NCBI RefSeq assembly: GCF_024721605.1
Contig: NZ_CP102630.1
Location: 992,001 to 1,056,000 of the forward strand
From: Sphingomicrobium flavum
GTDB taxonomy: Bacteria; Pseudomonadota; Alphaproteobacteria; Sphingomonadales; Sphingomonadaceae
DNA: 64,000 bases
Direction of reading: 5' to 3'
In this document: piece after piece, positions 1 through 64,000 of the stretch
Position numbering within the stretch: the first letter of the stretch is position 1
How the letters are laid out: the number at the start of each line of letters is the position of its first letter
Notes under the pieces: model-generated
What the model was told of the DNA's origin: nothing
Seen by the model: only the letters and a program-made list of their open reading frames with translations
Database searches by the model: none
Program-made: the position numbers and the translations under genes

Positions 1-508
1 GGAAGAGATCGAAATCATAGCCCGAGCCTGCGGCATTCTTGCCGAGCAGGCCCGCCTCATAGGCTTCGTCGATCGCCTTCTGCATGGCGATCGCTTCCTG
101 GATATATTCGCCGCGAATGTAGATGTAACAAGCGCGCGCGCGCATCGCGAAGCTGGCCAACAGCGCGCCCTCGATCAGCTTGTGCGGATCATGGCGGATG
201 ATTTCGCGGTCCTTGCACGAACCGGGCTCGCTTTCATCGGCGTTGATGACGAGGAAGTTGGGGCGGCCGGGCGTGGGCTCCTTGGGCATGAAGCCCCATT
301 TCACGCCGGTCGGGAAGCCCGCACCGCCGCGCCCGCGCAGGCCGGATTCCTTGACAATCTCGATGATCGCGTCCTGGCCCAGCGCCATCAGCTTCTTGGT
401 GTCGTCCCAATCGCCGCGCGCCTGCGCCGACTTCAGGTCCGCGCCCTGGAAGCCATAGACGTTGGTGAAGATCCGATCCTTGTCGGTCAGGCTGGTGATG
501 CCGCTCAT
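1..508 (-). CDS. nuoF: NADH-quinone oxidoreductase subunit F, N-terminal part
   Basis: NuoF carries FMN, the NADH site and a 4Fe-4S cluster in the peripheral arm of respiratory complex I. Only the first 169 residues are in the window; the gene runs off the left edge. Visible are the glycine-rich segment [13 protein letters not shown] and the FMN/NADH-site stretch [14 protein letters not shown], both diagnostic of the 51-kDa subunit. The ATG overlaps the stop of the preceding 46-codon ORF (ATGA), so translation is probably coupled. It is the most downstream gene seen of the leftward nuo operon. Confidence 0.97.
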
Positions 509-645
509 ATCGCGATCACTCCCATGGCAAACAGCACCCCAATGACGATGATGGCCGCGATCAGGACGAACTTGATCGTCCCCACGACGAAGCGGAAGAT
601 GAGGAAGGCGATGACCAGCGCAATGATGAGGGCGGCAATGCTCAT
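505..645 (-). CDS. 46-residue membrane protein in the nuo operon
   Basis: A very small ORF that is almost all hydrophobic: two apolar stretches (about residues 2-20 and 25-46) are split by the motif FRFVVGTIK. Its ATG sits inside the stop of the upstream 48-residue ORF, and its own TGA overlaps the nuoF ATG. This packing between nuoE and nuoF is the main argument that it is real. The pattern F-K/R-x-V-x-G-x-I is shared with the 48-residue neighbour, so the two may be paralogues. No function is known to me; an accessory or assembly role for complex I is only an inference. Confidence 0.6.
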
Positions 646-791
646 CACTTCTTCTCCAGCAATTTCTGCGCGCCCAGCACCACGACGGCGGCCAGCGCGA
701 CACCGATGATGAGACCGATGAAGTTGCCGACGATCTTGAACGCCAGGATCACCAGCAGGATGGCGGCGATGATCTTGATGACATTATTCAT
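645..791 (-). CDS. 48-residue membrane protein in the nuo operon
   Basis: A small ORF with an N-terminal hydrophobic helix (residues 4-19), the motif [10 protein letters not shown], a second helix (about 24-41) and a basic tail ending LLEKK. It starts at an ATG overlapping the stop of the 57-residue ORF upstream (ATGA) and ends in a TGATG overlap with the next one. It resembles its 46-residue neighbour in layout. No family is recognised. Its place inside the chain of overlapping nuo genes suggests translation with complex I. Confidence 0.6.
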
Positions 792-961
792 GATGCGTCA
801 GCCTCCCCATCCTTGCGACCGAAGAAAAAGCCGAAGCCGCCCAGAAGGAAGCCTAGCAGCACCCAGACGATCCAGGGATCGCCATTGAGGAACTTCCAGA
901 TGGCAACGCCGAGAAAGATCGCGCCAATCCCGCCTGCGCCTTTTCCTGTGTTGCTGGCCAT
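788..961 (-). CDS. 57-residue membrane protein in the nuo operon
   Basis: A small ORF with a glycine-rich start (MASNTGKGAGGIG), one or two hydrophobic segments (about residues 12-23 and 30-47) and a charged C-terminus ([11 protein letters not shown]). The ATG overlaps the nuoE stop by one base (TGATG), and the stop overlaps the next start. The charged tail and the overlaps make it unlikely to be noise. No known family is recognised; it would be a single- or double-pass inner-membrane protein made together with NuoE and NuoF. Confidence 0.6.
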   Translation of the reverse strand: MASNTGKGAGGIGAIFLGVAIWKFLNGDPWIVWVLLGFLLGGFGFFFGRKDGEADAS

Positions 962-1626
962 CACCACTGCCCCCGATAGTCATAGTTGCGTTCGGCCATT
1001 TTCTTGAGGCTCGTCGGGCCGCCTTCGGGGCAGCTTGCGGTGCGGCCGGTCTGCGAACCCGTCTTGGGCTCCTGGCCTGCCGCCAGCGCATCGAGGATCG
1101 CGCCCGCGCTTTCGGCGGTGAGGTCCTCATAATTGTCGTCGTTGATCTGGAACATCGGCGCGTTGGCGCAGGTGCCCATGCACTCGACCTCGGTCAGCGT
1201 GAACAGGCCATCATCGGTGGTGTGGCCACGCTCCATCCCGCGCGCCTGGCAAGCCTCGATGATGCTTTCCGCGCCGCGCAGCATGCAGGGCGTCGTGCCG
1301 CAAACCTGGACATGATATTTGCCGACGGGGACGAGGTTATACATGGTGTAGAAGCTCGCCACTTCCATCACGCGCACCACCGGCATGTCGAGCGACTTGG
1401 CGACGAATTCGATTACCGGCACGGGCAGCCAACCCTGCGTATCGGTCATCCGCCCGACCTGCCGCTGCGCAAGATCGAGGAACGGCAAACAGGCCGACGC
1501 CTGGCGCCCGGCGGGATATTTGGCGAGAATCTTGTCCGCCTCGACCTGGGCGACATCGTCCCAGGCAAACGAGCCCCACTGCGCGCGCAGTTCCGGCGTT
1601 TCGGCGGCAAAATGACGGTTGGCCAT
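961..1626 (-). CDS. nuoE: NADH-quinone oxidoreductase subunit E (24-kDa, 2Fe-2S)
   Basis: NuoE binds the off-path 2Fe-2S cluster N1a beside the FMN in complex I. The protein has 221 residues with a thioredoxin-like cluster site formed by C109 and C114 (CGTTPC) and C149 and C153 (CMGTC). A 40-50 residue C-terminal extension, rich in small and polar residues and ending YDYRGQW, follows the catalytic core. The ATG overlaps the stop of the upstream 92-residue ORF (TAATG), and the stop overlaps the next small ORF. Confidence 0.97.
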   Translation of the reverse strand: MANRHFAAETPELRAQWGSFAWDDVAQVEADKILAKYPAGRQASACLPFLDLAQRQVGRMTDTQGWLPVPVIEFVAKSLDMPVVRVMEVASFYTMYNLVPVGKYHVQVCGTTPCMLRGAESIIEACQARGMERGHTTDDGLFTLTEVECMGTCANAPMFQINDDNYEDLTAESAGAILDALAAGQEPKTGSQTGRTASCPEGGPTSLKKMAERNYDYRGQW

Positions 1627-1904
1627 TAGCTAGAAGCCTTTTTTCGCTTAAATGAATCACCGAACCAAACCCAAGCAATAGTCGTCATGCCAAGCAAGGC
1701 TCCGGCCACCATTGCGACGGCTTCGGAAACGGTAGCTTCAAGATCGGCAAAGCCCCAAGCCAGATAGGCTAGCAGAAGACCGAAAATGAGCTTTTCGAGA
1801 TGTGCACCCTTGTAAATGGCACCCAGAACCAATTTCAGCACCCACGACATTAGTATCAGCGGAATTGCGGTGCCGAAGAAGTAAAGGAGAATAATCAGAT
1901 TCAC
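1626..1904 (-). CDS. 92-residue membrane protein between nuoD and nuoE
   Basis: A GTG-started ORF whose first base lies in the nuoD stop region (GTGA) and whose TAA overlaps the nuoE ATG. Three hydrophobic segments are visible (about residues 3-30, 38-55 and 60-82), and it ends in the basic tail FKRKKASS. Base composition is a little less GC-rich than nuoD or nuoE. I do not recognise a family. The double overlap shows it is built into the operon and translated with complex I; whether it binds the complex is not shown. Confidence 0.7.
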
Positions 1905-3148
1905 CGATCACACTCCCCGAAGACTACGTCGATCGCGCTGAGCACCGCGGTGGTGTCGGCGAGCATGTGGCCTTTCATCATGAAATCCATCGCCTGCAGG
2001 TGGCTGAACGCGGTCGGCCGGATCTTGCAGCGATAGGGTTTGTTGGTGCCGTCGGCGACGAGGTAGACGCCGAATTCGCCCTTGGGGCTTTCGGTGGCGA
2101 CATACACCTCGCCCGCGGGCACGTGGTAGCCCTCGGTGTAGAGCTTGAAGTGGTGGATCAGCGCTTCCATCGACTGCTTCATCTCGCCGCGCTTGGGCGG
2201 GAAGACCTTGCGGTCGAGGCTGCCGATGGGCCCGCTGGGCATTTCGGCAAGGCACTGGCGCATGATGCGCGCCGACTGGCGCACTTCTTCGACGCGGACC
2301 ATGAAGCGATCATAGCAGTCGCCCTTGGTGCCCACGGGCACGTCGAAATCCATGCGGTCATAGACTTCGTAGGGCTGCGATTTGCGCAAATCCCACGGAA
2401 TGCCGCTGGCGCGGATCATCGGGCCGCTGAAGCCCCACGCGAGCGCGTCATCCTTGCTGACCACGCCGATATCGACGTTGCGCTGCTTGAAGATGCGATT
2501 GTCGACGACGAGGCTCATCGCGTCCTCGAAAATCTGCATGCGATTGTCGAGGAAGTCGCTCATCTGCGCGAGCACCTTTTCAGGAATGTCCTGATGCACG
2601 CCGCCGACGCGGAAATAATTGGCGTGCATGCGCGCGCCCGACACGGCTTCATACAGCTGCATCGTGTCTTCGCGCACTTCGAACAGCCACAGGTTGGGCG
2701 TCATCGCGCCGACATCCATGACATGGCTGCCAAGGTTGAGCATGTGGTTGGAAATGCGGGTCAATTCCGCCATCAGCACGCGGATATATTGGGCCCGTAG
2801 CGGCACTTCGAGGCCGAGCAGCTTTTCCACCGCGAGCACGTAGCTATGCTCCATGCACATGGGCGAGCAATAATCGAGGCGATCGAAATAAGGCAGCGCC
2901 TGCGCATAGGTCTTATATTCGATCAGCTTTTCAGTGCCGCGATGAAGCAGGCCGACATGCGGATCGACGCGCTCGACGATTTCGCCGTCAAGTTCCATGA
3001 TCAAGCGCAGCACGCCGTGCGCTGCCGGATGCTGGGGGCCGAAATTGATGGTGTAGTTGGAAATCGTCTCGTCGCCGGGCGTGCCGGGCTGGGTCAATTC
3101 ATTGCCATCGGCGTCCGGGAAGGTCTGGATTTCGACTTTGGTGGTCAT
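1901..3148 (-). CDS. nuoD: NADH-quinone oxidoreductase subunit D (49-kDa)
   Basis: NuoD lines the quinone pocket of complex I together with NuoB. The chosen start, [11 protein letters not shown], gives 415 residues, normal for the family. The reading frame stays open upstream, but only through the REPIN and the nuoC tail region, so a longer protein is rejected. Hallmarks include [13 protein letters not shown] near residue 37, [14 protein letters not shown], and the C-terminus ending VVFGECDR. It lies downstream of nuoC, separated by a 124-bp gap holding a REPIN. Confidence 0.98.
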
Positions 3149-3159
3149 GAATACACCTC

Positions 3160-3256
3160 CGTCGCCCCTGCGTAGGCAGGGGCCCATGTCAGCTCGCTTG
3201 CTGAATGCTTGTCGCCCTGCTCCATGGCATGGATCCCTGCCTTCGCAGGGATGACG
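3160..3256. repeat. REPIN (two inverted REP palindromes) between nuoC and nuoD
   Basis: Two 27-bp arms, 3160-3186 and 3230-3256, are imperfect inverted copies of each other (22 of 27 positions match). Each arm is itself a hairpin: CCCCTGC/GCAGGGG in the first and ATCCCTGC/GCAGGGAT in the second. About 43 bp of unrelated sequence separates them. This is the architecture of a REP doublet. It fills nearly all of the nuoC-nuoD gap in the mRNA, where it could fold into a stable stem and change the ratio of downstream subunits. Confidence 0.85.
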
Positions 3257-3272
3257 TTGAAAGTTGGGTAGG

Positions 3273-4049
3273 TCATTCGCTGGCCTCCCCTGGCTGCGGC
3301 TCGTCCTTGTCGGTGGTCTCGCCGCCGGCATGCGCGGCCTTGGAGGCCACGCTGTCACGCGCTTCCTTTTCGGCGGCCTTGTTGGTCGGCTTGCCCGCGC
3401 CCGTATCCTTGGTGGATTCGGTCGTCTTGGGTTCGTCCACCACGGCTTTTTCATCGCCGGGCAGCTGATAATCTGGCCCTTCCCAGGGCATCAGGAAATC
3501 AAAGGTGCGGAAATCCTGCGGCAGGTCGACGGGTTCGTAGACCACCCGCTTTTCCTCTTCGCTGTAACGCAGCTCGACATAGCCGGTCATCGGGAAGTCC
3601 TTGCGCAGCGGATGACCTTCGAAGCCATAATCGGTGAGGATGCGGCGCATATCGGGATTGCCCGCGAAGTTGACGCCGTAAAGATCGAACACTTCGCGCT
3701 CGAGCCAGCCGGCCACGGGCCACAGACCGGTGAGCGAGGGCACCGAAGTGTCTTCGTCGGTCAGCACCTTGAGGCGGAAGCGGTGGTTATGCGTGACGGA
3801 AAGGAAGTGATAATTCACTTCAAAGCGTTCGGCCCGTTCCGGATAGTCGGCGCCGGCAATTTCCATCAGCTGCTGATAGCCGAAATCGTCACGCGCGATG
3901 CGCGCCGCCTCGACCAGCCCAGCGCGGGTGACCGTGACGGTCAGCTCGTCGGCATGATCCTTGGAGGTGACGAAGGCATCGCCGATGGCCTTTTGATAGC
4001 CATCGAGAAAGCCGTCGCGCGGCTTGATCAGGGGGGCGCTATGGCTCAT
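3273..4049 (-). CDS. nuoC: NADH-quinone oxidoreductase subunit C (30-kDa)
   Basis: NuoC is a peripheral-arm subunit that docks on NuoD. The protein has 258 residues; the family core ends near residue 200, just after the diagnostic [18 protein letters not shown]. What follows is a charged, low-complexity tail of nearly 60 residues rich in K, E, D, T and A. The start ATG overlaps the nuoB stop (ATGA). NuoC and NuoD are separate genes, as is usual in alphaproteobacteria. Confidence 0.97.
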
Positions 4050-4618
4050 CGCTCGATCGTCCCCTCGCGGCGAATTTTCCGCTGCAGCTGCATGATGCCG
4101 TAGAGCAGGGCTTCGGCAGTCGGCGGGCAGCCCGGGATATAGATATCGACCGGGACAATGCGATCGCAGCCGCGCACGACGCTATAGCTATAATGATAAT
4201 AGCCGCCGCCATTGGCGCAGCTACCCATGGAAATGACGTAGCGCGGCTCGCTCATCTGGTCGTAGACCTTGCGCAGTGCCGGGGCCATCTTGTTGCAGAG
4301 CGTGCCGGCGACGATCATCACGTCGCTCTGGCGCGGGGATGCACGCGGAGCGACGCCGAAGCGTTCAAGGTCATAGCGCGGCATGTTGACGTGGATCATC
4401 TCCACCGCGCAGCAAGCTAGGCCGAAGGTCATCCACCACAGCGAACCGGTGCGCGCCCATTTGAACAGGTCTTCGGTCGAAGTGACGATGAAGCCCTTTT
4501 CATCCAGCTCCTTTTGCATGGCGGTCAGTTGCTCATGCTCCGGGCTGCCGGGGACGAGGCCGGCGGCGCGCGCCAGCTCTTCCTCGGTCGGATGCGGGTT
4601 GGCCGCAGAATCGAGCAT
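4046..4618 (-). CDS. nuoB: NADH-quinone oxidoreductase subunit B (PSST, cluster N2)
   Basis: NuoB carries the terminal 4Fe-4S cluster N2 that passes electrons to quinone. With the start MLDSAANPH, which overlaps the nuoA stop (TAATG), it has 190 residues. The cluster ligands are visible as C69-C70 (LACCAVEM), C134 (MGSCANGG) and C164 (IPGCPPTAE). An in-frame ATG three codons upstream would add MGV and lies inside nuoA; the overlap start is preferred. Confidence 0.97.
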
Positions 4619-4995
4619 TACTCCCATTCGAGCGCTCCCTTCTGCCAGGCATAGACAAGGCCGAGCGCCAGTTCGGTCAGGAAGATCATCATCGCGATCC
4701 ATGCGGCCCAGCCCGTCCCCATCAGGCTGACCGCCCAGGGAAAGAGGAAGGCGACTTCGAGATCGAAGATGATGAACAGGATGGCGACGAGATAGAAGCG
4801 CACGTCAAACTGGTCGCGGCTGTCTTCGAAGGCGGGGAAACCGCATTCATATTCGGAGAGCTTTTCCGGATCCGGCCGGTGCGCACCGGTCAGGCGCGAG
4901 ACGATCATTGGCAGGCCGACAAAGGCGCCGGACAATGCCAGTGCTACGGCCAGGAACAAGAGGATCGGCAGATATCCAGCGGCGACGTCGGCCAA
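4618..4995 (-). CDS. nuoA: NADH-quinone oxidoreductase subunit A
   Basis: NuoA is a small membrane subunit beside the quinone channel. It has 125 residues with three transmembrane helices (about 9-30, 65-86 and 92-115) and the conserved loop [19 protein letters not shown] after the first helix. The start codon is TTG, with a GGGAG ribosome-binding site about 9 nt upstream; no better start is available. It is the first gene of the leftward operon. Confidence 0.95.
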
Positions 4996-5031
4996 GGGGG
5001 ATGCTCCCGCAAAGTGACAAGGGTTGGCGCG

Positions 5032-5060
5032 GCTTTAGGACAGCATCAGCGACCTATCAA
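5032..5060 (-). promoter_or_regulatory. candidate nuo operon promoter
   Basis: On the minus strand TTGATA (5055-5060) and TAAAGC (5032-5037) are separated by 17 nt, about 37 nt before the nuoA start. The 166-bp gap between nuoA and the suhB-like gene holds nothing else that I recognise. The -10 match is modest, so this is a weak call. Confidence 0.4.
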
Positions 5061-5161
5061 CCGCCTAGAGCGGCTAAATTTTCACAAAATTGCGCTTTTG
5101 GCTCGATCCGATGCGCGTCGATGGCGATCGCTCGGCGCAAGCGCTGCGCGCGATGCGAAGA

Positions 5162-5974
5162 TCAGCGCAGCGAGCGTGCCACCAATTTATGCAGCTTGGA
5201 GTGCAATTCCCCATTGGCAGCGAGGAATTCGCGGCGCGCGACCATGCGGTCCTGGCCGCGATAATCGGTGACAAAGCCGCCGGCTTCCTTCACCAGCAGC
5301 ACCCCTGCCGCCACGTCCCAAATGTCGAGATCATCTTCCCAGAAGCCGTCCATGCGACCGGCAGCGACCCAGGCGAAGTCCAGGCTGGCCGCACCGAAGC
5401 GGCGAATGCCGGACACTTCGGGGCCGACCGCACCATAGATGCGACTCCACTGCGCCACATTGCCGCGCCCGAAATGGGGCAGGCCGGTGCCGATCACGGC
5501 TTCATCAAGGTGGCGACGGGCCGAGACACGCAGGCGCTGGTCCTGCAGCCAGGCGCCCCTGCCCTTTTCCGCCCAGAAGCTTTCATCGGTCAGCGGCTGG
5601 TAGATCAAACCATGGGTAATTTCGGGCGTGCCGTCGGGCTTCTTGTCCTCGACCGCGATTGAAATGGCGAAATGGGGAATGCCGTGGAGGAAATTGGAGG
5701 TGCCGTCCAAAGGATCGACGATCCAGCGCGGCTTTTCCGGGTTGCCCTCGATCGTGCCGCCCTCTTCCATCACGATGCCCCAGTCGGGGCGCGCAAACTG
5801 CAATTCCTCGACGATGGTGCGCTCGGCTCGCTCATCGGCCATCGACACGAAATCGGCCGGACCCTTCTTGGAGACCTGGAGCTGTTCGACCTCGTTGAAA
5901 TCGCGGCGCAGGCGCGGCGCGGCCTTGCGGGCAGCGCGCTCCATGACGGTGATCAGGCCGGAATGGGAAACCAT
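5162..5974 (-). CDS. inositol monophosphatase family protein (SuhB-like)
   Basis: A Mg2+-dependent phosphatase of the inositol monophosphatase fold, 270 residues. Metal-site motifs are E70-E71 (VMEEGG), D87 and D90 in WIVDPLDGTSNF, and a later WDVAAG. In alphaproteobacteria such proteins serve as SuhB-type inositol phosphatase or as histidinol phosphatase HisN; the sequence alone does not decide. Its ATG overlaps the stop of the DUF302 gene (TAATG), making it the last gene of an efp-DUF302-phosphatase unit. Confidence 0.9.
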   Translation of the reverse strand: MVSHSGLITVMERAARKAAPRLRRDFNEVEQLQVSKKGPADFVSMADERAERTIVEELQFARPDWGIVMEEGGTIEGNPEKPRWIVDPLDGTSNFLHGIPHFAISIAVEDKKPDGTPEITHGLIYQPLTDESFWAEKGRGAWLQDQRLRVSARRHLDEAVIGTGLPHFGRGNVAQWSRIYGAVGPEVSGIRRFGAASLDFAWVAAGRMDGFWEDDLDIWDVAAGVLLVKEAGGFVTDYRGQDRMVARREFLAANGELHSKLHKLVARSLR

Positions 5975-6540
5975 TATTGAGCACTTTCTTCGGTGGCGCT
6001 GGCAGGAGCGAGGGCAGCATCCTGCGCCAGCGTCTTCAATGTTTCGGCGATGGCCTCGATGCGCTGTTCCTGCTCGCTCACGTCATGGCGCGTGGCGAGC
6101 CAGAGCGGCGCATTGTAGGCGATGATCGTCTTGCCTTCTTCATCGGCATAGACGGCCATGCGCTGGGGCAGGTCGAGCGCGGCTTCGGGCGAGGCCATCA
6201 TCAGGTGGGTGCCGACCTCGGGCTTGCCGAACAGGATGACCTGAGAAGGGCGCATCTCCAGATCGACGCCGGCAGCGTTCTGCTGATGATCGAGGCGGGT
6301 TACCACGGTGAATCCACCTTCCACAATGGCGGCTTCAAGACGGTCCATCACGTCCTGCACGCTGCCATTGGCCGTGATCGTCACCACCCCGCTGCCATAG
6401 GAGGAACGGGTGGTGCCGCTGGCTTCGACCGTGCCTTCGCTGGCATCGATCTCATTCTCGCCCGCCATGCTTTCCCGGGCGGAACCGAAATCGCAGCCGG
6501 CAAGGCCAAGCGCGAGCATGGGGAGGACGAGAATTCGCAT
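5974..6540 (-). CDS. DUF302-type lipoprotein
   Basis: A 188-residue protein with a lipoprotein signal ending in the lipobox LAGC (lipidated C16) and then a serine/glutamate-rich linker. The body has the DUF302 pattern: SVQDVMDRLEAAIVEGGFTV, then SQVILFGKPEVGTHLM, then LDLPQRMAVY. DUF302 domains have no settled biochemical function. Residue +2 after the lipid cysteine is Asp, which in E. coli would favour inner-membrane retention. It is translationally coupled to efp upstream (stop and start share one base) and to the phosphatase downstream. Confidence 0.8.
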   Translation of the reverse strand: MRILVLPMLALGLAGCDFGSARESMAGENEIDASEGTVEASGTTRSSYGSGVVTITANGSVQDVMDRLEAAIVEGGFTVVTRLDHQQNAAGVDLEMRPSQVILFGKPEVGTHLMMASPEAALDLPQRMAVYADEEGKTIIAYNAPLWLATRHDVSEQEQRIEAIAETLKTLAQDAALAPASATEESAQ

Positions 6541-7103
6541 CAGTCGGCGCGCTTCACATAGGTGACTTCGCCGGTATCGACGACAACGCGCGTGCCGCTG
6601 GTGATGTGCGGCGGCACCATGATGCGCACGCCATTGTCGAGCAGGGCCGGCTTGTAGCTGGACGAGGCGGTCTGCCCCTTCACCACGGCATCGGCCTCGA
6701 CGATTTCATGTTCGACGAACTGGGGCAGCTGGACCGAGAGCGGGCGCTCGTCATACATTTCGAGCATCACGTCCATGCCGTCGGTCAGGAAGGCAGCCTG
6801 GTCGCCGACCATATCCTTGTGGATGAGGATCTGCTCGAAGCTTTCCTTGTCCATGAAGGTCAGATCGTCGCCATCGGCGAAAAGGAACTGGTATTCCTTG
6901 GTGTCGAGGCGCACCTTTTCGACCGTTTCAGCCGAGCGGAACCGCACGTTATTCTTGCGCCCGTCGATGAGATTCTTGAGCTCGACCTGCATATAGGCCC
7001 CGCCCTTGCCGGGCTGGGTATGCTGGATTTTGACGGCCTTCCAGATGCCGCCTTCATATTCGATGATGTTGCCGGGACGAATGTCCACACCGCTGATCTT
7101 CAT
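6540..7103 (-). CDS. efp: translation elongation factor P
   Basis: EF-P relieves ribosome stalling at polyproline. It has 187 residues from the start [12 protein letters not shown], with the KOW-like domain I, the modifiable lysine K33 in the loop QPGKGGAY, and OB domains ending [20 protein letters not shown] longer open frame upstream is ignored because the family begins here and a GGCGGA ribosome-binding site precedes this ATG. I see no EpmA-type lysine ligase gene in the window. Confidence 0.98.
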
Positions 7104-7174
7104 AACTGATCCGCCTATATGCCTGAACGAGTGAAAAGAGCCTGGACGGACACATGTTCCGCCCCGATGCGCGC

Positions 7175-7203
7175 CCCCTAGCCTGCCTCGCCGTCGCCCG
7201 CAA
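7175..7203 (-). promoter_or_regulatory. efp promoter (TTGCGG-N17-TAGGGG)
   Basis: On the minus strand TTGCGG (7198-7203) and TAGGGG (7175-7180) are 17 nt apart, and the -10 is preceded by GC. It overlaps the 3' end of the M23 peptidase gene and leaves a leader of about 65 nt before efp. The form GCTAGG matches the GCTA -10 described for alphaproteobacterial housekeeping promoters and recurs at several genes in this window. Confidence 0.55.
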
Positions 7204-7852
7204 GAAGCGGATAAGGATTGACCGGACGACCTTCCCACCAATCTTCGCCCTCATCCATGCGGTGGATGGCAAAATGCAGATGCGGGGCGTCGGGCGCAGC
7301 ATTGCCCGAGGTGCCGACCGTGCCGATCGTCTGCCCGCCCTTGATTGTCTGGCCTTCCTTCAGGCCGGGCGCATAGGCATCGAGATGCGCATAATAGTAG
7401 ATCCAGCGCCCGTCGCGCGAGCGGATATAGGCACTGGCGCCGCCCCCGCCTTCGGAGAAATAAAGTTTCTCCAGCATACCATCGGAGGCTGACACGACCG
7501 GCGTGCCCTTGGGCGCCATGATGTCGATCGCGTCATGCCGCCGCGCGCCGCCGGCACGGGCCTGGGTGTAGGTATCGACCAGATCGTCAGGGCCGATGCC
7601 GGCGACCGGCACCGCAAGGCCCGACGGCCCGATTTCGACCGAGCGCGCCGCAATCACCGCGGGATCGGCCTTGGGATCGAGCCGCAGCGTGTCGGCCCGG
7701 TCGAGCGTGGCTTCCGCAGCCGGGCGCTCGACCTCAGGGTCATGGACGGGGTTCTCGACGCGCACATTGTCGTCGCTCCCCTGCCCCAGCGCCACCATCC
7801 AGCCAATGGAGGTGACGACTGCGGTCATCAGGATGATCAGCAACGTCCGCAT
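7178..7852 (-). CDS. M23 family (LytM-type) metallopeptidase
   Basis: A 224-residue envelope protein with an N-terminal signal anchor (about residues 3-22). The peptidase domain has [14 protein letters not shown] (first His/Asp zinc ligands), YYYAHLD and a terminal HLHFAIH motif. It probably cuts peptidoglycan cross-links or recruits an amidase. Its ATG overlaps the stop of the L,D-transpeptidase gene upstream (TGATG), so two cell-wall enzymes are coupled. A longer in-frame start upstream would lie within that gene and is rejected. Confidence 0.9.
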
Positions 7853-8967
7853 CAGGCGACGAACTTGGCCTCGAACCCGGGCTTCATCATCCGCGCCAGC
7901 TTGAGCACGTCCCAATTGGTCAGGCGGATGCAGCCATGGCTTTCCGTATAACCGATGGTCGAAGGCTCGGGCGTGCCGTGAAAGCCGTAATTTTCCTTGG
8001 TGAGGTCGAGCCACGCGACGCCGACCGGACCGTTGGGGCCAGGCGGCAGGCGCTGTTCCTCCTCACTGTCGGGCACATCCCAGAACAGGTCGGGCTGGTA
8101 GGAGAAGGGGGGTAGGAAAGCGAAAGCGGTCGCCTTCCAGTCGCCGAGCGGAAGCGGATCGTTGCGCGAGCCCGTGGTCACCGGGAACTGTGCGACCAGC
8201 TTGTCGCTCTTGTCGAACACGCGCAGCCAGCCTTCGCTTTCATCGACGACCACATAATCGCCTGTGATCGAGGCCGCATTGACGTTCATCGCATTGAACC
8301 AATCCTGGTGCTTTTCGCCGACCCAGCCCGATTCATAGTCGCGCGATGTTGGCAGCACGTTTGGAAAATACAGCTTTTCGCCGAGCGCGATCCTGGCATC
8401 GCGGCCGTTCAATGCGATCAGCACGTCGGGCGTGGTGTGAAAGCGTTCGGCCATTTCCTCGAACAGGTTGCGATAATTCATCTCATCGAGTTTGGCCTGG
8501 TCGGGCGCATCATCGGGGAACGGCATCACATATTCGCCATCGACGATCGAGCGATCGATGGTCAGCTTGCGGAAATGCTTGCGTCCGTCGCGCAGCAACG
8601 AGCGGCGGGTCGGCGTGTCGAGTTCGCCCGTCACCTCAAGCCCCATCGCTTCCTGATAGCCGGTCAATGCCTTGGTGAGGTTTTTGCCGTCCAGCCCGTC
8701 AATTACACCGGGCGAAAAGCCGGCAGCGTCAAGCAGGACCTGGGCGTGGATGATCTCGCCGCGCACCGCATTTTCATCGAATTCGACATCGATCGCCTCG
8801 GCCATGCCGCCCAGCGTGTCGGGCGCGGCGTCGCCGGTCATGGCATTGTCAGTGGCCTCGGCCTCGCTGGCCTGCGCATCGGCAGGCTCGAGCGGGTTGA
8901 GCAAAGTGCCGGCAGCCGCCAATGCGATGCCGAGGCTGAAGAGCGAGATGATGGGTTTCTTGGGCAT
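7852..8967 (-). CDS. L,D-transpeptidase with peptidoglycan-binding domain
   Basis: A 371-residue secreted enzyme. A signal peptide (about residues 1-32) is followed by an acidic linker, a PG_binding_1-like domain (around 65-125), a LysM-like stretch (FHTTPDVLIALNGRD) and a YkuD catalytic domain. The active-site motif HGTPEP...ESHGCIRLTNWD contains the nucleophilic cysteine and histidine. It forms 3-3 cross-links or attaches proteins to peptidoglycan, and is coupled to the M23 peptidase downstream. Confidence 0.92.
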   Translation of the reverse strand: MPKKPIISLFSLGIALAAAGTLLNPLEPADAQASEAEATDNAMTGDAAPDTLGGMAEAIDVEFDENAVRGEIIHAQVLLDAAGFSPGVIDGLDGKNLTKALTGYQEAMGLEVTGELDTPTRRSLLRDGRKHFRKLTIDRSIVDGEYVMPFPDDAPDQAKLDEMNYRNLFEEMAERFHTTPDVLIALNGRDARIALGEKLYFPNVLPTSRDYESGWVGEKHQDWFNAMNVNAASITGDYVVVDESEGWLRVFDKSDKLVAQFPVTTGSRNDPLPLGDWKATAFAFLPPFSYQPDLFWDVPDSEEEQRLPPGPNGPVGVAWLDLTKENYGFHGTPEPSTIGYTESHGCIRLTNWDVLKLARMMKPGFEAKFVA

Positions 8968-9021
8968 GTTATGCTTCCCTGTTGATGAGCAATTGGCCCA
9001 CCAACGCGCGGAAGCGGCAGA

Positions 9022-9684
9022 TTATCCCTGCATGGCCTTCTGGAGCGACGTGACCGCCGCTGCCGGGTCATCGGAATCCCAGACCGCGCTGCTCACCGCG
9101 ATGAAGTCGGCGCCGGCCTCCACCAGCGGCGCGACATTGTCGGCGCTGATGCCGCCGATCGCGACGCAGGGCAGTTCGAACAGGCTGGCCCACCAGCTCA
9201 GCATCGCGGGATCGGGGCGATGATCGCTGGGCTTGGTGGCGCTGGGATAGAAAGCACCGAAGGCGACATAATCGGCCCCCGCCTCACCCGCTTCCATGGC
9301 AAGGTGGCGGCTGGCATGGCAGGTGACGCCGATCTGCTTGGACGGGCCGAGTTCGGCGCGCGCATCGCGCACATCGCCGTCCCCCTGCCCCAGATGCACG
9401 CCATCGGCATCGAGCCGCCTGGCCATGGCGACGTCATCATTGACGATGAAGGCGACATCCGCCTCGGCGCAGATCGCCTGCAGCGGCTTGGCCAGGTCGG
9501 CCAGCTCATGACTGCCAACGCCTTTCACCCTGAGCTGGAAAGCCGCAACCCCGCCGCCCGACAGCGCCGCGCGCAGCCGATCGGGGAAGGTGCCGCCCAC
9601 ATCCTGTGGGCTGATCAGGTAAAGCTGCGCCGGGTGCGTCCGCTCCGGCGCAGGAAAGATCGAATAATCGAAATCGTCGCTCAT
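9022..9684 (-). CDS. thiE: thiamine phosphate synthase
   Basis: ThiE joins HMP-pyrophosphate and thiazole phosphate to thiamine phosphate. The 220-residue TIM barrel shows FIVNDDVAMARRLDADGVHL, GADYVAFGAFYPSATK and CVAIGGIS, the phosphate- and thiazole-binding segments of the family. It is a single gene here, not next to other thi genes. A promoter lies 6 nt before the ATG, so the mRNA may be leaderless; there is no room for a TPP riboswitch between it and aldolase. Confidence 0.93.
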   Translation of the reverse strand: MSDDFDYSIFPAPERTHPAQLYLISPQDVGGTFPDRLRAALSGGGVAAFQLRVKGVGSHELADLAKPLQAICAEADVAFIVNDDVAMARRLDADGVHLGQGDGDVRDARAELGPSKQIGVTCHASRHLAMEAGEAGADYVAFGAFYPSATKPSDHRPDPAMLSWWASLFELPCVAIGGISADNVAPLVEAGADFIAVSSAVWDSDDPAAAVTSLQKAMQG

Positions 9685-9690
9685 GCACGG

Positions 9691-9719
9691 CCCTTAGCGA
9701 GGCGCAGGCCGAAGCGAAA
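9691..9719 (-). promoter_or_regulatory. candidate thiE promoter, leaderless spacing
   Basis: On the minus strand TTTCGC (9714-9719), a 17-nt spacer and TAAGGG (9691-9696) are followed by only six bases before the thiE ATG. The expected transcription start is therefore at or next to the A of ATG. The -35 match is weak; the spacing and the GC-TA context match other promoters here. Confidence 0.4.
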
Positions 9720-9721
9720 GC

Positions 9722-10618
9722 TTAGCCGTTGCAAACGCTCGCCGCATAGATGCTGTCGATCGCATTGCCCAGCGCGGCGTCGAACTGCTGATCATCCATG
9801 TCAGCGCGGAGATCCTGCAGCAAGGCACGGCTGAAGCTTGCGATCATGCCGCGGTTTTTCGACAGCTTGGCATTGGCCTCGTCGCGCTCGTAACCACCCG
9901 ACAGGGCGACGACGCGGATGACGCGCGGATGGGCAACCAGCGGCGCATAGAGATCGTCCTCGACCGGCAGCGATAGCTTCAGCATCACCCGCTCTCCATC
10001 GGGCAAGGCATCGAGATTGCGCAAGATGTTGTCGAGCACCAGCTGGTCGCACTCGGCGCGCGAAGCGCTCTTCAGATTGACCTCAGGCTCGACGATCGGG
10101 ACGAGACCGTTGGCGATGATCTGGCGGGCGAACACGAATTGCTGGTCAACATTGGCGGCAATGCCATCGGCATTGGCGTCATGGATGACCGAGCGCATCT
10201 TGGTACCGTAAATGCCCTTGGCCTTGGCATCCTGGCACATCGCATCGAGATCGGGCATCGGCTTCATCATCTGGACGCCATTGGCTTCGTCCTCGAGGCC
10301 CTTGTCGACCTTGAGGAAAGGCACCACGCCGCGATCCCACAGCGCCTGCGGCACGGGCTTGCCACCGGCCTGACCGTTCATGGTCTTCTCGAACAGGATG
10401 GCCCCCAGCACCTTCTGACCTGAAAAGCTGGGGCTGGTGACGATGCGGCTGCGCATTTCATGGATGAGCCCGAACATTTCTTCATCGGAAGACCATGCGT
10501 CCTCACCGAGGCCATAGGCGGCGAGCGCCTTGGGGGTAGAGCCGCCAGACTGGTCCAGCGCTGCAATGAAACCCGCACCGCCCACCATCTGGGCCATCAT
10601 TTTCGCATCACTCGTCAT
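9722..10618 (-). CDS. fba: fructose-bisphosphate aldolase, class I
   Basis: Cleaves fructose 1,6-bisphosphate to triose phosphates through a Schiff-base lysine. It has 298 residues starting MTSDAKMMAQ. Class I marks include AALDQSGGSTPKAL near the N-terminus, GVVPFLKVDKGLE, LVPIVEPEVNL and MLKLSLPVEDD with the probable Schiff-base lysine. The frame is open for 200 codons upstream, but that part is antisense to the flavin reductase gene. It is separate from the tkt-gap-pgk operon and has its own promoter and a palindrome in its leader. Confidence 0.95.
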   Translation of the reverse strand: MTSDAKMMAQMVGGAGFIAALDQSGGSTPKALAAYGLGEDAWSSDEEMFGLIHEMRSRIVTSPSFSGQKVLGAILFEKTMNGQAGGKPVPQALWDRGVVPFLKVDKGLEDEANGVQMMKPMPDLDAMCQDAKAKGIYGTKMRSVIHDANADGIAANVDQQFVFARQIIANGLVPIVEPEVNLKSASRAECDQLVLDNILRNLDALPDGERVMLKLSLPVEDDLYAPLVAHPRVIRVVALSGGYERDEANAKLSKNRGMIASFSRALLQDLRADMDDQQFDAALGNAIDSIYAASVCNG

Positions 10619-10642
10619 TGTCAGAATAGCTCCCCGCAAAAG

Positions 10643-10690
10643 CTGCATACGTATGCAGGCGCGCCTAGCGGTCGGGGCGCGAGGCGGCAA
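10643..10690 (-). promoter_or_regulatory. fba promoter with a 16-bp palindrome at the start site
   Basis: On the minus strand TTGCCG (10685-10690), a 17-nt spacer and TAGGCG (10662-10667) form a promoter of the window's common type. Immediately downstream, 10643-10658 is a perfect 16-bp palindrome, CTGCATAC/GTATGCAG, covering the predicted transcription start. Its position suits an operator for a repressor of aldolase. Confidence 0.55.
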
Positions 10691-10762
10691 CCATGTGAAC
10701 GCTCTCAAACGGAACATTTCGGCCACATGAAGCGATTCCCACAACATTGAAGGGGACCAGCC

Positions 10763-11533
10763 ATGACATTGAGCCAGCGCCAGCAGGAGATCTGCACGGC
10801 CTCCTCCATCGACTTTTCGGGGCTGAAGGCGGTGCTGGTCAATGCGACGCTCAAGCATCCCGATGAAGCCAGCCATACCGATACGCTGCTCGACGTGGTG
10901 GCCGAGATCTTCCGGCAGCGCGGGGTCGATGTCGACGGCATCAGGCTGACCGATCATTATCTGGCTCCCGGCGTCTATCCCGACATGACCGAACATGGCT
11001 GGCCCAAAGATGACTGGCCGGCCATTTGCGAGCGCGTCATCGGGGCGGACATCCTGGTGCTTGGCACGCCGATCTGGCTGGGGGAGAAATCGTCGCTGGC
11101 GCAGGCTTTCATCGAGAAGCTCTATGCCCATTCGGGCCAGACCAATGCCAAGGGCCAATATCTCTTCTACGGCAAGGTCGGCGGCTGCGTGGTGACCGGC
11201 AATGAAGACGGCATCAAGCATGTCGGCATGGGTGTCCTCTATTCGATGCAGCATGTCGGCTACACCATCCCGCCGCAGGCCGATTGCGGCTGGATCGGCG
11301 AAGCGGGCCCTGGCCCCAGCTATGGCGATGAGAAGGAAGACGGGTCAGGCCACGTCGGTTTCGACAATGTCTTCACCCAGCGCAACACCACCTTCATGGC
11401 CTATAATCTGATGCACATGGCGAAGATGTTGAAGCAGGCTGGCGGCATTCCGTCAGAGGGCAATGTGCGATCAGAATGGGACGACGGCTGCAAGCCGGGC
11501 TGGCCCAACCCGGAGCATCGCAAGGACGCCTAG
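10763..11533 (+). CDS. flavodoxin-fold NAD(P)H-dependent FMN reductase family protein
   Basis: A 256-residue protein with the flavodoxin-like fold: KAVLVNATLKHP binds the FMN phosphate, and VLGTPIWLGEKSSLAQ with GGCVVTGNEDG contacts the isoalloxazine ring. Such proteins reduce quinones or flavins with NAD(P)H; the substrate is unknown. An AAGGGGA ribosome-binding site precedes the ATG. It is transcribed away from fba, and its stop codon overlaps that of the convergent NTF2-like gene. Confidence 0.85.
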   Translation: MTLSQRQQEICTASSIDFSGLKAVLVNATLKHPDEASHTDTLLDVVAEIFRQRGVDVDGIRLTDHYLAPGVYPDMTEHGWPKDDWPAICERVIGADILVLGTPIWLGEKSSLAQAFIEKLYAHSGQTNAKGQYLFYGKVGGCVVTGNEDGIKHVGMGVLYSMQHVGYTIPPQADCGWIGEAGPGPSYGDEKEDGSGHVGFDNVFTQRNTTFMAYNLMHMAKMLKQAGGIPSEGNVRSEWDDGCKPGWPNPEHRKDA

Positions 11534-11958
11534 CGCCAGAGCTGGAGCGAGCGCACGATGGCAGAGATGTCTTCGCCGGAATCGGGGCGTGAGAGGCTGC
11601 GTTCGACCAGCCGCCAGCCGCGCCGCACCGTGCCCTTGCGCCACAGGTCGATCAGCCAGAAGCTGCCCGACCAGTCTTCGCCGCCCAGCTTCATTTCCAT
11701 TTCTGCGCGGGCAATCAGGAAGATCGTCTTGCCATGGCGACGGACATAGATGTCATCGAGGCGATAGGCTTCGACGACGAAATTCTCGGCTGCGGCCTCG
11801 AGGAAGCTGGCGCGATCGAGCAATTGGCTGGTGCGCGCGCCGACGACGAGGCGAAAGTCGCTCGCCAGCATGGGCTTCATGGTCTTGCGGTCGCCACGCA
11901 ACCAGGCGCGCATAAGCGCATGCTCCAGCGTTTCGATTTTCGCCGCAATATCCGCCAT
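11530..11958 (-). CDS. NTF2-like / DUF4440 protein
   Basis: A 142-residue protein with the cone-shaped NTF2-like pattern of a short helix pair (KIETLEHALMRAWLRGDRK) followed by curved strands (DFRLVVGART, KTIFLIARAEMEMK, WSGSFWLIDLW). It probably binds a small ligand or acts as a minor enzyme; no catalytic residues are assignable. It follows pgk by 3 nt and is likely the last gene of the tkt operon. Its TAG lies on the palindrome CTAG that is also the stop of the opposing gene. Confidence 0.7.
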   Translation of the reverse strand: MADIAAKIETLEHALMRAWLRGDRKTMKPMLASDFRLVVGARTSQLLDRASFLEAAAENFVVEAYRLDDIYVRRHGKTIFLIARAEMEMKLGGEDWSGSFWLIDLWRKGTVRRGWRLVERSLSRPDSGEDISAIVRSLQLWR

Positions 11959-11961
11959 GGA

Positions 11962-13164
11962 TCAGCCCTTCAGCGCTTCGACGCCGGGCAGTTCCTTGCC
12001 TTCCATCCATTCGAGGAAGGCGCCGCCTGCGGTGGAGACGAAGGTGAAATCATCGGCCACGCCGGCATGGTTGAGCGCTGCCACCGTATCGCCCCCGCCC
12101 GCGACCGAGACGAGATCGCCCGCCTGCGTCAGCGCCGCCGCCGTCCTGGCCAGCTGCACCGTTGCGGCATCGAAGGGCTCGGTCTCGAACGCACCCAGCG
12201 GTCCGTTCCACACCAAGGTGCGGCAATTCTTGATTGCATCGGCCAGCGCCTCGACCGCGGCCGGGCCGACATCGAGGATCATCTCGTCCGCCGCCACTTC
12301 ATGCACGTTGCAGGTGCGCAGCGATGCGGGATTGGCCGCAAATTCGCTCGCCACCACGACGTCATAGGGAAGATGGATGGTGCAATCCGCCGCATCGGCC
12401 TTGTCGAAGATGCTGTTGGCTTCCTCGATCAGATCCTTTTCACATAGCGACTTGCCCACATCCACGCCGCGCGCGGCAAGGAAAGTGTTGGCCATGCCGC
12501 CGCCGATAATCAGGTGATCGACCTTTTCGACCAGATTGTGCAGCACCGAAAGCTTGGTCGAAACCTTGGCGCCGCCAACAACGGCAGCGACCGGATGCTC
12601 CGGACTGCCGAGCGCGGCATCAAGCGCCTTCAGCTCGGCTTCCATCGCACGGCCCGCAAAGCTCGGCAGATGCTGCGCGACGCCCACGGTCGAGGCATGG
12701 GCCCGGTGCGCGGCGGAGAAGGCATCGTTGACATAATAGTCGCCGAGCGCCGCCATGCCCTGGGCAAGCGCGGGATCATTGGCCGTCTCGCCTTCGTGGA
12801 AGCGGGTATTTTCCAGGATACCGACATTGCCGGGCAGCATGATCGAAATGGCACGCGCGGCATGCTCGCCCTGGCAATCCTCGACGAACTTGACGCTCCG
12901 CCCGGTCAGCTCGTGCAGCGGGGTCACCAGCAAGGCCGTCGACATGTCGGGGCGCACGCGCCCCTCGGGCCGGCGGAAATGCGACAGGAGCAGCACGATC
13001 GCGCCCTTGTCCGCCAGCTCGTTGATGGTCGGCAGCACGGCGCGCAGGCGCGTATCGTCGCTGACGTCTCCATCGGCCATCGGCACGTTCAAATCCGCGC
13101 GCACCAGCACGCGCTTGCCCGTCAGGTCGGCCGGCAGGTCGTCGAGGGTTTGCGAGGCTGGCAC
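11962..13164 (-). CDS. pgk: phosphoglycerate kinase
   Basis: Transfers phosphate from 1,3-bisphosphoglycerate to ADP. With a GTG start overlapping the gap stop (TAGTG) it has 400 residues, the usual length. Motifs are [63 protein letters not shown] and the nucleotide loop VAGGGDT. An upstream in-frame extension lies within gap and is rejected. It belongs to the tkt-gap-pgk operon. Confidence 0.97.
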
Positions 13165-14168
13165 TAGATCAGCTTCGCCATCACGCCCGCCGTATCGATC
13201 ATGCGGTTGGAGAAGCCCCATTCATTGTCATACCAGCTGACCACACGGGCAAGCTTGCCTTCCATCACTGCGGTTTCGAGGCTGTCGACCGTCGAGGATG
13301 CGGGGTGATGGTTGAAATCGCTCGAAACCAAGGGCTGGTCGGTATAATCGAGCACGCCCTTCATCGGGCCTTCGGCAGCGGCCTTGAGCGCGGCATTGAG
13401 CTCTTCCTTCGAGGTGTCGCGCTTGGGCGTGAAGACGAGATCGATCAGCGAGACATTGGCGGTCGGCACACGCACCGAGGAGCCATCCAGCTTGCCATTC
13501 AGTTCCGGCAGGACGAGGCCGACCGCGCGGGCGGCGCCCGTCGTCGTCGGGATCATGTTCTGCGCGCCGCCACGGGCGCGGCGCATATCGCCATGCATCT
13601 GGTCGAGCATGCGCTGATCATTGGTATAGCTGTGCACCGTGGTCATGAAGCCGCGCTCGATCCCGACCAGGTCGTTGAGGACCTTGGCGACGGGCGAAAG
13701 GCAGTTGGTGGTGCAGCTCGCGTTGGAGACGACATCATCATCTGCCGTCAGCGTTTCGTGGTTCACGCCGTAGACGATGGTTTTTGACACACCCGAAGCC
13801 GGGGCCGAGATTAGCACGCGCTTGGCGCCGGCACGGATGTGCGGGCGGGCCGCTTCGTCCGACTGGAAGAAGCCGGTGCATTCCAGCACCATGTCCACGC
13901 CCATATCGCCATGGGGCAGCTTGCCGGGCTCGCGCTCGGACGTCACGGTGATGGCCTTGCCATTCACGTTGATGGTGTTGCCATCGACGCTGACCGTGCC
14001 GGGGAAGCGGCCATGGGTGGAATCATACTGGAACAGCAGAGCGTTGGACTTGGCATCGGCCAGATCGTTGATCGCGACGAGGTCGAGATCATGGTCGGTG
14101 CGCTCGAGGAGAGCGCGGGCGACGAGGCGGCCGATGCGGCCAAAGCCATTGATGGCGACTTTAGTCAT
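13164..14168 (-). CDS. gap: glyceraldehyde-3-phosphate dehydrogenase, type I
   Basis: NAD-dependent oxidation of GAP to 1,3-bisphosphoglycerate. It has 334 residues, with the Rossmann start [15 protein letters not shown], catalytic C152 in SNASCTTNC, histidine in TVHSYTNDQ, and the C-terminal [12 protein letters not shown]. Its ATG lies inside the last codons of tkt (8-bp overlap) and its stop overlaps pgk, so all three enzymes are coupled in translation. Confidence 0.98.
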
Positions 14169-16134
14169 TGAGATGCTCCAGAATTTTGGGGGTGATCTGA
14201 TCGGCGGTCAGGCCGAATTTCTCGTAAAGCTGTTCGGCAGGCGCGGAGGCGCCGAAGCGGTCGATGCCGAAATTGAGGCCGTGAATGCCGGTATAGCGCT
14301 CCCAGCCGAAGGTCGTCCCCGCCTCGATCGAAACGCGCAGGACCTCAGTGTTGGACACGTCCGGCAGGATGTCGTTGCGATAGGCGCGGTCCTGGTCGTC
14401 AAACTTGTCGGTCGACACCATCGAGACGACGTCGGTGCCGTAGCCCGCTTCCTCCAGCCGCTCGGCAACCTCGGCGGCGATATGCACTTCGCTGCCGGTG
14501 GCGATCAGGATGACGCGGCGATCCTTGCCCGCAGCCTTCAGGCGATAGGCGCCCTTGGCGCTCAGATTGCCCTCGGCAGCCTCGGTGCGCATGGCGGGGA
14601 GGTTCTGCCGCGACAATGCAAGCAGGCTCGGGCCTTCCAGCTTCAGCGCATCGGCCCAGGCTTCGGCGGTCTCGACCGCGTCGCAGGGGCGATAGACGGT
14701 GAGCCCCGGCATGGCGCGCAGGCTCTGCAGATGTTCGATAGGCTGGTGGGTCGGTCCATCTTCGCCAAGCCCGATCGAGTCATGCGTCATGACATGGACG
14801 ACCTTGGCATTCTGCAAGGCGCCCAGCCGGATCGCGCCGCGCGAATAATCGGAGAAAACGAGGAAGGTGCCGCCATAGGGCAGCACGCCGCCATGCAAGG
14901 CCATCCCGTTCATGGCCGAAGCCATGCCGAATTCGCGAATGCCATAATAGATATAGCGCCCGGCATAGTTGGAGGCATCGAGCGCCTGGATGCCGCCCGC
15001 CTTGGTATTGTTGGAGCCGGTAAGGTCCGCCGAACCGCCGATGGTCGAGACGTTTGCCTCGTTGATCGCATCCAGCGCCACTTCGCTGGCCTTGCGCGTC
15101 GCCATCTTGGGCGCATCGGCGACCAGTTTCTCGACCAGCGGCTTCATCCAGTCATGGTTGAGGTTGCCGGCGAGGCGATTGAGCAATTCGCGGCCCTTGG
15201 CGTGATTGTCGACACGCTCGAGCCAGGCTTTGCGTTCGGCAGCGCCCTTGTCGCCCATGGCTCGCCAGGCCTGCAATTCCTCACCGGGAACGACGAAGGG
15301 TTCGGCGGCCCAGCCCAGCGCTTCGCGCGCGGCGGCGATTTCCTCGTCGCCCAGCGGTGAGCCGTGGGTGGCTGCGGTGCCCTGTTTGTTGGGCGCGCCG
15401 AAACCGATAATGGTCTTGCAGCGCACCAGCGAGGGGCGCTGAGTGGACTTGGCTTCTTCCAGCGCTTCGGAGACGCTGGCGGGGCGCATGCCGTCACATT
15501 CGACGGTGTGCCAGCCCATCGCGCGGTAGCGCGCCATCACATCTTCCTTGCGCGACAGATCGGTCGGGCCGTCGATGGTGATTTCATTATCGTCCCACAG
15601 GACGATCAGGCGGCCCAGTTCCAGATGTCCGGCAAGGCCTACGGCTTCATGGTTGAGGCCTTCCATCAGGCAGCCATCGCCCGCGATAACCCAAGTGCGA
15701 TGGTCGACCAAGTCATTGCCGTAAATGGCATTGAGGTGTCGCTCGGCGATCGCCATCCCGACCGCGGTGGCAAGCCCCTGCCCCAGCGGCCCGGTGGTGG
15801 TTTCCACGCCCGGCAGCTCGAAATTTTCCGGATGGCCCGCGCACGGGCTGCCGATCTGGCGGAAATTCCTGATGTCCTCGATGGTCGGGCGCTCATAGCC
15901 GGTGAGGTACAAAAGCGCGTAGATCAGCATCGAGCCATGCCCGGCTGACAGGACGAAGCGGTCGCGGTCGGGCCAATAAGGATCGGCGGGATCGAATTTC
16001 AGATGATCGTTGAACAATGCGGTAGCCGCATCGGCCATGCCCATCGGCATCCCCGGATGGCCGGAATTGGCGGCCTGGACGGCATCCATGCTGAGCGCGC
16101 GGATGGCATTGGCGAGACGTCGACGGGTCGGCAT
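14161..16134 (-). CDS. tkt: transketolase
   Basis: Thiamine-diphosphate enzyme moving two-carbon units in the pentose phosphate pathway. It has 657 residues. Seen are [33 protein letters not shown], the ThDP motif GDGCLMEG...[10 protein letters not shown], and the C-terminal domain with [20 protein letters not shown]. It is the first gene of the operon with gap and pgk, and its promoter region contains a dyad placed exactly in a long spacer. Confidence 0.97.
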
Positions 16135-16195
16135 AAATTCTCCCTGCTGGCGCGCCGCCCGGATGGAAAAGAGAATCGGCGGCCCCTCGGCATCC

Positions 16196-16226
16196 CGCCT
16201 ATCGCCACCCCAAAGGGGTGCGTCAA
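16196..16226 (-). promoter_or_regulatory. tkt promoter with dyad in a 19-nt spacer
   Basis: On the minus strand TTGACG (16221-16226) and TAGGCG (16196-16201) are separated by 19 nt. The spacer holds a perfect inverted repeat, CACCCC-N3-GGGGTG (16206-16220), directly against the -35. A 19-nt spacer filled by a dyad is the layout of MerR-family promoters. Using GATAGG as -10 instead gives an ordinary 17-nt spacer, so the reading is not unique. Confidence 0.45.
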
Positions 16227-16287
16227 CCGTCGCTTGGCGGGAATGAGAGGTTGCGGGCGGCGAAAGGCGGGCTTAACAGTTAAGACC

Positions 16288-16485
16288 ATGTCTCAAGAGT
16301 CGCTGCATAGCTATCTGGACCGGGCCGATCGTGCGCTCTCGCGGATCGAGGCCGCGCTGGCCCGAAAGCGCGAACGCGCCGCCGCCGCGCCGCAGGCTGC
16401 GCCCGCCATCAATGACGATGCGCTGCGCATGGAAGTCGCCAAGGTCGTGGCCGAACTCGACGCGCTGATCGGGGACCAGGCATGA
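16288..16485 (+). CDS. small coiled-coil protein upstream of zapA
   Basis: A 65-residue protein, highly charged and predicted helical (SYLDRADRALSRIEAALARK, then MEVAKVVAELDALIG) with an Ala/Pro break in the middle. It ends in an ATGA overlap with zapA. Such short coiled-coil proteins commonly precede zapA in alphaproteobacteria; a role with the division ring is inferred from position only. The palindrome CTTAACAGTTAAG lies 3 nt before the ATG. Confidence 0.75.
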   Translation: MSQESLHSYLDRADRALSRIEAALARKRERAAAAPQAAPAINDDALRMEVAKVVAELDALIGDQA

Positions 16486-16796
16486 GCGAGGTCAAGCTGA
16501 CCATCGCAGGGCGCACCTACGACGTGCGCTGCCGCGACGGCGAGGAAGACAATCTGCAACGGGCCGGCCAATTGGTCGACCAGAAGTGTCGCGAGGCGCT
16601 GGCCGGGCTCGGCACCCTGTCCGAATCGCGCCAATTCTTCTTCGCGGCGCTGCTGCTGGCGGACCAGATGCTGGAAAAACATGATGGCGCGCCGCCCGCA
16701 GCGGTGGACGAAACGGTGTTGAGCCGCGCCGAAGGATTGGCCACCTGGCTGGAATCGCTCGCCGACAGCCTTGAGAATGACCTCGAACAGGCCTAA
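16482..16796 (+). CDS. zapA: cell division protein ZapA
   Basis: ZapA cross-links FtsZ protofilaments. It has 104 residues: an N-terminal beta domain (VKLTIAGRTYDVRCRDGEED), then helices including ESRQFFFAALLLADQMLEK. It is shorter than some ZapAs but ends naturally at a TAA. It is coupled to the coiled-coil gene upstream and followed directly by the 6S RNA region, a conserved gene neighbourhood. Confidence 0.9.
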   Translation: MSEVKLTIAGRTYDVRCRDGEEDNLQRAGQLVDQKCREALAGLGTLSESRQFFFAALLLADQMLEKHDGAPPAAVDETVLSRAEGLATWLESLADSLENDLEQA

Positions 16797-16810
16797 GTCG
16801 CGCTCGACGG

Positions 16811-16941
16811 GTTCTGCCTGGCACGAGCGATCTACTATCCCTGAGGCTTTCTACATCCTAGGGAGCCGTCCCTGCCCGGGCCCTGGTCCGGATCATATGG
16901 CGCCCACCTGACGTTTGGCGTCAGAGGATACGGAGGCAAAC
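16811..16941 (+). ncRNA. ssrS: 6S RNA
   Basis: The 149-bp gap between zapA and fau is the classical 6S RNA locus. I can fold it as a rod. A closing stem pairs 16811-16819 (GTTCTGCCT, one bulged C) with 16934-16941 (AGGCAAAC). A second stem pairs TATCCCTGA (16836-16844) with TCAGAGGATA (16921-16930), with one bulged A. An apical arm uses GGG-a-GCC against GGC-g-CCC. The unpaired segments between the second stem and the apical arm would form the open-promoter-like bubble that binds RNA polymerase. Exact ends are uncertain by several bases. Confidence 0.82.
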
Positions 16942-16945
16942 GACC

Positions 16946-17524
16946 ATGGCGGTCCCGTCACCCCAATCGCAGAAGGAAAGCTTGCGCAAACAGGCGCGCT
17001 CGGCACGCATGACGTTCGTGGCAGGGCTGGAGCCGGGCGCCAAGCAGGCGCTGGAGCAGCAATTGGCCGCGCATCTTTCGGACTTCATCGAAGACGCCAG
17101 GGTGATTGGTGGCTATGCCGCCATCGGCAGCGAGATTTCTCCCGCGGCCGCGCTGGCGGTCGCTGCGGATGCGGGCAAGACTATCGCCTACCCCACCTTC
17201 AGCGGCGATGATGACGAGTTCCGCTTCCGCGCGGGCGAGCCCGTCGTCACCGGACCCCACCAGATTTCGCAGCCGCACGGCGATGCCCCGCTTGTCACCC
17301 CCGATCTCATCCTCATCCCATTGGTCGCCTGCGGCGATGGCGGGGTCCGGCTGGGCCAGGGCAAGGGCCATTACGACCGCGTGCTGGCCGGGCTGGTCGA
17401 CAAGGGAGCCAAGCTGGTGGGGATCGGCTGGCAGATGCAGCGGATCGATGGTCCCGTCCCCAGCGAAAAATGGGATATCCCCGTCCACGCCTTCTGCAGC
17501 CCGCGCGCCTGCGAGGAATTCTAG
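16946..17524 (+). CDS. fau: 5-formyltetrahydrofolate cyclo-ligase
   Basis: ATP-dependent conversion of 5-formyl-THF to 5,10-methenyl-THF. It has 192 residues, with the N-terminal basic motif KESLRKQARSARM, the strand IGGYAAIGSEISP and the diagnostic nucleotide-site motif RLGQGKGHYDR. It sits right behind the 6S RNA, whose 3' stem overlaps the ribosome-binding region (GGAGG), as in many proteobacteria. Confidence 0.95.
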   Translation: MAVPSPQSQKESLRKQARSARMTFVAGLEPGAKQALEQQLAAHLSDFIEDARVIGGYAAIGSEISPAAALAVAADAGKTIAYPTFSGDDDEFRFRAGEPVVTGPHQISQPHGDAPLVTPDLILIPLVACGDGGVRLGQGKGHYDRVLAGLVDKGAKLVGIGWQMQRIDGPVPSEKWDIPVHAFCSPRACEEF

Positions 17525-17527
17525 TTC

Positions 17528-17752
17528 ATGTACGAACCCCAGACCCGTAACCTCATCGGCATGGCCGGCATCATGGCCTGGATGATCGGCTGGATCGCCG
17601 CCATCGTGACCTTCAGCGACACGATCAGCGCCTGGCCGGTACTGGTGCAGGCGGTCTTTTACCTGGTGACGGGCCTGATCTGGATCCTGCCCTTGGGCCG
17701 CGTCATGATGTGGATGGCGACGGGAAGCTGGAAGAAGCCGTCGGGCGAGTAG
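17528..17752 (+). CDS. DUF2842 membrane protein
   Basis: A 74-residue protein with two transmembrane helices (about residues 9-29 and 37-57) and a basic, aromatic end (WILPLGRVMMWMATGSWKKP). This matches DUF2842, a short alphaproteobacterial membrane family of unknown function. It starts 3 nt after fau and is probably co-transcribed with it. Confidence 0.8.
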   Translation: MYEPQTRNLIGMAGIMAWMIGWIAAIVTFSDTISAWPVLVQAVFYLVTGLIWILPLGRVMMWMATGSWKKPSGE

Positions 17753-17795
17753 CCCGGCGCCCGCGCGCACAGCAACTTCCGCCACGCTGCGCCGG

Positions 17796-18812
17796 TCAGC
17801 GGGGAAGCGTTACCGCGCGTTCGGGCGCCTGTAAGTCGACCGGAGAATATGCCAGGCCGTCAGACCCCTTTCCCACTGCAAACGTGCGCGCGATGGTCCA
17901 ATCCTGCGTATCGATTTCCGCGATCGTCGCGCTGCCTGTCGCCGCGACCCATAGCCGCCGATTGTCGGGTGACCAAAGCATGGTCACCGGCAGCGCCAGA
18001 TCGCGCACGCCAAGATCGACCGTGGCGATCCGTTCCCTCGACCGGGAATCATAGATCTCCACCATATTCTTGTCGGCAAGACTGATCGCGACATGCCTGC
18101 CATCTGGGGAGATTTCGACGCGGATGGGCACGCCGTCCACGCCAAAGCGATGCTTCAACGTGTAGCTGTGCGCATCGAAGATGCTGACCGTCCGCGCACC
18201 ATTGGCACCGACCCAGATTTCATCGCCATCCTGCGTTGCGGTAATTGCTTCGGCCTGCGCGCCGACCTCCACATCGGCAAGCTTGGCGCCGGTTGCCAGA
18301 TCGATGACGGTGAAATTGCCCGATCCGATATTGGCGACATAAGCGCGCTTCAGATCGGGCGAGAGCGCTACCATGTGACTGCCCTGCATGTCGGTCTTGG
18401 CCGAGAGCGCCAGTTCACCAGTCTCCACATCGACGACGACGATATCCTGCGTCACTTCGGTCGTGACGACCACCTTGTCGGTGTCGCCGATCCATTTGAG
18501 CCCGTGCGGCCCGCGATGATCGCCAAGGCCAATGACCCGCAATTTCTGCCCACTGGCGACGTCGAAGACATGGAGGGTGTCGCCATCATATCCCTGCTCG
18601 CGATAGGAAACGAGGACCGCGGTCTTGCCATCGGGCGAGACGGCAATTTCATGCGGCGCGCGGCCGGTTTCGCTGCGCACGACCTCTTGGCCCGTGGCAA
18701 GGTCGATAAAGCTGACACTATGCTCATATTTGTTGCCGACGATCAGCGTGTCGGCCCCCGCCGGCATGGTGGCCAGGGCGGCGCTGCACAGGAATAAACA
18801 GGCTCTCTTCAT
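17796..18812 (-). CDS. YVTN-type beta-propeller protein, secreted
   Basis: 338 residues with a signal peptide ending MPAGADT and about seven repeated blades, each with a pattern such as HEIAVSPDGKTAVLVSY, HMVALSPDLKRAYVANIG and IRVEISPDGRHVAISLADK. These are YVTN/cytochrome d1-like propellers. Partner and ligand are unknown. It lies downstream of the tRNA-Asp terminator, so it should have its own promoter. Confidence 0.8.
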   Translation of the reverse strand: MKRACLFLCSAALATMPAGADTLIVGNKYEHSVSFIDLATGQEVVRSETGRAPHEIAVSPDGKTAVLVSYREQGYDGDTLHVFDVASGQKLRVIGLGDHRGPHGLKWIGDTDKVVVTTEVTQDIVVVDVETGELALSAKTDMQGSHMVALSPDLKRAYVANIGSGNFTVIDLATGAKLADVEVGAQAEAITATQDGDEIWVGANGARTVSIFDAHSYTLKHRFGVDGVPIRVEISPDGRHVAISLADKNMVEIYDSRSRERIATVDLGVRDLALPVTMLWSPDNRRLWVAATGSATIAEIDTQDWTIARTFAVGKGSDGLAYSPVDLQAPERAVTLPR

Positions 18813-18908
18813 CGCATCATCTCCCGCACGATCATGATGCGCGTGACGCTAGGCCGGGCGATGACCGGCGGCCAGATCGCTTCGATGAACGGTGATACGG
18901 CAGATATG

Positions 18909-18932
18909 AAAAAGGAGGCCCCGGGCCTCCTT
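18909..18932 (-). terminator. terminator of tRNA-Asp
   Basis: On the minus strand AAGGAGGCC is followed by GGGCCTCCTT, closing a GC-rich stem, and then a run of five T. It lies about 30 nt after the encoded CCA of tRNA-Asp. Confidence 0.85.
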
Positions 18933-18962
18933 GAGCAGCGGATGGCCACCCTTGCAAAAAGG

Positions 18963-19039
<77 letters not shown>

Positions 19040-19095
19040 TTGGTGTGTGGCGGGCAGTTAGAAGAGGGCCTCACGCCTGTCAACACGCTAACAGC

Positions 19096-20235
19096 CTATC
19101 CATCACCTTTTTCGTCATCTTCCCCGATATGGGTCAGCGTACCATCCTCGAACAGGAAGCCGGCAATGTCGGGCGTGCCCGCCGCTGCGAAGACGGTCTT
19201 GATGATGATCAGCAGCGGAATCGCCAGCAATGCGCCGGTGGTCCCCCAGATCCACGCCCAGAAACTGAGCGAGAGCAGGATCAGGAGCGGCGAGATATGG
19301 ACGCGCTTGCCGACCAGCATCGGCGTGATCAGGTTAGCCTCCACCGTGTGCAGTCCGACGAAGACCAGCGGCGGCAGCAAGGCGGCCCAGGGATCGACAA
19401 ATGTCATCAGCCCGCCAAGCCCCAGCAGCAGCGATGCCGCGATTGGCCCGAGATAGGGAATGAAATTGAGCACCGCCACGATCCCGCCCCACATGATCGG
19501 CGAATCCATGCCCAGCGCCCACAGCACCACCGCGGTCACTGCGCCCAGCGACAGGTTCACGAAGGTGATGGTGGCGATGTAGGTCGAGGTGGAATCGACC
19601 ACCTCGCCGATCACGCGCGCGGTGGTCAGCGCGCCTTCGAAGCTTCCGCGGCTGGTGATGGTGCGCTCGCGCATGGCGGTCCAGCCCGCCAGGAAGAAGA
19701 AGATCAGCAGCGTCGCGAAGAAGATCTGGATCAGCACGCGCGGCGCCGAACTGGTCAACAGGTCGAGCAGTGAATTGGGCGTTTCCACCTGCACCGTATC
19801 GTTGGCCGACATGTCGAAGCGGCCCAGCGTCGAATCAAGAAAATCCTCGATCGCGGTGTAGAAATCGATGAAGGGCGCAAGCGTCGTCGTCACCCGCTCA
19901 ATCCGTTCGGGCACGAGCGCGAACCAGTCGATCGCGGGCAGCACGATCGAGGCGATGACGAAACTGGCGAAGGCGATGAAAAGAATGAGGCTGGTGAGGC
20001 TGGCGAGCCAGCTCGGGAAGCGATGGCGTTCGAGCCATTCGAGCAGCGGCACCAGCGCGATGGCGATCACCAGTGCAGCAGTTACCGGGAGAAAGAATTC
20101 AGCCCCCGCCCGCAGCGCAAACGGTAGCGCGACGATGAAGCCAAGCCCCGCGAACAAGGCAATGGCGGCCAGCAGCCGGACCCGCTTCACTTCAAGCGTA
20201 TGGTGGGTATCGCGATGGTCGGGAGTAGCACTCAT
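19096..20235 (-). CDS. AI-2E / PerM family transporter
   Basis: 379 residues with the family's topology: helices near residues 25-55 and 68-92, a soluble segment (about 95-190), then helices in the C-terminal half. Family signatures are IMWGGIVAVLNFIPYLGPI and a late GLHTVEANLITPMLVGKR. The family exports diverse small molecules or ions; AI-2 itself is unlikely in this group. It stands between the two tRNA genes, all on the minus strand. Confidence 0.9.
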   Translation of the reverse strand: MSATPDHRDTHHTLEVKRVRLLAAIALFAGLGFIVALPFALRAGAEFFLPVTAALVIAIALVPLLEWLERHRFPSWLASLTSLILFIAFASFVIASIVLPAIDWFALVPERIERVTTTLAPFIDFYTAIEDFLDSTLGRFDMSANDTVQVETPNSLLDLLTSSAPRVLIQIFFATLLIFFFLAGWTAMRERTITSRGSFEGALTTARVIGEVVDSTSTYIATITFVNLSLGAVTAVVLWALGMDSPIMWGGIVAVLNFIPYLGPIAASLLLGLGGLMTFVDPWAALLPPLVFVGLHTVEANLITPMLVGKRVHISPLLILLSLSFWAWIWGTTGALLAIPLLIIIKTVFAAAGTPDIAGFLFEDGTLTHIGEDDEKGDG

Positions 20236-20300
20236 GGCGCGACACTAAAGCGACTTTGTCCGCTACGCTAGCGCAACAATCGCCCTGAAACCCGAAATGC

Positions 20301-20385
20301 TGGTACCTCCGGCCGGACTCGAACCGGCACTTCGTAAGAAAATCGATTTTGAGTCGATCGCGTCTACCAATTCCGCCACGGAGGC
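20301..20385 (-). tRNA. tRNA-Leu (CAA)
   Basis: 85 nt with encoded CCA. The acceptor arms GCCTCCG and CGGAGGT pair (G-T at the end), the discriminator is A, and the anticodon loop CTCAAAA reads CAA. A long variable arm (class II) follows, and the T loop is GGTTCGAGTCC. Confidence 0.98.
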
Positions 20386-20431
20386 AGACCAGCAGGGGCG
20401 GCCACTAAACGAGGCCGCCGCCCGATACAAG

Positions 20432-20890
20432 TCAGTTGCCCTTGGCCCAGCTGAAAGCGGTCGGGCTGGCACCATATTTGTTGGGCACGGTATGCCCTTC
20501 GCGCGCCAGCAGATAGAGGATGCGCGCCCACATCAGCATGACGATGCCGCCATAGCCCAGCTTGATGATCCCGGCGATAAAACCACCGAACCAGTAGATC
20601 AGCGGGGCCGCCAGCAGCATCGCGAAGGGCACCAGCAATTCCTTGCCGCTATTGCCGGTATCGTGAAGGCGGCGGATCGTCACCGACACCTGCGGAATGA
20701 AGAGCAGGGCCGCGGTCAGGAAATAGACCGGACCGGGTAGCAGCGTCACCGCGCCGAAAAAGGCATCGACCACACGCGCCAGCGCCTGGGCCAGGATGAC
20801 GAACAGGAAGAAAGTCCAAAATTCGCTGCGCGAAGCGCGACCTTTGAAGTCGGCATATTTGGACAGGCTGTGCTGGACAGATTGGAACAT
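20432..20890 (-). CDS. DUF805 membrane protein (first of a pair)
   Basis: 152 residues starting MFQSVQHSLSKYADFKGRASR. DUF805 marks are the N-terminal GRASRSEFWTFFLF, the central VTIRRLHDTGNSG and a C-terminal segment near NKYG. Four transmembrane helices are likely. The molecular role of the family is unknown. It follows a second DUF805 gene on the same strand, 42 nt away, and probably forms an operon with it. Confidence 0.85.
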   Translation of the reverse strand: MFQSVQHSLSKYADFKGRASRSEFWTFFLFVILAQALARVVDAFFGAVTLLPGPVYFLTAALLFIPQVSVTIRRLHDTGNSGKELLVPFAMLLAAPLIYWFGGFIAGIIKLGYGGIVMLMWARILYLLAREGHTVPNKYGASPTAFSWAKGN

Positions 20891-20932
20891 GTTTACGACC
20901 CCCGAAAAGCTACTGCTGCAAAGAAAAGCCAA

Positions 20933-21418
20933 TCAGAAGCCATATTGCAAGCCATAAGGATTTGGCCCGTAGAGATTATCGCCCGGATTGCTGTCCTGCA
21001 CCATCATGAACAGGAACTTCAGCCCGATCAGGATGATTGCGCCGACCGCCAGAAAAACCGCCGCTCCTCCCGTCGCGAACAGCAGGACCCAGCCCACCGG
21101 TGTCAGGAAAAGGACGATGAGCGGGACGTAGATGGCCAGGCCATAGCCCAGCACCAGCCAGCCCGACTTGTTGATATCGTGCAGTCGCCGCACTGTCACC
21201 GTGATGCTGGGCACGAGCAGCGTCAGGCTGACCGGGGTCGACAGGGTGAAAGGCGCGTGCGGATCGTTCAATCCGGCAAGTTCGTCGAACAGGGCGGTGA
21301 TGATGCCGACGACCATGTACAGCAGCCAGAACCACCAATATTCGGCACGCGGGCTGCGGCCATGCAATTGGAAGTATTTCTCAAGTGGCAGAAATGCCCA
21401 CTGGATCGGCGACAACAT
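20933..21418 (-). CDS. DUF805 membrane protein (second of a pair)
   Basis: 161 residues from MLSPIQWAFLPLEKYFQLHG, with GRSPRAEYWWFWLLY, VTVRRLHDINKSGWL and a terminal GDNLYGPNPYG. The ATG at 21418 was chosen over a TTG two codons upstream because GGGGAG lies 9 nt before it. It is clearly related to the gene immediately downstream; the pair is a diverged tandem duplication. Confidence 0.85.
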   Translation of the reverse strand: MLSPIQWAFLPLEKYFQLHGRSPRAEYWWFWLLYMVVGIITALFDELAGLNDPHAPFTLSTPVSLTLLVPSITVTVRRLHDINKSGWLVLGYGLAIYVPLIVLFLTPVGWVLLFATGGAAVFLAVGAIILIGLKFLFMMVQDSNPGDNLYGPNPYGLQYGF

Positions 21419-21479
21419 ACGCAACCACTCCCCGTTTGACCGAGCGAGGGCAGATTAGCCGACCTTCCCTACGGAATGC

Positions 21480-22157
21480 TTAATTGTCAGTCGCCGCGAC
21501 GCTGGGCGCAACATGGCTATATCCCCACGCCCCAGGGTCGGGATCGCCCGCTTCGACGATCAGATTTTCCAGTTGTTCGACCAGCTTTTCATAGCGCCGC
21601 AACGATTTGTAGAAACGGTTGCTGCGTGGCTGCAGGTCCTCGCGGGAGCATCGATAGACCGGTACGATGATGATTTCGGGTTGCGGACCAAACCGTGCTT
21701 CCCAGTCGCGAACCAGCCGCTTCACCCTGGATTCGAAGCGTCGATTGTAAAGCTGCGCCTGCTCGAGCGCGAAAAGCTTGTCACAGGAATACATCACTGC
21801 ACCGTACCACAATGCTTCATTGGGCGATGTCCGGGGACGATCTGGCGCGCGGCCGAAATAGCGCCACTCGAGCGGGCGAAGCTTGGCCTCGAGCTGTTTA
21901 CGATCCGCTGCCCTTGCGCTGTGATCGCGCATTTCTTCTAGCGTCAGGCAGTAACGGTCCGGCCAGATATCTGCTGGCACGGGCTCGCGATGGCGCCTTG
22001 CCGCCTCGACCACCCTGATAATGCGATCCCCATCGATGGCGAAATTGATCATTTCCGTGCCGTCATCCGCGCATTCAAGCTGCGGATAAGGCCCAGTCTC
22101 ACCTGCTTGCAGCGCCGCCGAAGCGAGGAGAATCGAAGCAAGGCCAACCGATGACAT
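21480..22157 (-). CDS. secreted protein of unknown function
   Basis: 225 residues with a short signal peptide (residues 1-18, ending LQAGE). The mature part is Arg- and Tyr-rich and helical, and holds three cysteines after the signal (CADD, RYCLT, YSCDK) and a fourth in YRCSRED. No family recognised. A -10-like GCTATAGG lies six bases before the ATG without a convincing -35. It is monocistronic between comM and the DUF805 pair. Confidence 0.65.
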   Translation of the reverse strand: MSSVGLASILLASAALQAGETGPYPQLECADDGTEMINFAIDGDRIIRVVEAARRHREPVPADIWPDRYCLTLEEMRDHSARAADRKQLEAKLRPLEWRYFGRAPDRPRTSPNEALWYGAVMYSCDKLFALEQAQLYNRRFESRVKRLVRDWEARFGPQPEIIIVPVYRCSREDLQPRSNRFYKSLRRYEKLVEQLENLIVEAGDPDPGAWGYSHVAPSVAATDN

Positions 22158-22188
22158 GGCGATCCTATAGCATGTTCGCGCCCGACAA

Positions 22189-23697
22189 TCAGTTCCTCGG
22201 CGGCTGGTGCCGATAGCTCAGCGCCTCGGCGATATGGATACGGCCGACATTCTGTGCGTCCGCGAGATCGGCGATGGTGCGGGCGACTTTGAGGACGCGG
22301 TGATAGGCCCGCGCGGAAAGGCGCATGGCACTGGCGGCATCGGTGAGGAGGCGCGCACCGGCTTCGTCGGGTCTGGCGACCTGTTCCAATAGCTTGCCCG
22401 ACGCCTCGGCATTGGTGCGGATCCCCTGCCCTTCATATCTTGCGCGCTGGATGTCCCGCGCTGCAGCAACCCTGGCGGCGACTGCTTCACTGCCTTCAGC
22501 CGGTGGCGGTAGCGACAGATCGGCTGCGCTGACTGCGGCGACTTCGACATGGCAGTCGATGCGGTCCAGCAAGGGGCCTGACAGCTTGGCCTGATAATCG
22601 GCAGCGCAGCGCGGGGCGCGGCTGCAGGCCAGCGCCGGGTCGCCCAGATGCCCGCAGCGGCACGGATTCATCGCCGCAATCAGCTGCACACGGGCCGGAA
22701 AGGTCACATGCGCGTTGGCGCGGGCCACATCGACCGTGCCCGTTTCCAAGGGCTGGCGCAGCGAATCGAGCACGCCGCGCTGGAATTCGGGAAGCTCGTC
22801 GAGAAACAGCACGCCCAGGTGCGCCAAGCTGATCTCGCCCGGGCGCACCTTGAGGCCCCCGCCCACCAGCGCGGGCATGGAGGCCGAATGGTGCGGCGCG
22901 CGGAACGGCCGCCGCCTTTTCATCACCCCGCCATCCAGATCACCCGCTACGCTGGCGATCATCGAGACTTCCAGCGCTTCAGAGGGCGACAAGGGCGGCA
23001 GGATGCTGGGTAAGCAGGCCGCCAGCATGGACTTGCCACTGCCCGGCGGGCCGCTCATCAGTAGATTGTGCGAGCCTGCTGCTGCGATCTCAAGCGCACG
23101 CTTGGCGGTCTCCTGCCCCTTCACTTCGGCAAGGTCGGGCCCGCCCACCAGCGGTTCGGCCTGTCCGGGCTGGGGCGCGGGGATGAGGCTGGTGCCCTTG
23201 AAATGGGCAAGCAGGCTCAGGAGATCGCGCGGCGCCACCACTTCGACATTTCCCGCCCAAGCCGCTTCGGGCCCCTGCACGCCGGGGCAGATCAGCCCCA
23301 TATCCCGCCCCGAGGCATGGAGCGCGGCCAACAACACGCCGGGCGACGCGGCGATGCGCCCGTCCAGCCCCAACTCGCCTACCACCACATAATGGGAAAG
23401 CTGCTCGGCATCGACCGCGCCCAGCGCCGCCAGCAGGGCCAGCGCGATGGGCAGGTCATAATGCGAGCCTTCCTTGGGCAGGTCGGCGGGAGACAGATTG
23501 ACGACGATCCGCTTGGGCGGCAGCGCCAGCCCCACGGCGGTCAGCGCCGCCCGCACCCGCTCACGGCTTTCGGCGACGGCCTTGTCGGGCAGGCCGACGA
23601 TGACGAAGGCGGGAAGCCCGCTGGAAAGCTGCACCTGAACCTCGACGCTGCGCGCCTCCAGGCCCAGATAAGCGGTGGTCATGACGGTCGCGACCAT
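22189..23697 (-). CDS. comM: YifB/ComM-type Mg-chelatase-like AAA+ ATPase
   Basis: A 502-residue hexameric helicase-type ATPase. In naturally competent bacteria ComM drives branch migration of incoming DNA. An N-terminal Lon-like S5 domain (GLPAFVIVGLPDKAVAESRE) precedes Walker A GPPGSGKSMLA, Walker B LFLDELPEF and a C-terminal Mg-chelatase part with a zinc-like cluster (CRCGHLGDPALAC). The start MVATVMTTAYLG matches the alphaproteobacterial form. dprA, another recombination/competence gene, lies elsewhere in the window. Confidence 0.93.
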   Translation of the reverse strand: MVATVMTTAYLGLEARSVEVQVQLSSGLPAFVIVGLPDKAVAESRERVRAALTAVGLALPPKRIVVNLSPADLPKEGSHYDLPIALALLAALGAVDAEQLSHYVVVGELGLDGRIAASPGVLLAALHASGRDMGLICPGVQGPEAAWAGNVEVVAPRDLLSLLAHFKGTSLIPAPQPGQAEPLVGGPDLAEVKGQETAKRALEIAAAGSHNLLMSGPPGSGKSMLAACLPSILPPLSPSEALEVSMIASVAGDLDGGVMKRRRPFRAPHHSASMPALVGGGLKVRPGEISLAHLGVLFLDELPEFQRGVLDSLRQPLETGTVDVARANAHVTFPARVQLIAAMNPCRCGHLGDPALACSRAPRCAADYQAKLSGPLLDRIDCHVEVAAVSAADLSLPPPAEGSEAVAARVAAARDIQRARYEGQGIRTNAEASGKLLEQVARPDEAGARLLTDAASAMRLSARAYHRVLKVARTIADLADAQNVGRIHIAEALSYRHQPPRN

Positions 23698-23842
23698 CAG
23701 CGATGCACCCGGGCATCAACGGTGGAAAAAGGCAACAATCCCCCTGGCTTCGGCGCACCCAACCTATCGCCTGCGTAATGAAAGGCAACCACCTGTCGAA
23801 ATCGGTCTTGCGTCAGCGCAGTCTCCTACCCAAATGAGACCC

Positions 23843-24169
23843 ATGGCCTCGCGGGAGAAAAAATGGATCGACACCACGCCGATGCGCGAAATCGTGTTCG
23901 GCTGCGGCGTCGTGCTGATCCTGCTGTCTCCCGTCGTCGGCGCGATCCCGGGACCGGGCGGCACGATAGTTTTCGCGATCGGCCTTGCCATGGTCCTGCG
24001 TACCAGCCGCTGGGCCAAGCATCGCTACGTCAAATGGAAGCGCAACCATCCCGAAGCAGGCCGCTGGACCGACTGGGGCTTGAGGCGTCGTAGCGCAAAA
24101 CGGCGCGAGGCGCTGATGAAGCAGCAAAAAGAGGCATCGCGCCTTGAAAAAGCGCCCCAAGGCGATTGA
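23843..24169 (+). CDS. PGPGW-like small membrane protein
   Basis: 108 residues with one hydrophobic region (about residues 14-46) around the motif AIPGPGGT, followed by a basic cytoplasmic-looking tail (WAKHRYVKWKRNHPEAGRW and many Lys/Arg). It resembles the PGPGW family of putative transmembrane proteins, although the final W is replaced by G-T. An ATG three codons earlier (23834) is equally possible. The rpmH -35 box overlaps its stop codon. Confidence 0.65.
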   Translation: MASREKKWIDTTPMREIVFGCGVVLILLSPVVGAIPGPGGTIVFAIGLAMVLRTSRWAKHRYVKWKRNHPEAGRWTDWGLRRRSAKRREALMKQQKEASRLEKAPQGD

Positions 24170-24194
24170 CAGTTGCGCCATTCCCCTCTAGTGG
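24166..24194 (+). promoter_or_regulatory. rpmH promoter (TTGACA-N17-TAGTGG)
   Basis: TTGACA (24166-24171) with a 17-nt spacer to TAGTGG (24189-24194). It overlaps the stop of the upstream gene. The predicted start near 24201 gives a leader of roughly 50 nt that contains a terminator-like hairpin. Confidence 0.65.
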
Positions 24195-24207
24195 CGCCCC
24201 CAAGACG

Positions 24208-24230
24208 GGCCGCGCGAAGCGGCCATTTTT
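24208..24230 (+). promoter_or_regulatory. terminator-like hairpin in the rpmH leader
   Basis: GGCCGC-GCGAA-GCGGCC followed by ATTTTT, lying between the rpmH promoter and the rpmH start. It could end read-through from the PGPGW-like gene or act as an attenuator of the rpmH-rnpA-yidD-yidC operon. A similar hairpin with a T run lies between promoter and start of rpsT. Confidence 0.6.
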
Positions 24231-24247
24231 CATTTAGTTATCGAGGC

Positions 24248-24715
24248 ATGAGCGATGAAGCGCACTTTCCAGCCAAGCAATCTCGTCCGCAAGCGGCGCC
24301 ACGGGTTCCGCACCCGGATGGCCGACGCCAACGGCCGCAAGGTTCTGGCTCGCCGCCGCGCCAAGGGCCGCAAGAAGCTCAGCGCCTAATCCGGCTTACC
24401 AAACGCAGCGACTATCTCGCCGCCAATCGCGGCAAGCGCGTAGCCATGCCCGGCTTCGTGCTGCTGGTGCACGACCGCAAGGATGGTGACGAGGCCATGC
24501 GCTATGGCCTCACCGTTTCCAAAAAGGTCGGCAAGGCCGTGACCCGCAACCGCATGAAACGCCGCTTTCGTCAGCTGATGCGCGCCATTTTGCCCGAATC
24601 GGGTCTGGCCGGCGCCGATCATGTGCTGATTGGCCGGGCAAGCGGGATCGAGCGCGATTTTTCCGTGCTGCACGAAGAATTGGTCACCGCGCTTGCAAGG
24701 ATTGCAAAGCGGTGA
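24248..24715 (+). CDS. rnpA: ribonuclease P protein component, start overlapping rpmH
   Basis: RnpA is the protein subunit of RNase P. The family core begins [17 protein letters not shown] and includes [21 protein letters not shown], the RNR motif. No ATG, GTG or TTG exists in frame between 24248 and the core; the next ATG (in RVAMPGF) would cut off the essential start. The first usable ATG is at 24248, 7 nt before the rpmH ATG, so rpmH would be nested out of frame and RnpA would gain about 47 residues (155 in all), as described for Thermus. The alternative is initiation at ATC 24389-24391, which overlaps the rpmH stop (TAATC) and gives a normal 108-residue RnpA. Confidence 0.75.
24255..24389 (+). 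CDS. rpmH: 50S ribosomal protein L34
   Basis: 44 residues, the complete L34: [20 protein letters not shown] at the start and a terminal KGRKKLSA. It has the normal length and gene order (rpmH-rnpA-yidD-yidC). Unusually, another in-frame-open ATG for rnpA lies only 7 nt upstream of its start. Confidence 0.98.
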
Positions 24716-24924
24716 TCGGCAAGCTGATGATCCTCATCACGAGGGGGTGGCAGAAGGGTCCGTCGCGGATCCTGCCGCCCACCTGCCGCTTCCAGCCCAG
24801 CTGTTCGGCCTATGCCATTACGGCGATCGAACGCTATGGGGCCTTGAAAGGCGGCTGGCTTGCCGCCAAACGCATCGCACGCTGCCATCCCTGGGGGGGA
24901 CAGGGTCATGACCCGGTTCCGTGA
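24712..24924 (+). CDS. yidD: membrane protein insertion efficiency factor YidD
   Basis: 70 residues from a GTG overlapping the rnpA stop (GTGA). Family motifs: [36 protein letters not shown] and [14 protein letters not shown]. YidD is a small membrane-associated helper of YidC, and the operon order supports it. An internal ATG five codons later is a possible alternative start. Confidence 0.93.
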
Positions 24925-24952
24925 ATTCCGGCAAACAGAAGGACGTTCCTAA

Positions 24953-26650
24953 GTGACTCCCGATAACCGCAACATGATCCTGGCCATCGTGCTGAGCGCG
25001 ATGGTGCTCATCGGCTGGTCGATCTTCTTCCCGACCTCGACCGATGATCTGCCAGCCGAGCAGCCGGTCAACGAGGAACTGGTCCCCGGCGAGCCGGTCG
25101 AGGATGTCGCACTGCCCGAAACCCAACCGCGCAGCATCGAACAGGCGCTGGAAGGCGGCAATCGCGTCACCATCGCCACGCCCCAGCTGGCGGGCTCGAT
25201 CAACCTCAAGGGCGCCCGCATCGACGATCTCAACCTCGTCAATCACAATTATGAGATGAATGGCGACAAGCCGATCCGCCTGCTTTCGCCCGCCGGAACG
25301 CCCGATGCCTATTTCGTCGAATATGGCTGGACCGGCGAAGGCGTGGAAACGCCCAACAGCAATACGATCTGGCAAGCCTCGGGCGACCATCTGACCGACG
25401 ACAGTCCGCTGACTCTGACCTGGGAAAATGCGACCGGCCAGCGCTTCATCCAGACCATCAGTGTCGATGACGGCTATCTGTTCACGGTCGAACGCAAGGT
25501 CGAAAATCGCGGCGCCGGTGCTATTGGCGTGCGCCCCTATGCGACGGCACGCCGCGCCCATACGTCGGGCGAAACCAGCTTCTGGACCGTCCACATCGGC
25601 CCGATGGGCGTCTTCAACGACGAGGCCAATTACGGCGTCGACTACGAGACGCTCGATGAGGAAGGTGGCCAGCGCTTCACGACCAATGACGGCTGGGTCG
25701 GCTTCACCGACAAATATTGGCTGACCGCACTGGTCCCGGGCGGCAACAACCAGGTCACCGCCAATATGCGTGCAGTGCCATCGGGTGGGTACCAGGTTGA
25801 TTATGTTGACGAGAATATGCTGGTGAACCCCGGCACTTCGAAGACCACCAAGGCCCGCCTGTTCGCCGGCGCCAAGGAGAAGAGCTTCCTTGACCGTTAT
25901 GAAGATGAAGGCGTCAGCCGCCTGTCCAAGGCGATCGACTGGGGCTGGTTCGAATGGTTCATGCGCCCGATCTTCGATCTCTTGCGCTTCCTCTTCAAGG
26001 TCACCGGCAATTTCGGCGTCGCCATCATCTGCCTGACCTTCCTGGTGCGCTTTGCGCTGTTCCCGATCGCCAACAAGCAGTTCCGCTCGATGGCCGGCAT
26101 GCGCCGCATCCAGCCCAAGCTGAAGGCGCTGCAGGATCGCTACAAGGACGACAAGCCGCGCCTTCAGCAGGAAATGCTCAAGCTCTACCAGAAGGAAAAG
26201 ATCAATCCGGCGGCGGGCTGCCTGCCCATTCTGCTGCAGATCCCGATCTTCTACGCGCTCTACAAGGTGCTGCTGGTCAGCGTGGAAATGCGCCACCAGC
26301 CCTTCGCGCTGTGGATCAAGGATTTGAGCGCGCCCGATCCGCTGACCCCGATCAACCTGTTCGGCCTGCTGGACTTCACGCCGCCCGCGATGATCGCCAT
26401 CGGCATCCTGCCGATCCTGCTGGGCATCACCATGTGGCTGCAGTTCAAACTCAATCCCACGCCGATGACCGATCCGATCCAAAAGCAAATCTTCGGCATC
26501 ATGCCGTGGGTGCTGATGGTCATCATGGCGCCCTTTGCGGCGGGCCTTCAGCTTTACTGGGTCACCAATAACATCCTCACCATCGCGCAGCAGAAATGGC
26601 TCTATTCGCGCTATGACAAGGAAATGACCCCGGCTGAAGACAAGGCATGA
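24953..26650 (+). CDS. yidC: membrane protein insertase YidC
   Basis: 565 residues. The first transmembrane helix (about 8-26) is followed by a large periplasmic domain (roughly 27-345) and the conserved C-terminal insertase core with five helices, including the positively charged FRSMAGMRRIQPKL loop and INPAAGCLPILLQIPIFYAL. It starts at GTG with AAGGA 11 nt upstream. The stop overlaps engB (ATGA). It inserts and folds inner-membrane proteins, alone or with Sec. Confidence 0.98.
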   Translation: MTPDNRNMILAIVLSAMVLIGWSIFFPTSTDDLPAEQPVNEELVPGEPVEDVALPETQPRSIEQALEGGNRVTIATPQLAGSINLKGARIDDLNLVNHNYEMNGDKPIRLLSPAGTPDAYFVEYGWTGEGVETPNSNTIWQASGDHLTDDSPLTLTWENATGQRFIQTISVDDGYLFTVERKVENRGAGAIGVRPYATARRAHTSGETSFWTVHIGPMGVFNDEANYGVDYETLDEEGGQRFTTNDGWVGFTDKYWLTALVPGGNNQVTANMRAVPSGGYQVDYVDENMLVNPGTSKTTKARLFAGAKEKSFLDRYEDEGVSRLSKAIDWGWFEWFMRPIFDLLRFLFKVTGNFGVAIICLTFLVRFALFPIANKQFRSMAGMRRIQPKLKALQDRYKDDKPRLQQEMLKLYQKEKINPAAGCLPILLQIPIFYALYKVLLVSVEMRHQPFALWIKDLSAPDPLTPINLFGLLDFTPPAMIAIGILPILLGITMWLQFKLNPTPMTDPIQKQIFGIMPWVLMVIMAPFAAGLQLYWVTNNILTIAQQKWLYSRYDKEMTPAEDKA

Positions 26651-27279
26651 GCGAGCTGGAAGAACAGGCGCGAAAGCTGCTGACCGGAAAGGTGGAATTC
26701 CTCCTTTCCGCGCCGCAGCTCAAATTCCTGCCTGATCCCACGGTGCCGGAAATCGCCTTTGCCGGTCGATCCAACGTTGGTAAGTCTTCGCTGCTCAACG
26801 CGCTGACCGCGCGCAAGAAATTGGCGCGCGCCTCGGTTACGCCGGGGCGCACGCAGGAGCTCAATTATTTCGAGGTCGGCGACCCGGTCGAACTGCGGCT
26901 GGTCGATATGCCGGGCTATGGCTTTGCCAAGGCGCCGCTTGCGGTGGTCAAGAAATGGCGCACCGTGGTCAACGGCTATCTGAAAGGCCGCCCCGTTCTG
27001 GCGCGCGCGATGCTGCTGATCGACAGCCGGCGCGGGCTGATGGATGTCGACCGCGAAGTCATGAAAATGCTCGACGGCGCGGCGGTCAATTACCACCTCG
27101 TCCTGACCAAGGCCGACAAGGTGAAGGTCAGCGCGCTGGAAAAAACGCTGGAAGCCATCACGCTGGAAGCGGTCAAGCATCCCGCCTGCCATCCCAAGAT
27201 GTTCATCACCTCCGCCGAAACCGGACAGGGACTGGCGGAATTGCGCACGGAAATCCTCGACGCCATCACCCCCAAATAG
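26647..27279 (+). CDS. engB: ribosome biogenesis GTPase YihA/EngB
   Basis: 210 residues with G1 GRSNVGKSSLLNAL, G2 region SVTPGRTQ, G3 DMPGYGFAKA, G4 LTKADK and G5-like ITSAETGQG. The protein is needed for assembly of the large subunit. It is coupled to yidC by ATGA, and followed after 10 nt by the GST gene. Confidence 0.97.
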   Translation: MSELEEQARKLLTGKVEFLLSAPQLKFLPDPTVPEIAFAGRSNVGKSSLLNALTARKKLARASVTPGRTQELNYFEVGDPVELRLVDMPGYGFAKAPLAVVKKWRTVVNGYLKGRPVLARAMLLIDSRRGLMDVDREVMKMLDGAAVNYHLVLTKADKVKVSALEKTLEAITLEAVKHPACHPKMFITSAETGQGLAELRTEILDAITPK

Positions 27280-27289
27280 GAGCACCCCC

Positions 27290-27955
27290 TTGAAGCTCAT
27301 CATCGGTAATCGCGCTTATTCCAGCTGGTCGATGCGCGGCTGGCTCGCCCTGAAGGCCGCCGAAGTCGAGTTTGAGGAACTGGTCGTGCCCCTGTTCAGC
27401 CAGGATTGGGACCAGCAGCGCGAGGGCAATGAATTTGCCGCAGGCGGCGGCAAGGTGCCGGTGCTGTGGGATGGCGATACCGTCATCTGGGACAGCCTTG
27501 CCATCATCGAGACCTGCGCCGAGCGCTACGGGTCCGAACGCTATTGGCTAGAGGACGAGACCGCGCGCGGTATGGCGCGTTCGATGTGCGCGGAAATGCA
27601 TTCAAGCTTCATGGCGCTGCGCCGCGAACTGCCGATGAATGTGCGCCGCAAGGTCGATGGCCATGTGCTCAGCGACGAGGTGAAAGGTGATATCATCCGC
27701 ATCCTCGAAATCTGGGCTCAGGCGCGCGCGCGGTTTGGCGGCGAAGGCGATTTCCTGTTCGGGCGCTGGAGCGCGGCAGACATGATGTTCGCCCCCGTCG
27801 TCACTCGGTTCGTCACCTACAAGGTCCCCCTGCCCCGCTTCGCCGCCGCTTATGGTGACGCGGTGATGCGCTATCCCAATGTGATGGAATGGGTGGAAAA
27901 GGCGCAGGACGAACCCTGGGTCATCGAAGCCTATGAGCCGGAGCCGTCCAAATGA
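27290..27955 (+). CDS. glutathione S-transferase family protein
   Basis: 221 residues with an N-terminal thioredoxin-like domain beginning KLIIGNRAYSSWSMRGWLAL, a serine-rich active-site region, KVPVLWDGD and the helix start IWDSLAIIETCAERYG, then an all-helical C-terminal domain. It starts at TTG with AGGAG close upstream. The substrate is unknown. Its stop overlaps dapE (ATGA), so it sits in the yidC-dapE operon. Confidence 0.85.
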   Translation: MKLIIGNRAYSSWSMRGWLALKAAEVEFEELVVPLFSQDWDQQREGNEFAAGGGKVPVLWDGDTVIWDSLAIIETCAERYGSERYWLEDETARGMARSMCAEMHSSFMALRRELPMNVRRKVDGHVLSDEVKGDIIRILEIWAQARARFGGEGDFLFGRWSAADMMFAPVVTRFVTYKVPLPRFAAAYGDAVMRYPNVMEWVEKAQDEPWVIEAYEPEPSK

Positions 27956-29082
27956 GCCTCGATCCGGTCGATCTGGCGAAGCGGTTGATTGCCTGCCGCA
28001 GCATCACGCCCGCCACGGGCGAGGTGTTCGATGTGCTGGACGAGGCGCTGGCCTCGCTTGGCTTCACCGTGCATCGCTTCGTAATGGGCGAAGCGCCCGA
28101 TGGTCCCACCGAAAATCTTGTCGCGCTGCGAGACACTGGCAGGCCCGGCCCGCATTTCGCTTTTGCCGGCCATCTTGACGTGGTGCCCGAAGGCGATGGC
28201 TGGGAAAGCGACCCTTATGATCCTGTGATCGATGACGGTGTGCTGTCAGGCCGCGGCGCGTGCGACATGAAGAGCGCGATTGCTGCCTTCACCGCTGCGC
28301 TCGACGGCTTCGACCAGCAGGCCGGCACCATCAGCTTACTCATCACCGGCGATGAAGAAGGCTATGCCACCTATGGCACGCCGCGCATCATCGACTGGCT
28401 GAAGGAACGCGGCATCCGCCCCGACATGATCCTGATCGGCGAGCCCACTTCGGTCGATCGGCTTGGCGACACGGTCAAGGTCGGGCGGCGCGGCTCGCTA
28501 AACGTCTGGATCGAAATGCCGGGCCATCAGGGTCATGTCGCCTATCCCCACCTTGCCGACAATCCGGTGCCCAAGCTGGCGCGCATCATCAGCGCGCTCG
28601 ATGCCTGGGTGATCGATGAAGGCTCGGACGCCTTCCAGCCCTCCAACCTGGAATTTGTCGGCCTGTCGACGGGCACCCATGCCTCCAACGTCGTGCCCGG
28701 CACCGCATCGGCTCAGCTCAATATCCGCTTCACCGATTTGCAGTCAGGCCAAGGGCTTTCCGAAGAATTGGAACGCCGCGTCCATGCCGTCGAACCCAAG
28801 GCCGTCGTCAGGACCCGCATTTCGGGCGAGAGTTTCCTCACCCCGCCAGGACCGCTCTACGATGTGCTGGTCGAAGCCATTCGCGATGTCACGGGGATCG
28901 AGACCGACCTTTCGACCAAGGGTGGCACCTCGGACGGACGCTTCCTGATCGAAATCGCGCCCGTGATCGATTTTGGCCTTCCCAATGCCAGCATGCACAA
29001 GGTGGGCGAACATGCGCGAGTGGAGGATATCAAGGATCTCACCCGAATCTATCGCCGGGTGGTGGAGAAAGTGTTCGCCTAG
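27952..29082 (+). CDS. dapE: succinyl-diaminopimelate desuccinylase
   Basis: A dinuclear zinc hydrolase making LL-diaminopimelate for lysine and peptidoglycan. It has 376 residues, with zinc and catalytic motifs AGHLDVVPEGDGW, GRGACDMKSAI, ITGDEEG and the C-terminal PNASMHKVGEH. The dimerisation domain is in the middle. It ends the yidC-engB-GST-dapE run; its TAG shares the CTAG palindrome with the opposing gene. Confidence 0.95.
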   Translation: MSLDPVDLAKRLIACRSITPATGEVFDVLDEALASLGFTVHRFVMGEAPDGPTENLVALRDTGRPGPHFAFAGHLDVVPEGDGWESDPYDPVIDDGVLSGRGACDMKSAIAAFTAALDGFDQQAGTISLLITGDEEGYATYGTPRIIDWLKERGIRPDMILIGEPTSVDRLGDTVKVGRRGSLNVWIEMPGHQGHVAYPHLADNPVPKLARIISALDAWVIDEGSDAFQPSNLEFVGLSTGTHASNVVPGTASAQLNIRFTDLQSGQGLSEELERRVHAVEPKAVVRTRISGESFLTPPGPLYDVLVEAIRDVTGIETDLSTKGGTSDGRFLIEIAPVIDFGLPNASMHKVGEHARVEDIKDLTRIYRRVVEKVFA

Positions 29083-30764
29083 GCGCTCTTGCGACCGGCG
29101 GCCTGGTTGGCCTCGACCCAGTCGAAGAATTCCTCGGCCTCCATCGGCGGGGCAAAGACATAGCCCTGGACCGTGCGCACTCCCATGGCGCGCAGAATGT
29201 CGGCCTGCGCGCTGGTCTCAATCGCCTCGGCGACGATTTCCGCGCCGACGGCATGGATCAACGCCACCACTGCCTGGACCACGTCGCGCGCCTTGTCGTC
29301 CTTGTCGAGATCGACGCAGAGCGAAGGATCGAGCTTGACCCGGTCGAGCGGCATCGAGCGCAGGCGGGCGATGTTGGAATAGCCAGTGCCGAAATCGTCG
29401 ATGGCGATGCTGGCGCCGGCATGGCGCAGCGCGGCGATCTGCGCGACCTGTTCGCGCGTCACCTTCATCGCCGCGGTCTCGGTGAATTCCAGTTCCACCA
29501 GCGACAGCGGCACATCGCGCGCTTCGAAGATGGAGCGCAGGCGATCGAAGAAATCTGGCCGGTCGAGCTGGCGCGGCGAAATGTTGAACGCGAGGCGCTT
29601 GGCCTCACCCTCGATCCGCCATTGGGCCAGTAAGGCCGCACATTCGGTCATTACCCAGTCACCGATATCGGAAATGACGCCGCAGCTTTCGGCCACTTCC
29701 ATAAAGCTGCCGGGCGAGCGTTCGCCTTCGTCGGGATGTTGCCAGCGCAGCAGCGCCTCGGCGCCCGTGACTGCGCCCGACTTGAGGTCGACCTGCGGCT
29801 GCAGCGCCAGCGTGAACTGGTTGGACTGGAGCGCCGTCGTCAGCGCCCGCTCGGTCTCGACCTTGTCGGTATAGGCCTTGAGCAGATCCTGGCTGAAGAA
29901 GGCATGGCGACCGCCGCCCTTGCGCTTGGCATGGTACATGGCGATGTCGGCCGCGCGCATCAGCGCTTCGATGCTGTCGCCATGCTGGGGCGCGATCGCG
30001 ATGCCGATCGAGGCACCGATGTCGATGCTGTGACCCTGCAACTCGAACGGTTCGGAAATCGCCAACGCAAGGCGGCGTCCAACCCGCTCCATCTGCGCGT
30101 CGCTATCGATTTGCGGGAAGAAGATCGTGAATTCGTCGCCAGCAAGCCGCGCCACCAGCGGACGCGCCTTGCCGGCCGTCTGCTCTGCCTCGGCGGTGAC
30201 GACGATACGCAAGCGATTGGCCACCATGGTGAGCAGCTGGTCGCCGCGGGCATGGCCCAGGCTGTCATTGACCGATTTGAAACGATCGAGATCTACGAAC
30301 ACCATTGCCGCGCCCTGCCCTGGAACGAGCGCGTTGAGCATCTTGTCGGCTTCGGCGCGGAAGTGCAGCCGGTTGGGCAGGCTGGTGACCGGGTCGAACA
30401 TGCCCAATGCGTGCGCATTGTCGATCGAGGCGCGCACTTCGGCAAACAGGCTGTCGACCGCATTGGCAAGTTCGGGCTGGGTCTGGCGCAGCATGTCGGG
30501 CGCCGGGCTGGCATAGTCGCCATCCTCGACCGCCAGCAGCCGCTTGCTGAGCGCATTCATGGCGCGGGCGTTCGCGCTGTTGGGGCGTTCGGAGGCGATA
30601 TAGCTGATCAGCAGGCAGAAGGTGCCGGCGACCAGCGATGCGAGGATCTGCTCATTCAGCTCCGAAATGGTCATGAAGGCCGAGAGCGAGAAAATGAACG
30701 AGGCAACGCCCGCCATTCCCGAGAGGATGACGTTGGAAATCTTCTGGGCGACGGCCTTGGTCAT
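29079..30764 (-). CDS. GGDEF-EAL cyclic-di-GMP enzyme, membrane-bound
   Basis: 561 residues: two N-terminal transmembrane helices (about 10-31 and 38-57), a GGDEF domain (about 120-285) with signature RLAGDEF, and an EAL domain (about 305-550). EAL catalytic residues look complete: GAEALLRW, NISPRQL, ELEFTE, IDDFGTGYSN, VKLDPS and EAIETS. The inhibitory RxxD site before AGDEF is absent. It probably degrades c-di-GMP; cyclase activity is possible but the first G of GGDEF is A. Confidence 0.93.
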   Translation of the reverse strand: MTKAVAQKISNVILSGMAGVASFIFSLSAFMTISELNEQILASLVAGTFCLLISYIASERPNSANARAMNALSKRLLAVEDGDYASPAPDMLRQTQPELANAVDSLFAEVRASIDNAHALGMFDPVTSLPNRLHFRAEADKMLNALVPGQGAAMVFVDLDRFKSVNDSLGHARGDQLLTMVANRLRIVVTAEAEQTAGKARPLVARLAGDEFTIFFPQIDSDAQMERVGRRLALAISEPFELQGHSIDIGASIGIAIAPQHGDSIEALMRAADIAMYHAKRKGGGRHAFFSQDLLKAYTDKVETERALTTALQSNQFTLALQPQVDLKSGAVTGAEALLRWQHPDEGERSPGSFMEVAESCGVISDIGDWVMTECAALLAQWRIEGEAKRLAFNISPRQLDRPDFFDRLRSIFEARDVPLSLVELEFTETAAMKVTREQVAQIAALRHAGASIAIDDFGTGYSNIARLRSMPLDRVKLDPSLCVDLDKDDKARDVVQAVVALIHAVGAEIVAEAIETSAQADILRAMGVRTVQGYVFAPPMEAEEFFDWVEANQAAGRKSA

Positions 30765-30870
30765 GCCTGCTCAAAAACCTCAAAAAGGCGCGGGGACATG
30801 CCGGTTTGCACATCCTTCTGGCCAATGAAGCCGGGACTTAAATCAAGAAGGTTAAGGAAGCGTGGAGAAT

Positions 30871-31407
30871 TCAGCGTCCGGGGCGTCGTAAAATAACATA
30901 GATTGCACCCCTGCCCCCATGGCTGGGCGCCGCGCCCCTCACAGCCGCAATATGAGCGGCATGTCGGCTTGCCGACAGCCAATCGTTAACAGCGCCGCGA
31001 ATACGGCCGCGTTTGACCGGCGGTTCGCCCCTTGGGGCGTGCCCGGTAATCAGCAGCACCACCCGCTCGCCCGCCGCAATGGCCTGTTCGAGCCCGCGAT
31101 CGATCGCTTCCCAGGCATGGTCGAGCGTATGACCGTGCAAGTCTATGGTACGATCGGGGCGCGCCTTGCCGCTACGCAGCCGCCGATCCCAGCCGCCATC
31201 CAGCGTCGCTTCATGGATCGGTCGTTCGCGTTTCGAGGGAGGCGGCGGCGCAGGCGGGGCGGGACGCGCACGGACGGGCGTCAGTAGCGGAGGCGGTGGC
31301 GGTGGTGGCGGCGCAACCTTCCGGGTCGCGGGATCGCGCGACAGTGGTTCGACCGTGGCGACCACCTTGGCCCATAAAAGTTGTTCGTCAGCGGCGAGCT
31401 TGCGCAC
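30871..31407 (-). CDS. Smr domain protein
   Basis: 178 residues from a GTG start within the end of mltA (20-bp overlap in another frame). A proline-rich linker (about 34-57, with a run of eight prolines) leads to a C-terminal Smr domain: TIDLHGHTLDHAW, VVLLITGHA and GAIYVILRR. Smr domains are nucleases or nucleic-acid binders. It is the last gene of the Tim44-like/mltA unit. Confidence 0.9.
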   Translation of the reverse strand: MRKLAADEQLLWAKVVATVEPLSRDPATRKVAPPPPPPPPLLTPVRARPAPPAPPPPSKRERPIHEATLDGGWDRRLRSGKARPDRTIDLHGHTLDHAWEAIDRGLEQAIAAGERVVLLITGHAPRGEPPVKRGRIRGAVNDWLSASRHAAHIAAVRGAAPSHGGRGAIYVILRRPGR

Positions 31408-32506
31408 GATCGGCCGCCGATCTGGGGATCAGGACGCGCGCCTGCCCTCTGGAAGCCATTCCGCCCGCAATGGTCCGCGCCTCATCGCCCGCGCCCCAGA
31501 AGGTGTCGAAGCGATTGGCGCCCTTGATCGCGCCACCGGTATCCTGCGCAACCCACAGGCCGTCCGCCACATCGGCTTCCATATCGAGGAACACGGGCGC
31601 GCCGAGCGGCACAAATTTGGGATCAGCCGCGACCGTTCCGCGCGGGCTGACCGGCACTTCCAGCGCGCCCAACGGCCCGGGGCCCTCGATCCGGCGGAAG
31701 AAGATGTAGGACTTGTTCTCCTGCATCAGCCTGCGCCCTTCTTCGGGATTGGCGTTGAGCCAGTCGACGATCCGCTGCATCGAGATGCCGCCTTCGAGCA
31801 GCCCGCGCTCCTTGAGCAGGCGGCCGATGGCGATATATTCGCGGCCATTCTGGTTGGCATAGCCAATTCGCATCACCCCGCCATCGGACAGTAACAATTG
31901 GCCCGAACCCTGGATTTGCAGGAAGAAAAGCTCGACCGGATCGGCGGCCCAGCCAATTTCCAGCCCGCGCCCGGCCAGTGCGCCTTCCTCGATCGCTTGA
32001 CGGTCATGGTAAAGGACGAAGCGGCCATTTTCGTCAAACCGCCCGCGCCCCTCGCCGCTGCCATCGGAAAAGGTACCGCGCACCAAGTCATCGGGCACGG
32101 CATAGATGGGCGTTTCATAACCGGGGCGGCGGGTCAGCGAGCCACGAATGCGCGGTTCGAAATAGCCGGTCGCGAAAGCCGAGCCGTCGCCCACCGTCAT
32201 CCAGGCAAATTCGCGGGCGAAGAATTGCGGCGCATCGATGGGAGATAAAGTGCCCGCGCGGGCGCATAGCGGCGCCCAATCCGCGCGTTCGGTCAGCCCG
32301 GACTGATCGGTCCGCGCCAGAAGCTTGGGACAGCTGATCTTGAAGGCGTCGAGCGCGCGGGCAGCCTGCGTGGTCGAAACCAGCGTTGCCGAAGAAAGCG
32401 ACGCGCCGAGGGCGGCAGCCGTCGTCGGCGCTGCGGTCGAGACGCTACCGCTCGAGGCGCAGCCAGCAAGGAGAAGTGCCGCACAGGCGGCGGCAACGCG
32501 CCTCAT
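31388..32506 (-). CDS. mltA: membrane-bound lytic transglycosylase A, lipoprotein
   Basis: 372 residues with lipobox LAGC (C16). The MltA domain includes TGYFEPRIRGSLTRR, PIYAVPDDLV, FFLQIQGSGQL and the C-terminal 3D domain with catalytic Asp (VAQDTGGAIKG, DTFWGAGDEA). It cleaves glycan strands to anhydro-muropeptides. It follows the Tim44-like gene with an ATGA overlap. Confidence 0.95.
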   Translation of the reverse strand: MRRVAAACAALLLAGCASSGSVSTAAPTTAAALGASLSSATLVSTTQAARALDAFKISCPKLLARTDQSGLTERADWAPLCARAGTLSPIDAPQFFAREFAWMTVGDGSAFATGYFEPRIRGSLTRRPGYETPIYAVPDDLVRGTFSDGSGEGRGRFDENGRFVLYHDRQAIEEGALAGRGLEIGWAADPVELFFLQIQGSGQLLLSDGGVMRIGYANQNGREYIAIGRLLKERGLLEGGISMQRIVDWLNANPEEGRRLMQENKSYIFFRRIEGPGPLGALEVPVSPRGTVAADPKFVPLGAPVFLDMEADVADGLWVAQDTGGAIKGANRFDTFWGAGDEARTIAGGMASRGQARVLIPRSAADRAQARR

Positions 32507-33165
32507 TCCTCTTCGTCGGTTTCCACCAGGATCCAGTTGGGATCGCTGCTGGCAATATCGCGGCGGAAGGTCCAGCGGTCGCGCGTCTGCACCGCATCGC
32601 TCATCGATCCGGCGACCACGTCGCCCGCCTCATTGCGGGTGATGGCAGCGATGTCGGCTTCGAAGCGCACGGTGACTTCGGCAATGGTCTTGTCGAGATT
32701 GGCGGCCGCGATCAGCGACTGGTCGATATTGATCAGGCGATTGTCGAGGCTAAGGCCCTGCGCCTCGCGCGCTTCGACCGCGCCCGCAAAGGCATCATAG
32801 ACATTGCCGTCCACGAACGGCTTCACCGCTTCCAGATCGCCCTTCCAGAAGGCTTCGAGGATCATGCGATATGCCTGTTCGGCCCCCTCGAGGAAGCGTG
32901 CCACGTCGAAACCGGGATCGGCAGCCAGCAAGGCGCGCACGCCAGGGCCGGCCAGCGGCAGATAATTATTGCCCGCATCATCAAACGCGCTGCCGGCACC
33001 CGCAGCCTCTTCGGGCATGCGCCGCTCCAGCGGGGCATCGGGCTCCGACGCCTTGACGAAGGTCTGCTCATGGCCCGTACGCTCGCCCAGCACGCTATAG
33101 AGGCGTAGCCCCACGAACAGGGCGACAAGGGCGAGGATCACGATTGCGGTCAACGAAGTGTCCAA
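32503..33165 (-). CDS. Tim44/TimA-like membrane protein
   Basis: 220 residues: an N-terminal anchor (about 5-22), a charged linker (30-60), and a Tim44-like domain with FLEGAEQAYRMILEAFWKGD followed by strands. In alphaproteobacteria these proteins lie opposite secB and are related to the matrix motor protein Tim44. The start is TTG (residues MDTSLTAIV). A promoter TTGAAA-N17-TATGTT precedes it. Confidence 0.88.
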   Translation of the reverse strand: MDTSLTAIVILALVALFVGLRLYSVLGERTGHEQTFVKASEPDAPLERRMPEEAAGAGSAFDDAGNNYLPLAGPGVRALLAADPGFDVARFLEGAEQAYRMILEAFWKGDLEAVKPFVDGNVYDAFAGAVEAREAQGLSLDNRLINIDQSLIAAANLDKTIAEVTVRFEADIAAITRNEAGDVVAGSMSDAVQTRDRWTFRRDIASSDPNWILVETDEEE

Positions 33166-33203
33166 TCTTTGTTCATCTGGCCGAATCCGTCTCCGGCCCG
33201 GCC

Positions 33204-33232
33204 AACATAGTGTGGATGCAACACCTTTTCAA
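33204..33232 (-). promoter_or_regulatory. Tim44-like/mltA operon promoter
   Basis: On the minus strand TTGAAA (33227-33232), a 17-nt spacer and TATGTT (33204-33209). The predicted start lies about 30 nt before the TTG start codon. It is back-to-back with the secB promoter. Confidence 0.6.
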
Positions 33233-33260
33233 AGAGGTGAACGCACGGTCCCTCTTCATG

Positions 33261-33289
33261 TTGCACCGCATTGCCGCGACTGCTAGTCG
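33261..33289 (+). promoter_or_regulatory. secB promoter (TTGCAC-N17-TAGTCG)
   Basis: TTGCAC (33261-33266), a 17-nt spacer and TAGTCG (33284-33289) preceded by GC. The leader to secB is about 60 nt. It is the same promoter form as at rpsD, rpsT and efp. Confidence 0.5.
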
Positions 33290-33356
33290 CCGCGCTCAGA
33301 TTTCTCATGCGCGTGCGATCACGCCGCGCCGTTCCATGATATGACAGGATTTTTCG

Positions 33357-33950
33357 ATGGCCGACAATGAAACTCCCGAAAATGACGCCCCCAAGGCCGA
33401 TGCGCCGACCGGCGATACGCCGCAGGCCGATCCGGTAGCCCCCCCGCCCCCGCCGCAGGCTGAAGGCACCAATCCGGACAACGCCCCGCAGATCGCCAAT
33501 CTTGTGCAATATGTGAAGGATCTGTCGGTCGAAAATCCCAATTCGCCCGCCGTCTTCCAGTGGAAGGGCCAGCCGCGCATCGACGTCAATTTCAACATTG
33601 CCGTCGAACAGGCAGGCGAAGGCCTGCGCGAAGTGATTCTCAAGGTCGAAGCCCAGGCCTCGACCGAGGAAGGCGTCCAGTTCATCGTCGATCTGACCTA
33701 TGCGGGCCTATATGGCTTCCGCAACATCGACGAAGCCCAGCTGCATCCCTTCTTCTATGTCGAAGCGCCGACCATGCTCTTCCCCTTCGCGCGCCAGGTG
33801 GTGGCCGAAGCGGTCGGCAATGCCGGCTTCCCGCCGCTGATGCTCGAGCCCATCGATTTCCGCGGCACCTATCTGCGCGAAATGGCCAACCAGCAGGTTC
33901 CGGCAGCCACCAACGGTGCTTCGGGCCTTGAGCCCAAGGCCGACGCCTAA
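33357..33950 (+). CDS. secB: protein-export chaperone SecB
   Basis: 197 residues. An N-terminal acidic and proline-rich extension (about residues 1-42, with a run of six prolines) precedes the SecB core: QIANLVQYVKDLSVENP, then VQFIVDLTYAGLYGF, AEAVGNAGFPPLMLEPIDF. SecB keeps preproteins unfolded for SecA. The extension makes it longer than the roughly 155-residue enterobacterial form. It is followed by murJ. Confidence 0.97.
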   Translation: MADNETPENDAPKADAPTGDTPQADPVAPPPPPQAEGTNPDNAPQIANLVQYVKDLSVENPNSPAVFQWKGQPRIDVNFNIAVEQAGEGLREVILKVEAQASTEEGVQFIVDLTYAGLYGFRNIDEAQLHPFFYVEAPTMLFPFARQVVAEAVGNAGFPPLMLEPIDFRGTYLREMANQQVPAATNGASGLEPKADA

Positions 33951-33971
33951 GCGTCGGGCCAGGGCGGGCAG

Positions 33972-35549
33972 ATGAATCTCGTCAAAGCCGGGGGCACGAT
34001 TGGCGGCCTGACGCTGGTCAGCCGCATCCTCGGCTTTGTGCGCGAGATGATCTTTGCCCGCATCATGGGGGCGTCGGCTGCGGCCGACGTCTTCTACTGG
34101 GCCTTCCAGCTACCCAATCTGCTGCGCCGCCTTTTTGGTGAAGGCGCCTTCAGCCAGGGCTTCGTGCCCCTATTTGCGCGCTACACCGCCAAGGGCGCGG
34201 ATGGCGACCTGACCGAAGCCAAGCGCTTCGCCGAGGAAGTGCAGGCGGTTTTCCTGCCTATCCTGATCCTCGTCACTGCAGTCTTCATCATCTTCATGCC
34301 TGCGGTGGTGCTGGCCGTGGTCAGCGAAAATTGGACGAGCGATGCGGACAAGTTCGCCTTCACAGTGGAACTGGGCCGGGTCGTTTTTCCCTATTTGATC
34401 TTCATTTCTCTGGTCTCCCTGTTCAGCGGGATCCTGAACTCGCTCTACCGCTTCACCGCGGCGGCCTTTGCTCCTGCCCTGCTCAACGTCGCCTTGGTCG
34501 CAGCCCTCTTGCTCTTCCCCGAAGGCGGGGAAACGACTGCGCGCGCCATGATCTGGTCGGTGCTGGCGGGCGGCGTGCTGCAACTGGCTTTCCTTGTCAT
34601 CGCCACCCGCCGCGCCGGGCTCAGCCTGAAATTGCTGCCGCCGCGCATGACCCCGCGGGTCAAGGAATTGCTGATCATCATCCTGCCCGCCACCATCGGC
34701 GCGGGCGGCTATTATCTCAGCCAGGTCATCTATCTCTATTTCGCGACCAAGCTGGATGAAGGCACACTCGTCTATCTCCAGCAGGCCGACCGATTGAACC
34801 AGCTGCCGCTGGCTCTGGTCGGCGCCGCCATCTCGACCGCCATCCTGCCCTCGATCAGCCGCCATATCGAGCGCGCCGAATCCAAGCAGGCCGCCAATGT
34901 CCAGGGCCGCGCGACCGAGTTGGCCATGCTGCTCACCATTCCCGCCGCTGTCGGCCTGTCGGTCGCAGCCGATCCGATCATGAGCCTCTTGTTCGAAGGC
35001 GGCGAATTTTCCGCCGAGGATGCGCGCACTTCCGCACTCGTCCTTTCCTTCCTTGTTGCAGGGCTGCCGGCCTATGTGATGATCAAGGTGCTGGCGCCCG
35101 GCTTCTACGCCCGCAAGAATGTGCGCACTCCGGTCATCGTCAGCCTCGCCACCATCTTCTTCGGCGTCCTGCTCAACTGGATGTTCCTCGACGAGTACGG
35201 CATCATCATGCTGCCTATCTCGACCGCCATTGCGGCCTGGCTCAATGCGATCATCCTCTACTCCATCCTCCACGCCAAGGACCATTTCCGCCTGGAAGGC
35301 TGGCTCGTTACCCGCCTGCTGCGCCAGCTTTTCGCCGCCGCGGTAATGGCCGCCATCATCCTGCTGCTGCAGGGACCGCTCGAGGCATGGATCGGCAATT
35401 CAACGGGCAAGAAGGTACTGGGCACCGTTGCGCTGGTCGGCGCGGGCGGCATCGCCTATTTGGTGCTCGCATGGTTCACGGGCGCGATGGATAAGGAAGA
35501 TATCCTCATCCTCATGCGCAAGAAGAAGGTCGATAATGTCGTCAACTAA
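33972..35549 (+). CDS. murJ: lipid II flippase MurJ
   Basis: 525 residues of the MOP exporter superfamily with about 14 helices. Motifs: SRILGFVREMIFARIMG, PNLLRRLFGEGAFSQGFVP and LYRFTAAAFAPALLNVALV. It flips lipid II across the inner membrane. Its last codons overlap the trpS start by 14 nt, so the two are coupled. Confidence 0.97.
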   Translation: MNLVKAGGTIGGLTLVSRILGFVREMIFARIMGASAAADVFYWAFQLPNLLRRLFGEGAFSQGFVPLFARYTAKGADGDLTEAKRFAEEVQAVFLPILILVTAVFIIFMPAVVLAVVSENWTSDADKFAFTVELGRVVFPYLIFISLVSLFSGILNSLYRFTAAAFAPALLNVALVAALLLFPEGGETTARAMIWSVLAGGVLQLAFLVIATRRAGLSLKLLPPRMTPRVKELLIIILPATIGAGGYYLSQVIYLYFATKLDEGTLVYLQQADRLNQLPLALVGAAISTAILPSISRHIERAESKQAANVQGRATELAMLLTIPAAVGLSVAADPIMSLLFEGGEFSAEDARTSALVLSFLVAGLPAYVMIKVLAPGFYARKNVRTPVIVSLATIFFGVLLNWMFLDEYGIIMLPISTAIAAWLNAIILYSILHAKDHFRLEGWLVTRLLRQLFAAAVMAAIILLLQGPLEAWIGNSTGKKVLGTVALVGAGGIAYLVLAWFTGAMDKEDILILMRKKKVDNVVN

Positions 35550-36546
35550 GATGCGCGTCGTATCGGGCATCCAGCCCACCGGAAATCTACACCTTGGCAA
35601 TTTGCTGGGCGCGATCCTGCGCTGGGTGCGGATGCAGGACGAAGCGGACTGCCTATTCTTCTTGGCTGACCTGCACGCCATCACCGTGCCGATCGATCCG
35701 TCCGAACTGCGCGCCAATGTGCGCGAAATGGCGGCTGCCCTGATCGCCAGCGGGATCGACCCCAACAAGTCGACCCTGTTCGCGCATAGCGATGTCCCCG
35801 CCCATCCCGAATTGGCCTGGATCCTGGGTTGTACCGCCAAGATGGGTTGGCTCAATAGAATGACCCAGTTCAAGGCGAAGAGCGGCAAGAATAAGGAAAA
35901 TGCCAGCGTCGGCCTGTTCACCTACCCGGTGCTGCAGGCCGCCGACGTGCTGCTCTACAACGCCACCCATGTCCCGGTAGGCGATGACCAGAAGCAGCAT
36001 ATCGAACTGGCCCGCGACATTGCCGAGGCGTTCAACCATCATAGCGGCACCGAGCTGTTCACAGCACCCCTGCCCTATATCGGCGGCGGCGCGGCGGCGC
36101 GGGTGATGAGCCTGCGCAATGGTGCGGAAAAAATGTCCAAGTCCGCGACAAGCGACATGACGCGCATCAACCTGACTGATGATGACGATTTGATCCTGCA
36201 GAAGATCCGCAAGGCCAAGACCGATCCCGAAGCGCTGCCCGACAATGAAGCCGATCTGGAAGGCCGCGCCGAGGCGAAAAATCTCGTCGGCATCATGGCC
36301 GCGATCCAGGACCGCAGTGTCGATGCCGTGCTGGCCGATTATGCGGGCAAGGGCTTTGGCGACTTCAAGCCCGCGCTCGCCGATGCGCTGATCTCCATGC
36401 TCTCGCCGCTGCGGGGGCGCCTGATGGAGCTGCGCGAAGACAAGGCCGAGCTCGATCGGATCCTCGATGAAGGCGCCGCCAAGGCCCGCACGCTGGCCCA
36501 GCCAACGCTGGCCGCAGCTTATCGCGCCGTAGGGCTGCGTCGCTAA
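35536..36546 (+). CDS. trpS: tryptophanyl-tRNA synthetase
   Basis: 336 residues from MSSTKMRVVSGIQPTGN. The start at 35536 has AAGAAGG upstream, while the next ATG (35551) has no ribosome-binding site. Class I signatures are HLGN (HIGH) and KMSKS; also VGDDQKQHIELARDIA and GLFTYPVLQAADVLLY. It starts inside the murJ coding end. Confidence 0.98.
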   Translation: MSSTKMRVVSGIQPTGNLHLGNLLGAILRWVRMQDEADCLFFLADLHAITVPIDPSELRANVREMAAALIASGIDPNKSTLFAHSDVPAHPELAWILGCTAKMGWLNRMTQFKAKSGKNKENASVGLFTYPVLQAADVLLYNATHVPVGDDQKQHIELARDIAEAFNHHSGTELFTAPLPYIGGGAAARVMSLRNGAEKMSKSATSDMTRINLTDDDDLILQKIRKAKTDPEALPDNEADLEGRAEAKNLVGIMAAIQDRSVDAVLADYAGKGFGDFKPALADALISMLSPLRGRLMELREDKAELDRILDEGAAKARTLAQPTLAAAYRAVGLRR

Positions 36547-36642
36547 TTTTCTGTGGGTTAGCCGACACTTAGCCTTCATTCCGCGTTCAGCCGGACCTGT
36601 GCTATAAGCCTGATCGAAATCAGATTTTCGAGAGGTATTTCG

Positions 36643-37344
36643 ATGCGTAATTCGTTCAAGACCGCGATCGCGGCTGCGGCGCTTTCGGCCTGCACCACCA
36701 GTGGCATGCCCGCACAGGTCAGCCGCTACCAGCAGATGCCGGCGACCACCGGCGAAAGCTTCTTCGTCGTTGCCGCCGACCCGGCCAAGCAGGGCAGCCT
36801 GGAATTCCAGCGCTTTGGTGAGCTGGTCTCTGCAGAAATGGCAGCGCAGGGCTATGCCATGGCGTCTTCGCCTGACGACGCGACCATGCTGGTCCAGGTC
36901 GATTATGGCGTCGATGAAGGCCGCGACCGCACGGTCTCCGATCCCTATTATGACCGCTTCGGTTGGGACCGCGGCTGGGCCAGCCCCTATCGCAGCGGCT
37001 TCCTTCGCCCGGTCTATTATCGTGACCGGCACGGCAATCTGCGCCGAACCTATGTCCGCTCGGGCTATGGTTATGGCTATTATAGCGGTTGGGACGACCC
37101 TTTCTGGTTCTCTTCGGGTCGCAACCGCGTGCGCAGCTATACCGAATATCGCTCCAGCCTCGATGTCGACATCGTGCGCAACAATGGCGGCCCGATGCTG
37201 TTCGAAGGCACCGCGCAGGCCCGCAGCACCACCGATGACCTCGGCGAACTGGTCCCCAATCTGGTGACCGCCATGTTCACCGGCTTCCCGGGCCATAATG
37301 GCGAAACGGTGAAGATTACCGTGAAGCCTGAAAAGCAGGACTAA
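36643..37344 (+). CDS. DUF4136 lipoprotein
   Basis: 233 residues with lipobox LSAC (C17). Family pattern: TGESFFVVAADPAKQGSLEF, DDATMLVQVDYGVDEG, and a late LDVDIVRNNGGPMLFEGTA. The middle is unusually rich in Tyr, Arg and Gly (YRSGFLRPVYYRDRHGN, RSGYGYGYY). Function unknown; it is an envelope lipoprotein. It has a GAGAGG ribosome-binding site and a strong terminator after it. Confidence 0.85.
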   Translation: MRNSFKTAIAAAALSACTTSGMPAQVSRYQQMPATTGESFFVVAADPAKQGSLEFQRFGELVSAEMAAQGYAMASSPDDATMLVQVDYGVDEGRDRTVSDPYYDRFGWDRGWASPYRSGFLRPVYYRDRHGNLRRTYVRSGYGYGYYSGWDDPFWFSSGRNRVRSYTEYRSSLDVDIVRNNGGPMLFEGTAQARSTTDDLGELVPNLVTAMFTGFPGHNGETVKITVKPEKQD

Positions 37345-37371
37345 ATCTCTCAATCGAGAGCGGGGAATGGG

Positions 37372-37405
37372 AAGGCCCGTCGGAGATGATCCGACGGGCC
37401 TTTTT
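37372..37405 (+). terminator. terminator of the DUF4136 gene
   Basis: A perfect 13-bp stem, AAGGCCCGTCGGA / TCCGACGGGCCTT, with a 5-nt loop and a run of five T. It ends next to the stop of the opposing membrane protein gene at 37406. Confidence 0.93.
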
Positions 37406-37966
37406 CTACGCGGAGGCCGGCTTCTTCATCGCGATAATGGCATAGACATAGGTCAGCGCCGTCATCCCGGCGATGGCCGCACCGCGCAGCGGCGGATCCA
37501 TCATCATATAGACCGCGTAGCAAAGCAGCGCGCGCAGCACGAAATGGCGCAAACCCGCTGGATCATCTGCGCCCCAGCCATGCGGCACCCAAACCGATCC
37601 CGACAGGATCGCCATGCCCAGGATCAGCAGGTGTAGATCACCGCTCTGCTGATAGGCCGCGATGACCAGCGGCACCATGAAGCCCACTAGCGCAATCGAG
37701 CGGAAGAACAACTTGGCGATCGGATTGTCATTGCCCCCACTCCACGCCTTCATATTGCCCCGCGCCTTGTCGATCATGAGGGCGATGGGCACGGGGATGG
37801 CACCCACCGTCAGCGCGGCCCACCAGGGCAGTCGGTCGGCCATGGTCAGCAGCAGCAGCGCGAAGACGCCCCAGCTGATCAATCCGCCCACCGGCATTGC
37901 CGCCGTGCTGTGCTCCAGATAATCGCGCCGCGCCTCGGCCAGCGGCATCTTGGCATAGTCAGTCAT
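37406..37966 (-). CDS. membrane protein co-transcribed with merR
   Basis: 186 residues with five or six hydrophobic segments (about 27-45, 47-64, 85-103, 109-125, 137-152, 160-178). No family recognised with certainty. The ATG overlaps the merR stop (ATGA), so it is made with the regulator and is the natural candidate for its target. Conserved-looking charged residues such as MIDKARGNMKAW lie in a cytoplasmic loop. Confidence 0.75.
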   Translation of the reverse strand: MTDYAKMPLAEARRDYLEHSTAAMPVGGLISWGVFALLLLTMADRLPWWAALTVGAIPVPIALMIDKARGNMKAWSGGNDNPIAKLFFRSIALVGFMVPLVIAAYQQSGDLHLLILGMAILSGSVWVPHGWGADDPAGLRHFVLRALLCYAVYMMMDPPLRGAAIAGMTALTYVYAIIAMKKPASA

Positions 37967-38814
37967 TCTTCCCCCTGTTGGTTTGAATCATTTTCCCTCG
38001 TGGCTCGCTCGGGAAAAGGCGATTGGCCAATATCCCGCCCGGCCGCGCGCAATGCGCCGGTGGCATCGCGGATGAATTGCCACACAGCCTTGCTGAACCC
38101 GGCGTCGATCCCGGCCGGCCATTCGTCCATCGCCTCGAACATGGCGGCCGTGCTGGCCCCCATGGCCGGCGTCGCCACCTTGGTCATCGGCGCGGTCAGT
38201 GCGTTCCATTCGCGCACGAAGCCGAGTGCCTCGTCACCATCGAGGGTGAGCGGCAACGCAGCCTCGATCCGCTTGGTGAGGTCGCTCCACGCCTCCTCAT
38301 AGCGCCCGTCCGCCCATTCGGGATGCGCTTCCCACAAGGCGCCCATGCGCTCGTGCCATTCGTGCTGCGCTTCGGGCGACCAATAGCGGTCGAAGACAGT
38401 CTTCCATTTGTCGCGGCTGGTGCGGTCGCCCTGGCTGTTTCGGATGATCTGGCACAGGCTCGCCACCGTCAGTTGCCCGCCGCCATCGACATGGCGCATC
38501 GCATCTTCCAGCAGCAATTCCATCGCGTCGAGTTCGCGCCGCTGCTGTCCGATCTCGTCCAGTTGGCGCCGGATCATCGCCGCCATGTCGAGCGCAGATC
38601 CGGCCAGCACTTGGCCGATCTGCTTTAGCGAAAGCCCTGCCCGCTTGAGCAGCATGATCTGGTGGATGCGCGTGAGTTCCCCCGGCCCGTAGCAGCGCCG
38701 TCCCGAAGCCGTCCGCAGCGGCCTTACCAGCCCGCGCGCCTCATAATAACGCAGCGTGCGCGAGGTGATGCCGGTCTGTCGTGCCACCTCGACAATGGAG
38801 AGAATCTCGCTCAT
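37963..38814 (-). CDS. MerR family regulator with a long C-terminal sensor domain
   Basis: 283 residues: a MerR winged helix (SIVEVARQTGITSRTLRYYE, residues 6-25), a dimer coiled coil (about 80-115) and a 150-residue helical domain full of Trp (DKWKTVFDRYWSPEAQHEW, GALWEAHPEWADGRYEEAW). The latter recalls TipAS-type drug-binding domains, though I am not certain. There are no metal-binding cysteine patterns, so an organic ligand is likelier. The promoter contains a MerR-type operator and the mRNA is predicted leaderless. Confidence 0.88.
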   Translation of the reverse strand: MSEILSIVEVARQTGITSRTLRYYEARGLVRPLRTASGRRCYGPGELTRIHQIMLLKRAGLSLKQIGQVLAGSALDMAAMIRRQLDEIGQQRRELDAMELLLEDAMRHVDGGGQLTVASLCQIIRNSQGDRTSRDKWKTVFDRYWSPEAQHEWHERMGALWEAHPEWADGRYEEAWSDLTKRIEAALPLTLDGDEALGFVREWNALTAPMTKVATPAMGASTAAMFEAMDEWPAGIDAGFSKAVWQFIRDATGALRAAGRDIGQSPFPERATRENDSNQQGEE

Positions 38815-38820
38815 CGCGGC

Positions 38821-38851
38821 ATCATAGCAGTTGACGCTACGTCAACTTCAA
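38821..38851 (-). promoter_or_regulatory. MerR-type promoter/operator of the merR operon
   Basis: On the minus strand TTGAAG (38846-38851) and TATGAT (38821-38826) are separated by 19 nt, and the spacer is filled by the perfect dyad AGTTGACG-N3-CGTCAACT (38829-38847). A 19-nt spacer with central dyad is the hallmark of MerR-regulated promoters. The -10 lies only 6 nt before the merR ATG, so the transcript should start at the initiation codon. Confidence 0.8.
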
Positions 38852-38859
38852 GCCCCGTT

Positions 38860-39615
38860 TTAGATGATGGAATCGATGAGCAAGGCGACGGCGTTGAAGG
38901 CTGCATGATGCAGGATCGCGGCTCGCAGGCCCAGACGGGTGCGCGTATAAGCGAGGATCAGCCCGCCCAGCGTCTGGGGCAGGACCATCACGATGTCGAC
39001 GACGCTGAGCGCGCCTTCATAATTGGTGAGGTGCACTGCGCCGAAGAGCAGCGAGCTTAGCCAGATGAAGAGCGCATAATGGCGCTTGAAAGCTGGCACC
39101 ATGCCGCGCTCATCTCGCCATTGCGTGAGCCAATAAAGCAGCGCCACGCCGATGGCGATCATCGCCGCCGCGCTAGTCACGCGCAGCGCCGAGGGAAAGA
39201 ACAGATCGACCAGAATGATGGCGGCAAGACCGCCAATGGAGGTGACGGCCAGCAGCAATGCAGGCTTGCGCCCGCTCAACCAGCCACGGAACATAAGCTC
39301 CTCCGCGATTGGCGCAAAGACGATGGCGAGAAAGAACAGCCATGGTCGCGGAAGGTCCATGTCAACATAGGGCGGAGGTTCATAGCCAAGCGCTTGGGCG
39401 CCGCTGAGCAATCCCGCGATACCAAGCGAAAGCGCCCAATCGAGGACAAGCAACACCGCCATGATGGCCAGCAACGGGCAACCCCATCGCATCTGCCGCT
39501 CGGGCGGCGTGGGTCGGACAATGAAATGGGTGAGATCACGTAGCAAAGGCCGCACGCCCGGGAAGACCTCGATCGAAGCAGACTGTTCTGAAGGTGGCAT
39601 AGGGGCAGCGGTCAT
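38860..39615 (-). CDS. CPBP family intramembrane metalloprotease
   Basis: 251 residues with about six helices. The Abi/CPBP motifs are present: EELMFRGWLSG (motif 1), FGAVHLTNYEG (motif 2) and ILHHAAFNAVALL (motif 3). These are glutamate/histidine intramembrane proteases related to Rce1. The substrate is unknown. It stands alone between dnaA and merR, on the minus strand. Confidence 0.88.
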   Translation of the reverse strand: MTAAPMPPSEQSASIEVFPGVRPLLRDLTHFIVRPTPPERQMRWGCPLLAIMAVLLVLDWALSLGIAGLLSGAQALGYEPPPYVDMDLPRPWLFFLAIVFAPIAEELMFRGWLSGRKPALLLAVTSIGGLAAIILVDLFFPSALRVTSAAAMIAIGVALLYWLTQWRDERGMVPAFKRHYALFIWLSSLLFGAVHLTNYEGALSVVDIVMVLPQTLGGLILAYTRTRLGLRAAILHHAAFNAVALLIDSII

Positions 39616-39664
39616 TGCTGCCCTTTGCTAACGACAGCGCATGCCGAAGCAAGAGTCGTCATCG

Positions 39665-39702
39665 AAAAAGGCCCGCCCGGATCGACTCCGGACGGGCCTT
39701 TC
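39665..39702 (-). terminator. dnaA terminator
   Basis: On the minus strand the stem AAGGCCCG-T-CCGG / CCGG-G-CGGGCCTT, with one mismatch and a 7-nt loop, is followed by a T run. It lies about 35 nt after the dnaA stop. Confidence 0.9.
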
Positions 39703-39735
39703 GCTTAACCAGTTGGGGACTGGATGAACTCGTGA

Positions 39736-41112
39736 TCAGCCTTCGAGCTGGCGCACCAGCAGGCGGATATCGGCATCCAGCTCGGCATCGGCGGCGCGCA
39801 GTCGCTCGATCTGCTTGACGGCATGGATGACCGTGGTGTGGTCGCGCCCGCCGAAACGACGGCCGATATCCGGCAGCGACTTGGGCGTCAGCTGCTTGGA
39901 CAGGTACATGGCGACCTGCCGCGGCCGTGCCACTTCGCGGGCGCGTCTGGCTGAGGTCATCTCGGCTTTCCGAATGCGGAAATGCTCGGCGACCTGCGTC
40001 TGGATTTCGTCAATCGAGATGCGGCGCTGGTTGGCGCGCAGCACATTGGCCAGCACATCTTCCACGAACGCCACGTCAATATCGCGGCCCGTCATCATCG
40101 CATAAGCGGCAATGCGGTTCAAAGAACCTTCCAGCTCGCGGATCGAATTGGTGATGCGGCGCGCAAGGAATTCCACCACCGGGCACGGCATATCGACGCC
40201 AGGAAGCGCGTCCAGCTTGGCCTCGATGATATTCAGGCGCAGCTCGTAATCGGCCGGGTTGATGTCGGCGACAAGACCCCAGCTGAGGCGCGAAAGGATG
40301 CGCGGCGCAATGCCGTCCAGATCCTGCGGTGCGCGATCCGACGTGATCACCAGGCGGCGGCCCGCATTGATGATCTCGTTCATCGTGTGGAAGAATTCTT
40401 CCTGCGTCGAATCCTTGCCGGCAATGAACTGGACATCGTCGATCAGCAGCAAGTCCGCGCTGCGCAGCCGGTGCTTAAAGCCGATCGTGTCATTCTCTTT
40501 GATCGCCCGCACGAACTCGACCATGAACTTTTCGGCCGACATGGACACGACCCGCTTGCCCGGCTGGCGCGCTAGGAAATCCTGACCGATGGCGTGCAGC
40601 AAATGCGTCTTGCCGCGACCGGTGCCGCCATGGATGAACAGCGGGTTGAACCCGACGCTATCGGTCTTGGCCAGCGTGCGCGCGGCGGTAGCCGCCACTT
40701 CATTGGCCTTGCCGACGACAAAGCTGTCGAACGTGTAGCGCGGATCGAAATTGGGCGCCGACGGATCGCGCAGCTGGCTTGCCTGCGCAGGCGTCGAGGC
40801 CGGTTCGGCGCTCGGCGTATCTTCAAGGATCAGCAGCGGCGACGGGCGCGGCGCATCGGGCGCGGCCACGATCTTGACGTCGGTGACGAGCGGCAACGCG
40901 CTGGTCCAGGCCAGCTTCAGCCGGTCGCCGAAATGGCTAGAGACCCAGTCGGCCATGAACTGGCTCGGCATCGCGATTTCGAGCAGCCCCGATTCGGCGT
41001 CGAAACTGCCGACCTCGGCGGGCTTGAGCCAGCCATCGAAGGTGCGCGCGCCAACATCGCGGCGAAGGCCGGTGCGGATGCTTTCCCAGGCGGCTTCGAG
41101 CGGCTGTTTCAC
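39736..41112 (-). CDS. dnaA: chromosomal replication initiator DnaA
   Basis: 458 residues from a GTG (start MKQPLEAAWESIRTG). Domain I is followed by a short linker with Pro/Ala, the AAA+ domain with Walker A GGTGRGKTHLLHA and Walker B LLLIDDVQF, sensor LVITSDRAPQDL, and domain IV with the DNA-binding signature FGGRDHTTVIHA. In-frame GTG and ATG codons further upstream would add a non-conserved stretch. It is not next to dnaN, and no DnaA-box cluster is visible nearby. Confidence 0.97.
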   Translation of the reverse strand: MKQPLEAAWESIRTGLRRDVGARTFDGWLKPAEVGSFDAESGLLEIAMPSQFMADWVSSHFGDRLKLAWTSALPLVTDVKIVAAPDAPRPSPLLILEDTPSAEPASTPAQASQLRDPSAPNFDPRYTFDSFVVGKANEVAATAARTLAKTDSVGFNPLFIHGGTGRGKTHLLHAIGQDFLARQPGKRVVSMSAEKFMVEFVRAIKENDTIGFKHRLRSADLLLIDDVQFIAGKDSTQEEFFHTMNEIINAGRRLVITSDRAPQDLDGIAPRILSRLSWGLVADINPADYELRLNIIEAKLDALPGVDMPCPVVEFLARRITNSIRELEGSLNRIAAYAMMTGRDIDVAFVEDVLANVLRANQRRISIDEIQTQVAEHFRIRKAEMTSARRAREVARPRQVAMYLSKQLTPKSLPDIGRRFGGRDHTTVIHAVKQIERLRAADAELDADIRLLVRQLEG

Positions 41113-41466
41113 CGTCTTTTCCTGGCCTTGGCGCAAACCGTCTTCCTTGCCTTGCACTGGCTCGCGCCTCCTAGAAAAAGTTGCACAACAAGGACAAAGG
41201 AGTTCTGTTACGTGAAACGCAAAAGCGCTCACGAGCGTGGCTACTCACTCTGTCTTGCCCCCGTGGCGGATTCGCCGCCGGAAACCCTGTTCTAAAAGCG
41301 CCGAGGGATTCGATTCAAGCTGCTTTTTTTCCAAATTGTAAATAAACTGACTTGACAGCGAAAAGCTGGGAAAAATTGGCAAAACCGCCATTTTCCGGGA
41401 ATTTTCGCACGTGCCGATCTGGGGGCAGCGCGCGAATCGCGGGAAAAGCTGACTTTTTGATGACAG
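41113..41466. other. dnaA upstream region, no gene seen
   Basis: This stretch holds no convincing gene. It is the most AT-rich part of the window (about 41320-41400, with T and A runs). Three GATTC sites (GANTC, the CcrM methylation target) lie at 41269, 41307 and 41312, the last two adjacent. A forward TTGACA occurs near 41353. I see no TTATCCACA-like DnaA box. A minus-strand open frame at 41245-41505 has no codon or protein signature and runs through the rpsT terminator. Confidence 0.6.
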
Positions 41467-41510
41467 CCAAAAAAGAAGGGCCCCCGGAACGATCCGGAGG
41501 CCCATTCTTG
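41467..41510 (-). terminator. rpsT terminator
   Basis: On the minus strand GAATGGGCCTCCGGA pairs with TCCGGGGGCCCTTC across a 4-nt loop, followed by six T. It begins about 30 nt after the rpsT stop. Confidence 0.92.
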
Positions 41511-41537
41511 TGTCCCGTTTCGGGGCTGAAAGCTGGC

Positions 41538-41801
41538 TTAGCCGAGCGCCTTCACGCGCTTGGAAAGACGGCTGACCTTCCGCGCTGCGGTGTTCTTGTG
41601 CATCACACCCTTCGCAACGCCGCGCGCGATTTCGGGCTGTGCAGCCTTCAGTGCAGCAGCGGCCTCATCCTGCTTGCCGCGTTCGAGGGCGAGCTCGACC
41701 TTCTTGATGAAGGTACGGATGCGGCTGACGCGCGCGCCATTGACTTCGGTGCGACGCGCATTGCGGCGGATGCGCTTACGGGCTTGCGGCGTGTTCGCCA
41801 T
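41538..41801 (-). CDS. rpsT: 30S ribosomal protein S20
   Basis: 87 residues, [20 protein letters not shown] to [11 protein letters not shown], a full-length S20 of three helices that binds 16S rRNA. It is monocistronic: a promoter and a hairpin precede it, and a strong terminator follows. Confidence 0.98.
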
Positions 41802-41832
41802 GAATGGACCTCAAAAGTTGTTCAAATCAAAG

Positions 41833-41905
41833 AAAAAGGGCGGCCTCCACACGAGGGGCCGCGCCATCGTCGCGCTCCCCTAGCGATGAAGGGGGATTCG
41901 GTCAA
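41833..41905 (-). promoter_or_regulatory. rpsT promoter and leader hairpin
   Basis: On the minus strand TTGACC (41900-41905), a 17-nt spacer and TAGGGG (41877-41882) preceded by GC. The predicted start near 41870 is followed at once by a hairpin, GCGGCC...GGCCGC with one mismatch (41862-41840), and TTTTT (41837-41833), 30 nt before the rpsT ATG. The hairpin may terminate mutM transcripts or attenuate rpsT. Confidence 0.6.
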
Positions 41906-41908
41906 GTC

Positions 41909-42724
41909 TCAGGACTGGCATTTTGCGCAGTAGAATGTGGAGCGACCGCCCTGCACCCGCCGCCGCACTTGGCCGCCGCAACCGCGGCACTCTTCGCCCT
42001 CGCGCCCATAGACGTCGAAGCGCTTGGAGAAATAGCCCAGTTCGCCATCGGGCGCAGCATAATCGCGCAGCGTTGAGCCGCCCGCTTCGATGGCTTCTTC
42101 CAGCACCGCCTGGATATGCCCGGCAAGCGCGTCGAGCCGCGCCTTGCCGACCGATCCCGCCTTGCGCCCCGGCGCGATGCCGGCGCGATAGAGCGCCTCG
42201 CACACATAGATATTGCCCAGCCCCGCAATCACACGCTGGTCGAGCAGTGCCAGCTTGATCGGCGTCGCCTTGCCCGCCAGCCTCTCCCCCAACGTTCGCC
42301 CGGTCAGCGGCGCGCCCACCGGCTCTGGTCCCATGCCGGCAAAGCCCGCAAAGTCCTGCACCGCATCGGTCGCGACCAAATCGACCGATCCGAATCGCCG
42401 CGGATCGTTAAGGCTGAGTTGCCGCCCCGCCGCCGTCTCCAGCACCAGATGATCATGCTTGCCGATATCCGACGGATCGATCCGCCAGCGCCCCGACATG
42501 CCCAGATGGAAGATCAGCGTGTCGCCGCGATCGGTATCGAGCAGCCCATATTTGGCCCGCCGCCACAATTTCTCGATCCGCGCCCCGGTCAGCCGCTGGC
42601 CGAGGCCGTCTGGAAAGGGGCGACGAAGGTCCGGCCGCCGCACCTCGACGCGCGCAATCCGCTCGCCCTTGAGGACGCGTTTCAGTCCACGTACGGTGGT
42701 TTCGACTTCGGGAAGTTCGGGCAT
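41909..42724 (-). CDS. mutM: formamidopyrimidine-DNA glycosylase
   Basis: Removes 8-oxoguanine. 271 residues, MPELPEVETTVRGL with catalytic P2 and E3, the conserved lysine region WRRAKYGLL, the helix-two-turn-helix QRVIAGLGNIYVCEAL, and a C-terminal zinc finger ECRGCGG...FYCAKCQ. It is divergent from ubiE with a 62-bp gap. Confidence 0.97.
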   Translation of the reverse strand: MPELPEVETTVRGLKRVLKGERIARVEVRRPDLRRPFPDGLGQRLTGARIEKLWRRAKYGLLDTDRGDTLIFHLGMSGRWRIDPSDIGKHDHLVLETAAGRQLSLNDPRRFGSVDLVATDAVQDFAGFAGMGPEPVGAPLTGRTLGERLAGKATPIKLALLDQRVIAGLGNIYVCEALYRAGIAPGRKAGSVGKARLDALAGHIQAVLEEAIEAGGSTLRDYAAPDGELGYFSKRFDVYGREGEECRGCGGQVRRRVQGGRSTFYCAKCQS

Positions 42725-42749
42725 CGGTTCAAAAGGCAGATAAGAGGCG

Positions 42750-42778
42750 TTTTATCCGTCGCCAACCCCTGCTAGGGC
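42750..42778 (+). promoter_or_regulatory. candidate ubiE promoter
   Basis: TTTTAT (42750-42755), a 17-nt spacer and TAGGGC (42773-42778) preceded by GC. Only eight bases separate the -10 from the ATG, so the leader would be 0-2 nt. The -35 is poor. Confidence 0.4.
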
Positions 42779-42786
42779 GCATCCCC

Positions 42787-43518
42787 ATGAGTGATGAAGT
42801 CCATTTCGGCGACCAGATCGTCAGTCGCGAAGAAAAGACCCGCCGCGTCGGCGGCGTCTTCTCCTCCGTTGCCAAGCGCTATGATGTCATGAATGATCTG
42901 ATGTCGGGCGGCATGCACCGGCTGTGGAAGGACCGCTTCGTCGCCAAGGTGAAGCCGCGCAAGGGCGAGAAGATTCTCGATATGGCGGGCGGTACCGGCG
43001 ACATCGCCTTTCGCATGGCCGCGCGCGGCGCTGACGTCACCGTCTCCGACATCAATCCTGACATGCTGGGCGTGGGCATGGAACGCGCTGAAAAACGCGG
43101 CTTCGAACGCCTGACTTGGCAGGTCGAGAATGCCGAAACGCTGACCTTCGACGATGCGATGTTCGATGCCTACACCATCGCCTTCGGTATCCGGAACGTG
43201 ACCGACATTCCCGCCGCGCTCAAGGAAGCGCACCGCGTGCTGAGGCGCGGCGGCCGCTTCTTCTGCCTGGAATTTTCCACCAGCGAATGGCCGGGCTTTG
43301 GCGAGCTTTATGAAAGCTATGCCAACAATATCATTCCCAAGGTCGGCAAGGCCGTAGCGGACGATGAAGCCAGCTACCAGTATCTGGTCGAATCCATCCG
43401 CCGCTTCCCCAGGATGCACGAATTTGAAGCGATGATCGGCGAAGCGGGCTTTCGCCAGACCAGCCACACCCCCATCCTTGGCGGTCTGGTCGCAATCCAT
43501 AGCGGCTGGAAAGTGTGA
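42787..43518 (+). CDS. ubiE: ubiquinone/menaquinone C-methyltransferase UbiE
   Basis: SAM-dependent C-methylation in quinone synthesis. 243 residues; VASVAKRYDVMND-like start (SSVAKRYDVMNDLMSGGMHR), SAM motif LDMAGGTGDIAFRMA, FGIRNVTDIPAALKEAHRVL and the terminal GGLVAIHSGWKV. Its stop overlaps ubiB (GTGA). Confidence 0.98.
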   Translation: MSDEVHFGDQIVSREEKTRRVGGVFSSVAKRYDVMNDLMSGGMHRLWKDRFVAKVKPRKGEKILDMAGGTGDIAFRMAARGADVTVSDINPDMLGVGMERAEKRGFERLTWQVENAETLTFDDAMFDAYTIAFGIRNVTDIPAALKEAHRVLRRGGRFFCLEFSTSEWPGFGELYESYANNIIPKVGKAVADDEASYQYLVESIRRFPRMHEFEAMIGEAGFRQTSHTPILGGLVAIHSGWKV

Positions 43519-45050
43519 CCTCCGCACCGGTGCATCTGTGGCGCCTCCTGAAGTGGGGGCGGACGCTGGCGCGGCATGGCGCTTTGCGCGGGATCGAGGC
43601 TGACCCCCTCACCCCGCCCAACGTCAAGCGCATCGCCCGCATTGCGCGTTTGGGCACCCGCCAGCCCGATAGGCCGGACTATGCCTCGGCGCTGCAGGAT
43701 ATCGGCCCCGCCGCGATCAAGCTCGGCCAGGCGCTCGCCACCCGTCCCGATCTGGTGGGCGAAGCGGCTGCGGAAAATCTGCTGCGCCTGCAGGACGATC
43801 TGCCGCCCGCGCCTTTCCCCGAGATCAAGCGCGCCATCGAGAAGGCGCTCGAAGCCCCGCTCGACCAGCTCTTTGCCGAATTTGAGGAAACGCCGGTGGG
43901 CGCCGCCTCGATCGCGCAGGTCCACCGCGCCGTCACCATCGAAGGGCGCCAGGTCGCGGTCAAGGTGCTCCGCCCGGGTATCGAGGAGGTCTTCGAAGAA
44001 GCGATCGAGACCTATGAATGGGCCGCCGCCCATGTCGAAACGCTGGGCGGCGAGGCCGAGCGCCTGCGCCCGCGCCAGGTCATCGCTTATTTCAAGCAAT
44101 GGACCCGCCGCGAACTCGATCTGCAGCGCGAAGCCGCTTCGGCCTCCGAACTCAGGGACAATATGGTCGCCGAGCCCGGCTTCTTCATCCCCGAAGTCGA
44201 TTGGAGCCGCACCGCGCGCCGCGTCCTCACCATGGACTGGATCGACGGCATCAAGCTGACCAAGCGCGATGAACTGATCGCTGCCGGCCATGACCTCAAG
44301 GAGCTATCGGGCATCCTGGTACGCGGCTTCCTGCGCCAGGCGGTGGTCGACGGCTTCTTCCATGCCGATCTGCACCAGGGCAACCTCTTCGCATTGCCCG
44401 ATGGTCGCCTCGCTGCGGTCGATTTCGGCATCATGGGCCGCATCAACCGCCAGGCGCGGCTGTGGCTGGCCGAAATCCTCTACGGCCTCATCACTGGCAA
44501 TTATATGCGCGTCGCCGAAATCCATTTCGAAGCGCAATATGTGCCCAGCCACCACAACGTCGAAGAATTCGCGACCGCACTGCGCGCCGTGGGCGAGCCC
44601 ATTCGCGGCCTGCCGGTCAAGGAGATCAGCGTCGGGCGCATGCTCGAAGGCCTGTTCGCCATCACCCGCGATTTCGACATGGCGACCCAGCCCCACCTCC
44701 TGCTGCTGCAAAAGACCATGGTGATGGAAGAGGGCGTGGCCACCGCGCTCGATCCAGATATCAACATGTGGGAAGCCGCCGAACCTTTCCTCAAGGAATG
44801 GATCCGCGGCGAGCTCGGCCCCGAAGCCGCTATCGCCGACCGCATCCACGAGACGCTGGATGCAGTGCGAAAGCTGCCCGACCTCATCAAGCGCATCGAC
44901 GCCTATTACCCCGCCCCCGGCGCTGCGCCCCCCGGCCCGCCTTTGCCCGAAGTCCAGTTGATCGAACGCCCCCGCGGCTTCGGCTATTTCCTGACCGCCA
45001 TCATCGCCGGCGCCATCGGCGCAGCGGGCATGTTCTGGTGGTTGGGATAA
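43515..45050 (+). CDS. ubiB: UbiB family kinase-like protein for ubiquinone biosynthesis
   Basis: 511 residues from GTG. Atypical protein-kinase-like family: the KxGQ motif in AIKLGQALATRPDLVG, the A-rich loop GAASIAQVHRA, catalytic HADLHQGN and VDFGIMG, and two C-terminal transmembrane helices (about 490-508). UbiB is thought to use ATP to extract ubiquinone intermediates from the membrane. It is coupled to ubiE. Confidence 0.95.
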   Translation: MTSAPVHLWRLLKWGRTLARHGALRGIEADPLTPPNVKRIARIARLGTRQPDRPDYASALQDIGPAAIKLGQALATRPDLVGEAAAENLLRLQDDLPPAPFPEIKRAIEKALEAPLDQLFAEFEETPVGAASIAQVHRAVTIEGRQVAVKVLRPGIEEVFEEAIETYEWAAAHVETLGGEAERLRPRQVIAYFKQWTRRELDLQREAASASELRDNMVAEPGFFIPEVDWSRTARRVLTMDWIDGIKLTKRDELIAAGHDLKELSGILVRGFLRQAVVDGFFHADLHQGNLFALPDGRLAAVDFGIMGRINRQARLWLAEILYGLITGNYMRVAEIHFEAQYVPSHHNVEEFATALRAVGEPIRGLPVKEISVGRMLEGLFAITRDFDMATQPHLLLLQKTMVMEEGVATALDPDINMWEAAEPFLKEWIRGELGPEAAIADRIHETLDAVRKLPDLIKRIDAYYPAPGAAPPGPPLPEVQLIERPRGFGYFLTAIIAGAIGAAGMFWWLG

Positions 45051-45123
45051 GCCCCTTCACTCTTCGCCAAATTGAGGCCAGTTTGGCCCCCATGAACGCG
45101 ATTCACGCAAAGGTCCGCAGCTG

Positions 45124-46317
45124 ATGGCCCGCATCCTCCTCATCATTGGTGGCGGCATTGCGGCCTATAAGGCGGCAGAGCTGGTGCGCCATGCGCGCAA
45201 GGCCGGGCATGAAGTCACGCCGGTGCTGACCGACGGCGCGCAGCATTTCGTCACGCCGATGAGTCTTGCCGCGCTGGCCGAGAGCCCGGTTTACACCTCG
45301 CTCTGGGACCTCAAGGATGAGGTAGAGATGGGGCATATCGAGCTGAGCCGAGCCGCCGATCATGTGCTTGTCTGCCCTGCGACCGCCGATCTCATCGCCA
45401 AGATGGCCGCAGGCCTCGCCACGGATCTCGCCACCACCTTGCTGCTGGCGACCGACAAGCCCGTCACCGTTGCCCCGGCGATGAACGTCAAGATGTGGGA
45501 GCATCCCGCCACCCAGCGCAACATTGCCCAGCTGAAAGCCGACGGCATCACCGTGCTCGAACCCGATGAGGGGCCGATGGCCTGCGGCGAGTTCGGCCCC
45601 GGCCGCCTACCGGAGGTGGAAGCCATCCTGGCCGCACTGCCGCTGGGAAGCGTGACCGCAGCCCCGTTGGCAGGCGCTGAAGGCCCGCTCAGCGGCAAAC
45701 ATGTGCTGGTCACCGCCGGGCCGACCCATGAACCGATCGATCCGGTCCGCGTCATCGCCAACAAAAGCTCGGGAAAACAGGGCTTTGCCATCGCTGCCGC
45801 TGCCGCCCGTGCGGGCGCCCGCGTCACCCTGATCGCGGGCCCCGTCTCCCTGCCGACACCCTTCGGGGTCAGCCGGATTGACGTCATGACGGCAGTGGAA
45901 ATGCACCAGGCGGTGATGAATGCCCTGCCCGCCGATGTGGCCGTGATGGTTGCTGCCGTCGCTGACTGGCGCGTGGAGGCGAGCCCCACCAAGCTGAAGA
46001 AGGGCAGCGGCCCGCCCGAACTGGTCTTCGCCCCCAATCCCGACATTCTTGCAGAACTGGGCGAGCATCCAGACCGCCCGAGGCTGCTGGTCGGCTTTGC
46101 TGCCGAGACCAATGATGTCATCGACAATGCGCGCAGCAAGCTGGAGCGCAAGAAAGCCGACTGGATCGTCGCCAATGACGTGTCGGGCGATGTGATGGGC
46201 GGCGATCATAACCGCGTCCAAATCGTCAGCGCCGATGGCGTCGAGGATCTCGACACTGCTACAAAAGAATCAATTGCCCAATCGCTTATCGACAGGATTT
46301 CAGAAACATTCTCATGA
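45124..46317 (+). CDS. coaBC: bifunctional phosphopantothenoylcysteine decarboxylase/synthetase
   Basis: 397 residues for coenzyme A synthesis. The N-terminal flavoprotein CoaC part has [20 protein letters not shown] and [18 protein letters not shown] with the ACGEFGPGR substrate clamp. The C-terminal CoaB part begins [17 protein letters not shown] and has [12 protein letters not shown] and [10 protein letters not shown]. Its stop overlaps dut (ATGA). Confidence 0.97.
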
Positions 46318-46757
46318 CAATTTCGATCCAGCTTGCCCGCCTGCCCCATGGTGAAGGCCTGCCGCTCCCCGCTTATGCCACCCCCGGCGCTGCCGGCATG
46401 GATGTGGTCAGCGCCGAAGACGTCACCATCCAGCCGGGCGAGCGCCACGCAGTCGCCACCGGATTTCGCGTCGCCATCCCGCAGGGCTATGAAATCCAGG
46501 TCCGCCCCCGCTCCGGCCTCGCCTTCAAGCATGGCGTCACCGTGCCCAATACGCCCGGTACCATCGACAGTGATTATCGCGGCGAATTGAAAGTCCTGCT
46601 GATCAACCATGGCAGCGAGCCTTTCGTCATCACCCGCGGAGAGCGCGTCGCCCAGTTGGTCCCCGCCGCCGTCACACTGGCCAGCTTTGCCGAAGTCGAG
46701 GAACTGGACGATACCGAGCGCGGCGCCGGCGGCTTCGGGTCCACCGGCACCAAATAA
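46314..46757 (+). CDS. dut: dUTP diphosphatase
   Basis: 147-residue trimeric dUTPase with all five motifs: [45 protein letters not shown] and the C-terminal [11 protein letters not shown]. The coaBC-dut pairing is common in proteobacteria. Confidence 0.98.
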
Positions 46758-46777
46758 TGACAATTCGCCTCTCCTTC

Positions 46778-46843
46778 CCGCTCAGGCTGAGCCTGTCGAA
46801 GCCTCTAGGCGCGAAGACCCTTCGACAAGCTCAGGGTGAGCGG
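46778..46843. repeat. REPIN copy 1, between dut and moeB
   Basis: Two REP arms, 46778-46802 and 46818-46843, are imperfect inverted copies of one another. Arm 1 is an exact reverse complement of 47671-47695 and arm 2 an exact reverse complement of 47610-47635. The core TGTCGAAG / CTTCGACA with a GAGCGG end is the well-known sphingomonad REP form. The element ends one base before the moeB ATG. Confidence 0.9.
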
Positions 46844-46844
46844 A

Positions 46845-47603
46845 ATGGTTGAATTGAGCGACGACGAACTGGACCGTTATGCACGCCATATCGTGCTGCC
46901 CCAGTTCGGCGGCGCGGGGCAGAAACGGCTGAAGGCCAGCCAGGTCGCGCTGATCGGCGCGGGCGGCATCGGCTCTGCAGTCCTGCCCAGCCTGGTCGGT
47001 GCGGGCATTGGCCGCATCACCATCATCGAGGATGATGTGGTCTGCCTTTCCAACCTTTCGCGCCAGTCCATTTACGCGACCGATGATATCGGAAAATCCA
47101 AGGCCGCGCTGGCAAAACAATTCGCTGCGGAGCGCAACCCCTATGTCGATATTCGGATGAAACAAGAACGGCTTACTGTCGATAACGCAGAAGTTCTGTT
47201 AGCAGGATACGACCTCATCATCGACGGCAGCGACAATTTCATGACCCGCCTTGCCGCCAGCGATGCCGCCGTAAAGCTCGGCACGCCCTACCTCTCCGCC
47301 GCCGGCGCGCAATTCCAGGGCCAGGTCGCGCTGTTCACCGCCCAGCCCTGCTATCGCTGCTTCGTGGGCGACGCCTTCGATGCCGACGATTGCGATAATT
47401 GCGCGGAACTGGGCGTCCTCGGCGCCCTCACCGGCACCATGGGTCATTTCGCCGCCATGCAGGCCATCCGCCACTTGGCAGACGTCGGTCCCGCCGACAC
47501 GGGCATATTGCATCTCTACGACGCGCTGAATGCCAAATGGAAAGCCATCCGCATCATCGCCGACCCCGCCTGCAAGGCGTGCGGAGAAGATGCAGCGCCC
47601 TAA
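46845..47603 (+). CDS. MoeB/ThiF family adenylyltransferase (E1-like)
   Basis: 252 residues. It activates the C-terminal glycine of a ubiquitin-like sulfur carrier (MoaD or ThiS) by adenylation. ATP motif IGAGGIGSAVLPSLVG, DDVVCLSNLSRQ, IDGSDNFMTR, and zinc-type CYRC...CKAC pairs. MoeB and ThiF cannot be told apart here; no moa or thi partner adjoins it. The ATG at 46845 is preferred over a GTG at 46836 that lies within the REP arm; either way the ribosome-binding region is repeat DNA. Confidence 0.88.
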   Translation: MVELSDDELDRYARHIVLPQFGGAGQKRLKASQVALIGAGGIGSAVLPSLVGAGIGRITIIEDDVVCLSNLSRQSIYATDDIGKSKAALAKQFAAERNPYVDIRMKQERLTVDNAEVLLAGYDLIIDGSDNFMTRLAASDAAVKLGTPYLSAAGAQFQGQVALFTAQPCYRCFVGDAFDADDCDNCAELGVLGALTGTMGHFAAMQAIRHLADVGPADTGILHLYDALNAKWKAIRIIADPACKACGEDAAP

Positions 47604-47609
47604 CCTGGC

Positions 47610-47695
47610 CCGCTCACCCTGAGCTTGTCGAAGGGTCAGCGCCACGCTGTATTGAATGCAGCGAAAAGAGGCTTCGACAGGCTCAGCCTGAGCGG
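47610..47695. repeat. REPIN copy 2, between moeB and topA
   Basis: Arms 47610-47635 and 47671-47695 with a 35-bp spacer. Together with copy 1 they form a nested inverted repeat around moeB, with 25-bp and 26-bp arms identical. Because moeB and topA converge here, the element could also end transcription from both sides. Confidence 0.9.
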
Positions 47696-47720
47696 ATGTA
47701 GAAGCCAGACCTTTCGAAAA

Positions 47721-50204
47721 TCAGGCCTTCTTCTTCGCAGGCTTCTTCTTGGTGGCGCGTTTCTTCTTCTTGGCCGGCCCCTTGGCGGCGCGCTCGTCGA
47801 TCAGGCGGATCGCCTCCTCCAGCGTGACGTCAGCAGGCTCCGTCCCCTTGGGCAGGGTCGCATTGGTGCTGCCATCGGTGACATAGGGTCCATAGCGGCC
47901 TTCCATCACCTTGATCTCGCCTTCGCTGGTGGGATGCTTGCCCAGCACAGCAATCGGCTCGCGGGCGCCGCGTCCCTGACCCTTCTTGGCCGCAGCTTCG
48001 GCAATTTTCGCGACCGCGGCATTCATGCCGACCTCAAACACCTCCATGGTCGATGACAGACGGCCATAATTGCCGTCGTGCGCCACATAGGGCCCGTAGC
48101 GACCGATCGAGGCGGTGATCGGCTTGCCGGTTTCGGGATGCATGCCCACCGTGCGCGGCAGGCTCAGCAGCTTTTTCGCCATATCGAGATCGATGGTCGA
48201 ACGATCGACATCCTTGGGGATGGAAGCGCGCTTCTTCTCGCCGTCGACTTCCTGTTCCAGATAGGGCCCGTAGCGCCCGACCTTCATCTCGATGCCCTCG
48301 CCCAGCTCGGCCGGGCCCTCGCTCGCCTCCTGCCCGCGCAGTCCGAAGGGGCGCGTATAGTTGCAGTCGGGATAGTTTGAGCAGGCGACAAAGGCGCCGA
48401 ACTTGCCGCCGCGCAGCCCCAGCCGCCCTTCGCCGCATTTGGGGCAAAGCCGCGGATCCGACCCGTCTTCAGTCTCCGGGAACAGGAAGGGCTCGAGGAA
48501 ATCGTCGAGCGCGGCGGTAATGTCCGACGGCTTCTGCTCCATGACCTCGCCCGCCTTGGGCTTGAAGTCGCGCCAGAAGTCGCCGAGCAGCCGCTGCCAG
48601 TCGAGCCGCCCGCCCGACACGTCATCCAGCTCTTCTTCCAGCTCGGCCGTATAGTCGAAGGACACATATTTCTCGAAAAAGCGCTCGAGAAACGCTGTCA
48701 CCAACCGGCCCGATTCCTCTGGAATGAAACGGTTTTTCTCCAGCCGGACATAGTCGCGATCCTTCAGCGTCTGCAGCGTCGCCGCATAGGTCGAAGGACG
48801 GCCGATGCCGAGCTCTTCGAGCCGTTTGACCAGGCTTGCTTCGGAGAAACGGGGCGGTGGCTGGGTGAAATGCTGGGTGGCATCGACCTTGGTCTTGGCT
48901 GGCGCATCGCCCGGGCGAAGATTGGGCATCCGGCCTTCTTCTTCATCGCCCGCATCGTCGCGTCCTTCTTCATAAAGCGCCATGAAGCCGGGGAATTTCA
49001 CCACTTGCCCCGTCGCGCGCAGCGTGCAGCGCCCCGCGCCATCGGTCAGCTCCACCGTGGTGCGTTCCAGCCGCGCCGCCGCCATCTGGCTCGCCAGCGC
49101 GCGGTTATAGATGAGCGTGTAGAGCTTGCCCGCATCGCCCTGCCCGGCCCGCTCGCGCGAAAAATCGACGGGACGGATGGCTTCGTGCGCTTCCTGCGCA
49201 TTCTTGGCCTTGGACTTATATTGGCGCGGCTTGTCGGGCACATAGCCCGCATCATAACGATCCGCGACCGCGCGGCGCGCTGCCGACAGGGCTTCGCCCG
49301 CCATCGTCACGCCATCGGTCCGCATGTAGGTGATCGCGCCCTCTTCATAGAGTCCCTGCGCCAGTCGCATGGTACGGCTGGCGGAGAATCCCAGCTTGCG
49401 CGCGGCTTCCTGCTGCAGCGTGGAAGTGGTGAAGGGCGGCGGGGGGTTGCGCGTCAGCGGCTTGGTTTCCACACTTTCGACGGTGAAATGCCCGGACTCG
49501 ACCGCGGCCTTGGCAGCATCCGCACTACCCTTGTCGCCCAGGGTCAGCCGATCGATCTTCTCACCATCAAAACGCACCAACCGGCTTTCGAAGGGCGTAC
49601 CATCGGCCTCGAAAGTCGCGCCGACCTGCCAATATTCCTGCGGCTTGAAGAGTTCGATCTCGCGCTCGCGATCCACCACCAGGCGCAGCGCCACGGACTG
49701 GACACGCCCAGCGGATTTCGCACCCGGCAGCTTGCGCCACAGGATGGGCGAGAGGGTGAAGCCGACCAGATAGTCGAGCGCCCGGCGCGCGCGATAGGCA
49801 TCGATCAGGTCATGATCGAGCTCGCGCGGATTGGCCATGGCGGTGGTGACGGCGGTCTTGGTGATCTGGTTGAAGGTGACGCGCTCGACATCGTCGGGCA
49901 GTGCCTTCTTCTTGGCCAGCAATTCCTGCACATGCCAGCTGATCGCCTCGCCTTCGCGATCAGGGTCGGTCGCGAGGATCAGCGCGCTGGCCCCCTTGGC
50001 GGCGTCGGCAATTGCCTTGACCTGCTTTACCTTGTCCGTGTTCTGCGACCATTTCATCGCGAAATCATCGTCGGGATCGACCGATCCGTCCTTGGGCGGC
50101 AGGTCGCGCACATGGCCGTAGCTTGCCAACACCTTGTGACCGGGACCCAGATATTTTTCGATGGTCTTCGCCTTGGCCGGCGATTCAACAATGACGAGTT
50201 TCAA
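47721..50204 (-). CDS. topA: DNA topoisomerase I
   Basis: 827 residues. Toprim domain MKLVIVESPAKAKTIEKYLG with LATDPDREGEAISWH; catalytic Y293 in GAITYMRTDG; GRPSTYAATLQTL; one C4 zinc ribbon (CPKCGEGRL...CSNYPDC) and repeats such as VGRYGPYLEQ, IGRYGPYVAHD and EGRYGPYVTDG. It ends with a lysine/alanine tail. It relaxes negative supercoils. It is divergent from nothing and follows dprA on the same strand. Confidence 0.98.
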   Translation of the reverse strand: MKLVIVESPAKAKTIEKYLGPGHKVLASYGHVRDLPPKDGSVDPDDDFAMKWSQNTDKVKQVKAIADAAKGASALILATDPDREGEAISWHVQELLAKKKALPDDVERVTFNQITKTAVTTAMANPRELDHDLIDAYRARRALDYLVGFTLSPILWRKLPGAKSAGRVQSVALRLVVDREREIELFKPQEYWQVGATFEADGTPFESRLVRFDGEKIDRLTLGDKGSADAAKAAVESGHFTVESVETKPLTRNPPPPFTTSTLQQEAARKLGFSASRTMRLAQGLYEEGAITYMRTDGVTMAGEALSAARRAVADRYDAGYVPDKPRQYKSKAKNAQEAHEAIRPVDFSRERAGQGDAGKLYTLIYNRALASQMAAARLERTTVELTDGAGRCTLRATGQVVKFPGFMALYEEGRDDAGDEEEGRMPNLRPGDAPAKTKVDATQHFTQPPPRFSEASLVKRLEELGIGRPSTYAATLQTLKDRDYVRLEKNRFIPEESGRLVTAFLERFFEKYVSFDYTAELEEELDDVSGGRLDWQRLLGDFWRDFKPKAGEVMEQKPSDITAALDDFLEPFLFPETEDGSDPRLCPKCGEGRLGLRGGKFGAFVACSNYPDCNYTRPFGLRGQEASEGPAELGEGIEMKVGRYGPYLEQEVDGEKKRASIPKDVDRSTIDLDMAKKLLSLPRTVGMHPETGKPITASIGRYGPYVAHDGNYGRLSSTMEVFEVGMNAAVAKIAEAAAKKGQGRGAREPIAVLGKHPTSEGEIKVMEGRYGPYVTDGSTNATLPKGTEPADVTLEEAIRLIDERAAKGPAKKKKRATKKKPAKKKA

Positions 50205-50271
50205 GACGAGGCATTCCCTTACGTACGTGTACGCGCGATGATCGTGCCAGCCATGTGGGCGTCAAGCCTGT

Positions 50272-51351
50272 TTAGCGCAAGCTCACCTTGCCCCCGGCAT
50301 GGCGATCGAGCCTGCCGGCGAGATCCAGCTCCAGCAAAGCCAGCTGCACCTGCGCAGGCGAAAGGCCCGATTGGCGCACCACTTCGTCCACTGCCACCGC
50401 GACTGGCCCCAGAAGCCGTTCCACCTCGTCGGTAGCCTGCCGGTCGGACATGATGGGCTCGGGCGATGGAGCGCGCTCTTCGGCGACGCGTGGCATGCGA
50501 TCATCCAGGCTGCCGACGGTCTCGAGCACTTCCTCGGCGCTCTGCACCAGCGTCGCGCCATCGCGGATCAGCTGGTTGCAGCCGCGTGCCCTGGGATCGA
50601 GCGGGCTGCCGGGGATCGCCATCACCTCGCGACCCGCTTCGGCGGCCAGCCGCGCAGTGATGAGCGAGCCCGAGCGCGGCGCCGCCTCCACCACCACCGT
50701 TCCTGCCGCCAGCCCGGCGATGATGCGGTTACGGTAGGGAAAATGGCGTGCGCGCGGCTCGGTGCCCGGCGGCATTTCGGCGACCAGCAGCCCGCGCTCG
50801 GCAATATCTGCCTGTCGCGCTTCATTTTCGGGCGGGTAGATGATGTCCAGCCCCCCCGCGATCACCGCGATCGTTCCCGTCGCCAGCGATCCGTCATGCG
50901 CCGCGCTGTCGATGCCGCGTGCCAGGCCGGAAACCACCGCCTGCCCGGCATGGCCAAGGTCATTGGCCAGCCCGCGTGCAAAGCGGCAGGCAGCGGCGCT
51001 GGCATTACGTGCGCCGACCATCGCGATGGCGGGCCGGTCGAGCAGCTTGAGGTCACCCTTCACGGTGATGAGCGGCGGCGCGTCGTCCAGCGCGGCCAGG
51101 AGACGCGGATAGAGCCCCTGCCCCAGCGCCAGATAATGGCCGCCCAGCCGCGCCACCCGCTCGGCCTCCGCCTCGGCGATGTGCGGCCCCGCCACGACAG
51201 GCGCACGCCCCCTTCCCCTTCGGGCAAGGTCGGGAATGGCCTCGATCGCTGCACCGGCGCTGCCGAAGCGGGCGATCAATTGGCGGGAGGTGACAGGCCC
51301 GATGCGCGGGGTGCGGATCAGGCGAATACGATCAATGAGGTCCGGGATCAC
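50272..51351 (-). CDS. dprA: DNA processing protein DprA
   Basis: 359 residues. An N-terminal helix-hairpin part (RTPRIGPVTSRQLIARFG), a Rossmann core with AMVGARNASA, GLARGIDSAAHDGSL and RNRIIAGLAAGTVVVEA, and a C-terminal winged helix (about 300-355). DprA loads RecA on incoming ssDNA. It begins within the end of plsY (20-bp overlap). Confidence 0.96.
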   Translation of the reverse strand: MIPDLIDRIRLIRTPRIGPVTSRQLIARFGSAGAAIEAIPDLARRGRGRAPVVAGPHIAEAEAERVARLGGHYLALGQGLYPRLLAALDDAPPLITVKGDLKLLDRPAIAMVGARNASAAACRFARGLANDLGHAGQAVVSGLARGIDSAAHDGSLATGTIAVIAGGLDIIYPPENEARQADIAERGLLVAEMPPGTEPRARHFPYRNRIIAGLAAGTVVVEAAPRSGSLITARLAAEAGREVMAIPGSPLDPRARGCNQLIRDGATLVQSAEEVLETVGSLDDRMPRVAEERAPSPEPIMSDRQATDEVERLLGPVAVAVDEVVRQSGLSPAQVQLALLELDLAGRLDRHAGGKVSLR

Positions 51352-51973
51352 TCAATTCACTCGGTTTGTCGGGACGCGAGAAGATATTCTCCTCCCCGGC
51401 GACGATCCGCCGGATATTGTCACGATGCTTCCAGACGATGAGAAGCGAGAAACCGAGCAACATGGGAAATAGGGGTTGGGCGCCGAAAAACCAGGCGGAA
51501 ATAGGCGCGCTGATGGCAGCGCCGAGGCCACCCAGCGCGCTGATCCGCGTGAAGGCGAACAGCACTCCCCAGACGATGGCGGCAATCAGCGCCGCCATGG
51601 GCAGGATGGCAATCAGGATGCCGAAGAAGGTGGCGACGCCCTTGCCGCCCCTGAACTTCAGCCAGACCGGGTAGAGATGGCCGATCAGCGCCCCGGTCGC
51701 GGCAAAAATCTCGTTGCCCAAAGGCATTGAGCCCGCGCCCAGAAATTCGCGCGCGATCAGCACGGCCGCCGCCCCCTTGGCAGCATCCAGCAGCAATACG
51801 ACAGCGCCCAACCCCTTGCCGCCGGCACGAACGGCATTGGTGGCCCCGATATTGCCCGATCCGATCTTGCGCAAATCGCCCTTGCCCAGCATCGCCGCCA
51901 GGATCAGCCCGAAGGGAATCGAGCCCAGCAGGTAGCCGATGCCAAAGGCCGGCAGATATTCAGCGATCGCCAT
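51332..51973 (-). CDS. plsY: glycerol-3-phosphate acyltransferase PlsY
   Basis: 213 residues, five or more helices. It uses acyl-phosphate to acylate G3P. Motifs: YLLGSIPFGLI, GSGNIGATNAVRAGGK, KFRGGKGVAT and WKHRDNIRR. The ATG at 51973 was chosen over the GTG at 51979, because the predicted transcription start falls at about 51973, giving a leaderless message. Confidence 0.95.
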   Translation of the reverse strand: MAIAEYLPAFGIGYLLGSIPFGLILAAMLGKGDLRKIGSGNIGATNAVRAGGKGLGAVVLLLDAAKGAAAVLIAREFLGAGSMPLGNEIFAATGALIGHLYPVWLKFRGGKGVATFFGILIAILPMAALIAAIVWGVLFAFTRISALGGLGAAISAPISAWFFGAQPLFPMLLGFSLLIVWKHRDNIRRIVAGEENIFSRPDKPSELSDPGPH

Positions 51974-51979
51974 GGCCAC

Positions 51980-52007
51980 TGCCTAGCACAGCTTTGAAAG
52001 AGCGCAA
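51980..52007 (-). promoter_or_regulatory. plsY promoter, leaderless spacing
   Basis: On the minus strand TTGCGC (52002-52007), a 16-nt spacer and TAGGCA (51980-51985) preceded by GC. Six bases separate the -10 from the ATG at 51973. It is back-to-back with the promoter of the EF-hand regulator. Confidence 0.55.
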
Positions 52008-52027
52008 GTTACGGTCCGACCGCACTG

Positions 52028-52055
52028 TTGCGAGCGCCGTCAATCGCGCTAGACC
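52028..52055 (+). promoter_or_regulatory. promoter of the HTH/EF-hand gene, leaderless spacing
   Basis: TTGCGA (52028-52033), a 16-nt spacer and TAGACC (52050-52055) preceded by GC, so the extended -10 reads GCTAGACC, very close to the GCTANAWC form known in Caulobacter. Six bases (AAGGCG) lie between -10 and ATG. Confidence 0.55.
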
Positions 52056-52061
52056 AAGGCG

Positions 52062-53153
52062 ATGAGTGATGCCTTGATCGACCGCCTGACCGACAATGAA
52101 CGCCAATGCCTTGAACGGGTGCTGGATCACCAGACCGCCAAGGAAATGGCGCGCGACCTCGGCATCTCGCATCATGCGGTGGAGAAGCGGCTGAAGCGAG
52201 CGCGCGAAAAGCTGGGCGCCGCGACCTCGCTGGAGGCCGCGCGCATTTATGGCGCACGGTACGGTCGGCCCGTATCCGGTCAGTCGGACCTCGCCGCTGC
52301 ACCAATTGAAACGATAGATGATCCGCAGAAAACGGGTGTTCCTGCCCGTTCCCGCAGGAGAAATATCATCATGATCCTCGCCACCTTGGTCGCTGGCGTT
52401 ACGGCCATCCTCGCAACCGGCGTCACTGCCGACCGGTCGGAAATCGACACTGTGAATGGCAAATCCGCAGCCGAACTGTCCGACCCGGTTCATGACCGCA
52501 ATCGCTATCGCATCGAAATAGGGCCGATCTCTGGCCTCGACCCTTATGACCTGGCGTTCGAGGTCATCGACAGCGATCGCTCCGACAGCATCAGCCAGCA
52601 GGAATTCCTCGACGGTGCACGCACGTTCGACAATCCCGGCTATTTGGCGAGCGGAGGCGATGAGAATAACAGCCTGGAGGCAATCTTCCACAGTCTCGAC
52701 ATTGATGGCAGCGGCCTGATCGAACGCGACGAATATCGGGATATCTCCTTCACCGACGACCAGAACGAGCTTTACGTCTTCGAGATCGTCTTTCCTGGTA
52801 AAACGGCTTCCGCACAGTCGGCGGGCAACGGGCGAGCAAATCCGCCTACCAAGAATGGCTACAGCTATGCCGTGGGCATCGTGCCGCGCGACGGCCTGAC
52901 CGCGCTCGAGACCGCGTTTCGCATGATCGACAAGGACCGCTCGGGGACCATTTCTGTGCAGGAATTTATTGTGCAGAATCCCGTCGTCGATTTGTCCACG
53001 AGCCAAAGCGCACCCGACAGCGATCCGATCTTTGCCTTCATGGATGGCAATAGCGATGGACTGATCGAGCCCAATGAGTGGAGCAACGTCAGCTTTGTCG
53101 ATGAAAAGGGTGATGAATATTCGTTCGAAATCTCGGACAGTTCCACTCGGTAA
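52062..53153 (+). CDS. LuxR-type HTH, single membrane span, four EF-hands
   Basis: 363 residues. A GerE/LuxR helix-turn-helix (about 8-66; LTDNERQCLERVL, KEMARDLGISHHAVEKRLKR) is followed by a basic stop (RSRRRN), one hydrophobic helix (102-120) and an extracytoplasmic part. That part has two tandem modules (about 148-242 and 266-357), each with an EF-hand pair and ending in a similar strand (LYVFEI, EYSFEI). The loops are D170-E181, D213-E224, D290-E301 and D328-E339; all keep Asp at 1, Asp/Asn at 3 and Glu at 12. It is probably a membrane-tethered one-component regulator sensing calcium outside the cytoplasm. Targets are unknown; plsY is divergent and murI follows. Confidence 0.85.
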   Translation: MSDALIDRLTDNERQCLERVLDHQTAKEMARDLGISHHAVEKRLKRAREKLGAATSLEAARIYGARYGRPVSGQSDLAAAPIETIDDPQKTGVPARSRRRNIIMILATLVAGVTAILATGVTADRSEIDTVNGKSAAELSDPVHDRNRYRIEIGPISGLDPYDLAFEVIDSDRSDSISQQEFLDGARTFDNPGYLASGGDENNSLEAIFHSLDIDGSGLIERDEYRDISFTDDQNELYVFEIVFPGKTASAQSAGNGRANPPTKNGYSYAVGIVPRDGLTALETAFRMIDKDRSGTISVQEFIVQNPVVDLSTSQSAPDSDPIFAFMDGNSDGLIEPNEWSNVSFVDEKGDEYSFEISDSSTR

Positions 53154-53197
53154 AGCTGCGCTTGCCCTCGGGGGGCGAGGCAGGCAAGAGAGCCGCC

Positions 53198-53986
53198 ATG
53201 TCCTCCGACGCCCCCATCCTCTTTTTCGATTCGGGCATTGGCGGGCTCTCGATCCTGGAGCCGACGCGCGCGCTCATCCCGACCGCGCCCATCGTCTATG
53301 CTGCCGATAATGCAGCTTTCCCCTATGGCACGCGCTCCGAAACCGAAATCGCCGCGCGCGTCCCGGCACTCCTCGGTCGCCTGACCGAAAGAGTGCGTCC
53401 GCGCCTAGTCGTCATTGCCTGCAATACCGCCAGCACTATCGCGCTCGATCATGTCCGCGCTGCCCTTGACGTGCCGGTGGTCGGCACCGTGCCCGCCATC
53501 AAGCCAGCAGCGGAGCAGACCAAGACCAAGATCATCGGCGTGCTCGGCACCCAAGCCACGGTACGCCAGCCATATGTCGACAATCTGTCGGCGCAATATG
53601 CCGCCGACTGCACCGTGCTGCGCCATGGCTCGGCGGCCCTGGTCGAGCTTGCCGAACAACGGCTCGCGGGTGAAGATGTGGACACGCAGGCCGTGGTCGG
53701 CGCCGCGCAGCCCCTGTTCGACCAACCGGGCGGGGACCGGATCGATACCGTGGTGCTGGCCTGCACCCACTTCCCGCTGCTCGCTGACTGGCTGCGCGCC
53801 GCGCATCCGGGCGTCGCCTTCATCGACGGAGGCCAGGGCATCGCCCGGCGCATCGCTTATCTCACCAACGGCCAGCAATGGCCCTCCACCGCGCCCGAAG
53901 GTACCGCCATCTTCACCGCCACGCCGCCGCCCGCGCTGGCCAAAGCGCTCGCGCCTTATGGATTGACCCGGATCACGTCGCTCTGA
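53198..53986 (+). CDS. murI: glutamate racemase
   Basis: 262 residues from MSSDAPILFFDSGIGG. Supplies D-glutamate for peptidoglycan. Catalytic cysteines in VIACNTAST and LACTHFPLL; YAADNAAFPYGTRS is the substrate loop. A TTG at 53162 would add 12 residues without a family match. It lies 44 nt after the EF-hand regulator gene, on the same strand. Confidence 0.96.
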   Translation: MSSDAPILFFDSGIGGLSILEPTRALIPTAPIVYAADNAAFPYGTRSETEIAARVPALLGRLTERVRPRLVVIACNTASTIALDHVRAALDVPVVGTVPAIKPAAEQTKTKIIGVLGTQATVRQPYVDNLSAQYAADCTVLRHGSAALVELAEQRLAGEDVDTQAVVGAAQPLFDQPGGDRIDTVVLACTHFPLLADWLRAAHPGVAFIDGGQGIARRIAYLTNGQQWPSTAPEGTAIFTATPPPALAKALAPYGLTRITSL

Positions 53987-54069
53987 TCGAAAACTCTTCG
54001 CGGGGGTGTGGAAATCTGGCGACAACCCCGCTAAAGGGCGCCGCAAGAGCGAAAGAGTGACTGGGCACA

Positions 54070-55290
54070 GTGGACTATAACCATATCTTCAAATCGGCGA
54101 TCGACCGATTGCATGATGAAGGGCGCTACCGCGTCTTCATCGATATTTTGCGCACCAAGGGTGCCTATCCCAATGCCCGCTGTTTCCATGGCCACAACGG
54201 GCCCAAGCCCATCACCGTCTGGTGTTCCAACGACTATCTCGGCATGGGCCAGCACGACAAGGTCGTCGCCGCGATGGAAGAAGCGTTGCACGATGTCGGC
54301 GCCGGGTCGGGCGGCACCCGGAATATTGGCGGCAACACCCACCTCCACGTCCAGCTGGAAGAAGAGCTGGCCGATTTGCACGGCAAGCAAGCGGCCCTGC
54401 TCTTCACCTCGGGCTATGTCTCCAACGAAGCGGCGCTCTCCACGCTCGGCAAGCTCTTGCCCGGCTGCATCATCTTTTCGGATGAGCTCAACCACGCCTC
54501 GATGATTGCGGGCATCCGCAATTCGGGCTGCGAAAAGCGCGTCTTCCGCCACAATGACCTCGAGCATCTCGAGCAGATGCTGATGCAGGTCGATCCCGAA
54601 GCACCCAAGCTGATCGCCTTCGAAAGCGTCTATTCGATGGACGGCGATATCGCCCCCATCGCCGAGATTTGCGACCTGGCGGACAAATATGGTGCGCTAA
54701 CCTATCTCGACGAAGTCCATGCCGTCGGCATGTATGGCGCGCGCGGCGGCGGCATTTCGGAGCGTGACGGCGTTGCCCACCGCGTCACGCTGATCGAAGG
54801 CACGCTCGGCAAGGCGTTTGGCGTGATGGGCGGTTATGTGTCGGCCGACAAGACGATTATCGACTGCATCCGCAGCTATGCGCCGGGCTTCATCTTCACC
54901 ACCAGCCTGTCGCCCGTGCTGGTCGGCGGCGCGCTCGCCAGCGTGCGTCACCTCAAGGGGTCGAGCGACGAGCGCAATGCCCAGCAATCGGCTGCCGCGA
55001 TGCTGAAAGCCAAGTTCAGCGATGCCGGCCTGCCGCTGATGCCCAGCGTCACCCATATCGTCCCGCTGATGGTGGGCTGCCCGGTCAAGGCCAAGCAGAT
55101 TTCGGACATCTTGCTCGCCGAATATGGCGTCTATGTCCAACCCATCAATTTCCCCACCGTGCCCCGCGGTACCGAGCGGCTGCGCTTTACGCCGGGCCCC
55201 TGCCACACGGGCAAAATGATGGACGATCTGGTCAAGGCTCTGGTGGAAATCTGGGACCGGCTCGAGATAGGCGACGTCAAGGCCGCCTGA
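54070..55290 (+). CDS. hemA: 5-aminolevulinate synthase
   Basis: Condenses glycine and succinyl-CoA, the alphaproteobacterial route to haem. 406 residues from GTG. PLP lysine K248 in [32 protein letters not shown] and the N-terminal [19 protein letters not shown]. An inverted repeat GCGGGG...CCCCGC (54000-54031) lies in the leader. Its stop overlaps the next gene (TGATG). Confidence 0.98.
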
Positions 55291-55565
55291 TGGCCAAGGC
55301 CGATCCCGACTTCCGGCACGACACACCGGACTTCTTCACCGCAGCCTTCGCTGCAGACCCCTCGCTCAAGGCGCAATGGGACGGCCTCACCGACCTTGGT
55401 CGCAACGAATATATCTGCTGGGTCACCTCGGCCAAGCAGCAGGCCACCATCGACAAACGCTTTGCGCGATTGAAAGAGGAAGTGCTGGACGGCAAACGCC
55501 GCCCCTGCTGCTGGCCCGGTTGCCCGCACCGCCGGGAATCGGCGCGCAAGTTCGTTCAGCCCTAG
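55290..55565 (+). CDS. YdeI/OmpD-associated (OmdA-like) protein
   Basis: 91 residues, helical, with the pattern LGRNEYICWVTSAKQQATID...RFARLKEEVLDGKRRPCC found in the OmdA/YdeI family. In other proteins this is a C-terminal domain; here it stands alone. A CCWPGCPH motif near the end might bind metal. The function is not established. It is coupled to hemA, which could hint at a link with haem synthesis. Confidence 0.7.
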   Translation: MAKADPDFRHDTPDFFTAAFAADPSLKAQWDGLTDLGRNEYICWVTSAKQQATIDKRFARLKEEVLDGKRRPCCWPGCPHRRESARKFVQP

Positions 55566-55567
55566 TC

Positions 55568-56140
55568 CTATTGGCCTACATTCATCGGCACCGGACCCGG
55601 CCAGTCATTGTCGCCCACGCGGCGTAGCTTCATTTCGAAAAACTGCACCGGCTCGGCGTCGCCCATGATGCGATAGCCGACTTCGTGCCACACGCCGTCG
55701 GTGAAGGTGGTCTCGTATCGCATCGTCATCGGTCCGGCCTCGATCCACCAGTTATAGCCGGTCTCGGTCAGCTCGACCGGATAGACCCCGCTCCGGCCCT
55801 GCGCAAAAGTGTGGAAGCGATATTCGCCAAGTTCGTTGTGCCACTTGATGATGCCCAGCGCATTGAACACGGCCTCGCCCGTGTCCTTGTCATAGCCGCG
55901 CCCCTCGACAATCTTCACAGAACCGCCAAGAAACGGCCCGACACGTTCCACCTGCACCATTTCAAACGGCCCGTTAGGCGTCTGGAATGTCGCATCGCCA
56001 CGCCAAAGGCCTTCCTGCCATTCGAAGGCCTTCATCCGCTCGGTCTGCTCGGCCAGCAGCGCCGCGCTTTGCGGGTCTTGGGCTGTGGCTGCCGCCGGCA
56101 CCGCCAGCGCTGTCGCCAGCGCGATCACCAATTTTTTCAT
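55568..56140 (-). CDS. secreted DUF1579-like protein
   Basis: 190 residues from MKKLVIALATALAV, with a signal peptide cut after about ATAQ. The mature part follows the pattern of DUF1579-like lipocalin-fold proteins: EWQEGLWRGDATFQTPNG, GPFLGGSVKIVEGRGYD, GIIKWHNELGEYRFHTF. The ligand is unknown. A start 13 codons earlier would add a hydrophilic stretch before the signal and is rejected. It is convergent with the OmdA-like gene. Confidence 0.75.
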   Translation of the reverse strand: MKKLVIALATALAVPAAATAQDPQSAALLAEQTERMKAFEWQEGLWRGDATFQTPNGPFEMVQVERVGPFLGGSVKIVEGRGYDKDTGEAVFNALGIIKWHNELGEYRFHTFAQGRSGVYPVELTETGYNWWIEAGPMTMRYETTFTDGVWHEVGYRIMGDAEPVQFFEMKLRRVGDNDWPGPVPMNVGQ

Positions 56141-56177
56141 CCTTGCATCCTTCCTGTTCGCTTGGCAGCCATGAGCC

Positions 56178-56972
56178 ATGGCCAGTCACGCCCACGATGA
56201 TGCCGCTTCACCGGCGCGCGACAAGCGAATTTTCGCCAACCTTGCGCAGCGTTTCGCGAACAAGGAGGTGCGCGGACCGGCGCGGGTGATGGCGGTCATC
56301 GCCCTGGCGCTTATTCCCGTCGCGACCATCGCGGCCCCCTTCGGCACCGCCCAGCTCCCGCTGCTCGAACGGCTAGCATTCTGGGCCATGCTGCTGGGTC
56401 TTCACCTGTTGATCTGGCTGGCCTGGGTCGCTGCGACCTTCCGGAAACCGGGCGACTGGAAATGGGCGGTGCCGGTCGGCGTCGTCGTCGCGAACGGGCC
56501 GCTGCCTTTGCTGATCTGGGCGGCCCTGCGCCTGTTCGGCCGCAATTTGGGGGCGAACTGGCCGGTCATCTGGCTGCAGACCTTTGCCATCGCCGCCGTC
56601 GTCTTCATCGCCCTTATTTTCATCTTCCGCAGCCAGCTTGGCGAGCAGGTGGATGGGGGAAAGGGGCCGCTCTGGCGCGCCGGCATCCATGACCGCCAGG
56701 CACTGGCCGCCATTATCTCGAACGACCATTATTGCCGGCTGCTCAAGCTCGATGGCGAGGATCGCATGGTGCACGGCCGCTACGTCGATTTCCTCGGTGA
56801 AACCGAGGGGCTGGACGGGCTGGAGCTTCGACGCGGGAGCTGGATTTCAGGCGCCGCCGTAAAGGCCATCGAACGCCGTGACCGCTCGATCTATGTCACG
56901 CTGGTCAACGGCGAAGAGGTGCGCGCCAGCGATGGCGGTCGCAAGCGCATGCGCGAGCGCGGCTGGATCTAG
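56178..56972 (+). CDS. membrane-bound LytTR transcription regulator
   Basis: 264 residues. Four hydrophobic helices (about 36-55, 64-87, 96-120 and 129-150) are followed by a linker and a C-terminal LytTR DNA-binding domain (about 170-264: HYCRLLKLDGEDRMVHGRY, GSWISGAAVKAIERRDRSI). This is a regulator tied to the inner membrane with no kinase. The signal it reads is unknown. The start was chosen because it is divergent from the DUF1579-like gene with a short gap. Confidence 0.82.
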   Translation: MASHAHDDAASPARDKRIFANLAQRFANKEVRGPARVMAVIALALIPVATIAAPFGTAQLPLLERLAFWAMLLGLHLLIWLAWVAATFRKPGDWKWAVPVGVVVANGPLPLLIWAALRLFGRNLGANWPVIWLQTFAIAAVVFIALIFIFRSQLGEQVDGGKGPLWRAGIHDRQALAAIISNDHYCRLLKLDGEDRMVHGRYVDFLGETEGLDGLELRRGSWISGAAVKAIERRDRSIYVTLVNGEEVRASDGGRKRMRERGWI

Positions 56973-57812
56973 CTAGCAGCGCTTGCCTTCGGTTGCTTCC
57001 AGATAAGGCGTGGCATCGACCAGCGAATAGCCTGGCGTGACCGACGCGAAATGGTCGAGCCAATATTTGTGGCCCGATCCCACGATGATCAGCACGCGGT
57101 CGCCGGGTTCTGCGACCATGTCAGCCTTAGCGAACATCTTGGCGTTCCGCATGTACCAATATGCGTTGAGTTCTGCGCCAGGCTGATTGTCCGCATCGCC
57201 AAAACCCAGCATTCCGTAATAAAGTCTGCTGTGGCCAAAGGCCGCATTGGCGGAACCGTTGTGAAAAACCAGCTTTTCGGCAATGCTGCAACTGGCGACC
57301 TCTTTGGCCTGGCTCATGATATAATTCTGCGCCCAACCGAACAGCGCCCCAATTTCTGCTTGCTTGCCATGGGCTGCGGACCATTGCTGCACCTTACCCA
57401 TGGGGAAATAATCCGGTTCGCCATCACCAGGCTGCTCGTCAAAACCATAGACATTGGCATGGCCTAGCGTTCGCGCCAGGCGATAGCCGATTTGATAGGT
57501 CTCACTCGCCTCGGTCGCGATCAGTTCGTCAGCGCGCGCATAATTGCTGAGCGTGAGGTCGGCGTTTGGCGACTGGGTCTCCACCAGGACTTTGGTCGGT
57601 TTCCAGTCAGCCAGCGAATTGACCAACGCCATGAGTTCCTCCTGCGGGCCGTCCTGCATGACATCACCTGCGTCAACATTAATCATGTCCTGCCCCGGGT
57701 TGGCGAGGTGATACATGCCCAGCACCATAACTTCGACCTTCTTATTTTCCGCAGGATGAACAGGTGCAGGCTGCATGGTGGCCACCGCAGCGGCAGTAAG
57801 AATGGTAAGCAT
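56973..57812 (-). CDS. DUF5694 secreted protein
   Basis: 279 residues with a signal peptide (about residues 1-20). The family motif VMVLGMYHLANPGQDMINVD is near the start, with ETQSPNAD, and a late RVLIIVGSGHKYWLDHF. The GxYH...E...GxGH pattern recalls TraB/ChaN-type metal-binding enzymes, but no activity is proven. Its stop directly abuts that of the LytTR gene. Confidence 0.8.
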   Translation of the reverse strand: MLTILTAAAVATMQPAPVHPAENKKVEVMVLGMYHLANPGQDMINVDAGDVMQDGPQEELMALVNSLADWKPTKVLVETQSPNADLTLSNYARADELIATEASETYQIGYRLARTLGHANVYGFDEQPGDGEPDYFPMGKVQQWSAAHGKQAEIGALFGWAQNYIMSQAKEVASCSIAEKLVFHNGSANAAFGHSRLYYGMLGFGDADNQPGAELNAYWYMRNAKMFAKADMVAEPGDRVLIIVGSGHKYWLDHFASVTPGYSLVDATPYLEATEGKRC

Positions 57813-57917
57813 GAGACCCCTCTTGGCTTTCTAGCTGTGTTATCCAGGCAATACACGTGAAGATTTTAACCGTCAAGCGGGGTGGCGAATCCGGACGGGC
57901 TTCACTAGGGATAGGCC

Positions 57918-58343
57918 ATGCACATCGCCCTTGCTTCCGATCATGCCGGTGTCGGCTTGAAATCCGCCCTTGTCGATTGGCTCAAAGATGCCGGTCATGA
58001 CGTCGACGACCTCGGCCCCGATGGGACCGATAGCGTCGATTATCCCGATTATGGTAAGGCGCTTGCCGACCATGTCGCCGCCGGCAAGGCGGAGCGCGGC
58101 ATCGCCATTTGCGGCTCGGGCATCGGAATCTCCATCGCCGTCAACCGCAACCCTGCATGTCGCTGCGCGCGGGTGAGCGAGCCCTTGTCCGCCGCGCTGT
58201 CGCGCCAGCATAATGACGCCAATGTCATCGCGCTGGGCGAGCGCCTCATCGGCATCGACATGGCCAAGGCCATCGTCACCGCATTTCTCGACACCCAATT
58301 CGAAGGCGGGCGCCACCAGCGCCGCGTCGACAAGCTGAGCTAG
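57918..58343 (+). CDS. rpiB: ribose-5-phosphate isomerase B
   Basis: 141 residues. Interconverts ribose 5-phosphate and ribulose 5-phosphate. [46 protein letters not shown] with the catalytic Cys, and [15 protein letters not shown]. It starts an operon rpiB-glyA-nrdR-trmJ with small gaps. Confidence 0.96.
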
Positions 58344-58351
58344 GACCCATC

Positions 58352-59653
58352 ATGGCCACCGCCATTACCGATATTCGCAGCGCCGATTTCTTTTCCGCCA
58401 AGCTGGCCGACAGCGATGACGCCGTCGCCAATGCCATCGCCGCTGAGCTCAAGCGCGAGCAGAACCAGATCGAGCTGATCGCCTCCGAAAATATTGTCTC
58501 GAAAGCAGTGCTCGAAGCGCAGGGCAGCGTACTGACCAACAAATATGCCGAGGGCTATCCGGGCCGCCGCTACTATCAAGGCTGCGCACCGTCGGACACG
58601 GTCGAGCAACTCGCGATCGACCGCGCCAAGCAGCTGTTCGATTGCGAATATGCCAATGTGCAGCCGCATTCGGGCGCGCAGGCCAATGGCGCGGTGTTGC
58701 TGGCGCTCGTGCAGCCCGGCGATACCCTCCTGGGCATGAGCCTCGATGCAGGCGGTCACCTCACCCATGGTGCCAAGCCCGCCCAGTCGGGCAAATGGTT
58801 CAACGCCGTCCAATATGGCGTCAAGGAAGACACCCACCTCATCGACTATGACGAGGTCGAACGTCTCGCCAAGGAGCATCAGCCCAAGATCATCATCGCG
58901 GGCGGCAGCGCTTATCCTCGCCACATCGATTTCGAACGCTTCCGCGATATTGCCGATGAAGTCGGCGCCTACCTCCATGTCGACATGGCGCATTTTGCCG
59001 GGCTGGTGGCCGCTGGTGAACATCCCAGCCCCCTGCCCCACGCCCATGTCGTCACCACGACCACGCACAAGACGCTGCGTGGGCCCCGCGGGGGCATGAT
59101 CCTGTCCAATGACCTGGATCTGGGCAAGAAGTTCAACAGCGCGGTCTTCCCCGGCCTGCAGGGCGGACCCCTGATGCATGTCATCGCCGCCAAGGCGGTG
59201 GCCTTTGGCGAGGCGCTGCGGCCCGAATTCAAGACCTACAGCCAGGCCGTGATCCGTAATGCGCAGGTGCTGTGCGAGCAGCTCAAGGCGCGCGGCGCCG
59301 ATCTGGTCGCCGGCGGCACCGACACCCATGTCGGCCTCATCGATCTTCGCCCCCTCGGCATCACCGGCAAGGATGCCGACGAAGCGCTCGAGCGCGCGGG
59401 CATCACCTGCAACAAGAATGGCGTGCCCTTCGATCCGCTGCCGCCGATGAAGACCAGCGGCATTCGCGTCGGCTCGCCCGCCGGCACCACCCGCGGCTTT
59501 GGCGAAGCCGAATTTAAGGACATTGGCGACATGGTGGCCGACGTCCTCCACGGCGTGGCCCGCACCGATGGCGAAGGCGATTCCTCGGTCGAAGCCGATG
59601 TGAAGAAGCGCGTCGAGGCGCTGTGCGCCCGCTTCCCCATCTACGAAGGCTGA
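58352..59653 (+). CDS. glyA: serine hydroxymethyltransferase
   Basis: 433 residues. Converts serine and THF to glycine and methylene-THF. PLP lysine in [47 protein letters not shown]. It starts 8 nt after rpiB. Glycine made here could feed hemA nearby, but the genes are on separate transcripts. Confidence 0.98.
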
Positions 59654-59657
59654 TCGT

Positions 59658-60107
59658 TTGCGCTGCCCCTTCTGCACCCATGAATCGAGCCAGGTGAAGG
59701 ATAGCCGCCCGTCCGAAGACGGCGCGGCCATTCGGCGTCGGCGCCAGTGCGAGGGATGCGGAGCGCGCTTTACCACTTTCGAGCGCGTCCAGCTGCGCGA
59801 CCTTGTTGTCGTCAAGAAGGATGGCAAGCGCGAGCCGTTCGAACAGGCCAAGCTGATGGCCGCCATCGGCCATAGCTGCCGCAAGCGCGACATCAGCGAG
59901 GGGCAGATCGAACGATTGGTCAACTCGATCCAGCGCCAGCTCGAAACCAAGGGCGATGAGGTCAAGGCGCAGGCGATAGGCGAAGCCGTGATGGACGGCC
60001 TCAAGGCTTTGGACAGCGTTGCCTATATCCGTTTCGCCAGCGTCTATCGCGATTTCAAGGAGGCCGGCGATTTCGCCGATATTGCCGGCACGGTGGACGA
60101 GGAATGA
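59658..60107 (+). CDS. nrdR: transcriptional repressor NrdR
   Basis: 149 residues from TTG. A zinc ribbon with C3, C6, C31 and C34 (CPFC...CEGC) and an ATP-cone (about 49-139: [17 protein letters not shown]). Represses ribonucleotide reductase genes in response to nucleotide state. It overlaps trmJ (ATGA). I did not see an NrdR box in this window. Confidence 0.96.
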
Positions 60108-60811
60108 AACCCGTCATCGTGCTGGTCGAACCCCAGCTCGGCCAGAATATCGGCAAGGCAGCGCGCGCCATGCTCAATTTCGGGCTGACCGAAATGCGCA
60201 TCGTCAATCCGCGCGACGGCTGGCCCAATCCCGAGGCGGGTCCCGCCGCCAGCAAGGCCGACATCGTGCTCGACCAGGCGCAGATTTTCGACACCACCGC
60301 CGAGGCCATTGCCGATTGTAGCCTCATCTACGCCTCCACCGTACGCCGCCGCGATGTGATGACGCCCGTCGTCGGCCCCGAGGAAATGGCCGCCGAAATC
60401 CATGCCAGCCAGGGCCGCACCGGCATCCTCTTCGGCCGCGAACGCTCGGGGCTTTCCACTGAGGACGTGGCGCTCTCGACCAGGATCGTGACCGTGCCGA
60501 TCAATCCTGAATTTGGCAGCCTCAACCTCGCGCAGGCGGTGATCCTGCTCGCCTATGAATGGTCGCGCAGCGCCGGGCTCGAACAGCCCACAGCGCGCGA
60601 GATCGAGGATCCGGCCCCGATGGGCGAACTCGACAGCCTGATCGGCCATCTCGATCGCCTGCTCGACGACAAGGGCTATTTCTTCCCGCCCGAACGCAGC
60701 GAAGCCACCCGCCAGACCATCCGCACCATCATGACCAAACCCGGTTGGTCGAGCCGCGAGATCAACGCGCTTCACGGCATGATTAAGGCCCTGGCCGCGC
60801 CAAAGCGCTGA
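60104..60811 (+). CDS. trmJ: tRNA 2'-O-methyltransferase (TrmJ-type SPOUT)
   Basis: 235 residues. SPOUT fold: [43 protein letters not shown] and [16 protein letters not shown]. TrmJ methylates nucleotide 32 of tRNAs. It has a C-terminal helical extension. Last gene of the rpiB-glyA-nrdR run. Confidence 0.93.
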
Positions 60812-60847
60812 GAATCGTCCTCCAAACTGGTTGCCCCTCCGGCCAAT

Positions 60848-60876
60848 TTGAAAATTGAATGGCAAAGGTATATTGT
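60848..60876 (+). promoter_or_regulatory. promoter of the first TGSR-cysteine gene
   Basis: TTGAAA (60848-60853), 17 nt, TATTGT (60871-60876). The same spacing and AT-rich context recur upstream of the paralogous gene at 61471. Confidence 0.6.
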
Positions 60877-60933
60877 CACAGTCGCGCGCCGTTGTTGCCG
60901 AGACGTTGCGCGTGCTTTGCCAGGGAGGCCGTC

Positions 60934-61341
60934 ATGCGTCGTATTTTACTGTCCTCATCCTTTTCTGTGCTTTTCGTCATGCCGGCCGCGCTGCTGGCCC
61001 AGCCCGTTCCGCCGGCCGGCGAACGGCAGGATCCCGCGCTCGCGGGCCAGGCCAGCGTGACCAGCCCGAGCGTCGAGCCCGAGACGCCCGAAGAGGCGCC
61101 CGTCGTGGTCGTTGGCGAACGCGAAGAAGTGGTGTGCCGGCGTGAGAAACCGACCGGCTCGCGCGTAGCCACCAAGGTTTGCCGCACCGAAAAGTCGCTG
61201 CGCGAAGAACAGCTGGCCACGCAAGAAGTGATGACCGAGCTTCAACTCGCCGGTGGTCCAGTGTTCGACTCGGCATCAGGCCTGGTCGGGGCCGACGTGG
61301 ACGGGAATCCGCAGACGGTGCCGTCAGCCAATCCCTTCTGA
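60934..61341 (+). CDS. small secreted protein with TGSR-cysteine motif, copy 1
   Basis: 135 residues with a signal peptide (1-23, ending LLAQ). A Pro/Glu-rich linker leads to a block VVCRREKPTGSRVATKVCRT with C68 and C83, then a helical EEQLATQEVMTELQLAGGP and a variable tail ending NPF. The Cys-x14-Cys pair may form a disulfide. The motif C...TGSR...C.T occurs in uncharacterised exported proteins of sphingomonads. Copy 2 lies 129 bp downstream. Confidence 0.8.
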   Translation: MRRILLSSSFSVLFVMPAALLAQPVPPAGERQDPALAGQASVTSPSVEPETPEEAPVVVVGEREEVVCRREKPTGSRVATKVCRTEKSLREEQLATQEVMTELQLAGGPVFDSASGLVGADVDGNPQTVPSANPF

Positions 61342-61385
61342 TCGCTGCTGCGCCCCGCCGGTTCAAAGGCGGACGACGGGCCGAT

Positions 61386-61414
61386 TTGTCAATTGGGACG
61401 CCATTCTATATCAT
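61386..61414 (+). promoter_or_regulatory. promoter of the second TGSR-cysteine gene
   Basis: TTGTCA (61386-61391), 17 nt, TATCAT (61409-61414). It closely parallels the promoter of copy 1, so both copies are likely transcribed separately. Confidence 0.6.
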
Positions 61415-61470
61415 TCGCACTGCAGCGCATGGCGGATGAACGCGATGGGCGAGCGAAACTGGAGGCCTTA

Positions 61471-61848
61471 ATGCGGCGACTGATCCTTCCTGCGACATTG
61501 CTTATGATGGGTGTCCCTGCGGCCGTCATGGCGCAGCCTGTTCCCGATGCCATCCCGCCGGAAGCGACGACCGATCCCCAGCCCGAGGCTCCCGCGGTGA
61601 CCGAACCCGTGGCGCCCGAAGAGGCGCCCGTGATCGTCACCGGCGAACGCGAAAAGGTCGTGTGCCGCCGCGAAAAGCCGACCGGCTCGCGGGTGGCGAC
61701 CAAGATTTGCCGCACCGAACAGTCACTGCGCGAAGAACAATTGGCCACGCAGGAAGTGATGACCGAATTGCAGCTGGCTGGCGGGCCTCCGGTCGAAAAT
61801 CATGACGCCTCGTCAGGCATCATCGGCCCCAAAGCCAACCCCTTCTGA
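61471..61848 (+). CDS. small secreted protein with TGSR-cysteine motif, copy 2
   Basis: 125 residues; signal peptide (1-22), Pro/Glu linker, C65 and C80 in the same block (46 of 49 residues identical to copy 1 from GERE to LAGGP), and the same terminal NPF. The linker and tail diverge. A GGAGG ribosome-binding site is 5 nt before the ATG. Function unknown; a tandem duplication with strong conservation of the cysteine block. Confidence 0.8.
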   Translation: MRRLILPATLLMMGVPAAVMAQPVPDAIPPEATTDPQPEAPAVTEPVAPEEAPVIVTGEREKVVCRREKPTGSRVATKICRTEQSLREEQLATQEVMTELQLAGGPPVENHDASSGIIGPKANPF

Positions 61849-61854
61849 GTTTGC

Positions 61855-62166
61855 CTAGCCCGCGCGGCTGCGGTCGAATTCGCCCAATTCATGCGCGATC
61901 GAGGTTTCGATCAGATCCTCATAGATGCGCTCGCATAGAGCCGGATCGACGCCAAGCCGGCGCGCTTCTGCATCCACTTTTGCCTTCACATCGGCCTTGC
62001 GCCATTCATCGCGCACCGCCCCGCGATCGGGCTTGATCCGCGCCGCCGCATCCATATAGCCGAACCGGCGCTGGAGCAGCGCGACGATCTGCCGGTCGAC
62101 ATCGTCGACCCCGGCGCGCACCTGGGTCATGTCCTCACAGCTTTCGGGGTCGAGAATGTCGGTCAT
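61855..62166 (-). CDS. chorismate mutase, AroQ type
   Basis: 103 residues, all helical. Pattern VDRQIVALLQRRFGYMDAAA plus a conserved Arg/Lys set (RIK, RKADVKAKV, LIETSIAHE). Converts chorismate to prephenate, or acts as the salicylate-type PchB lyase; gene context does not decide. Start MTDILDPES; a GTG two codons earlier is also possible. It ends 7 bp from the opposing cysteine-protein gene. Confidence 0.88.
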   Translation of the reverse strand: MTDILDPESCEDMTQVRAGVDDVDRQIVALLQRRFGYMDAAARIKPDRGAVRDEWRKADVKAKVDAEARRLGVDPALCERIYEDLIETSIAHELGEFDRSRAG

Positions 62167-62205
62167 GGCCACCCCCATGCCAAAGCCTTTTGTGCACCGC
62201 AACGC

Positions 62206-62234
62206 TTGACCTCACCAGTCCCCTGCGCTAGGCG
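62206..62234 (+). promoter_or_regulatory. rpsD promoter (TTGACC-N17-TAGGCG)
   Basis: TTGACC (62206-62211), 17 nt, TAGGCG (62229-62234) preceded by GC. The leader to rpsD is about 90 nt and could hold an S4-binding site, but I see no defined structure. Confidence 0.6.
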
Positions 62235-62330
62235 CGCGCTCGCAATTGATCCCGCATGCCTGGTGAAGCGGAGATCGCGTCGGAAACGGCGGTGCGGTCC
62301 AGGCGAAGTTGAGCAAATTGGAGAAATATT

Positions 62331-62945
62331 ATGTCTAAGCGTTCCAGCGCCAAGTATAAACTCGACCGCCGCATGGGCGAAAACGTCTTCGGACGTCCCA
62401 AGAGCCCGGTCAATCGTCGCGAATATGGTCCCGGCCAGCACGGCCAGCGCCGCAAGGGCAAGATGTCCGACTTCGGTCTGCAGCTGCGCGCCAAGCAGAA
62501 GCTGAAGGGCTATTATGGCGACGTGACCGAAAAGCAGTTCAAGCGCACCTTCGTTGAAGCCTCGCGCATGAAGGGCGATGCCGGTCAGAACCTTATCGGC
62601 CTGCTCGAGCGCCGCCTCGACATGATCGTCTACCGCGCCAAGTTCGCGCCGACCATCTGGGCCGCGCGCCAGCTGGTCAGCCACGGCCACATCATGGTCA
62701 ATGGCGTGAAGTGCAACATCGCCTCGCGTCGCTGCGACCTGAACGACGTCATTTCGCTCGGCAACAAGGCCAAGGAAATGGCGCTGGTCATGGAAGCACA
62801 GAGCCTGGCCGAGCGTGACATCCCCGATTATGTCGTGCCCGATGGCACCGACAAGGTGACCTTCACCCGCGTACCGTCGCTCGATGAAGTGCCCTATCCG
62901 GTCCGCATGGAACCCAATCTGGTCGTCGAATTCTACTCGCGCTAA
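62331..62945 (+). CDS. rpsD: 30S ribosomal protein S4
   Basis: 204 residues, full-length S4: [38 protein letters not shown] and an S4 RNA-binding domain with [20 protein letters not shown], ending EFYSR. It nucleates the small subunit body. It stands alone here, outside the S10/spc/alpha clusters. Confidence 0.99.
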
Positions 62946-62974
62946 GCGCGCAGAGAGACCTTCGAGGGAAAAAT

Positions 62975-63006
62975 GGGGCGGTGCCGCAAGGCGCCGCCCC
63001 TTTTTC
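62975..63006 (+). terminator. rpsD terminator, probably bidirectional
   Basis: GGGGCGGTGCC-GCAA-GGCGCCGCCCC (one G-T) followed by six T. Because AAAAAT precedes the stem, the same hairpin followed by a T run also serves the S9 peptidase gene on the opposite strand, whose stop is 2 bp away. Confidence 0.93.
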
Positions 63007-63007
63007 G

Positions 63008-64000
63008 TTACTGGCCGATGGTCTTGGAAAGCAGGCGGTCGGCGGCCTTGAGCATTTCCATCCGCGCGCTGCTGCTGCCCAGCTGGTGGTCAAGATCTTC
63101 ATAGCGAAGATATTGCACTTCCTTGCCCGCGCCCTTCAGCGCGTCGGCCATCTTGTCGCTGTGGCGGATGCGCACATTGGTATCCATGTCGCCATGGACC
63201 AGCAGCACCGGCGCCTTGATGTCGCCGATACGGCGCAGCGGCGATCCGGCCGTCTGCTGGTCGCCGCGCCCGATCATCTCCTTGACCAACGCTTCGTTGC
63301 TGAAGCCCCGGGCATCATCGACCAGCTGGCCAAGATCGGTCACCGGCGCGATCGCCACGGCGGCCTTGTAAAGATCGGGGGCTTCGGCAGCGCCGAGGAG
63401 CGCCGCATAGCCGCCATAGGACCAACCGACGATGGCAATTCGATCAGCATCGGCAATGCCCTCGGCGATCAAATAGCGCGCCGCGTCCTCGATGTCGGTG
63501 ACGGCGGTGCGCCAGCCTTGGAAGCCGTTGCCGTTCTGGAAATCCTCGCCATAGCCCTGCGAACCGCGATAGTTGGGCTGGATCACCGCATAACCGCGTG
63601 CCGCGAAGAATTGCGACAGCCAGTCAAAGCCCCAATAGTCGCGTGAACTCGGCCCGCCATGCGGCATCACGATGGCGCCGATAGGCTTGCCGTCATGCCC
63701 TTTGGGCATCGTCACATAGGCCGGAATGTCTGCGCCATCGCGCGATTTGTAGGTGACCGGCTTGACGCTCGATTGCGGTTGCCCCTGGAATTGCGGGCGC
63801 AACTGCATCAGCGGCGACATTTCCTTGGTAGTCTGGTTGAGCACATAGAGCTCGCCCGGATTGGCATCCGAACTGGCCGACAACAGCAGGATGTTGCCAT
63901 CGGCACTTGCACCGCGGAAATCGACGATCGGCGCATGGGGAAGCGCCTTGCCCAGCGCTGCCTGCAACTTCTCGTATTTGGGATCGAAATAGACGATATG
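63008..64000 (-). CDS. S9 family prolyl-oligopeptidase-type peptidase, C-terminal part
   Basis: The C-terminal 330 residues; the frame stays open past the right edge, so the N-terminal beta-propeller is cut off. Catalytic domain: nucleophile Ser in IVGWSYGGYAALLG, Asp in LVHGDMDTNVRI, His in YEDLDHQLG; oxyanion region YRGSQGYGEDF. Probably a periplasmic or cytosolic dipeptidyl/acylaminoacyl peptidase. Substrate unknown. Confidence 0.93.
   Translation of the reverse strand, partial: HIVYFDPKYEKLQAALGKALPHAPIVDFRGASADGNILLLSASSDANPGELYVLNQTTKEMSPLMQLRPQFQGQPQSSVKPVTYKSRDGADIPAYVTMPKGHDGKPIGAIVMPHGGPSSRDYWGFDWLSQFFAARGYAVIQPNYRGSQGYGEDFQNGNGFQGWRTAVTDIEDAARYLIAEGIADADRIAIVGWSYGGYAALLGAAEAPDLYKAAVAIAPVTDLGQLVDDARGFSNEALVKEMIGRGDQQTAGSPLRRIGDIKAPVLLVHGDMDTNVRIRHSDKMADALKGAGKEVQYLRYEDLDHQLGSSSARMEMLKAADRLLSKTIGQ

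Follow-up and report, generated by a model that had tools for sequence, protein, structure and literature searches.

Introduction

The periplasmic protein EfhP of Pseudomonas aeruginosa contains two EF-hands, binds Ca2+ (13.7 uM) and affects transcription through a signal path that is unknown (PMC9132961, PMC11559002). In Caulobacter, the periplasmic EF-hand protein CaBP is tied to SigV via a postulated, unknown membrane component (PMC13171946). The membrane step by which periplasmic calcium information passes to bacterial genes is missing for both EfhP and CaBP (PMC11559002, PMC13171946). Where EF-hands and a DNA-binding domain occur in one chain, this question can be tested directly with a single gene, its promoter and a set of point mutants. 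The open-licence literature, searched for EF-hand with LuxR and Sphingomonas and for EF-hand with sigma factor, yielded no description of such a fusion, and the survey of transmembrane transcription regulators (TTRs) names neither LuxR nor EF-hand in its main text. The locus described here encodes a protein of this composition. The reading favoured below, with reasonable rather than strong confidence, is that of a one-component transmembrane transcription regulator that controls its own gene, senses a ligand (probably Ca2+) through periplasmic EF-hands and has an operator inside its own open reading frame (ORF).

Results

Domain organisation and topology of the regulator

The window (the whole 64-kb stretch of DNA analysed, whose features lie on the forward, +, strand unless stated otherwise) contains at positions 52062..53153 an open frame of 363 residues. 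Its parts follow one another in the order helix-turn-helix (HTH) domain, linker, transmembrane (TM) helix and two modules, each with a pair of EF-hands. The initial annotation had read from this frame a LuxR/GerE-type HTH, a basic cluster RSRRRN, one TM helix and duplicated EF-hand modules; all of these were recovered, and both GerE and EF-hand were found when the frame was searched against Pfam. One shade has to be added for the DNA-binding half. The HTH domain spans residues 8-62 (52083..52247), a Pfam-based assignment for which model confidence is about 97, and it is as much sigma-region-4-like as LuxR-like, with Sigma70_r4_2 (E=1.6e-8, 34.5 bits, cut-off 25.7; residues 4-62) scoring slightly above GerE (E=5.5e-7, 29.6 bits, cut-off 23.5). 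As the GerE match exceeds the Pfam cut-off, the HTH belongs to the LuxR/FixJ (GerE) superfamily. The domain search located no autoinducer-binding or receiver domain, so the regulator is neither a quorum-sensing LuxR nor a FixJ protein, and Pfam returned no Trans_reg_C, the OmpR/PhoB-type winged HTH of strictly ToxR-like regulators. The structural model of the HTH resembles LuxR-family DNA-binding domains and the full-length model also resembles EF-hand proteins (Foldseek), in both cases with weak E-values; outside the HTH, TM and EF cores the full-length model is poor (pLDDT 66). An NCBIfam match to XopAW, scoring far under its cut-off, was rejected as reflecting only the EF-hands in common.

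The basic cluster RSRRRN occupies residues 96-101 (52347..52364) and is placed by the sequence and by the family charge count at the cytoplasmic end of the TM helix. The latter extends over residues 102-120 (52365..52421), with a hydropathy of 2.32 and a helix at residues 95-118 in the model. A hydropathy scan of the whole protein revealed no second TM-like window, and exactly one TM-like stretch is present in 24/24 relatives. Lys and Arg residues in the 20 residues flanking the TM helix total 81 before it and 31 after it (24 proteins). Because positive-inside charges are maintained across the family, the predicted topology is N-in/C-out, with a cytoplasmic HTH and periplasmic EF-hands, which agrees with the orientation proposed by the initial annotation under the same rule. 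The combination of a DNA-binding domain with at least one TM helix in one chain is the architecture of TTRs.

EF-hand loops and modules

Pfam EF-hand_1 matches the regulator in four stretches (E=2.3e-18). A canonical EF loop has 12 residues, occurs in pairs and displays D1, D/N/S3, D/S/N5, G6 and E12. The loops recognised in the sequence are DSDRSDSISQQE (loop 1, residues 170-181; 52569..52604), which has an Asp at loop position 6, DIDGSGLIERDE (loop 2, residues 213-224; 52698..52733), DKDRSGTISVQE (loop 3, residues 290-301; 52929..52964) and DGNSDGLIEPNE (loop 4, residues 328-339; 53043..53078). All four contain D1, D/N3 and E12, as had been claimed for them at the outset. Loops of the EF-hand superfamily type thus number four in this protein and 99 in the 45 proteins of the family described below, and shuffled family C-terminal regions contain 0.03 chance loops per protein. 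Ligand residues are conserved family-wide at D1 (97/99), E12 (97/99) and G6 (90/99).

Module 1 (residues 146-246; 52497..52799), defined by alignment, and module 2 (residues 261-363; 52842..53150), consisting of a strand, two EF-hands and a C-terminal hairpin, align end to end with 35/89 identical residues. The alignment score of 142 far exceeds that of shuffles (29.5 +/- 5.4, maximum 50, n=500), and the homology of the two modules over their entire length, noted previously, is upheld. When modelled in isolation, module 2 gave pLDDT 79 and pTM 0.69, and the solved folds nearest to this model are EF-hand pairs, with weak E-values.

Ca2+ is probably the ligand of the predicted periplasmic EF-hand sensor, being the likeliest candidate, and the EF-hands would accordingly allow the regulator to sense calcium. 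They could alternatively be structural, that is, permanently loaded with Ca2+ and stabilising a fold whose signal is something else, such as envelope stress, a partner protein or a polysaccharide. A periplasm with millimolar calcium might keep the EF-hands always loaded, and the EfhP authors state that calcium in the periplasm tracks or surpasses that outside the cell (PMC9132961). A structural role would also suit the variation in loop number from 2 to 4 among close relatives and the existence of siblings in which the same HTH-TM half is joined to unrelated periplasmic domains. It is nevertheless considered somewhat unlikely, as the ligand positions persist in nearly all 99 loops despite divergence of the remaining domain, and as EfhP and CaBP, both periplasmic proteins with EF-hands, take part in Ca2+-dependent regulation (PMC11559002, PMC13171946). 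If a calcium-sensing regulator of this kind had an affinity resembling that of EfhP, it would signal a lack of calcium, not a surplus.

Distribution of the HTH-TM-EF family

An order-wide profile search (398 genomes), followed by genus searches and gene extraction, assembled a set of 45 HTH-TM-EF proteins, which come from at least 8 genera, all of one taxonomic family. The order of the parts is the same throughout, and the number of loops per protein is two in 40, three in one and four in four. A class-wide search of 385 genomes found no HTH-TM-EF protein outside this family, which is taken to be Sphingomonadaceae since the closest contig matches of the HTH are Sphingomonas. Scanning genome contigs with the full protein returned no more than three HTH-TM siblings, all from Sphingomonas and devoid of EF-hands. 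The joined architecture is conserved in many relatives. A lack of homologues with both halves joined had been named as a sign of a local fusion artefact; with 45 such relatives at hand, a recent local fusion or an assembly artefact is ruled out.

Module 1 shares 64% identity with the C-terminal module of the G041 relative and only 39% with module 2 of its own chain. By sequence comparison, gain and replacement of modules have taken place within the genus, whereas the HTH-TM half remained stable. The same HTH-TM half occurs in siblings with other periplasmic domains attached. In L031-L033, L108, L109 and L111 the attached part is a duplicated domain of ~110 residues (GTEAALRRLVAGLASGSPDY...) that Pfam does not recognise, which is a further unnamed periplasmic sensor on the same HTH-TM chassis. 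The window's genome also contains a paralogue (L030; genome 1260933-1261361, - strand) with an HTH, a TM-like stretch and DUF4019, lacking the palindrome described below.

Genomic neighbourhood

The regulator gene is flanked by the divergent plsY (51332..51979, - strand; Pfam PF02660, E=1.6e-51), a possible co-regulated gene, and by the downstream murI, which runs in the same direction (53162..53986; Pfam PF01177, E=1.9e-25), may be co-transcribed and more likely starts at an in-frame ATG at 53198. Both neighbours had been named correctly in the initial annotation, which also proposed that the regulator controls envelope synthesis through them. Most EF members (36/45) do lie between divergent plsY and murI, and the candidate operator described below sits between plsY and the regulator gene. 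However, the remaining 9/45 are found at other loci, next to genes such as trmFO/gyrA, rmuC or purD (names read from translations), and in 44/56 genomes of the window's genus plsY directly adjoins murI with no regulator, an HTH-TM-EF gene being present between them in 8/56. The case for plsY and murI as targets is positional and weak, and control of envelope synthesis through this pair is judged unlikely.

Another short ORF separates plsY from murI in 4/56 genomes of the genus. In these (L047, L052, L055 and L059) the gap measures about 500 bp and the ORF, of about 130-165 residues, is a different one; the plsY-murI gap has thus taken up genes more than once. In two related genomes (G262 and G289) the plsY-murI gene, recorded as L106 and L107 from position 1474 and again as L171 and L170, carries an in-frame TAG within the HTH; the frame is otherwise undamaged, and the promoter element is retained. 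This gene is probably a decaying copy.

A conserved promoter element

A conserved element of 22 bp, TTACGGTCCGACCGCACTGTTG (52009..52030), was delineated by alignment and motif scores upstream of the regulator gene and represents a candidate operator. It contains the palindrome TACGGTC-C-GACCGCA (52010-52024), the window's form of a site that is perfect in the relatives G041 and G002 (TACGGTCCGACCGTA). A -35-like box CTGTTG (52025..52030; consensus CTTTGN in relatives, 39 non-redundant promoters) and a -10-like box CTAGAC (52049..52054; consensus CTA... in relatives) follow, the latter just before the ATG. The layout of the 39 aligned promoters comprises the element, the CTTTG box, a spacer of ~17 bp, the CTA box, a further ~10 bp and the start codon, and the regulator's promoter is probably leaderless. 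The element lies upstream of the predicted promoter boxes and is therefore probably not transcribed. The centre of the palindrome falls at about -43, which would be an activator-type position; many activators bind near -43, the classic location for this function.

Leave-one-out scores of the promoter element reach at least 12.6 bits in 19/24 training genes, and held-out EF genes located between plsY and murI score at least 12.4 bits in 16/16. Among 48 plsY-murI regions that lack the regulator no score exceeds 8.7, and shuffled stretches of 160 bp reach 9.6 at their 99th percentile. The element is also present in two non-EF siblings located elsewhere (L111, 28.6 bits; L191, 25.6 bits), so its presence goes with the HTH and not with plsY. 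The promoter site is absent from the other-locus EF genes L182, L183, L185, L186, L188, L099, L105 and L112, and also from L006; most EF genes without it keep the intragenic site. Non-EF siblings L193, L195, L197, L198, L200, L202 and L203 display a variant upstream element, GTACCAGACAGCGGGAGTTGGT and similar, whose distance to the HTH is constant and which may represent another type of operator.

An intragenic palindrome in the linker

A matching palindrome, TACGGTCGGCCCGTA (52260..52274), covers codons Y67-V71 in the post-HTH linker and is a candidate second operator. The Val codon at this site is the rare GTA in 44/44 cases (57 non-redundant relatives), and the Val column is the most codon-biased of all those compared (155 bits versus a column median of 17), followed by the neighbouring codons that extend the palindrome. 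Held-out EF genes use GTA in 16/16 cases against a background of 7%. When codons were redrawn with the amino acids fixed, 17/24 genes exceeded expectation (p<0.05) and a control region downstream did so in 0/24. Covariation links dyad positions 4/12 (permutation p 2e-4) and 5/11 (permutation p 8e-4), and in some relatives the site expands to 21-23 bp of perfect palindrome, GGGTACCAG-N3-CTGGTACCC. Thus, a regulatory DNA site appears to fix both codons and amino acids over deep divergence.

Within the 64-kb window the palindrome rule fits just the promoter and intragenic places, and the 2.34-Mb genome contains two copies within one mismatch, these same two, both belonging to this gene. In the genomes of several relatives the own-gene copy is likewise the sole or best one, confining the palindrome to one locus or nearly so. 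A wider regulon, sought with exact-pattern searches, was discarded, as sites outside the gene occur at chance level relative to a reversed-pattern control. The locus thus displays the two-operator pattern, with a palindrome shared between the promoter and the regulator's own gene and conserved at the DNA level, to which binding is predicted. Together the two palindromes suggest autoregulation, which the initial annotation had missed.

An mRNA hairpin acting in pausing, cleavage or translation control could also account for the intragenic palindrome, and in several relatives the fold is indeed stable (-16 to -19 kcal/mol). In the window's gene, however, it is unremarkable (z -1.1), the dyad mismatches are mostly not G-U, and the same element also precedes the predicted promoter boxes, a position that would leave it untranscribed. 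A hairpin is thus a distinctly unlikely explanation, and the DNA operator is retained as the preferred one.

Whether the regulator's own HTH would be the protein bound at these sites was considered separately. HTH residue 37 shows an apparent match to operator base 12 (Fisher p 3e-9), an association that involves about two changes on the tree; it is not independent of descent, and co-evolution of HTH and operator was dropped as a proof of binding. The link between HTH and sites is for this reason circumstantial, and leaves room for another regulator that binds the palindromes while the HTH-TM-EF protein controls different genes through weaker sites. That arrangement appears improbable, since the element accompanies HTH-TM genes and is absent from plsY-murI regions without them, the best genome-wide copies lie in the regulator gene itself, and non-EF siblings at other loci have the element too. 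Recognition by the HTH is accordingly preferred, and the palindrome offers a concrete candidate binding site for a whole group of membrane-tethered regulators.

Discussion

Proposed mechanism

The predicted features can be assembled into a one-protein calcium switch in which a signal would pass from the EF-hands through the TM helix to the LuxR-like HTH. Uptake of a divalent ion, most probably Ca2+, by the periplasmic EF-hands would change their shape or pairing, which would alter the dimerisation or the position of the HTH. An HTH dimer would then bind palindromes of the type TAC(S)(R)-N5-(Y)(S)GTA. At the promoter copy, immediately upstream of the -35 box, binding is predicted to activate, and the intragenic copy, about 250 bp downstream, may serve as a roadblock or as a loop anchor. 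As the palindromes occur in the regulator's own promoter and own coding sequence, its main target would be its own gene, and any effects on plsY or murI would follow from their position. Binding of the HTH to both palindromes and the sign of control are predictions drawn here from sequence comparison. The complete switch, including own-gene control through promoter and embedded operators and a family-wide dictation of the linker's rare codons and some of its amino acids by DNA-binding needs, is advanced tentatively, at slightly less than an even chance.

Comparison with known systems

The regulator resembles ToxR/CadC-type TTRs in its N-terminal DNA-binding domain, predicted to be cytoplasmic, its one TM helix and its predicted periplasmic sensor, all within a single protein (PMC10269533, PMC6320335). 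In contrast to their OmpR-type winged helix, it displays a LuxR/sigma-region-4-like HTH, coupled to an EF-hand sensor. By its predicted architecture it belongs with the TTRs in the broad sense (PMC10269533) and, because a winged HTH is absent, is not strictly ToxR-like. The sibling HTH-TM regulators of the same bacteria, of the DUF4019 type and of the duplicated ~110-residue type, have a related HTH, linker and single TM helix, and some of them have the palindromes too, but their periplasmic part is not an EF-hand.

EfhP, as a periplasmic EF-hand protein with an effect on transcription, resembles the regulator in its predicted layout and role and differs from it in having no DNA-binding domain. 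Similarly, CaBP-SigV connects a periplasmic EF-hand protein to transcription in an alphaproteobacterium, although there sensor and transcription factor are separate, whereas here both reside in one polypeptide.

The lac and gal systems provide the precedent for an internal operator inside a coding sequence that works with an upstream partner site. In lac and gal the internal operator lies in an enzyme gene, whereas the candidate operator described here lies in the regulator's own gene. Unlike its lac and gal counterparts, it occupies a fixed place in the protein and appears to shape the amino acids encoded there across the family.

Follow-up and report, generated by a model that had tools for sequence, protein, structure and literature searches.

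A tandem pair of small, exported-looking proteins in Sphingomicrobium flavum carries a conserved cysteine block with a possible link to the TonB system

Introduction

The described systems closest to the gene pair presented here are TonB-dependent receptors, TonB_C proteins (PF03544), group B colicins, and one phage protein family. A passage of the review PMC11658791 places TonB boxes in receptors and in TonB-dependent colicins. In Sphingobium, the part of PMC6874591 that deals with these boxes describes them as three hydrophobic residues followed by T, with V42 and T43 of DdvT being needed for uptake. A sphingomonad transporter review (PMC7142613) has among its references a paper titled on TonB inhibition by free box peptide, and PMC6434023 is a paper on TonB-dependent secretion of PopC. 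Alphaproteobacteria such as sphingomonads have many receptors served by few TonB proteins; in 21 genomes of the genus studied here, between 13 and 30 Plug matches per genome were found (E up to 1e-5). A small exported family, if tied to TonB, would offer a handle on the allotment of this shared motor, and even without a TonB link, a putative disulfide mini-domain that is undescribed, keeps to conserved chromosomal sites, and has repeatedly expanded in tandem merits a family model.

The analysis covered a window of 64,000 nucleotides (positions 992001-1056000 of the 2.34-Mb complete genome of S. flavum), in which the interval 60848-61848 begins with the promoter-like site of gene 1 and ends with the stop codon of gene 2. 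The two proteins resemble TonB-dependent receptors in having an apparent signal peptide, an acidic/Pro linker, and a box-like hydrophobic segment, a layout seen, with TG/AxR after the segment, in 14 of this genome's 16 receptors; however, they have neither Plug nor barrel (no Pfam match), are 125-135 aa long, and carry a predicted disulfide hairpin-helix. In the genus, part of the block family consists of exported TonB_C proteins that carry the block at their C-terminus, whereas the window pair has no TonB_C match in Pfam. Group B colicins have a TonB box in the disordered region of a secreted protein, as stated in a passage of PMC11658791, which the box-like segment of the pair would parallel, but the pair has no receptor-binding or killing domain and no adjoining immunity gene. 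The phage family is phrog_22439, without assigned function, whose last 40 positions match the block: it was matched by 8 of 10 members of alignment A1 at E up to 1, and by 10 of 87 members of alignment A6 at E up to 0.01. The phrog_22439 profile, however, is 156 positions long, and gene 2 itself matches only at E 0.023, with none at 0.01.

Results and Discussion

Organization of the Gene Pair

Both proteins (Table 1) share one layout, in which a signal-like start ending in (A)QPVP leads into a Pro/Glu-rich linker; next come the near-identical stretch and a tail that varies between the two. A Sec signal peptide, judged by eye from sequence only, is clear in both, and by eye a GGAGG box also lies directly 5' of the ATG in each gene. 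A preliminary description of this DNA had reported 46 of 49 shared residues, diverging linkers and tails, NPF ends, and promoters with 17-nt spacers, and these features were recovered: the best 49-residue window (GEREEVVC...GGP) contains 46 identities, alignment outside the block is poor, both proteins terminate in ANPF, and two promoter-like sites with 17-nt spacers, which are consensus matches only, were found against 0.4 +/- 0.6 in shuffles. Each site lies about 57 nt upstream of the start codon, and the DNA upstream of gene 1 and that of gene 2 are weakly alignable. The motif spacing given earlier, with six residues before the second Cys, has to be corrected, as the actual block reads C-x5-TGSR-x5-C. 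A sorting role of the C-terminal NPF was considered and dropped because a homologue from another genus ends in SRPR.

Table 1. Features of the gene pair and of its flanking markers (positions within the window).
Feature	Position	Strand	Basis
trmJ-like SpoU methylase, upstream marker	60104..60811	+	Pfam SpoU_methylase, 2.6e-22
Gene 1 promoter-like site, TTGAAA / 17 nt / TATTGT	60848..60876	+	consensus match only
Gene 1, small exported-looking protein, 135 aa, C-terminus SANPF	60934..61341	+	ORF and translation
Gene 1 signal peptide MRRILL...ALLA, cleavage before QPVP	60934..60999	+	by eye
Gene 1 TonB-box-like segment PVVVVGER, without Thr	61099..61122	+	comparison with receptors of the same genome
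Gene 1 hairpin-helix unit (putative); Cys codons 61135-61137 and 61180-61182	61123..61248	+	homology to gene 2 model
Gene 2 promoter-like site, TTGTCA / 17 nt / TATCAT	61386..61414	+	consensus match only
Gene 2, small exported-looking protein, 125 aa, C-terminus KANPF	61471..61848	+	ORF and translation
Gene 2 signal peptide MRRLIL...AVMA, cleavage before QPVP	61471..61533	+	by eye
Gene 2 TonB-box-like segment PVIVTGER	61627..61650	+	motif and DNA-pattern scans
Gene 2 hairpin-helix unit (predicted), residues 61-102; Cys codons 61663-61665 and 61708-61710	61651..61776	+	AlphaFold2
Chorismate mutase, downstream marker	61855..62202	-	Pfam CM_2, 1.9e-18
rpsD, downstream marker	62331..62945	+	named from sequence; homologue in syntenic locus

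Predicted Fold of the Conserved Block

AlphaFold2, supplied with an 87-row alignment, placed two strands (residues 63-68 and 77-82) and a helix (83-102) in the gene 2 protein. In this model 37 residues, lying in the block, have a pLDDT above 90 and the blocks covering residues 61-100 have mean values of 91-95, while signal, linker, and tail are at about 50-60 and the overall pTM is 0.37. The signal, linker, and tail are thus predicted to be disordered, with a beta-hairpin and helix as the sole folded part. By strand register, TGSR forms the hairpin tip, and Cys65 and Cys80 would face each other across the hairpin because the strand limits pair residue 65 with residue 80; a disulfide between them, closing the hairpin in register, is predicted. 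The disulfide-stabilised unit proposed earlier therefore stands as regards a compact hairpin-helix with cysteines in cross-strand register, the disulfide itself being predicted. Fold searches with the full gene 2 model gave no convincing relative (Foldseek best E 2.1; VIA-align best Z 2.9 over 61 chains), where an absent match does not show a new fold, and no sequence relative was found among solved structures.

Age of the Tandem Duplication

Divergence between the two genes was estimated by the Nei-Gojobori method. In the 57-codon conserved stretch (PEEAP to GG), dS was 0.87 and dN 0.061, and in the 43-codon cysteine block 1.08 and 0.032, respectively; the low-dN, silent-saturated stretch takes in the box-like segment. 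The same codon is used at 32 of the 52 identical residues of the 57-codon stretch, compared with an expectation of 31.0 for silent positions completely randomised according to the local codon usage, as taken from three genes (glyA, trmJ, and rpsD). The preliminary description had named block identity at silent sites as the observation that would speak against constraint; such identity is absent, so the constraint reading survives, and the strong conservation it had noted for the block as a distinct unit reflects purifying selection (dN 0.03-0.06 versus dS about 0.9-1.1). The likeness of the pair reflects strong purifying selection on an old tandem duplication, that is, removal of change and not recent copying, because the silent sites are saturated.

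Recent copying of the block under no special constraint, whether by tandem duplication or by the gene conversion also raised in the preliminary description, would account for a block protein identity of 0.93, the highest of 54 distinct tandem pairs that are not all independent (random cross-locus median 0.35), but it is hardly credible, being excluded by the saturated silent sites unless the three-gene codon usage estimates mislead, and several other arrays are likewise alike in protein yet far apart at silent sites (for instance L167, with identity 0.89 and dS 1.19).

Distribution of the Block Family

Sequence comparisons indicate that the block represents a widespread, undescribed family of exported mini-domains in Alphaproteobacteria. 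Relatives were detected in 8 of 240 genomes of the class and, within the genus, in 26 of 80 genomes by gene 2 alone (many weak) and in 31 of 61 by the block profile. The DNA pattern GSRLx3[KR][VI]CxTx2[EQ]W recovered at least 120 stretches in genome contigs; the matches listed include Sphingomonadaceae, Erythrobacteraceae-type names, Caulobacter/Caulobacteraceae, Hyphomonadaceae, Maricaulis, Glycocaulis, Niveispirillum, and Rhodospirillaceae. The block had been called a recognisable but uncharacterised domain of sphingomonads; it is indeed without a Pfam or NCBIfam model, but "sphingomonads" is too narrow, since Caulobacteraceae, Hyphomonadaceae, and Rhodospirillaceae carry it too. Pfam and NCBIfam gave no curated match for the pair and only single chance rows for the 87-row alignment, and PADLOC gave one chance row only. 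Scanning genomes with gene 2 as the sole query returned no relative, phage searches returned chance rows only, for one relative, and plasmid searches returned none for gene 2. In IMG/VR no relative was found with alignment A5, and one contig was found by pattern. No paper describing the block was found among the open-access papers searched, which is weak evidence of novelty as most subscription journals fall outside that scope.

The two block cysteines, 15 residues apart, are invariant in 47 of 47 members and in the 87 alignment rows. The family hallmark, a pair of Cys enclosing TG[ST]R, with Thr following the second Cys, is present in gene 2 as C65, T71-R74, C80, and T82. Lys/Arg residues abound in the hairpin throughout the family. 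The family profile matches the window pair at E 1.4e-17 and 1.3e-16, values that follow by construction from both proteins being profile members. A Trp six residues after the second Cys is present in 210 of 221 members; both window proteins have Leu at this position.

Two minor observations concern the family at large. Proteins at L080 (genome G023) and L112 (G317) apparently contain two successive block-like units each, the first degenerate. On a contig of a viral collection (L267:10858-11130, minus strand), a block gene lies between portal-like and capsid-like genes, an arrangement that by eye resembles a prophage or gene transfer agent.

Chromosomal Sites and Tandem Arrays

Members of the family recur at two chromosomal sites. 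Site A has the order glyA-nrdR-trmJ-[block genes]-rpsD and is filled by one to four family members in relatives; the window pair fits it as trmJ-[pair]-chorismate mutase-rpsD. Among 119 named loci with a member, 22 show the markers of site A (trmJ, nrdR, glyA, rpsD), 54 those of site B (TonB-dependent receptor, clpB, or TPR-fused enzyme, with the receptor itself in 35), and 43 neither, shares that are rough because the pattern used for scanning is biased towards the common Trp form and loci end at 8 kb. Two to four copies occur in 28 of the 119 runs, and in each of the 35 neighbouring pairs both genes share one strand; in 21 genomes of the genus, 11 neighbouring pairs within 1 kb were counted versus 0.08 expected at random. 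Recurrent tandem growth and the fixed trmJ-rpsD site, as they appear from these comparisons, are features beyond the preliminary description, as are the receptor-adjacent site B and, described below, the TonB-box-like segment and the fusions to TonB_C. Within the genus, 13 of 30 trmJ loci, the present one included and another 30 trmJ genomes left out, hold a member at site A, and the sequences are very different. At L238:3054 (plus strand; genome G034), a weak site-A protein (E 0.41; KCRREKITG...GRKVC) lies near gene 2's distance from trmJ and may be a decayed orthologue.

The same genome has a second tandem pair at site B (1820558-1821011, minus strand; L065:5360-6000), 4.7 kb from a TonB-dependent receptor. 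This pair is flanked by a methyltransferase-like gene on one side and a TPR protein on the other, an arrangement repeated in three genomes of the genus. Representatives of site B carry the Pfam names TonB-dependent receptor, TPR-sulfotransferase, TPR-2OG-Fe(II) oxygenase, TPR-Asp/Asn hydroxylase, and ClpB. The TPR-fused sulfotransferase, 2OG-Fe(II) oxygenase, and Asp/Asn hydroxylase at L122, L154, L221, and other site-B loci could modify exported proteins or the receptor.

The Trp-less Subfamily and Its TonB-Box-like Segment

The subfamily that includes the window pair is rare; it lacks the near-invariant Trp and has a TonB-box-like segment (APVIVTGER) preceding the block. The strict box was found in 5 of 221 family members, which are not independent, versus a shuffled mean of 0.005; all five are Trp-less, compared with 0 of 210 Trp-bearing members. 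Within the window, the box motif is confined to this pair, reading VIVTG in gene 2 and VVVVG in gene 1, a style like that of the receptors of the same genome. There, a same-style segment ([I][VI][IV][TRQ][GA]) follows the signal peptide and acidic linker in 14 of 16 Plug-domain receptors, with Thr in 12 of the 14 segments by manual count. The DNA pattern [IV][IV][IV]TGxR occurs in this genome at 12 places (backward control, 2), which were read as five receptor-type ORFs, window gene 2, three other exported-looking ORFs, and three sites judged non-genes. The three exported-looking ORFs (L085, L086, and L089) are non-receptor proteins with IVVTGxR, in one case at the extreme C-terminus, and because of them the box-like motif may mean something else or something wider.

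A clear homologue was found in one other of 397 family genomes, from a different genus; at 42% over 100 residues, it has a box-like segment as well as the block and the helix. Its locus reads rpiB-glyA-nrdR-trmJ-[Trp-type member]-[homologue]-chorismate mutase-rpsD, which suggests an old two-gene arrangement whose two genes, in the window lineage, are both box-type. The box Thr is not fixed, because the homologue reads LVVSGEKE, with Ser where gene 2 has Thr and gene 1 has Val.

Possible Roles of the Pair

The anatomy of the pair is established by sequence and prediction; its function is inferred. The most specific reading that the evidence supports is that the proteins are envelope adaptors or regulators tied to TonB and its receptors, to which we assign a probability of about one in three. 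As binding modules of the TonB system with no enzymatic activity, they would be located in the periplasm or at the outer membrane and would tether TonB at receptors, compete for it there, or tune it. Both copies would bind the same partner, which could be why the block has been kept alike in the two, with linker and tail free to drift. Such a link is suggested by the purifying selection spanning the box-like segment, the confident model of the block, the receptor-style box in the same genome, and the box-bearing homologue with the same helix at the same site in another genus. It is also consistent with TonB_C preceding the block in each of the three long relatives that were scanned (they come from genomes G017 and G037, and G011 has ORFs of a similar kind), and with 13 of 50 block clusters in 21 genomes of the genus lying within 10 kb of a receptor, among the receptors listed (random mean 2.73, maximum 10 in 2000 draws). 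The TonB_C fusions, the receptor-bearing site B, and the box-like segment are three strands each weak alone, because a single genus supplies the fusions, site B amounts to one synteny, and the box is rare with a varying Thr. Against the TonB reading, the fusions were seen only in three genomes of that genus, receptor-linked loci are not independent since the link is largely one syntenic site, the nearest receptor to the window pair, among those listed, is 640 kb away, the Thr of the box is replaced in gene 1 and in the other-genus homologue, and the box cannot explain the family at large because so few members carry its strict form.

A narrower version, which we consider rather unlikely, is that the proteins act as soluble, endogenous periplasmic decoys or adaptors, with a box set on a disulfide mini-domain, and so govern the TonB available to many receptors. 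As the family also holds exported TonB_C-block fusions, box and box-binder would then be built on the same domain. At L078:3472-4608, L079 (G011), and L017 (G037), the exported TonB_C-block proteins are themselves in tandem and have no obvious membrane anchor.

At least as likely as the TonB-linked role, though itself short of even odds, is that of an envelope binding module unrelated to TonB, whose hairpin-helix would bind lipopolysaccharide, peptidoglycan, or an outer-membrane protein, with the hydrophobic segment as a linker strand. Most members lack the box, 13 of 221 have three hydrophobics and T before the block (shuffled mean 2.55, maximum 7), the box Thr is unconserved, the Lys/Arg-rich hairpin would suit this role, and more than a third of the named loci have neither site's markers. 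On the other hand, TonB_C fusions exist, the second site is receptor-linked, and the co-occurrence of box and Trp loss as one subfamily would be left unaccounted for.

It is improbable that the pair encodes proteins secreted for competition, in the manner of group B colicins, or peptide precursors, with relatives modified by the site-B enzymes. Tandem, fast-changing arrays, TPR-fused modifying enzymes at the second site, and the boxes that colicins carry according to the same passage of PMC11658791 are in its favour; however, the interval from trmJ to chorismate mutase contains neither an immunity nor an export gene, no toxin domain was found by Pfam or fold search, the window site is without such modifying enzymes, and these enzymes look cytoplasmic, whereas the block proteins, judged by eye, have Sec-type signals. 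Still less probable is a block acting as a disulfide or redox sensor (a periplasmic thiol switch) and not as a static structural unit: its two invariant cysteines would allow for this, but no redox partner was found in the neighbourhood, their spacing is not of the CxxC type, and the modelled cross-strand register suits a structural bond.
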